From the IMG/VR virus record IMGVR_UViG_3300048015_000065, positions 1 to 21,259 of that record: DNA of 21,259 bases. One strand, 5' to 3'. Both the position numbers and the translations under genes were made by a program. Shown in pieces: positions 1 through 21,259 of this stretch (position 1 is the first letter of the stretch; each line of letters begins with the position of its first letter). The notes below the pieces were generated by a model. It was given only the letters and a program-made list of their open reading frames with translations, searched no databases and was not told the origin of the DNA. The stretch is from a virus.

Positions 1-17
1 ATAAATCACCGGTTTGA

Positions 18-1382
18 TTAAGCCCCATAGTAGGGGAATTTACAGGGGATTCCTGCTATGGTTATAACAAGGTAACCTTTGGGTGTGAGGGGAAGGGTGG
101 AAGCCGATCCTGAGGTAGCTGAGGTAGATGTGGTAGGAGAAACAAGGCCAATATTGCCTTGAAACGTGGCATTGCCTGTTAAGGATGATAGGGATAAAAG
201 TGGGTTTGAAAAACTACCACTCCCCGTATTTTCATTTGCTTGGCTATATGAAATGAAATCAAGAGTTCCTCCAGGACTCGAAGCTACACCAAATGAAGCT
301 CCTCCTGCTGAAGTATTGGTTAAGCTAAATGAAGCGCTTGTGGGGGAAGATAAGTATAATTGTTGACCCAACAGACTAGTGTTTGTTCCACCTGTGAGGG
401 GGAAAGGACCGGCACTGCTATTTATCCAATTTTGGCCGGTGTAGCTGTAATTGAATTGGGGCACCAAATGCTCTAGTAAAGTAGCTGATTGGAGCATGTC
501 AGCGAACACGGTGTCTTGGGTTGCATTGCTTGGAGCAGCAATAGTTATCTTGATGTAGGGATAAGTGCCTTCTGTAACCGTTACTGAAAAGCTACCTGCG
601 GCGTTAAGCTCAACTTCTAGGTTATTTCCCCCAACTCCTGGAACGGCTGCGTAAAAAGTAAACCCTTGGCTAGTAGAACCCGAAACGTTAACACTTGCTG
701 TAGCCGCTGAATCTACTATAGAAATGCTACCGTCTAAATAAACGTTACCGCCCGCTCCGGCATATGTGTCTGTGCCTCCAGACAGTCTTACACTATTTAT
801 AACCTGAGCTTGATCTGTTCCCGTAATGCTATAAGTAACTTGAGCTATAGCAGCGTTATCGAGAGCATTAATAATATCAGAGGCCATGCTGACCCCTGAT
901 TGGATCTGAACAACCAACTCTCCTTGAGACCCATATGAAACTACCTCACTGCCTTGAGTTCCTCCCGGAATGTACATTATTGTCATTCCGTTTCCGTTTG
1001 ACGGGTAAACTGGAGGTGGTAGAGGGGAATTAATACCTTGGGGTGGGAAATTAGCCGCGTTGTTAAAAACGTACGTTATGTCGCCTAAAACGCCTGAAGC
1101 AGCTACGGGATACGTATCGGGGGAACCTATGTCTTGCGTGGTTTCGAAAAGTAGGGACTCGTTGATTCCAGTAGGACTGGTTAGGTTAGAAAGAGTTGTG
1201 TTGGCTCCGCCTCCTCCGCCTCCTCCTGCAGCTTCCCACGCGTGGTTAGTAGTGGACCAGCCGTAAATGGTGCCAGAATCTGCAGCAATAAATATTTGTC
1301 CGGGAGACCCAGGACTTGGTAAATCTGCTTGAGTAGGTACGGAAGGGGGGGCTAAGGGAAGCCCTAAGAATTGGCTGGACAT
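18..1382 (-). CDS. Tail fibre / receptor-binding protein with shared N-terminal module (454 aa)
   Basis: Probable virion adhesin. Residues 1-50 carry a module with the motif SQFLGLPLAPPSVPT and a PGQIF.A.DSGTIY.WST pattern ending in WE. The same module opens the 322-aa protein two genes upstream, so it is probably the virion-attachment part. A run of seven glycines (53-59) acts as a hinge. Next comes a short motif starting NTTLSNLTSPT, common in phage fibre proteins. Two related beta-rich segments follow (about 126-208 and 238-337), each ending in a similar [LS]-[TS]-GGT-[DN]-T motif. The last residues (GYLVITIAGIPCKFPYYGA) resemble a short C-terminal tail found on many phage structural proteins. 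The ATG has an AAAGGA site 5 nt upstream. It is the last complete gene in the window. The receptor-binding role is inferred from composition, modules and position; no enzymatic motif is visible. Confidence 0.75.
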   Translation of the reverse strand: MSSQFLGLPLAPPSVPTQADLPSPGSPGQIFIAADSGTIYGWSTTNHAWEAAGGGGGGGANTTLSNLTSPTGINESLLFETTQDIGSPDTYPVAASGVLGDITYVFNNAANFPPQGINSPLPPPVYPSNGNGMTIMYIPGGTQGSEVVSYGSQGELVVQIQSGVSMASDIINALDNAAIAQVTYSITGTDQAQVINSVRLSGGTDTYAGAGGNVYLDGSISIVDSAATASVNVSGSTSQGFTFYAAVPGVGGNNLEVELNAAGSFSVTVTEGTYPYIKITIAAPSNATQDTVFADMLQSATLLEHLVPQFNYSYTGQNWINSSAGPFPLTGGTNTSLLGQQLYLSSPTSASFSLTNTSAGGASFGVASSPGGTLDFISYSQANENTGSGSFSNPLLSLSSLTGNATFQGNIGLVSPTTSTSATSGSASTLPLTPKGYLVITIAGIPCKFPYYGA

Positions 1383-1383
1383 A

Positions 1384-1614
1384 CTATTCCTTTATAGGCT
1401 GCTTGGGTTTTTTTCTTAATATGTTTCGTTGAAACCAATTAAGGTTTTTTGGTTGCTTTATGGAAGCCTTTTTTTCTGTTTTTAGCTCTAAGGCCCGTTT
1501 AGCTCTATACTGCACATCTGATAGAATTACAGATATAGGGTAGGCAGCTTTTGCAGCTGCTTCGGTTTCAAACTGCCGACATTCGGTGGGGCTTATTACT
1601 ACCACATATTTCAT
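1384..1614 (-). CDS. Small basic protein of unknown function (76 aa)
   Basis: I do not recognise this protein. Its ATG overlaps the stop codon of the 322-aa gene in a TAATG arrangement, so translation is probably coupled to it. The next gene begins just past its own stop. The N-terminal half could form a small alpha/beta fold (MKYVVVISPTECRQFETEAA). The C-terminal half is rich in Lys and Arg (for example NILRKKPKQPIKE) and has no signal peptide or membrane segment. Its place between two paralogous receptor-binding candidates suggests a fibre-assembly or chaperone role, but only the location supports that. The tight overlap and the absence of a better frame support it as a real gene. Confidence 0.6.
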   Translation of the reverse strand: MKYVVVISPTECRQFETEAAAKAAYPISVILSDVQYRAKRALELKTEKKASIKQPKNLNWFQRNILRKKPKQPIKE

Positions 1615-2582
1615 TAGTAGGTGCCTCGGTCTGAGACAAATTGATAATTATATTGGACCCAGTCCTGTGTGACTGTGACAGAAGCTCCTGCATACCAGAT
1701 AACTAAACAGAATAAGCCTACAGGGTAGGCAGTGGGTATGTTGGTGGTAATTGAGGTACTGGCCGCTGTTCCGTTTATATAAAACATAACTTCAGTGCCG
1801 GCGGTGTTTACCTCCACACGAACGTCATTCCAACCCGTTGTTACAGGGATACCCAGGTCCACGTAGTTAGTACCAACGTCGTTAGAGTAGGTTTGGCCTT
1901 GCCAGTTTGCGTTTAGATAATTAAAAAATAGAAGGGCAGAGTTATTTACGGCCGGGAAGGAATCCCCAAAACCAAAAGATATACCATAACTGTTTGTTAC
2001 CGTAGGGAGAGAGGGAATGTAAAATGAACCTGCAAAGACTTGACTTGAGGCCCCAAACAAAATGGGCTGTAAAGCTGACACAAACCCGCTGCTAGTAACA
2101 CTAGAGTCTACAGTGTATTCAACAAAGCCTACCCTGGTATCTGTGTTAGTGGCTAAGGCTGCACAAGACCCTTGAAAAGCTAAACCCAAGATACCTACAG
2201 GATTGCTTGTATTGACCTCGTAATTGTACGGTAGAAAGTCCTCTGTAACCTGGAAAACGGGTATTGAAGAAGTTGGGTCAATTATGAACTGTCCTCCACC
2301 AGATCCGGTATTAGTAATTGTGGTAGTTCCTGCTGAGGAACTGACCGATATACCTGTGCCTCCTGTTATTACTTGAGCAGAGGTGGTATTACCATTAATA
2401 CTGGCAATCCCGCCTCCCCCACCACCACCCGATTCCCACGCATTACTGTTCGTAGACCAGGCGTAAATCACACCGGTATCGATAGCTACAAACACCTGGC
2501 CGGGAACACCAGGCTCAGGTAGAGCACTGGAGGTAGGCACAGAAGGTACGCTTAGGGGGAGGCCTATAAATTGACTAGCCAC
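1614..2582 (-). CDS. Tail fibre / receptor-binding protein with lectin-like C-terminus (322 aa)
   Basis: Paralogue, over its first 50 residues, of the 454-aa protein downstream: SQFIGLPLSVPSVPT, then PGQVFVAIDTGVIYAWST, then WE, followed by seven glycines (52-58). Residues about 60-92 match the INGNTT.AQ.ITGGTGISV pattern seen in many phage fibres. After about residue 100 the sequence departs completely from its paralogue. It reads as a beta-sandwich, with a GWNDVRVEVN...EVMFYINGT stretch (about residues 245-275) reminiscent of concanavalin/laminin-G-like lectin folds. The inferred role is attachment to a surface glycan. The start is GTG, 6 nt after the upstream stop, with only a weak purine-rich site inside the preceding gene. 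The stop overlaps the ATG of the 76-aa gene. Confidence 0.7.
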   Translation of the reverse strand: MASQFIGLPLSVPSVPTSSALPEPGVPGQVFVAIDTGVIYAWSTNSNAWESGGGGGGGIASINGNTTSAQVITGGTGISVSSSAGTTTITNTGSGGGQFIIDPTSSIPVFQVTEDFLPYNYEVNTSNPVGILGLAFQGSCAALATNTDTRVGFVEYTVDSSVTSSGFVSALQPILFGASSQVFAGSFYIPSLPTVTNSYGISFGFGDSFPAVNNSALLFFNYLNANWQGQTYSNDVGTNYVDLGIPVTTGWNDVRVEVNTAGTEVMFYINGTAASTSITTNIPTAYPVGLFCLVIWYAGASVTVTQDWVQYNYQFVSDRGTY

Positions 2583-2588
2583 GTGGGC

Positions 2589-2948
2589 TTACTCTTTTCC
2601 GTTAAAGGAAGCAGCCGTAATTGTTGCGGTACTGGCTCCGCTGGAACCATCCGTGTAAACACAACGGACATAGTTAAATCCGGCTTGGGAATAATTCCAC
2701 ATAACCGACCCGGCTGCAGCTACAGTTTGCTGAGTGCTTTCTATATCTGTCCAGTTCGTTGGAGCCTGTTGATAGGTACTATAGGGATCGTTTGAAGCCT
2801 GAAGCTTAAACATGCCTGTAGGGGTTCCGGTAAACGTCACTTGAATCGAGAAGTTATCTGTGGTTTGTAGGCTAATTGCAGTGCTATTTATAGTAGTGTT
2901 CATAACCTTGGCTACGGGTATGATATTTTGGGTATTGAAGTTACGCAT
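2589..2948 (-). CDS. Small beta-rich virion protein (119 aa)
   Basis: Short beta-rich protein with no signal peptide or membrane segment. Its central and C-terminal part (about 65-110) has the pattern NWTDIESTQQTVAAAGSV.WN...AGF.YVR.VYTDGSSG. Small structural proteins of podovirus-like phages often show this pattern as a W-T-x-I...S...aG...W-N...aGyrYVR.vyTd series. It probably folds as a compact beta-sandwich and belongs to the virion or the fibre set. The start is ATG with AAAGGA 4 nt upstream, one of the best sites in the region. It sits between the Cys/His-rich 338-aa protein and the first receptor-binding candidate. The exact role is unknown. Confidence 0.65.
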   Translation of the reverse strand: MRNFNTQNIIPVAKVMNTTINSTAISLQTTDNFSIQVTFTGTPTGMFKLQASNDPYSTYQQAPTNWTDIESTQQTVAAAGSVMWNYSQAGFNYVRCVYTDGSSGASTATITAASFNGKE

Positions 2949-2965
2949 AAGGTCCTTTGGAAGGG

Positions 2966-2981
2966 AAGAAGGGGTCTTCTT
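2966..2981 (-). other. Short perfect hairpin between genes
   Basis: In the 48-bp gap after the 338-aa gene, AAGAAG and CTTCTT form a perfect 6-bp stem around a 4-nt loop. No T-run follows, so it is not a clear terminator. It lies just ahead of the ribosome binding site of the 119-aa gene and may affect mRNA processing or translation. Confidence 0.35.
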
Positions 2982-2996
2982 ATTGGTGGGGTATCC

Positions 2997-4013
2997 CTAG
3001 CTGCGCTTGTCTATTTGGCGTGCTTGTAGGGACGTGGGGTATAAATCGTCGTTTTTACTCACAGCTTTTAATTGAGCTGCAGTGGCACCCTTAGGCTTAG
3101 TGCTTTGCTGCCTTTGTTGAGCTTGTTGTGCCTGAGAGGCTATTACTGCCTGAGCGGCGTAGGGAGTCATTGTAGAATCAAGGGGTTGGCCTATTAAGTG
3201 GCTTAGGCCTATTCGTTGCGTATAGGACAGCTTTTGAGGGTTCTTTACATCTATAATCTTTTCCATTACCTTTTGGTTTATTAGGTTAACCGCCTCGGGG
3301 TGTATGGTGCGTAGGGTCATTATGTCTGGGGGTGTTAGATTGCCTTCTTTTGCGTATTTAAGCACCAGGAGAGGGTTGTTGGCTATATCCAGCTGTCTGT
3401 GGTAATTAGCTTCAGAACCTTTACCAGGAGACATTAAACGGTCAAGAGGGGCGTTCTGGACGCCTTTTGGCTTTATGGAGCTAAGGTAACTCAAAGCAGG
3501 AACCACATGGGCTGCTAAGGCCACAGCATGGTCGGGCAGCGTTTCCCCTAAGTTGCCTCCCAATTGCTCCAGCTGGCTTGGATCCATTTTAAGGCTTTCT
3601 ATACGCTCAGAAAGCTTTTCTCTAGCAGCTTCGTCAGGCTCGGAGTGGATCTTCTCGTTGTGGAGAAAACCTGTAACATGACTTTCAAGGCGTTTAGAGC
3701 CTTTATGGGCCTGTTTTCGGTATTCTTCTAAAGAGTTCTCGGAATGGCCTAGTTTGGTTAGCTGGCCTAGAAGGCCTTGCGAGGCTCCGTAATGGGCTAG
3801 AGCCTCTTTTGGGTTCGTTACGAACTTTCTGTTAGCTTCGACTTCGCCACCTTCAGCGTAATGTTTACAGCCCTCTTCATGGAGTTGATCGGAATCGCAA
3901 TATTGGACCAAACCGCCGTTGGACATAGCTTCGCCACAGTGACAATTCGGATGAGATTGTCCGTAACTTTTACAACTAGGGTTTCTACAAACCCACGGTG
4001 GGAATATGGCCAT
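2997..4013 (-). CDS. Internal/structural protein with Cys/His-rich N-terminal module (338 aa)
   Basis: The first 60 residues hold six cysteines and several histidines: C9, C14, H21, C24, H25, C26, C39, H45, C49 and H51. The arrangement C-x4-C-x6-H-x2-C-x-C, then C-x5-H-x3-C-x-H, looks like a small zinc-binding module. It is followed at once by HYAEGGEV (51-58). That combination is familiar from phage internal or virion-associated proteins. The rest is helical and charged, with a Gln/Ala-rich stretch near 290-310 (AQQAQQRQQS) and no catalytic motif. It follows two larger candidate ejection proteins that carry the same AEGGEV-type motif, so I infer a DNA-ejection or internal virion role. The ATG lies inside the end of the upstream 63-aa membrane protein gene (29-nt overlap in another frame), with AAGGA 11 nt upstream. 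Zinc binding is inferred. Confidence 0.65.
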   Translation of the reverse strand: MAIFPPWVCRNPSCKSYGQSHPNCHCGEAMSNGGLVQYCDSDQLHEEGCKHYAEGGEVEANRKFVTNPKEALAHYGASQGLLGQLTKLGHSENSLEEYRKQAHKGSKRLESHVTGFLHNEKIHSEPDEAAREKLSERIESLKMDPSQLEQLGGNLGETLPDHAVALAAHVVPALSYLSSIKPKGVQNAPLDRLMSPGKGSEANYHRQLDIANNPLLVLKYAKEGNLTPPDIMTLRTIHPEAVNLINQKVMEKIIDVKNPQKLSYTQRIGLSHLIGQPLDSTMTPYAAQAVIASQAQQAQQRQQSTKPKGATAAQLKAVSKNDDLYPTSLQARQIDKRS

Positions 4014-4176
4014 TATCTTTGTGTTCCTTGCAAATGCATTCTTTGTGGATTTCCTTACCTATTGCTCGCCCAATTACTTTAAAAGGCCAACCAAGTAAGC
4101 TAGAAATTCCAGTAATATATAAGTAGCTTATTCCCAACAGAAGGATTGCGGTAGCAACGTTTTCTAAGAATTCCAT
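3985..4176 (-). CDS. Small single-span membrane protein (63 aa)
   Basis: The chosen start is the ATG at 4174-4176, because GGAGG lies 5 nt upstream. Two earlier in-frame ATGs at 4188 and 4194 have no such site. Residues 5-29 (from ENVATAILLLGISYLYITGI onward) form one clear transmembrane helix. The tail is basic, then contains C-x-C and nearby histidines (KECICKEHKDNGH), possibly a small metal-binding patch. The end overlaps the next gene by 29 nt in another frame. Size and a single span are compatible with a holin or a membrane-associated ejection accessory. No endolysin gene is nearby, so I cannot call it a holin. The strong ribosome site and hydrophobic profile support it as a real gene. 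Confidence 0.6.
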   Translation of the reverse strand: MEFLENVATAILLLGISYLYITGISSLLGWPFKVIGRAIGKEIHKECICKEHKDNGHIPTVGL

Positions 4177-4219
4177 AATTGCCTCCATATACACAGTATC
4201 TTCTATAATTGTGTAGGCA

Positions 4220-5896
4220 TTATGGTGTATTCACCATATCATACTTTTTAGCTACGCCCTTTTTAGCGGCGTTTTTCAAAGTTCCTTCAATGTTGGATCT
4301 TCCTTCGAACATTTCGTTTCTATTCTGACCACTTACTGGGGATGAGGAAACTAGCATCTTATCAACCTCGTCTTGACTCATTTCGGGGAAAGCTACTCGT
4401 ATATCTCCTCTAACCCGTGCCAAGGCTCTTTTATAAGCTTGTACTTTGGGATCTCCTGCAGAAGCGTAAGATAGAACCCCGCTAATAGCATCACCTAGTA
4501 GGGGTATTCCTGAGATCTTGGCTCCCTTTTCCAATCTGGTTATCCCTGTCGCATTGTCTGCCATGGTTTTATAAGAATCCCTAAGATTAGATAGAACAGA
4601 ATCATACTGATCGAGTTTGTTATATTGATCCTTAAGGTCTCCATAGTCAGCTTCAGCAAGCGGGTTCATTTTAGGGTTGGCAGCAAAGAACTTAGATTTA
4701 GCGTCAGGGGTTAATAGGGGTTTAATAGGGGTATCTAAAGGGTCGTGATAGTCTTGGGGATTGTACGATGACTCGGGCTGCGGTTGTCCAATTGGTGTAG
4801 GACCTTCACCTAAAGTGGCTTGAGGTTTTTGAGTGGCCTTCTGGGTTGCAGGGGATAGATTTGGCCCCCCCGCTTGATGTATGGCTTTTGATGCGTTGTA
4901 GAACGTCGCCATTTGTATAGCTCGTTCCGCGGCTTTGGCTCCAGCGACCTGATTATAGGCCGCAACGGCTGTCGGGGTTCCAAGTTTAAGAGCTTGATTT
5001 TTTAAGGCTGCTAAGAGTTGGTCGTTTACAGAAATTTTAGAAGCAGCTAACGAAAGTAAACGGTTTCCGGTTAATTTATCATAGGCATCAACCAAGTTTT
5101 TTTGGTTTCCTGTATTTTCCTCTTGGGCCTTCATTTCACGTTCTGCCATTGCATTAAACACGTCTAGAGCGGGATTATGGGTCGAGCCCAGCTGTCCTGC
5201 ACCAATTCCACCAAGAATTAATCCCAAGCCGTTTAAAATGCCTGGTTTGCGGGGTGTAATGGGATTTTTAGCCAAATAGTCTCTATAGTTTTCTATCTCT
5301 TGGGCTTGTAATTCCGGAGCAGCTTTTTGTTGGTCAGCGATAGTGCCTAATTTGTTAGCGTTTTGTTCTACTAACGGTTGTTCTTTTTGGGCTAAAGCTG
5401 CCTCTGTAGCAGCTTTTTGTCTTTCTCCTAATAGTTCTTGTTGAGGAGTTCCAATCGCGTTCTGAGAAACATCTAATTGGGGAACATTGGGTAAAGAAGG
5501 ATCTGCGGCTAGAGGAGCATCAGGGGTACCTTCGTCTAAATAACGTCTATCTCCCCTATCTGCCACAATTTGTACCAACATTTTGTGGTGCTCATCTTTA
5601 GCAGCGGCTATACTTTTCTTGGCGCTTTTTGTGTCTCCCGCGTCACTATCAGCTTTAGCTTCACGCGCCTTTTCACCAGCTTTTGAAACACCTTTAGGAG
5701 AATCTTCATATTCAGCTTTATGAACACCTTTTACTTCTCCACCTTCTGCTAACGGAATTAGTTTAATTTGAGCCTTTAAAAGCTTTGGAAGAGCGTTATG
5801 GGCAACTACAATCTTATGGCCCTTTTCGTGCTCAAATGTGCTTGTTTTATCGTCACAAGCAATTTTTTTCATCTTTTTCAAATCTAAAAGGTCCAT
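4220..5896 (-). CDS. Candidate internal virion (DNA ejection) protein (558 aa)
   Basis: Long hydrophilic protein, mostly helical and rich in Ala, Gln and Lys. Near the N-terminus it has a GHKIVVAHNALPKLLKAQI stretch (26-44) followed by LAEGGEV (49-55), a combination I associate with phage internal virion proteins. The middle (about 150-330) is low-complexity Ala/Gln/Glu sequence with a short Gly/Leu-rich hydrophobic patch (ILNGLGLILGGIGAGQLG). The C-terminal third is more globular and helical (from about 395 to the end). No lysozyme or peptidase motif is evident. Its start overlaps the stop of the preceding gene as TAATG, with AAAGGA 8 nt upstream. Position after the large tail protein and the companion 442-aa protein fits the ejection-protein slot of short-tailed phages. 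The role is inferred. Confidence 0.6.
   Translation of the reverse strand: MDLLDLKKMKKIACDDKTSTFEHEKGHKIVVAHNALPKLLKAQIKLIPLAEGGEVKGVHKAEYEDSPKGVSKAGEKAREAKADSDAGDTKSAKKSIAAAKDEHHKMLVQIVADRGDRRYLDEGTPDAPLAADPSLPNVPQLDVSQNAIGTPQQELLGERQKAATEAALAQKEQPLVEQNANKLGTIADQQKAAPELQAQEIENYRDYLAKNPITPRKPGILNGLGLILGGIGAGQLGSTHNPALDVFNAMAEREMKAQEENTGNQKNLVDAYDKLTGNRLLSLAASKISVNDQLLAALKNQALKLGTPTAVAAYNQVAGAKAAERAIQMATFYNASKAIHQAGGPNLSPATQKATQKPQATLGEGPTPIGQPQPESSYNPQDYHDPLDTPIKPLLTPDAKSKFFAANPKMNPLAEADYGDLKDQYNKLDQYDSVLSNLRDSYKTMADNATGITRLEKGAKISGIPLLGDAISGVLSYASAGDPKVQAYKRALARVRGDIRVAFPEMSQDEVDKMLVSSSPVSGQNRNEMFEGRSNIEGTLKNAAKKGVAKKYDMVNTP
4221..4238 (-). other. Hairpin at the 3' end of the 558-aa gene
   Basis: TATGGTG and CACCATA form a perfect 7-bp inverted repeat with a 4-nt loop covering the last codons and part of the stop of the 558-aa gene. 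No T-run follows, so a transcription terminator is unlikely. It could be an mRNA stability or translational-coupling element ahead of the membrane protein gene, or simply chance. Confidence 0.3.
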
Positions 5897-7224
5897 TATT
5901 TGAGTCCTTTCTTGGCGAGGGACTTCAGAATGAATAGCCGAGCCTTATCGGGGCTCAGTTTGTTCTCAATATGTCGCGGTAAGACTTCTCCACCATCTTC
6001 AAGGGTAACTGGAATAGTGTCGTTCTCTAGGCTATCCCCTTTAACCTTAGCTTGGCCTTTAAACACAGTGCCAAGTTTTAGGGGGTTGGCTCCGTGCTGG
6101 ACTTGTTTAACCTCTTCTGGGTTTAAATAACGTTCGCCAGGAGAAACCATGGCCTTTACGCTTGAACTTTTACCACCTTGAGCAAAATAATTAGCTACGT
6201 GAGAGTCGTGTAGGCCTTCACAATACCCGCCGCGAGCTAGTCCTAAGCTACTTGCAACACTGCCTATTCCAGCTCCTAGAGATTTTAGCCCCATGGGGTC
6301 TTGTTGAGCTTGGCCTTGTGGATTCATGTTTTGTGCGAGAGAACCCAAGAATTGAAAAATGTTTTGACCATTTATTGTAGGATTTGCCTCCGCTCCGCCC
6401 GCGGTTGCTCCTGCTGTGGCTCCTGTAGCGGCTCCAGCTCCTACGGTTCCACCTGCGTCATACTTTTCTACCTCACCACCTTTATAAAAAATTGAACCAA
6501 GAATACTGCCAGCGGCTCCAAACAAACCTCCTGCGGTTTTTTGATTAGCCGCTGCGTTTGCTTGTGCGGTTTGCGCATTAATGCCTTGGGCTTGAGCGTA
6601 GTTATTAACGTTGGTGGCGTTCTGAGCCGCATTTGCTCCCGTTGCTGTTCCATATACACCAGACTGTACACCTTGTTCGCCTAAACCTTGTTGGGCTATT
6701 TGGTTTTGAAGAGCTGCTTGGGCGTTTATCGCATTAAGCTGTTGTTGGCTCTGTAGCGACGCGGCTTGGCCTACTGCACCTTGTTGAGTGGCTGCGCCCT
6801 GTTGGCCCGCTTGGCGGGCAATTAAACCGACATTAGAGGCTGCTCCACGTTGACCTGCTTGTAAGGCTGCCGTGTTTGCTACGTTTTGGCCTGTGGCTTG
6901 GTTTAACATTGTCTGAGCGGGGTTGGGTCCCGCTCCTGTAGAGATTTGACCTAATTGCCCGGCTAACCCTTGCTCAGCTCCTACCGCACCATTAACAATT
7001 TGGCCGTTTTGAGCTGCCGCTCCTGAGGTGTCCACTGTGGGCGCGTAATTTAAGTTTGTTGTAGGAGCTAATTGCGCTGAATAGCCACTCTGAGGGGTCA
7101 ATAGACCTGCAAGGCCGCCGTTAGCTGTGTTGCTTGTAACACCACCTGCATCGTAGTGCTTTACATGCTCAAGTGCTAGCTTGGTTTGCTTGTGTACAAA
7201 TTCCAATTTTTTCTGGAGATCCAT
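5896..7224 (-). CDS. Ala/Gln/Gly-rich candidate ejection protein with repeated GG motifs (442 aa)
   Basis: I prefer the ATG at 7222-7224 (MDLQKKLEFV), because AAGGA lies 4 nt upstream and the site abuts the stop of the previous gene. The frame is open to an earlier ATG at 7251, which would overlap that gene and lacks a ribosome site. The protein begins with a short helix and then HYDAGG (23-28). A long Ala/Gln/Asn/Gly-rich, probably flexible helical region follows. KGGEV...KYDAGG comes next, then ARGGYCEG and FAQGG, and finally a conserved-looking C-terminal region with VSPGERYLNPEE, AKVKGDSLENDTIPVTLEDGGEVLPR and a basic end. That C-terminal pattern is one I have seen in phage internal and ejection proteins. 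It partners the 558-aa protein through a TAATG overlap. The function is inferred. Confidence 0.62.
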   Translation of the reverse strand: MDLQKKLEFVHKQTKLALEHVKHYDAGGVTSNTANGGLAGLLTPQSGYSAQLAPTTNLNYAPTVDTSGAAAQNGQIVNGAVGAEQGLAGQLGQISTGAGPNPAQTMLNQATGQNVANTAALQAGQRGAASNVGLIARQAGQQGAATQQGAVGQAASLQSQQQLNAINAQAALQNQIAQQGLGEQGVQSGVYGTATGANAAQNATNVNNYAQAQGINAQTAQANAAANQKTAGGLFGAAGSILGSIFYKGGEVEKYDAGGTVGAGAATGATAGATAGGAEANPTINGQNIFQFLGSLAQNMNPQGQAQQDPMGLKSLGAGIGSVASSLGLARGGYCEGLHDSHVANYFAQGGKSSSVKAMVSPGERYLNPEEVKQVQHGANPLKLGTVFKGQAKVKGDSLENDTIPVTLEDGGEVLPRHIENKLSPDKARLFILKSLAKKGLK

Positions 7225-7231
7225 AATTTCC

Positions 7232-10200
7232 TTAAGAGAGTCCAGCTGCATTTGCAGCTCGAATGGGGCGGGTGGCTTTTTTGAGGATTATGTTACAATT
7301 GATGCCACTTAATGTGAGTCCCGCTCCTGGGAGGGTTCCATAGGCAGGATTAAACACTTCCTGAACCGTGATTTGAAAACTTTGGCAAAGTTGTTGCTTA
7401 GAGTGTATGCGCCATTGCTCTAAATTACCAGGAGCGCCTACAGGAGTCGGTACACCAAACGGACTTGGAGCTGAACTGCTAAAGTTTTGAGGTGTGATCA
7501 ACACCGCAGTGGCTGGCGATGGGTTGTAGTCGTAAGCTACCTTAACCCACAGTGAATGTGGGCTTAAGTATTGGCCCAAAAGGTAACACTCTCGGAACCG
7601 TTCATAGCCTTGAAGGGACGCTAGGTTTAGCCAGCTGGTTGTAAAGCTTAAAAGGACCGGGTTACTACCGTCTAAATACTGATTTGGTGTTTCTTGGTAA
7701 ACTAAACCCTCTGCGTTGATAAATGTGTGTAGATTTTGGTAAATAGTGGAAGAGGTGCCTGGAATACCTACAAAAGTCCCCCATTGTCCGTAGAAGTAAT
7801 CAAACATGAGTGTTATACCTGTATCCAAGGTAAACCGTACTTGATTGGTTTCGGGGACGTTTATAGCACTCAACACTGTTGGCTGGGTATCCGTGCCAAC
7901 GTCAAATTGTGTGTACTGTTCTACGGCTGCGCCGATATATTGCGTAGATAAATCTCTCCCTAAGAGCCATATTCCTTTATCGGACTGGAACATAAGGCCT
8001 TGGGGCATAAACACAATTGATTGCTGGTTGGCACAACCTACAGTTGACGTGATAAAAGTTGGGTTAGAATAACCGTTATTGGCTCCGGTGTTGTCAGGAC
8101 CGGTTCCGTTTATGTAATAAATTGCATTATTCTTAAAAATTATGAGCTTGTCGTCCAGGGGGCAAAGAGCGGTTATATTTCCCGTACTGCCTTGAGCTGC
8201 GGTTGTAGGGGATACATAAAATGTAAAGAGATCAGACCATTCTACCGGCACGTTTTCGATGTTTTGTTTTGAAAACCACAAAAGAGTTGGATCTTCTGCG
8301 TCAACAAGCCACGCTCGAGTATCGAATAGGCTTAAAATGTTGCTTGCAGGTGGATTAATATCTTCCACCACTCCACCGGTTGTATAAATTATGTTATTTC
8401 CTAAAATTTGAGCATCGGATTGACCATCTACAATAGTTACGTAATCCGTTGTGGTGGAATTTAGAGTCGGTTGTATGATCGAAGTTGTTTCGTAATAGAC
8501 CTGGTTAGCCACACTCCAGCGATAGACCTGAATTTTGACAGGATTGGCTATTTTGTAGGTTAAACGGAGTGTGGGGACGCTGTAAGTAAAGATATAATCT
8601 GTTCCACCGCCTGAAGTAGTAATGGCAACGGGAATGCTGGGGGCACTTCGGTGCTGGTTTCCTTGATTGTCCACCCATGAATAAATGGCTTGTACATAGT
8701 AAGCGTCTGTATTGGTAGAGCCATCGGGCTGAGCTGCAACATTGCCCACGAATGTGATAGTCTCTGCAGTATAACTGCCTGTAGCTGCTAGAGATAATGT
8801 AACCGTAGTGGCTGTTATACCTGTAACTAAAGATCCTATCGCAACTCCTGTTCCAGACACAGTCATACCGATTCCAATTCCAGCTACTGAGGAAAGGGCG
8901 GTAATAACTTTGCTGCCTGATGTGGTGGTGCCCGTGGGAGTTACGGAGGAAGTTGAAGTAGATACCTCTACGGAATCTGGCCACACAAAAAAGTTCTGTT
9001 CTACAGGCAGATATCCGTCGTACATCAAACCGAATCCGCCACTTGTTTGCAAAACAGAAGCTATTTCAATCGTATCAATATTGGTACTATTTAGTTCAAT
9101 CGATGCTAGATTGATTCCAGTTTGAGAATAGACAGGAGGAACCTGTAAATTGATGCTTTGAATACCTCCCGGGGCCTGGGCCTCAATGAAGTCCTTGTAC
9201 AAATAAGGAATCTGGGCCACATTGTCGCTAGACAAGACACCAGGGAGACCTTTTGTTAAGTAGCCAGCGCCATTTTCATAAGCAAGTTTTGCTATAATTA
9301 CAGGGGAACTGGTTAGACTTGCTCCGCTCAATAAAAAGTATGTGTTTTGGTAAGGGCTTTGAAAAGCTGTTAAGAAATACGTTTGACCTTTAACTATAAA
9401 GGCCTTTGATGCTAATCCAACACTTCTAATTATATTGACCACTGAACCGACGGTGCCTGCAGATGAGCAGGTTACTGCGTTTATGTAATTGGAGGGAATG
9501 CTTGAATCATACCCATACATATTAGAAACTTCGTAATATATTGTGCAGGTGCCATTTAAGGCGGCCGATGTGATGTTGGCGATTGTTACTGTGGTTATAA
9601 TTTCTTGAGGAGAAAACACAGTGGCTAAGTTTAGGGCTAATCCCAAGGTGTAGCCTGTGCTAGTAGCGCTATTATAGAAACTTACGTAGATGGGTGGTCC
9701 AGATTGAGTCGTGTCTACACAAAGTGACATTAAGGTTGCTGTGTAACTCGAAAAAGTAACAGCTGTGCCTGTATTCAAGGTGGAATCTAGGTAATTTACT
9801 TTTACTGCCTGACCTCCAGATGTGGTATCATAGGCGTAATATAGTTTATTGTTTGATACGATCCCGTCCCAAGACCCTGCAGAAGAAGGAACATAGGAAG
9901 ATGCTAGGTCAGCGTTAGTTGTGACATTGGAAGGGTTATTAATGTTTATGGCAATGTACTGTAAATGATTTGCCGATGAGATTACGTTTGTGAAAGCTAC
10001 TATAAAATAGTTATCTAGTAAAAATACACGTAAAGAACCTGAAACTGTTCCGGAACTGACGGGTATTGCTGTAGGTTGTACAACATTTTGTCCAGTCGTG
10101 GAGTCAGATATAACGTACTTGTAGGAAGTTGTAACATTGTTTGATTCTGTGTATGCAGTACAAGCTAAACCATTAGGAGCCACAACTATATCACATTGCA

Positions 10201-10531
10201 CCTGGTTTAAGCTGTTTCGTATTAAAGGCAACGTAGATACTTCTACGGGGGTAATAGAACCCTTTGTAACCCAATTCTGGGACCCTTCGGAATATGCTGC
10301 CACTGTAGGCCCTATTGCCGTAAGGTTGCCATTTAGAGTGGTTAAGTAGCTATAAGATGTGTTTGGTAAAGAAGGTAGGGTGTCGTAACCGTTTCTTTTT
10401 TGTAAAAGACCCCCCTTATCAAATATAGAGTTTTGTAAAACAAGGAATTGCCCTACAGGTACCTGCCATGGGTCGGTTTTAGTATTTAAACCTTCGGCAA
10501 AATTAATATTTACGGTTTGGGGTTGGGACAT
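7232..10531 (-). CDS. Large tail protein, tail-tube/nozzle or stabilisation type (1099 aa)
   Basis: Largest gene in the window. The N-terminus has the pattern FAEGLNTKTDPWQVPVGQFL then LQNSIF..GGLLQKRNGY (11-49). It is typical of large podovirus tail proteins annotated as stabilisation or tail-tube B-like, which form the distal short tail. The protein is beta-rich with many aromatic and Ser/Thr/Asn residues, consistent with propeller or sandwich folds. Around 530-595 it contains a module with the pattern TTTSGSKVITALSSVAGIGIGM...GTGVAIGSLVTGI that recurs in unrelated phage structural proteins and is probably an inserted beta domain. No membrane or catalytic motif is visible. Only 3 nt separate it from the upstream fibre gene, and its ribosome site is weak (GAG about 10 nt upstream), so coupling to the upstream gene is likely. 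Confidence 0.72.
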   Translation of the reverse strand: MSQPQTVNINFAEGLNTKTDPWQVPVGQFLVLQNSIFDKGGLLQKRNGYDTLPSLPNTSYSYLTTLNGNLTAIGPTVAAYSEGSQNWVTKGSITPVEVSTLPLIRNSLNQVQCDIVVAPNGLACTAYTESNNVTTSYKYVISDSTTGQNVVQPTAIPVSSGTVSGSLRVFLLDNYFIVAFTNVISSANHLQYIAININNPSNVTTNADLASSYVPSSAGSWDGIVSNNKLYYAYDTTSGGQAVKVNYLDSTLNTGTAVTFSSYTATLMSLCVDTTQSGPPIYVSFYNSATSTGYTLGLALNLATVFSPQEIITTVTIANITSAALNGTCTIYYEVSNMYGYDSSIPSNYINAVTCSSAGTVGSVVNIIRSVGLASKAFIVKGQTYFLTAFQSPYQNTYFLLSGASLTSSPVIIAKLAYENGAGYLTKGLPGVLSSDNVAQIPYLYKDFIEAQAPGGIQSINLQVPPVYSQTGINLASIELNSTNIDTIEIASVLQTSGGFGLMYDGYLPVEQNFFVWPDSVEVSTSTSSVTPTGTTTSGSKVITALSSVAGIGIGMTVSGTGVAIGSLVTGITATTVTLSLAATGSYTAETITFVGNVAAQPDGSTNTDAYYVQAIYSWVDNQGNQHRSAPSIPVAITTSGGGTDYIFTYSVPTLRLTYKIANPVKIQVYRWSVANQVYYETTSIIQPTLNSTTTDYVTIVDGQSDAQILGNNIIYTTGGVVEDINPPASNILSLFDTRAWLVDAEDPTLLWFSKQNIENVPVEWSDLFTFYVSPTTAAQGSTGNITALCPLDDKLIIFKNNAIYYINGTGPDNTGANNGYSNPTFITSTVGCANQQSIVFMPQGLMFQSDKGIWLLGRDLSTQYIGAAVEQYTQFDVGTDTQPTVLSAINVPETNQVRFTLDTGITLMFDYFYGQWGTFVGIPGTSSTIYQNLHTFINAEGLVYQETPNQYLDGSNPVLLSFTTSWLNLASLQGYERFRECYLLGQYLSPHSLWVKVAYDYNPSPATAVLITPQNFSSSAPSPFGVPTPVGAPGNLEQWRIHSKQQLCQSFQITVQEVFNPAYGTLPGAGLTLSGINCNIILKKATRPIRAANAAGLS
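7244..7259 (-). repeat. Perfect 7-bp inverted repeat around an upstream ATG
   Basis: AGCTGCA and TGCAGCT form a perfect inverted repeat with a 2-nt centre, inside the last codons of the 1099-aa gene. It encloses the upstream in-frame ATG at 7249-7251 of the ejection protein frame. If this folds in mRNA, that ATG would be buried, which favours initiation at 7224. Confidence 0.4.
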
Positions 10532-10534
10532 CTA

Positions 10535-11710
10535 TTAAAGCTCGGAAATTACTATTTTTATGCCGTTAAGCGTGGTGGTTACATAATTAGTATTAGGGTT
10601 ATTGACAAATTTGGCGTATAAAGCATAACTATGTGAACCTGAAGAAGGGGCAGTGGTGCTTGTGTAGGTAAAACTCACAGGAAACGTTATTGACTGGGAT
10701 GTACCACTAGTTTCAAAATAAAAACCATAATCCCAAAATGCCACAGTAGTTCCATCTTCTTGTAGAGCTAGTCTAACAACACAGTTTCCTAAAGTAGCGT
10801 CGCTTGTTATTGAAAGATAAGAGTCACCGTTTAACGCTCCATTATCTGAAGTTATTTCAACCCGTACACAACCTACTCCAGAATTTGTATAACTTAGGGA
10901 GGTGTTTGTAAAAACATATGATGTAGACGCTGTTGTTAAGCTGGCTGTTTGTACGGAATAAGCTGGTCTAGAAAGAGCTGATTGTGTGGGTGTCAGGGTT
11001 CCTGAAGTAATTTGTGTAGCTGTGATTGTGTTGTTTGCTATTTGTGTGGCTGTTATTGTATTGTTTGCTATCTGTGCATTTGTTATTCCATGGGAGTATG
11101 CAACTCCTGTGGCAAGGTTGCCACTCGAGTCTATGGTTAAAAAGCTTGTGGCTACTGGTACCCCTGACGGAAGTGTTAAATTATAGTTTTCTGACAAAGC
11201 TGAAGGCGGTCCTAGGGTTATAAAATTGCTTCCCGAGGTGTTGTTACCGAGTAAAATACTACCCGCTTGTATATTTGCAGGAGTGTTGGTGTTTTCATTA
11301 ACGACCAAGACACTACTGACAAAAGAAGCTGTGGCAGTTCCGGAAACAATCCCCGAACTGGTAGCATTAACTGTTCCACCACTTGTTATCTTTATTTTGT
11401 TACCGTTGCCATCATTGTAATAAAGGTCTACACCTGATACGTAGATGCATCCTAAATCTAGTGCCCCTGAAAGGGGAGAAGATTGGGAGTTAAAACGAGA
11501 ACTGCGTAAACTTGTTTCATTAAAAGAATTAAAGTTAAGGTCGGCGTTTATATTAATACCACTTGTGGGGATTGGAACACCGTTACCAGGGGTGTGGTTA
11601 TGAGCATCTAACACACTGGTGTTAGCGTTAATACTTTGTTCCCAGACCAATCCACTATCAACCGCAATAACGGGCTCTAGTAGATTCATATTTGGAGTCA
11701 TTATCGGCAT
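10535..11710 (-). CDS. Tail fibre-like protein (391 aa)
   Basis: Residues 9-61 have the pattern NLLEPVIAVDSGLVWEQSINAN, VLDAHNHTPGNGVPIPTSG, then ININADLNFN. This N-terminal signature is widespread among podovirus fibre proteins, with a conserved D-x-H-x-HTPG core. It is followed by Ser/Thr/Asn-rich beta sequence and a 10-residue repeat (IANNTITATQ twice plus partial copies) in the shaft. The C-terminal domain (about 265-391) is beta-rich and lacks catalytic residues. Likely an appendage or tail-spike-like fibre of the short tail. The ATG at 11710 is 10 nt after the upstream stop and has only a weak ribosome site; another ATG lies three codons in. Located between the small 96-aa virion protein and the 1099-aa tail protein. 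Confidence 0.7.
   Translation of the reverse strand: MPIMTPNMNLLEPVIAVDSGLVWEQSINANTSVLDAHNHTPGNGVPIPTSGININADLNFNSFNETSLRSSRFNSQSSPLSGALDLGCIYVSGVDLYYNDGNGNKIKITSGGTVNATSSGIVSGTATASFVSSVLVVNENTNTPANIQAGSILLGNNTSGSNFITLGPPSALSENYNLTLPSGVPVATSFLTIDSSGNLATGVAYSHGITNAQIANNTITATQIANNTITATQITSGTLTPTQSALSRPAYSVQTASLTTASTSYVFTNTSLSYTNSGVGCVRVEITSDNGALNGDSYLSITSDATLGNCVVRLALQEDGTTVAFWDYGFYFETSGTSQSITFPVSFTYTSTTAPSSGSHSYALYAKFVNNPNTNYVTTTLNGIKIVISEL
11011..11070 (-). repeat. 30-bp tandem repeat in fibre shaft (2 copies)
   Basis: Two adjacent 30-bp units at 11011-11040 and 11041-11070 differ at three positions and encode the 10-residue unit IANNTITATQ. A diverged partial copy continues to about 11089. 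It probably specifies a repetitive beta or coiled shaft segment and may vary in copy number by slippage. Confidence 0.7.
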
Positions 11711-11720
11711 AAGGTGTTTT

Positions 11721-12011
11721 CTAGAAAACCCAGAGACTAACTGTGGTCTCTTGGGACGCGTTTAATATTAAGGTTCGCTGTGGAGCTGGGTTGGTATTTT
11801 GCTTATCGTAAAATGTGGCAGGAGAACTGTTAAGGACAACTATATACCCTTGGAGGGGTTGACCTAGATTGTGGTTGATTGTGTTTGACCCGTTTGTGAG
11901 CTTTATTCCGGTCAAAAGTTGACCTGATACAATAGGGTTAGCCAAAACAGGGTTTAATTCAGCGGCCCACTTAGGGTTGGCCAGGGACCAGGGTAGATTG
12001 GGTGAAAGCAC
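11721..12011 (-). CDS. Small conserved virion protein (96 aa)
   Basis: The GTG start shares one base with the stop of the adaptor gene (TAGTG), implying translational coupling. The protein has an N-terminal Pro/Trp segment. It then has a beta-rich domain with the pattern GSNTINHNLGQPLQGYIVVLNS (about 41-62), FYDKQNTNP, and RTLILNASQETTVSLWVF at the C-terminus. I recognise this N-H-x-LG-x-P-x-G...LWVF layout from small podovirus structural proteins next to the adaptor and fibre genes, where the function is generally not defined. No catalytic or membrane features. Probably a head-tail joining or fibre-attachment component, inferred from position. Confidence 0.65.
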   Translation of the reverse strand: MLSPNLPWSLANPKWAAELNPVLANPIVSGQLLTGIKLTNGSNTINHNLGQPLQGYIVVLNSSPATFYDKQNTNPAPQRTLILNASQETTVSLWVF

Positions 12012-13066
12012 TAGTAGCCCCCAAATCCGCCAAAGCCACCCGATCCTCCGAAGCTACCAAAACCACCAAAGCCTGGGTCTGGACTTGAGGCTCTTAAATT
12101 TTGAACTGTATTAACTTGCTCAACATCTCGATTAGAGGCTGCGTCCTCAATACGTTGTTCAATTCGATCGTTAATTGCTGAAAGAGCATTCCACTTTTCT
12201 AAAGACTCTTCCTTGACCATGGCTTTCATAGCTGCATCATTTATAACCCATTCAGACCACCCTGAGATGGAAAATGGGAGCATGTCAGTGTCTTGTAGAA
12301 GCTGGTTCATTACGGGCACGTACCAGAGACGTATTAGTTGGTTAGTGTTAGCCGGAATAATGAACAGATTGGTCCCCATTTCTCGGTAACAAATGGGAAC
12401 AAAGCCGTTAAAGAATCCGGGGGCTACTCCGAACGGGTAATTGTACTTGTCTCGGTCTGACCAATTAAAACGAGCGCATGGAAACCAACCATTAGGTGTC
12501 CCAGGATTTCCGTTAACGTTAACATCCACGCCTGATAATTTATAGCAAGCTGGAGCAGCACTATAGAGCGCTCCGTCGGGGAGTGGGTACTGGTCGGCTC
12601 CCGTCAAGTTGATAACAAGGGGTGGAGCGAAGAAGTAATTTGACCCATACTTTAGGACCAGTAAATCATACAAAGCGTATACACTTTGATTGATATTAAA
12701 GTTCCATTCATCTATTGTCAGGTACTCTGAGTTTAATTTGTCAGCCCGAAGTTGGGACATGTACCTAAGGTAACCAAGGCTAATTTGGCCGGGTAAGCAG
12801 GGTGTGATTGATGTGGGGTAAGAGGGTGTGTAAGCTGAAGTAGAGCCGTTAACAGAAGCTACTTGATAGTAGTATTGAGTCTGAACGTTGACAGAAGAAT
12901 CTAAATAATTCGCGGTACTGGGAGTTCCTACCGTCGAAAAGTTGACCCCGTCAGTAGAACGCTGTACTGAATACGATGTAGCGCCTACTACGATGGGCCA
13001 ACTTAGAAAGTTCTGTCCATTACCTGTTTGCAGAATGGGTGTTATGGGTTGATACGGAGCTGACAA
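12011..13066 (-). CDS. Head-tail adaptor with N-terminal fibronectin type III-like domain (351 aa)
   Basis: Residues about 5-88 look like a fibronectin type III domain: a conserved Trp (LSWPIVVGATSYSVQRST, W23) and the later QYYYQVASVNG strand. The body (about 95-325) matches a podovirus head-tail adaptor (connector) family. It shows L.YLRYMSQLRADKLNSEYLT, EWN..IN.S.Y.LYDLLV..YG, a YPLP motif, IRLWYVP and GWSEWVINDAAMKAMVKEES. The C-terminal 19 residues are a Gly/Phe/Ser-rich tail (for example FGGFGSFGGSGG). It should dock under the portal and bind the tail. The start is TTG, with AGGAG 6 nt upstream and no better candidate, so I accept it. The stop overlaps the GTG of the 96-aa gene. The adaptor role is fairly secure; the FN3 call rests on pattern only. 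Confidence 0.75.
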   Translation of the reverse strand: MSAPYQPITPILQTGNGQNFLSWPIVVGATSYSVQRSTDGVNFSTVGTPSTANYLDSSVNVQTQYYYQVASVNGSTSAYTPSYPTSITPCLPGQISLGYLRYMSQLRADKLNSEYLTIDEWNFNINQSVYALYDLLVLKYGSNYFFAPPLVINLTGADQYPLPDGALYSAAPACYKLSGVDVNVNGNPGTPNGWFPCARFNWSDRDKYNYPFGVAPGFFNGFVPICYREMGTNLFIIPANTNQLIRLWYVPVMNQLLQDTDMLPFSISGWSEWVINDAAMKAMVKEESLEKWNALSAINDRIEQRIEDAASNRDVEQVNTVQNLRASSPDPGFGGFGSFGGSGGFGGFGGY

Positions 13067-13080
13067 GGGACGCTCCTAAC

Positions 13081-14190
13081 TTATTCACCGTTTACAGAAA
13101 CGCTTTTGAATTCGACTAAGAAAGACAACCCAACCGTTGAGTTATTTGCAGGAGCGGTGGGAACCAGTGTGGTTGTAGAGCTGCTTGTGGGAGCTAGAAA
13201 TTGAACTAAAATGAATCCACCGGTATTAGCAGAACCACCCATTGGAGCTGGTCCCATCGATTGGTTCGGGTCTCCGATCACTTCTATAGATGTAATGTCT
13301 GATATAGCCGAGGCCTTAACAGTTCCTGAAGAAGAACCGCCCGTGGTGTAACCTGTAGCTGTTGCTATAAAAGATTGTCCAACCGTGGGAATTAAGCCCT
13401 TCGGAAGGCCGACACCCTGCCAGCATTGCAAGTTAGTTGCATACACGGTTTGAGCAAATGAGAATCCGGTCGCTAAAGGGGAAGCTCCATCTTGTGGAAC
13501 TCCTGCCAAAGGTTGAGCAATTGTAGAAGTGATTGTCACTACATTTGAACTCGCCCCTGCAGTAAAGCTGTTTGTTGCAGAGCCTACAGAGATGGGAAGA
13601 TTTTCTAAAGTAAGTACTAATGCGGAAGCTATGGTGTTTGCAGAAGCTCCAGAACTGATTGTCTGTTGAACTAGGGTACCAGAGACGCCAGTAGGAGCAT
13701 TACCGACACCAGAGACACTAAACCAAATAACAAAAGTATTACCATATGAATCATAAACTGAAAAATATGTGGATGCGAGAGATCCAGAAACGTCTGCTAC
13801 AGTTGTAATAGTGGCTGCACCGTTTGAGGCTGCTCCTGTAGCCGTTATTACGTAAGGAACTCCTGCCGTTAATGCAGTGCTGTTGATAGCTAAATTCGAA
13901 CCTGTTACAGGAGAAATAAAACCACTATAGCCCCCACAATACCTTTGGTAATTGGCGTCTAACTGAATTAACGCATATCCCGCTGCAGGGTTTGGGTTTG
14001 TATAACCTCGGTTGGCCGCTGGAGTAGCCGACGTGTGCATGAACACGTTACGGACACCTTGGCCCTTGAGGCTTCGTATGCCAAGACCGTTACCATTTGA
14101 ACTGTCAACGATAAAATTGCAATCTATTAAAACTGGTTGGAAGAGAGGGGAGTAGAGCCGACCGCCATTATTGCCAAGTGGATTTGCCAT
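13081..14190 (-). CDS. Virion structural protein downstream of capsid gene (369 aa)
   Basis: The ATG at 14188-14190 is chosen because AAAGGA lies 7 nt upstream. The frame stays open to 14238, but that extension falls in a stem-loop. The protein is beta-rich, rich in Ser, Thr, Gly and Ala, with no membrane segment. Around 120-230 it has a module with the pattern YFSVYDSYGNTFVIWFSVSG, then TISSGASANTIASALVLTLE, then NVVTITSTIAQPLAG. This resembles a beta domain found in assorted phage decoration and tail proteins. The N-terminus (MANPLGNNGGRLYSPLFQPV) may be the capsid or tail docking segment. Its place just after the capsid gene and before the adaptor suggests a head decoration or completion protein. 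The role is inferred. Confidence 0.6.
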   Translation of the reverse strand: MANPLGNNGGRLYSPLFQPVLIDCNFIVDSSNGNGLGIRSLKGQGVRNVFMHTSATPAANRGYTNPNPAAGYALIQLDANYQRYCGGYSGFISPVTGSNLAINSTALTAGVPYVITATGAASNGAATITTVADVSGSLASTYFSVYDSYGNTFVIWFSVSGVGNAPTGVSGTLVQQTISSGASANTIASALVLTLENLPISVGSATNSFTAGASSNVVTITSTIAQPLAGVPQDGASPLATGFSFAQTVYATNLQCWQGVGLPKGLIPTVGQSFIATATGYTTGGSSSGTVKASAISDITSIEVIGDPNQSMGPAPMGGSANTGGFILVQFLAPTSSSTTTLVPTAPANNSTVGLSFLVEFKSVSVNGE

Positions 14191-14204
14191 GTAAGGTTCC
14201 TTTA

Positions 14205-14236
14205 GCTCCCTGTTAATCTGCCAGAGTGCAGGGAGC
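14205..14236 (-). other. Stem-loop just upstream of the 369-aa gene ribosome site
   Basis: GCTCCCTG and CAGGGAGC form a perfect 8-bp stem with a 16-nt loop, ending next to the AAAGGA ribosome site (14198-14203). There is no T-run. A stable 5' hairpin next to the ribosome site could protect a processed mRNA or tune translation. Confidence 0.55.
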
Positions 14237-14275
14237 AACTAGTCTGGTCAGAGCCCAAAGAAAACCTCAGGCTAT

Positions 14276-14304
14276 TCTATAAGTGGTGTGAAATCCGGTC
14301 TCAA
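14276..14304 (-). promoter_or_regulatory. Weak candidate promoter for the tail genes
   Basis: Reading leftward, TTGAGA (14299-14304) and TATAGA (14276-14281) are 17 nt apart, giving 5/6 and 4/6 matches to sigma70 consensus. The -35 overlaps the arm of the stem-loop behind the capsid gene. It would restart transcription for the adaptor and tail genes if that stem-loop reduces read-through. Prediction only. Confidence 0.3.
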
Positions 14305-14336
14305 AAGACCGTTTTAAGGCTTAAGAGACCGGACTT
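14291..14336 (-). terminator. Stem-loop after the capsid gene, with alternative pairing
   Basis: Seven nt after the capsid stop codon, TCCGGTCTC and GAGACCGGA form a perfect 9-bp stem, extended to about 12 bp through a G-T wobble and two A-T pairs. The loop is about 22 nt. A third element, ACGGTC, lies inside the loop and can pair with the same right arm in a shorter hairpin, so two mutually exclusive folds exist. Only a short ATTT follows the stem. It is therefore a partial terminator, an RNA 3'-end stabiliser or a processing site rather than a classical strong terminator. Confidence 0.5.
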
Positions 14337-14342
14337 TATTGA

Positions 14343-15677
14343 TTACTGAGAGAGCTGGACTAAGCAGTTAGCAACTGGTGCATTGCACACTAAGTTACCA
14401 ACAGAGAGTAATTGCATTTGGATACCGTCGATACCATTTCCGACCAACGGGAATCCGATTTCTTCGTACAGACCTTTGTAGGTCAAGAAGTCAACCATTT
14501 TACCGATTGTTTTCAATTTCCACGTTTTCGTGTTCAAGATGAACGCCGTTTGAGCTGGGCAGTTACGATCCTGGACTACGTTGATGGAACCACTTCCGGT
14601 TGGGAGGGTCAACGATTTGAAGGAGATCATGACGTCGTCGCTGATCTTCACATCGATCATTTGATAGACGATTTGAACCGTCAATTGTTTAATTAACGCC
14701 TGATAGGACACTGGATTCACGAGGATGATATCCGCGGGACCGGCTTCGGTACGTAACGCTTCCAATTGGTTAGCCGCGTCAATAAGAGCATCTTGAATGC
14801 TTTCATTGGTTCCGTTGAACACCAATCCAGCCAACTGCTGAGGAGCAGCTGTTCGGTTGACGTTAAAGAAATAGTCTCCCGCGGGTGGGGTACAAATCCA
14901 GGCTTGCAGTCCTGCAATTTTCAACATGTTTGAAGATTGGAGACCGTTTGAAATGAAGTTCACATCTCCCGCTTGTGCGAGATACGGGAAACTTGTAGAC
15001 CAGTTCGTAGGAGTTCCGGCCGCTCCGCCCTGTGTAGCACTGACCGTAATTTGACCGGCCGGGACGTTCACTCCGATGACATACCCGATCGCGTTGCTCG
15101 TGCTCTGTGTGGGGGTCTGACCGGATTTGCTGAAGCTGACTAACGCCATTCCGATAGCGAAATACATGGCTGATTGGGGTTGATCTAGGGTGATAACACC
15201 ACTAGAGATCGAACCTGCACCAAGACCAAAAGTACCGCGAGTGCCTGAACCGTCTCCGTACAACATCAACGCCAAGTCATTGCCAAGAGTCGTGAACGCC
15301 GTTTTAACGTTCAACTCTTGGGCAGGCATGAAGGCCGCTAATTCGCTGTCAGAAGCTCTGAGGAAATCTCCAGAGATTGAGAACAGGGCATAGTTGTTAG
15401 TTCGGGTAACCAAGAATTCTTGGGTAACAGGAGCGGTCTGATTGCTTTGTGCAGTCGAGAAGCTCGCCGAACGGCCTCCCGCAGGTCCGAACACTATTGC
15501 AGGGACTGGGAAGTATTTACCACCCATCATGCTACCGTCAGACGCTTCGTCTTTCGGAATCATGGCTAGGCCTGGGTTATTGTTGTACAGATAGTTTTTA
15601 GCTACCCATGCGTCGTCTGAATACAGTTCTTTTAAAACTGCAATATTAGACGTTGACGTCGATAATTGAGCTGCCAT
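14343..15677 (-). CDS. Major capsid protein, HK97 fold (444 aa)
   Basis: The N-terminal region (LKELYSDDAWVAKNYLYNNN, then AMIPKDEASDG and KYFPVPAIVFGPAGGRSA) and the FLVTRTNNYALFSISGDFLRAS segment resemble the N-arm and early domains of HK97-like capsid proteins of short-tailed phages. The C-terminal half has DALIDAANQLEALRTEAGPADIILVNP, SYQALIKQLT, QDRNCPAQTAFILNTKTWKL and a GKMVDFLTYKG...EEIGF pattern, as in the A-domain and P-domain. The Ser/Thr/Gly insertion (about 180-250) may be a surface loop. It directly follows the coiled-coil scaffold gene, as expected for capsid assembly. The ATG has AAAGGA 5 nt upstream. High expression would be expected, and two stem-loops lie immediately downstream. 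Confidence 0.85.
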   Translation of the reverse strand: MAAQLSTSTSNIAVLKELYSDDAWVAKNYLYNNNPGLAMIPKDEASDGSMMGGKYFPVPAIVFGPAGGRSASFSTAQSNQTAPVTQEFLVTRTNNYALFSISGDFLRASDSELAAFMPAQELNVKTAFTTLGNDLALMLYGDGSGTRGTFGLGAGSISSGVITLDQPQSAMYFAIGMALVSFSKSGQTPTQSTSNAIGYVIGVNVPAGQITVSATQGGAAGTPTNWSTSFPYLAQAGDVNFISNGLQSSNMLKIAGLQAWICTPPAGDYFFNVNRTAAPQQLAGLVFNGTNESIQDALIDAANQLEALRTEAGPADIILVNPVSYQALIKQLTVQIVYQMIDVKISDDVMISFKSLTLPTGSGSINVVQDRNCPAQTAFILNTKTWKLKTIGKMVDFLTYKGLYEEIGFPLVGNGIDGIQMQLLSVGNLVCNAPVANCLVQLSQ

Positions 15678-15695
15678 TGTTTTCCTTTAGGAGGG

Positions 15696-16631
15696 TTAGG
15701 ACTTGCCGTTTTGAAGGGCTTTGTCGCGGATACGGAGTCGGGCTTCTCGCCATCTCTCTGCATCGTTTGTGATTTGATGAAGCGGTTTGGGAATTCTTTT
15801 GATTTCCCCCATCGCCTGCATACTGTTGGTAAGAGTTTTGACCTTAGGGGCTTCCGTCTTTGGGGCTTCGACCTTTGGTTCTTCTTTGGGTTTAACCTTA
15901 CTGAGGGACAGCCATTGTTTGGCTTGTTCTAGGAGGATTTCTTCGACTTCTTTAGCTGCTTCTTCTGGGGTGAGTTCAACTGAATCTTGCTCAAACGTAT
16001 CGAGAATGTGCTGTACCACAGCCTCTTCTTGTCCAAGCTCCTTGATGGTTACGAAATCGGGGTTACTTGCTACGATTTGTTTAACCGAACTGCGTCTATG
16101 ATTTACTGCCTCTTCAAAACGTTTTTCTATGTCTGATTGTTGAGAGTTTTTAAGGGCCTCTACTTCAGCTTTTAAATTCTGAATGGCCTGTTGTGCTGGG
16201 TCAGCGTTCTGCTGTTCTGAGAGGAGATAGTTGGTATATTCTTCGTAGCTTACGAAATCCTTTAAGCCAGAGTAGTCTTTCTTTTGAAGCTTCTCTTTCA
16301 GAGACTTTAATTCTTCAATCTCTTTCCGTTCAGCCTCGAGTTGAGACTTCTGCTTATTGAGCTCTGATAGCTCTTGACGATACTTAGCTTCCTTACGGGC
16401 CAAAGCCGCCATTTGTGGGCTTAACGTTGCCGATTCTTCAACTGACGTTTCAACCGCCTTAGGTTCTTCAACTTTGGCTGGTTGTTCACTTTGTGCCTGT
16501 ACGGGCTCGGGAGTGGATGGCTTTTTGACAATTCTGCGGCCTTCGGGTTGTTTGGGATCATACGACTTTGGGGGGAGAACCACTTCACTCTGCGGAGCAG
16601 GTGAGGGTATAGGGGAGACTGTAAATGACAC
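15696..16631 (-). CDS. Capsid scaffolding protein (311 aa)
   Basis: Highly charged and predicted to be largely coiled coil. Residues about 74-118 (for example ALARKEAKYRQELSELNKQK) and about 147-185 have heptad-like Leu spacing. The N-terminus is Pro/Glu/Val-rich and disordered. Near the C-terminus a Lys/Glu/Pro repeat (KPKEEPKVEAPKTEAPKVK) precedes a basic helical tail (RWREARLRIRDKALQ) of the kind that often contacts capsid protein. It should guide assembly of capsid and portal and then be lost from the procapsid. It lies between portal and capsid genes, the usual scaffold slot, and no protease gene is visible. The start is GTG, with GGA about 8 nt upstream. Confidence 0.8.
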   Translation of the reverse strand: MSFTVSPIPSPAPQSEVVLPPKSYDPKQPEGRRIVKKPSTPEPVQAQSEQPAKVEEPKAVETSVEESATLSPQMAALARKEAKYRQELSELNKQKSQLEAERKEIEELKSLKEKLQKKDYSGLKDFVSYEEYTNYLLSEQQNADPAQQAIQNLKAEVEALKNSQQSDIEKRFEEAVNHRRSSVKQIVASNPDFVTIKELGQEEAVVQHILDTFEQDSVELTPEEAAKEVEEILLEQAKQWLSLSKVKPKEEPKVEAPKTEAPKVKTLTNSMQAMGEIKRIPKPLHQITNDAERWREARLRIRDKALQNGKS

Positions 16632-16661
16632 GGGACTTTCCTTAGACCGGTTCTGCGGCTA

Positions 16662-18584
16662 TTAAACAGCGGCCCCGCTCGCCGGACCTACGGGAGCTTG
16701 AGGTGGTGCTGTGGGAGGTAATTGGGACTGGGAAGAAGGTTGTGCTGGGACAGGGGGAGGAGTGGCTTGTTGTTTAAGATTTTGGACCATGGTGAACCAA
16801 TCTCGAAGAGCTTGCATCTTTTCCTCTTCAAGTTGGAGAGTCGCGTAAAGGTTGATGTAGTTAACACACAGTTGAGTAGCCAAATCAGACGGGTCTAGAA
16901 TGAATACATCGGGCGCAATCGAATCAAAGTTTTTGTAGCCGTGGTCTACGATGTCATCGAGGGACTTTAAGATCCGTTCTTCAAGTGCTGCGGCCAATCT
17001 GTCTGATTGTTCTAGATCCGGGAAGTTAGAAAGACGTCTAAATTCTTGGGTAGAGATTTCGCCCGCTGCTAGCATTTCAGAGAGTTTGGCCTGACGGCCT
17101 GCTGGATCATTTGGAAGAGAGCTTTCTTCCATACACTGGACAACGTAGTTGTCTTTAAGTTGGGCTATGGCTTTAAAATCAATTTTTCTAATCCCGTCGC
17201 GGTCCGGAAAAACTGTTTCGTACGATCCTTCTTCTTCAGCTATATCCTTGGCTTCCTCAATCATGAGTTGGGCAAGTTCTACGAAAGAATTCTGATACCT
17301 ACGCTCTAAAGCTGCAAACCGGTCGCTTTGAATGTCCATGAAGGCTCGCTGAGCCTCTCCTGAATTGAGCCCCGCTGGTTTCTCGCCTTGAGCGGCTAGT
17401 GTAGAAATGCCTGCAATTTGATAAGCATTGCTAATGAGCCATTGAATATACTGGTAGACTTCGGGGTTGTTAGCTTGAGCGTTTACAAACTCTGGTTTAT
17501 TACCTCGGTATTTAATTTGGGACCCGACTCGGTTATTAAAAGCTGTCTCCAAAATCTTGGACATTTCGTCTATCAAGATTCTAGGAACAGACATGAGCTC
17601 GTGAGCCTGAGATACCACAATTAGGGTACGGTATAGCTCCATCTGGGTCGGCATGAGGATTTCAGCTAGGCCCTGGGCATACCAGTTAACGGGGTGAGCA
17701 TTGTATGATAGCCGAACGAATGGGAAGTATTTTCGCTTCCAAGGTTCATCAAAAATAACACCGTGGTCGCATATGATAATGTGACGACCGTCAGTAGCGT
17801 CTTTTGAGGACGGTAGATGCCAAGCCTCGATTACTATAATCTGGTCTGAGGTGGTTTCGGATGATCTGGGGGAGTTGTCCACTGTAGCCGCGTTGGCATC
17901 TAGGATAGCCTGGCCGGCCTTTTTGAAATAAGAAAGCAAGGTATCCCGGTCTACTAGCTTCACTTGCAGAAGCTGTGTAGGGCGATCGTAATAAGCATCG
18001 TTAAAATCTGTAAGGAGCTCGGTTTCTAGGACCCGTTCCAGGTGTACTTTAGAGTCTTTGGAAGAAACCTTTAAGAATCCGTTACCTAGGATGCAAGCAT
18101 CTCTAAGGGAAAGAGTATTAAGCTCGTAAGCTTTGGTACGGTATAACTCACCTTGGATAAAGGCGTTTGCCTCTTTAGCAAGTTTACGTTCTTTGTAGTG
18201 CCCACCATCTGTGAGAAAGATGGGTTTGGGTCTATCTTGCGATATACGGCTTACCAGTGTGTCGATGCATGAGTAGGTAACATTGGCAGTAGGGCGACCC
18301 ATGGGCATGTTAGCTGATTGGTCGAGCTTTGAGTTGGCTGCTTGGAAGTAGTTGTAAAGAGGTTTGCCGGAATAAAGACGTGTAAATACAGAAGCCTGCT
18401 GAATACGGTACGCATTGGTTTTCTTTAGATACTCGTAAGTAGCTAAAGTCATTTCAGTAAGTTCTTTATCCGTCTGAGCCGTCCACCACTTAAAGAACGC
18501 AGCTTTAGGTGAGGTCTTTTTAGGACGGCTATCAATAACTTTAGGCGCTACGGCCTCTTCGATGGACCTGGTGGTATAGGACAT
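16662..18584 (-). CDS. Portal protein (640 aa)
   Basis: Long helical protein with portal landmarks: GRPTANVTYSCIDTLVSRIS then QDRPKPIFLTDGG (about 96-128), an RDACILGNGFLKVS strand, LPSSKDATDGRHIIICDHGV, and FPFVRLSYNAHPVNWYAQGL (the wing/clip-like region). A helical stretch follows, with ISTLAAQGEKPAGLNSGEAQ and IQSDRFAALERRYQNSFVEL leading into the crown. The last 35 residues are Pro/Gln/Ala-rich and probably disordered. As a dodecamer it would form the packaging and ejection vertex and bind the adaptor encoded downstream. The length (640 aa) is within the usual range for short-tailed phages. The ATG has no clear ribosome site; a hairpin followed by T residues lies 9 nt upstream. Confidence 0.85.
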   Translation of the reverse strand: MSYTTRSIEEAVAPKVIDSRPKKTSPKAAFFKWWTAQTDKELTEMTLATYEYLKKTNAYRIQQASVFTRLYSGKPLYNYFQAANSKLDQSANMPMGRPTANVTYSCIDTLVSRISQDRPKPIFLTDGGHYKERKLAKEANAFIQGELYRTKAYELNTLSLRDACILGNGFLKVSSKDSKVHLERVLETELLTDFNDAYYDRPTQLLQVKLVDRDTLLSYFKKAGQAILDANAATVDNSPRSSETTSDQIIVIEAWHLPSSKDATDGRHIIICDHGVIFDEPWKRKYFPFVRLSYNAHPVNWYAQGLAEILMPTQMELYRTLIVVSQAHELMSVPRILIDEMSKILETAFNNRVGSQIKYRGNKPEFVNAQANNPEVYQYIQWLISNAYQIAGISTLAAQGEKPAGLNSGEAQRAFMDIQSDRFAALERRYQNSFVELAQLMIEEAKDIAEEEGSYETVFPDRDGIRKIDFKAIAQLKDNYVVQCMEESSLPNDPAGRQAKLSEMLAAGEISTQEFRRLSNFPDLEQSDRLAAALEERILKSLDDIVDHGYKNFDSIAPDVFILDPSDLATQLCVNYINLYATLQLEEEKMQALRDWFTMVQNLKQQATPPPVPAQPSSQSQLPPTAPPQAPVGPASGAAV

Positions 18585-18592
18585 ATAGTTTT

Positions 18593-18612
18593 AAAAACGG
18601 GTAGTTACCGTT
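18593..18612 (-). terminator. Terminator-like hairpin just before the portal gene
   Basis: Reading leftward, AACGG and CCGTT form a 5-bp stem with a 7-nt loop, followed by T residues (18593-18597, partly overlapping the stem). The portal ATG is at 18584. The short stem makes it at best a weak terminator or attenuator between the upstream small genes and the portal gene. It also sits where a ribosome site would be expected. Confidence 0.35.
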
Positions 18613-18642
18613 CTTCTAGGAAGATTTTAGAAAAACGTAAAG

Positions 18643-18948
18643 TTAGGGTTCTTCTGGGGAAGTATTGTCGGGGAAGAGTTGGTCTAGAAGCTCGTTATCA
18701 GACAGCTTCATGATGGACTCTAAGCGCTCATCCTTGTGCGGGACGGGCTCGAGCTCTGGGGACGGTTTGGGTATTTCTGGGTGCGGTTTTGGGTTTGTTA
18801 TTTTCTTGACACGTTTGGGGGTTTTGTGGTCAACTTGTAACAAACCCGCAGGAGTAGCAAAGGTTATCTCAATGCCCATTCCTTTGAAGGATAGGGCACC
18901 AGATGCGTTTAAATGGGCTATAAGCGCTTCTAGCTGTTTGGGGGTCAC
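18643..18948 (-). CDS. Small protein of unknown function upstream of portal (101 aa)
   Basis: I do not recognise this protein. The start is GTG with AGG about 6 nt upstream, 7 nt after the previous stop. The N-terminal 40 residues (MTPKQLEALIAHLNASGAL, then FKGMGIEITFATP) look like a small helix-strand unit. The rest is Pro/Lys/Glu-rich and probably disordered (about 45-75, with HPEIPKPSPELEPVPHKDE). A short acidic helix (SDNELLDQLFPDN) closes it. Position directly ahead of the portal gene is one where small head-assembly or terminase-related proteins often lie. The sequence alone does not support a more specific role. Confidence 0.55.
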   Translation of the reverse strand: MTPKQLEALIAHLNASGALSFKGMGIEITFATPAGLLQVDHKTPKRVKKITNPKPHPEIPKPSPELEPVPHKDERLESIMKLSDNELLDQLFPDNTSPEEP

Positions 18949-18955
18949 TTAGTAC

Positions 18956-19225
18956 CTATAGCTTCATGTAAGAGCTTAGACGGGCCTTTAAACGCATTTT
19001 ACGTTTATCCTTTGGTCCCATCTCGGTAAACTCCTCTTCAGACATTTCCTTAGGCTCTGGAGCGTCCTCGTGCTCGAAGCCTACGGAATCCTCGACCCGG
19101 GCATCCTGGACCGTTTGGTCCACTTCGGAAGGGTCCATTTGGTCTACGTCGTCTTTAGGCTTTTCGGCCTTTTTCTTACGTTCTCGGATTAGTTTGGAGA
19201 GATGCTTGGGATCAAGCTTTAACAT
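18956..19225 (-). CDS. Small highly charged protein of unknown function (89 aa)
   Basis: I do not recognise this protein. It starts with a basic helix (LDPKHLSKLIRERKKKAEKP), has a strongly acidic middle (about 27-70, rich in Asp and Glu, for example EHEDAPEPKEMSEEEFTEMG) and ends in a basic segment (KDKRKMRLKARLSSYMKL). That basic-acidic-basic layout suggests a nucleic-acid or assembly factor, but no motif confirms it. The start is ATG, 6 nt after the P-loop gene stop, with a weak ribosome site. It sits between the P-loop protein and the 101-aa protein, in the same unit and probably co-transcribed with them. Confidence 0.5.
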   Translation of the reverse strand: MLKLDPKHLSKLIRERKKKAEKPKDDVDQMDPSEVDQTVQDARVEDSVGFEHEDAPEPKEMSEEEFTEMGPKDKRKMRLKARLSSYMKL

Positions 19226-19231
19226 GGTAGG

Positions 19232-19657
19232 TTAGACTTTCTTAAGATAATCCAGCATTGCACTGGATGTGCCCATTGGAGCGCCAAGCTCGTGGGCACG
19301 TTTATGGTAAGTATCAATTCTTGTTAGGTGGCCTTTGGGCATTATCGGTTGGCCGTGGCCTGTTTCTCGGAAGCGGGATTCGTAACGGCCTTGAGTGACC
19401 TCAGGGGTTTCAATGATGAAGATGGGTTTGACTTCAAAGCCGCTAAGGGAGTCTGTGTAAAAGCTTAGTGTAAACGGGGTCTCACAAAGAATGGGTTTGT
19501 TAGACCTTGTGGCCTCCAAGCGGATAGCTTCTACGTAAGTGTTTGGGGTTTTATAACTGTCGTGAGGCACAAAGGTGAAACGGTCGATGAGCTGCTTGGC
19601 TATCCAGGTCTTTCCAGAACCTGGGGTTCCTACTAGAATGTAAATCGTTTTGGTCAT
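19232..19657 (-). CDS. P-loop nucleotide kinase-like protein (141 aa)
   Basis: Residues 5-17 (IYILVGTPGSGKT) are a clear beta strand plus Walker A loop, so the protein should bind ATP or another NTP. D33 in PHDSY, a strand at 55-60 (PILCET) and an Arg-rich lid-like segment (RYESRFRETGHGQ, 91-103) are consistent with a small kinase fold of the adenylate, zeta or polynucleotide kinase type. I cannot choose between these, and it is short for most. Its substrate is unknown. It is the first gene after the strong promoter and a leader of about 120 nt, so it and the two small genes after it should be transcribed ahead of the portal genes. The ribosome site is weak (GAG about 7 nt upstream). Confidence 0.7.
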   Translation of the reverse strand: MTKTIYILVGTPGSGKTWIAKQLIDRFTFVPHDSYKTPNTYVEAIRLEATRSNKPILCETPFTLSFYTDSLSGFEVKPIFIIETPEVTQGRYESRFRETGHGQPIMPKGHLTRIDTYHKRAHELGAPMGTSSAMLDYLKKV

Positions 19658-19787
19658 CGTCTACTCGTGGTTACGTGTCCGTCTGGGACCGTTATGGAAC
19701 ATTATGTGCGTAAAGGCTCATTAGGTTTAGCCAGCTAATGGTTCTAACGTTCCGGCGCGTTAATAGTCCGTTATGGGCCTTAATACG
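19658..19787 (-). other. Leader of the structural operon with repeats and hairpin
   Basis: No gene is visible between the promoter and the P-loop gene. CCGTTATGG (plus-strand reading) occurs twice, at 19689-19697 and 19768-19776, 79 bp apart. CATTAG (19719-19724) and CTAATG (19735-19740) form a 6-bp hairpin. GGAAC (19696-19700) and GTTCC (19748-19752) are complementary and enclose it. These may be regulator sites or an mRNA structure; function unknown. Confidence 0.4.
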
Positions 19788-19837
19788 AGTATAACAACAA
19801 GTGTCAAGGCTTGTCAAGCATTATTTTATATAAAAAT
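19788..19837 (-). promoter_or_regulatory. Strong sigma70-type promoter with A/T-rich upstream element
   Basis: Reading leftward, TTGACA (19812-19817) matches the -35 consensus exactly. TATACT (19788-19793) matches 5/6 of the -10, with an 18-nt spacer. Directly upstream is an A/T tract (about 19820-19837) with the character of an UP element. A second TTGACA (19802-19807) lies in the spacer, 10 bp from the first. It should drive the P-loop gene and, by read-through, the head and tail genes. Confidence 0.7.
19801..19818 (-). repeat. Direct repeat of a TGTCAAG heptamer, one helical turn apart
   Basis: Plus-strand TGTCAAG occurs at 19802-19808 and 19812-19818. An inverted copy, CTTGACAC, lies at 19890-19897 and is complementary to GTGTCAAG at 19801-19808. 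The spacing and position across the promoter are what a repressor or activator site would show, although part of the similarity is the -35 hexamer itself. Confidence 0.4.
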
Positions 19838-19949
19838 GATAGGAGGCCTTATATCAATTACTTAGACCCTAAAATAGTTTAATAAAATACTTGACACGTT
19901 TTTATTGCTTTAGAAGTAAATGGTTCTCACTTTAGTGCGTTTATCGGGA

Positions 19950-19974
19950 AAAATCACCAAAAGCTGGGATTTTA
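19950..19974 (-). terminator. Hairpin downstream of the HTH-like gene
   Basis: Reading leftward, AAAATCCCA pairs with TGG(T)GATTTT around a 5-nt loop, giving 9 bp with one bulged T and a run of five T residues that overlaps the stem. It lies about 30 bp after the stop of the 112-aa gene and is the best candidate for its terminator, but the T-run is short. Confidence 0.35.
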
Positions 19975-20004
19975 CCCCTATAGCGGTAATCTATTAACGT
20001 TTCG

Positions 20005-20343
20005 TTAGATCTTTCCAATAAGGTCCAAAAGTTCACCAATATCAGATCTGTCCATAGATGCCACGTAGTCTTTAATAGAAATGTTAATAGACTCTTGTCC
20101 TCGTTTTACTGCTTGGGCAATGGCTAACGGGCTTAACGGGCTTAACGGTTTTTGGTCAGGGTTGGTACCTTTCACCCGCTGGCGTTGGTTCTCAGGCTTA
20201 TGAGCCCACCAGCGATAACCTACATAACTGGCACCAAGTTGTTTGCAGGCAGCCGCTTCAGATAAGCCCGGTGTCTTGTCTAACAACGCTCTTACTTGTT
20301 TATATAACTCTTTGTTCTTATCGCTTACAGTCTTGTTTGTCAT
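20005..20343 (-). CDS. Small protein with a possible helix-turn-helix segment (112 aa)
   Basis: The ATG at 20341-20343 has AAAGGA about 7 nt upstream and is preferred. The frame can extend to an ATG at 20379, but that lies on a palindrome and lacks a good site. Residues 15-48 (KQVRALLDKT then LSEAAACKQLGASYVGYRWW) form two or three helices with a helix-turn-helix look, similar to small phage or transposase-type DNA-binding domains. A basic patch (QRQRVKG) and a short PLS repeat (67-73) follow. The C-terminal helices (ISIKDYVASMDRSDIGELLD) may mediate dimerisation. No metal site or catalytic residue is visible. Between the integrase and the structural promoter, a regulatory role is plausible; the fold call is uncertain. 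Confidence 0.6.
   Translation of the reverse strand: MTNKTVSDKNKELYKQVRALLDKTPGLSEAAACKQLGASYVGYRWWAHKPENQRQRVKGTNPDQKPLSPLSPLAIAQAVKRGQESINISIKDYVASMDRSDIGELLDLIGKI
20122..20148 (-). repeat. 9-bp tandem repeat, three units, in the HTH-like gene
   Basis: Three adjacent 9-bp units (GGCTAACGG, then GCTTAACGG twice on the plus strand) encode a PLS/PLS/PLA stretch in the linker. The unit length is a multiple of three, so gain or loss of a copy would stay in frame. Confidence 0.6.
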
Positions 20344-20367
20344 TACAGATTCCTTTAAGTTAAGTGG

Positions 20368-20377
20368 GGTTATAACC
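20368..20377. promoter_or_regulatory. Palindrome GGTTATAACC in the leader of the HTH-like gene
   Basis: Perfect 10-bp palindrome between the candidate promoter and the preferred start codon. Together with the inverted repeat at 20396-20408 it could be an operator, possibly for the protein encoded just downstream. No binding evidence. Confidence 0.35.
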
Positions 20378-20395
20378 ATGACCTACTGTCTGTTC

Positions 20396-20408
20396 GGTAA
20401 GTGTTACC
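20396..20408. promoter_or_regulatory. Inverted repeat GGTAA-GTG-TTACC, candidate operator
   Basis: Perfect 5-bp arms around a 3-bp centre, about 30 bp downstream of the candidate -10 element and 19 bp from the GGTTATAACC palindrome. Two palindromes in one short leader suggest regulation of the HTH-like gene. Confidence 0.35.
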
Positions 20409-20436
20409 ACCTACCTTAAGCCTTTTGTCTGCACGA

Positions 20437-20465
20437 GTTATACCACATACTTCTAGCCTTGTGGA
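20437..20465 (-). promoter_or_regulatory. Candidate promoter for the HTH-like gene
   Basis: Reading leftward, TATAAC (20437-20442) is preceded by TGG, an extended -10 arrangement. TCCACA (20460-20465) lies 17 nt upstream and matches 4/6 of the -35 consensus. It is in the 108-bp gap between the integrase stop and the HTH-like gene. A moderate prediction. Confidence 0.4.
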
Positions 20466-20487
20466 AGACCTGGATTCTGTATAAGAG

Positions 20488-21259
20488 CTATATACGCTTT
20501 GCAAGACGCGCTGCGGCCACATCGTCCATTACGAATCCCGCGTAGTTGCTTTGGACCGTTTCGATACTGTCTCCTAGGCTCTGAGCAATGTCATCAAAGC
20601 TTACACCGCACATCCTAAGGTGTACGGCGTAAGAATGACGTAGAGCATGCCATGTAATTCCGACTCGCACCTTCATGATTAGCCCGACCTTCCGGGTGCG
20701 GAATGCTTTCTTCTGCTCCTCAGGCAAGTTTACCCAAGCCTCCACGAAAGGACGGCATTCGGATATGACTGCGACGTTGCGGGCCTGGTCCCGCTTAGGT
20801 AATCCTATGGACCAGTCGTAGTATCTTTGTTTGTCGACTCGGATTACCGCTCCTGCTTTTCTTATTTCAAAGAGCTCCCCGAACCTGACCCCCGTACCGA
20901 AACTAGTGAGAGCTGCGATACGAGTGATCTCATCTGGGAACTTTATGGCCAAGAGCTCGGACAAACTGATGCGGGTAATCGGCTGTGGGACTTTAAGCTC
21001 AAGGGCAATTCTTTCCTCACAGCCTTTGAACGCAAGAAGCACGTTGCAGCACATAGCCATTCGACGCTGATCGGGAAGCTTGTCAATAGCTTTCTGCACG
21101 TCCTCGATGGGACTGATTCCGATCTCAAGTCCCCCAAGGCCTAGCAGCATTCGGTTCATCGCTCCGAGTAGAGATTCTTTACTACCACGGTGGAGCTTTC
21201 TCCGGTCGTAAACCTTGACGCGCCACAGGGCAAGCAAGTCCAGATTGCGGTCCGCGTAC
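20488..21259 (-). CDS. Tyrosine recombinase / phage integrase, N-terminus outside window
   Basis: The frame is open to the window edge. The first start-like codon in it (TTG at 21235-21237) is preceded by further in-frame residues (YADRNLDL), so the true start lies to the right. Counting from that TTG, the catalytic domain shows box I (TSFGTGVRFGELFEI, Arg 118), a likely beta-hairpin Lys (148, in GLPKRD), box II (HALRHSYAVHL, His 197, Arg 200) and the nucleophile Tyr 232 in SNYAGF. The residue usually His or Trp, nine before the Tyr, is Asp (LGDS, D223). It should catalyse site-specific integration or excision, supporting a temperate phage. No att site or tRNA is visible here. It is transcribed toward the structural genes. 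Confidence 0.85.
   Translation of the reverse strand, partial: YADRNLDLLALWRVKVYDRRKLHRGSKESLLGAMNRMLLGLGGLEIGISPIEDVQKAIDKLPDQRRMAMCCNVLLAFKGCEERIALELKVPQPITRISLSELLAIKFPDEITRIAALTSFGTGVRFGELFEIRKAGAVIRVDKQRYYDWSIGLPKRDQARNVAVISECRPFVEAWVNLPEEQKKAFRTRKVGLIMKVRVGITWHALRHSYAVHLRMCGVSFDDIAQSLGDSIETVQSNYAGFVMDDVAAARLAKRI

Follow-up and report, generated by a model that had tools for sequence, protein, structure and literature searches.

How phages choose the proteins that are loaded into the head and fired into the cell, and how such proteins traverse a narrow channel, are open questions, which are raised here by a locus where three neighbouring genes carry copies of the same short motif. The window, by which we mean the whole stretch of 21,259 bases that was analysed, is an IMG/VR virus record from a podovirus-like phage. 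The genes of its virion module and the sequence features within them, for which window coordinates are given below, are all encoded on the minus strand. They are arranged in the order portal (16662-18584), scaffold-like protein p311, major capsid protein (MCP; 14343-15677) and nozzle protein p1099 (tail tubular B-like, 7232-10531; phrog_511 with E 3.3e-10), followed by p451 (5896-7251), p558 (4220-5896) and p338 (2997-4013), which are the first, second and third gene of a putative ejection set and are called the trio in the following. Elsewhere in the window, positions 20488-21258 encode the C-terminal part of a tyrosine recombinase (weak match to Phage_integrase), which suggests a temperate relative or the end of a fragment, and positions 19232-19657 encode a small P-loop protein that weakly matches the AAA and zeta-toxin kinase families. 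The proteins at 18-1382 and 1614-2582 have an N-terminal stretch in common (SQFLGLPL...PGSPGQIFIA) and are probably paralogous tail appendage proteins.

When isolated phages were searched for close and remote relatives, using the window and four of its proteins, the sole result was a weak match to the nozzle protein in Arthrobacter phages; scans of viral contigs with single sequences gave nothing. A scan of viral contigs with the DNA encoding YAEGGEV, one of the motif copies, returned 120 stretches, 98 of them having the peptide inside a gene, and among these L037 proved to be a true relative of the window with the same gene order. By means of this match and the Cys/His knuckle pattern described below we reached a clade set of 25 genomes (the window and 24 relatives), which are thus chosen by knuckle or motif. 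Since all of the virus records searched (24/24) encode a nozzle homologue, the window and its relatives are regarded as one uncultured clade. A second set of 80 loci was picked only by the nozzle gene, and some of its contigs overlap with the clade set. Compared with T7, the clade genomes keep the order portal-scaffold-capsid-nozzle-trio, and orthologues of p451, p558 and p338 are each present in the 25 clade records. As a separate observation, the major capsid gene was found in two to three pieces, hundreds of bases apart, in G001, G005, G007, G011 and G012 (loci L147, L155/L156, L159/L160, L164/L165 and L174), which is the pattern expected of self-splicing introns or homing endonuclease insertions.

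The trio genes follow the nozzle gene of a portal-scaffold-capsid-nozzle module, the position by which podovirus ejection proteins are recognised, and the corresponding genes of T7 (gp14, gp15 and gp16) and P22 (gp7, gp20 and gp16) likewise come directly after nozzle genes. On the strength of this gene order p451, p558 and p338 are probably virion-internal ejection proteins. At the sequence level the trio differs from the T7 and P22 proteins in having no detectable similarity to them, and searches against PHROG, Pfam, PDB sequences and folds gave no convincing match to gp14, gp15, gp16 or the P22 E-proteins. In T7-like phages a mosaic exchange of domains between ejection proteins has been described, where a peptidoglycan hydrolase moves between gp16- and gp15-like proteins (PMC8954989). 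The motif analysed here is not reported in that review, and neither T7 (4 copies vs 1.9) nor P22 (2 vs 1.9) shows a clear enrichment of it.

The motif has the form [YFM]-A-x-G-G-x-V, i.e. Phe, Tyr or Met followed by Ala-x-Gly-Gly-x-Val. In p338 the second of two Cys/His knuckles is closed by YAEGGEV (3840-3860), and the first is closed by MSNGG (residues 30-34, 3912-3926), a copy that is absent from the preliminary description of this locus. LAEGGEV is found in p558 (5732-5752), while p451 has YDAGG near its N-terminus (7141-7155), a pair formed by KGGEV and a second YDAGG at 6448-6480 (GGEV 6469-6480, YDAGG 6448-6462), and LARGG (6226-6240) together with FAQGG (6172-6186) in the stretch 6172-6240 before the C-terminal module. 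Every copy listed in the preliminary description was found in its place, whereas the length of 442 residues given there for the third protein reflects an internal Met start, the ATG at 7251 giving 451 residues. The three window proteins contain four [YF][AD]xGG and four GGEV, compared with 0.1 and 0.03 in shuffled sequences, and 0/5000 shuffles reached the observed count of either pattern. When all GG pairs of the trio were analysed without assuming the motif, enrichment was seen for F, M and Y at position -3 (4.1x, 3.2x and 2.8x, respectively), A at -2 (2.5x) and V at +3 (5.4x); the same enrichment was not seen around all GG pairs of other proteins. Among p451 orthologues the position of the LARGG and FAQGG copies is conserved, and several have YSKGG and FDAGG paired at the N-terminal YDAGG site.

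It is clear from the loci chosen by the nozzle gene that the motif is restricted to particular genes. It occurs 132 times in 72 relatives of p451 (11.9 expected, 11.1x), 72 times in 61 relatives of p558 (6.7 expected, 10.7x) and 53 times in the p338 family of the 80 loci (6.3 expected, 8.4x). In 80 relatives of the nozzle protein it stays at the chance level (23 vs 18 expected, 1.3x), and over the same loci it is found at 0-0.7x in seven further virion families (MCP, portal, scaffold, p351, p385, p391 and p119) and at 1.7x in unassigned genes (23 vs 13.6 expected). When whole clade genomes are considered, the only carrier besides the trio is the gene upstream of the portal, which has the motif in most of them: 18 genes at this position, three of them terminase genes that each have a single chance copy, contain 47 motifs vs 1.2 expected, compared with 14 vs 22.7 expected in all remaining clade genes. 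The preliminary description had noted the motif at domain borders of otherwise unrelated genes of one set and suggested a signal for ejection proteins. The sharing, the border position and the tie to ejection-protein positions are supported, the last with the gene adjoining the portal as an addition, and the motif withstands the comparison with shuffled sequences by which that description would have been refuted. A conserved gene of 86-90 amino acids adjoining the portal has YSAGG near its C-terminus (L147:18100-18357; matches in G013, G017 and G018). The idea of a general phage motif was tried and rejected: 23 genomes selected by means of a DNA polymerase motif contain 33 motifs vs 42.8 expected; loci around the DNA polymerase gene have 21 vs 15.3 expected.

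The clearest unit bordered by the motif is the double knuckle of p338, which precedes an all-helical domain. Knuckle 1 (residues 9-26, 3936-3989) reads C-x4-C-K-x2-G-x2-H-P-N-C-x-C and knuckle 2 (residues 39-51, 3861-3899) reads C-x5-H-x3-C-x-H, and all six Cys residues of p338 are located within residues 9-49. In nine aligned homologues C9, C14, H21, C24 and C26 of knuckle 1 and H45 and C49 of knuckle 2 are invariant, and the first Cys of knuckle 2 moves position. The trio proteins contain only 0.04-0.25% Cys, and the knuckle cassette therefore holds most of it. Conserved Cys/His ligands with fixed spacing are what is found in zinc knuckles and ribbons, and judged from these ligands the double knuckle probably binds zinc. 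Each knuckle is usually followed by the motif, the MSNGG site holding FAKGG, FAEGG, MAKGG or similar in most relatives. The AlphaFold model has low confidence in the knuckle region and high confidence in the helical domain (residues ~57-260), whose first helix starts at residue 57 after YAEGG. No convincing relative of p338 was found in PHROG, in Pfam or among solved structures.

The knuckle moves between proteins. The pattern CKxxGxxHPNCxC was found in 23 virus contigs, and its carriers belong to the p338 family in 17 genomes (16 and one truncated protein), the p558 family in five (four and one truncated protein) and the C-terminus of the p451 family in one; the two truncated proteins were assigned by position or by near-identity to a full copy. 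In L037 the module is inside the p558 homologue and not at the p338 position. Apart from sharing knuckle and motif, no similarity was found between the p338, p558 and p451 families. No double knuckle was detected in isolated phages at the sensitivity used, and among prokaryote genomes the DNA pattern was found in three MAG contigs only (L144, L145 and L146), whose genomes gave no nozzle match. An initial rule of exactly one knuckle per genome came from knuckle-selected genomes and was abandoned; among the complete trios of the nozzle-chosen set 18/51 carry a knuckle and 33/51 do not, and never are there two per locus. The preliminary description is upheld in that the Cys/His positions are conserved and that the module is a conserved unit, probably metal-binding. 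Its suggestion of a specifically metal-linked motif fails, as most motif copies have no nearby Cys and, while the motif stays, the zinc-type cassette may be missing or sit on another protein. In one genome (G016; L181:8968-10722) a p338-family protein reads, after the knuckle, like a polyvalent-protein ADP-ribosyltransferase (YYHGTDQNFDAF...), apparently a delivered effector aimed at bacteria; it is probably the one match to ART-PolyVal among 35 clade proteins scanned.

Two further cassettes are associated with the motif. After the LAEGGEV of p558 comes a KGVHK-type cassette (5561-5731, the 3' border being approximate), which by BLAST and by eye resembles the cassette of L037 and is not returned by a strict KGVHK profile. 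Such cassettes occur both in p558-family proteins and in the gene that lies upstream of the portal, sometimes as two in tandem, and all ten detected cassettes end in GG, nine of them with a broad form of the motif. The protein p451 has a middle region rich in Ala, Gln and Gly and a C-terminal beta module (5899-6171) composed of two beta-hairpin units, xAMVSPGERYL and KGDSxxNDTIPxxLxxGG, and a C-terminal helix; the second unit was matched in 24/25 clade records and in L109. The strands, hairpins and helix are mostly predicted with pLDDT >80, compared with <50 for the FAQGG linker. In both available models (p338 and the p451 C-terminus) the motif is thus located in low-confidence linkers directly before well-predicted domains. 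Fold searches with the two models gave no significant match, and a kinship of the KGDSxxNDT module with LexA/S24 peptidases was considered by eye.

The best fit to these data, which we place a little below an even chance, is that the motif is a conserved seam or hinge between cassettes that ejection proteins can exchange. The three genes after the nozzle would encode virion-internal ejection proteins built from small cassettes, where the aromatic residue or Met together with Ala would end one cassette, Gly-Gly would serve as a free hinge, and x-Val would start the next. We infer that with such a hinge genes could trade small units that each fold on their own, and that upon ejection these units could thread one after another through the channel of portal and nozzle. 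The double knuckle, as a probable zinc-binding mini-domain present at most once per genome, might then act in an ejected complex common to these proteins, irrespective of which of them carries it. Several observations count against a hinge: the knuckle is modelled with low confidence, some motif copies are located inside Ala/Gly-rich regions with no evident cassette, and the trio has no homology to any known ejection protein. The conservation of an aromatic residue and Val, which a plain hinge does not need, moreover suggests that the motif is recognised by something. A short motif that is restricted to such proteins and located at the seams of moving cassettes can help to predict from sequence which proteins uncultured phages deliver, and offers a starting point for testing whether it functions in loading, hinging or cleavage.

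Recognition is the essence of the main rival to the seam or hinge, which is possible but clearly the less probable of the two: the motif could be a short linear docking or loading signal, docking being among the roles suggested in the preliminary description, that a single virion component binds, be it the portal, the scaffold or one of the ejection proteins, and this binding might, with the same modest likelihood, bring the proteins together at the portal vertex ahead of packaging. The confinement of the motif to the trio and the gene adjoining the portal, the conservation of specific side chains at -3, -2 and +3, the presence of several copies per protein and their location in low-confidence linkers all speak for docking. 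However, the choice of Y, F or M as first residue shows no co-variation between the genes of one genome (permutation p 0.74), and no common reader protein was identified.

Several viral proteases cut GG-type sites, and like those sites and the double-glycine leaders the motif has Gly-Gly preceded by conserved residues. It could be a site at or near which a protease cuts while the virion is assembled or once the proteins are ejected, thereby releasing the cassettes; processing was another role suggested in the preliminary description. We consider such processing improbable. Ejection proteins are processed in other phages, as P22 gp7 is by host OpdA, and in T5 the tape measure is cleaved ahead of the C-terminal domain; however, gp7, the one ejection protein for which a site of processing by the host is mapped, is cut in front of KGG (PMC8402733) and T5 pb2 after Arg1127, and neither cut is shown at this motif. 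Unlike double-glycine leaders, the copies recur within the proteins, and a Pfam scan (E 1e-4) of 68 proteins from two clade genomes found neither a matching peptidase nor any other protease family; MCP and scaffold also have no motif. The scan covered phage-encoded proteins, and a host protease may still act at the GG.

A conserved DNA word acting as a recombination hot spot that promotes cassette exchange is largely refuted and very improbable: the cassettes do move at the seams, but codon third positions at the motif are near background, the sole exception being a bias against GGA-GGN where GGA is avoided at the first Gly, and since synonymous positions vary in this way, selection acts on the protein. 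Coincidence in Gly/Ala-rich proteins, to which the 14.6% Gly of p451 might point, is refuted by the 8-11-fold excess over composition-keeping shuffles and by control patterns (other first residues, shifted GG, GA and AG), which stay near 1x.

Outside the clade, motif proteins match tape-measure, endolysin and virion-structural PHROGs and the Pfam ART-PolyVal (5/95 motif proteins from other contigs) and transglycosylase domains, while neighbours that have no motif resemble portals, capsids, terminases and replication genes; some of the tape-measure matches may come solely from a small GEYVV-type module. In motif-chosen contigs 12-13% of genes at distance 1-3 carry the motif vs ~4-5% beyond 4, a neighbour clustering that is to be read with caution and is the only use made of these loci, since many multi-gene motif loci from the YAEGGEV scan are motif-selected. 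In lambda the motif is found only in gpH, near the C-terminus (FATGG 733, YATGG 778 and FSGGG 848). This tail tape measure is a tube-internal ejected protein, as proposed for the trio, and is not found by the p451 module profile. In HK97, by contrast, the copies are in other proteins and not in the tape measure, and because of this departure from the lambda pattern the wider reading is a lead only. That reading, which we find rather unlikely, is that [YFM]-A-x-G-G-x-V is a transferable address tag of several unrelated phage lineages marking proteins for particle loading and ejection; motif-bearing cassettes could then, with equally little confidence, be added to any of the internal proteins without loss of delivery. 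If true, it bears on how cargo proteins are recruited.

Polyvalent proteins are likewise multidomain and are believed to be delivered along with the DNA (Iyer et al. 2017, PMC5512222), and the main text of that paper makes no mention of glycine, linker or zinc ribbon. They differ from most clade trio proteins, which have no known enzyme domain, and neither a conflict nor an enzyme domain, by which polyvalent proteins are recognised, was found in the window trio. Finally, short neighbouring genes in other phages have a common, tag-like C-terminal tail, SASKRADGIAxKGKTKGK, after a GG motif (L003, L005, L017, L028, L049, L058, L096 and L121).
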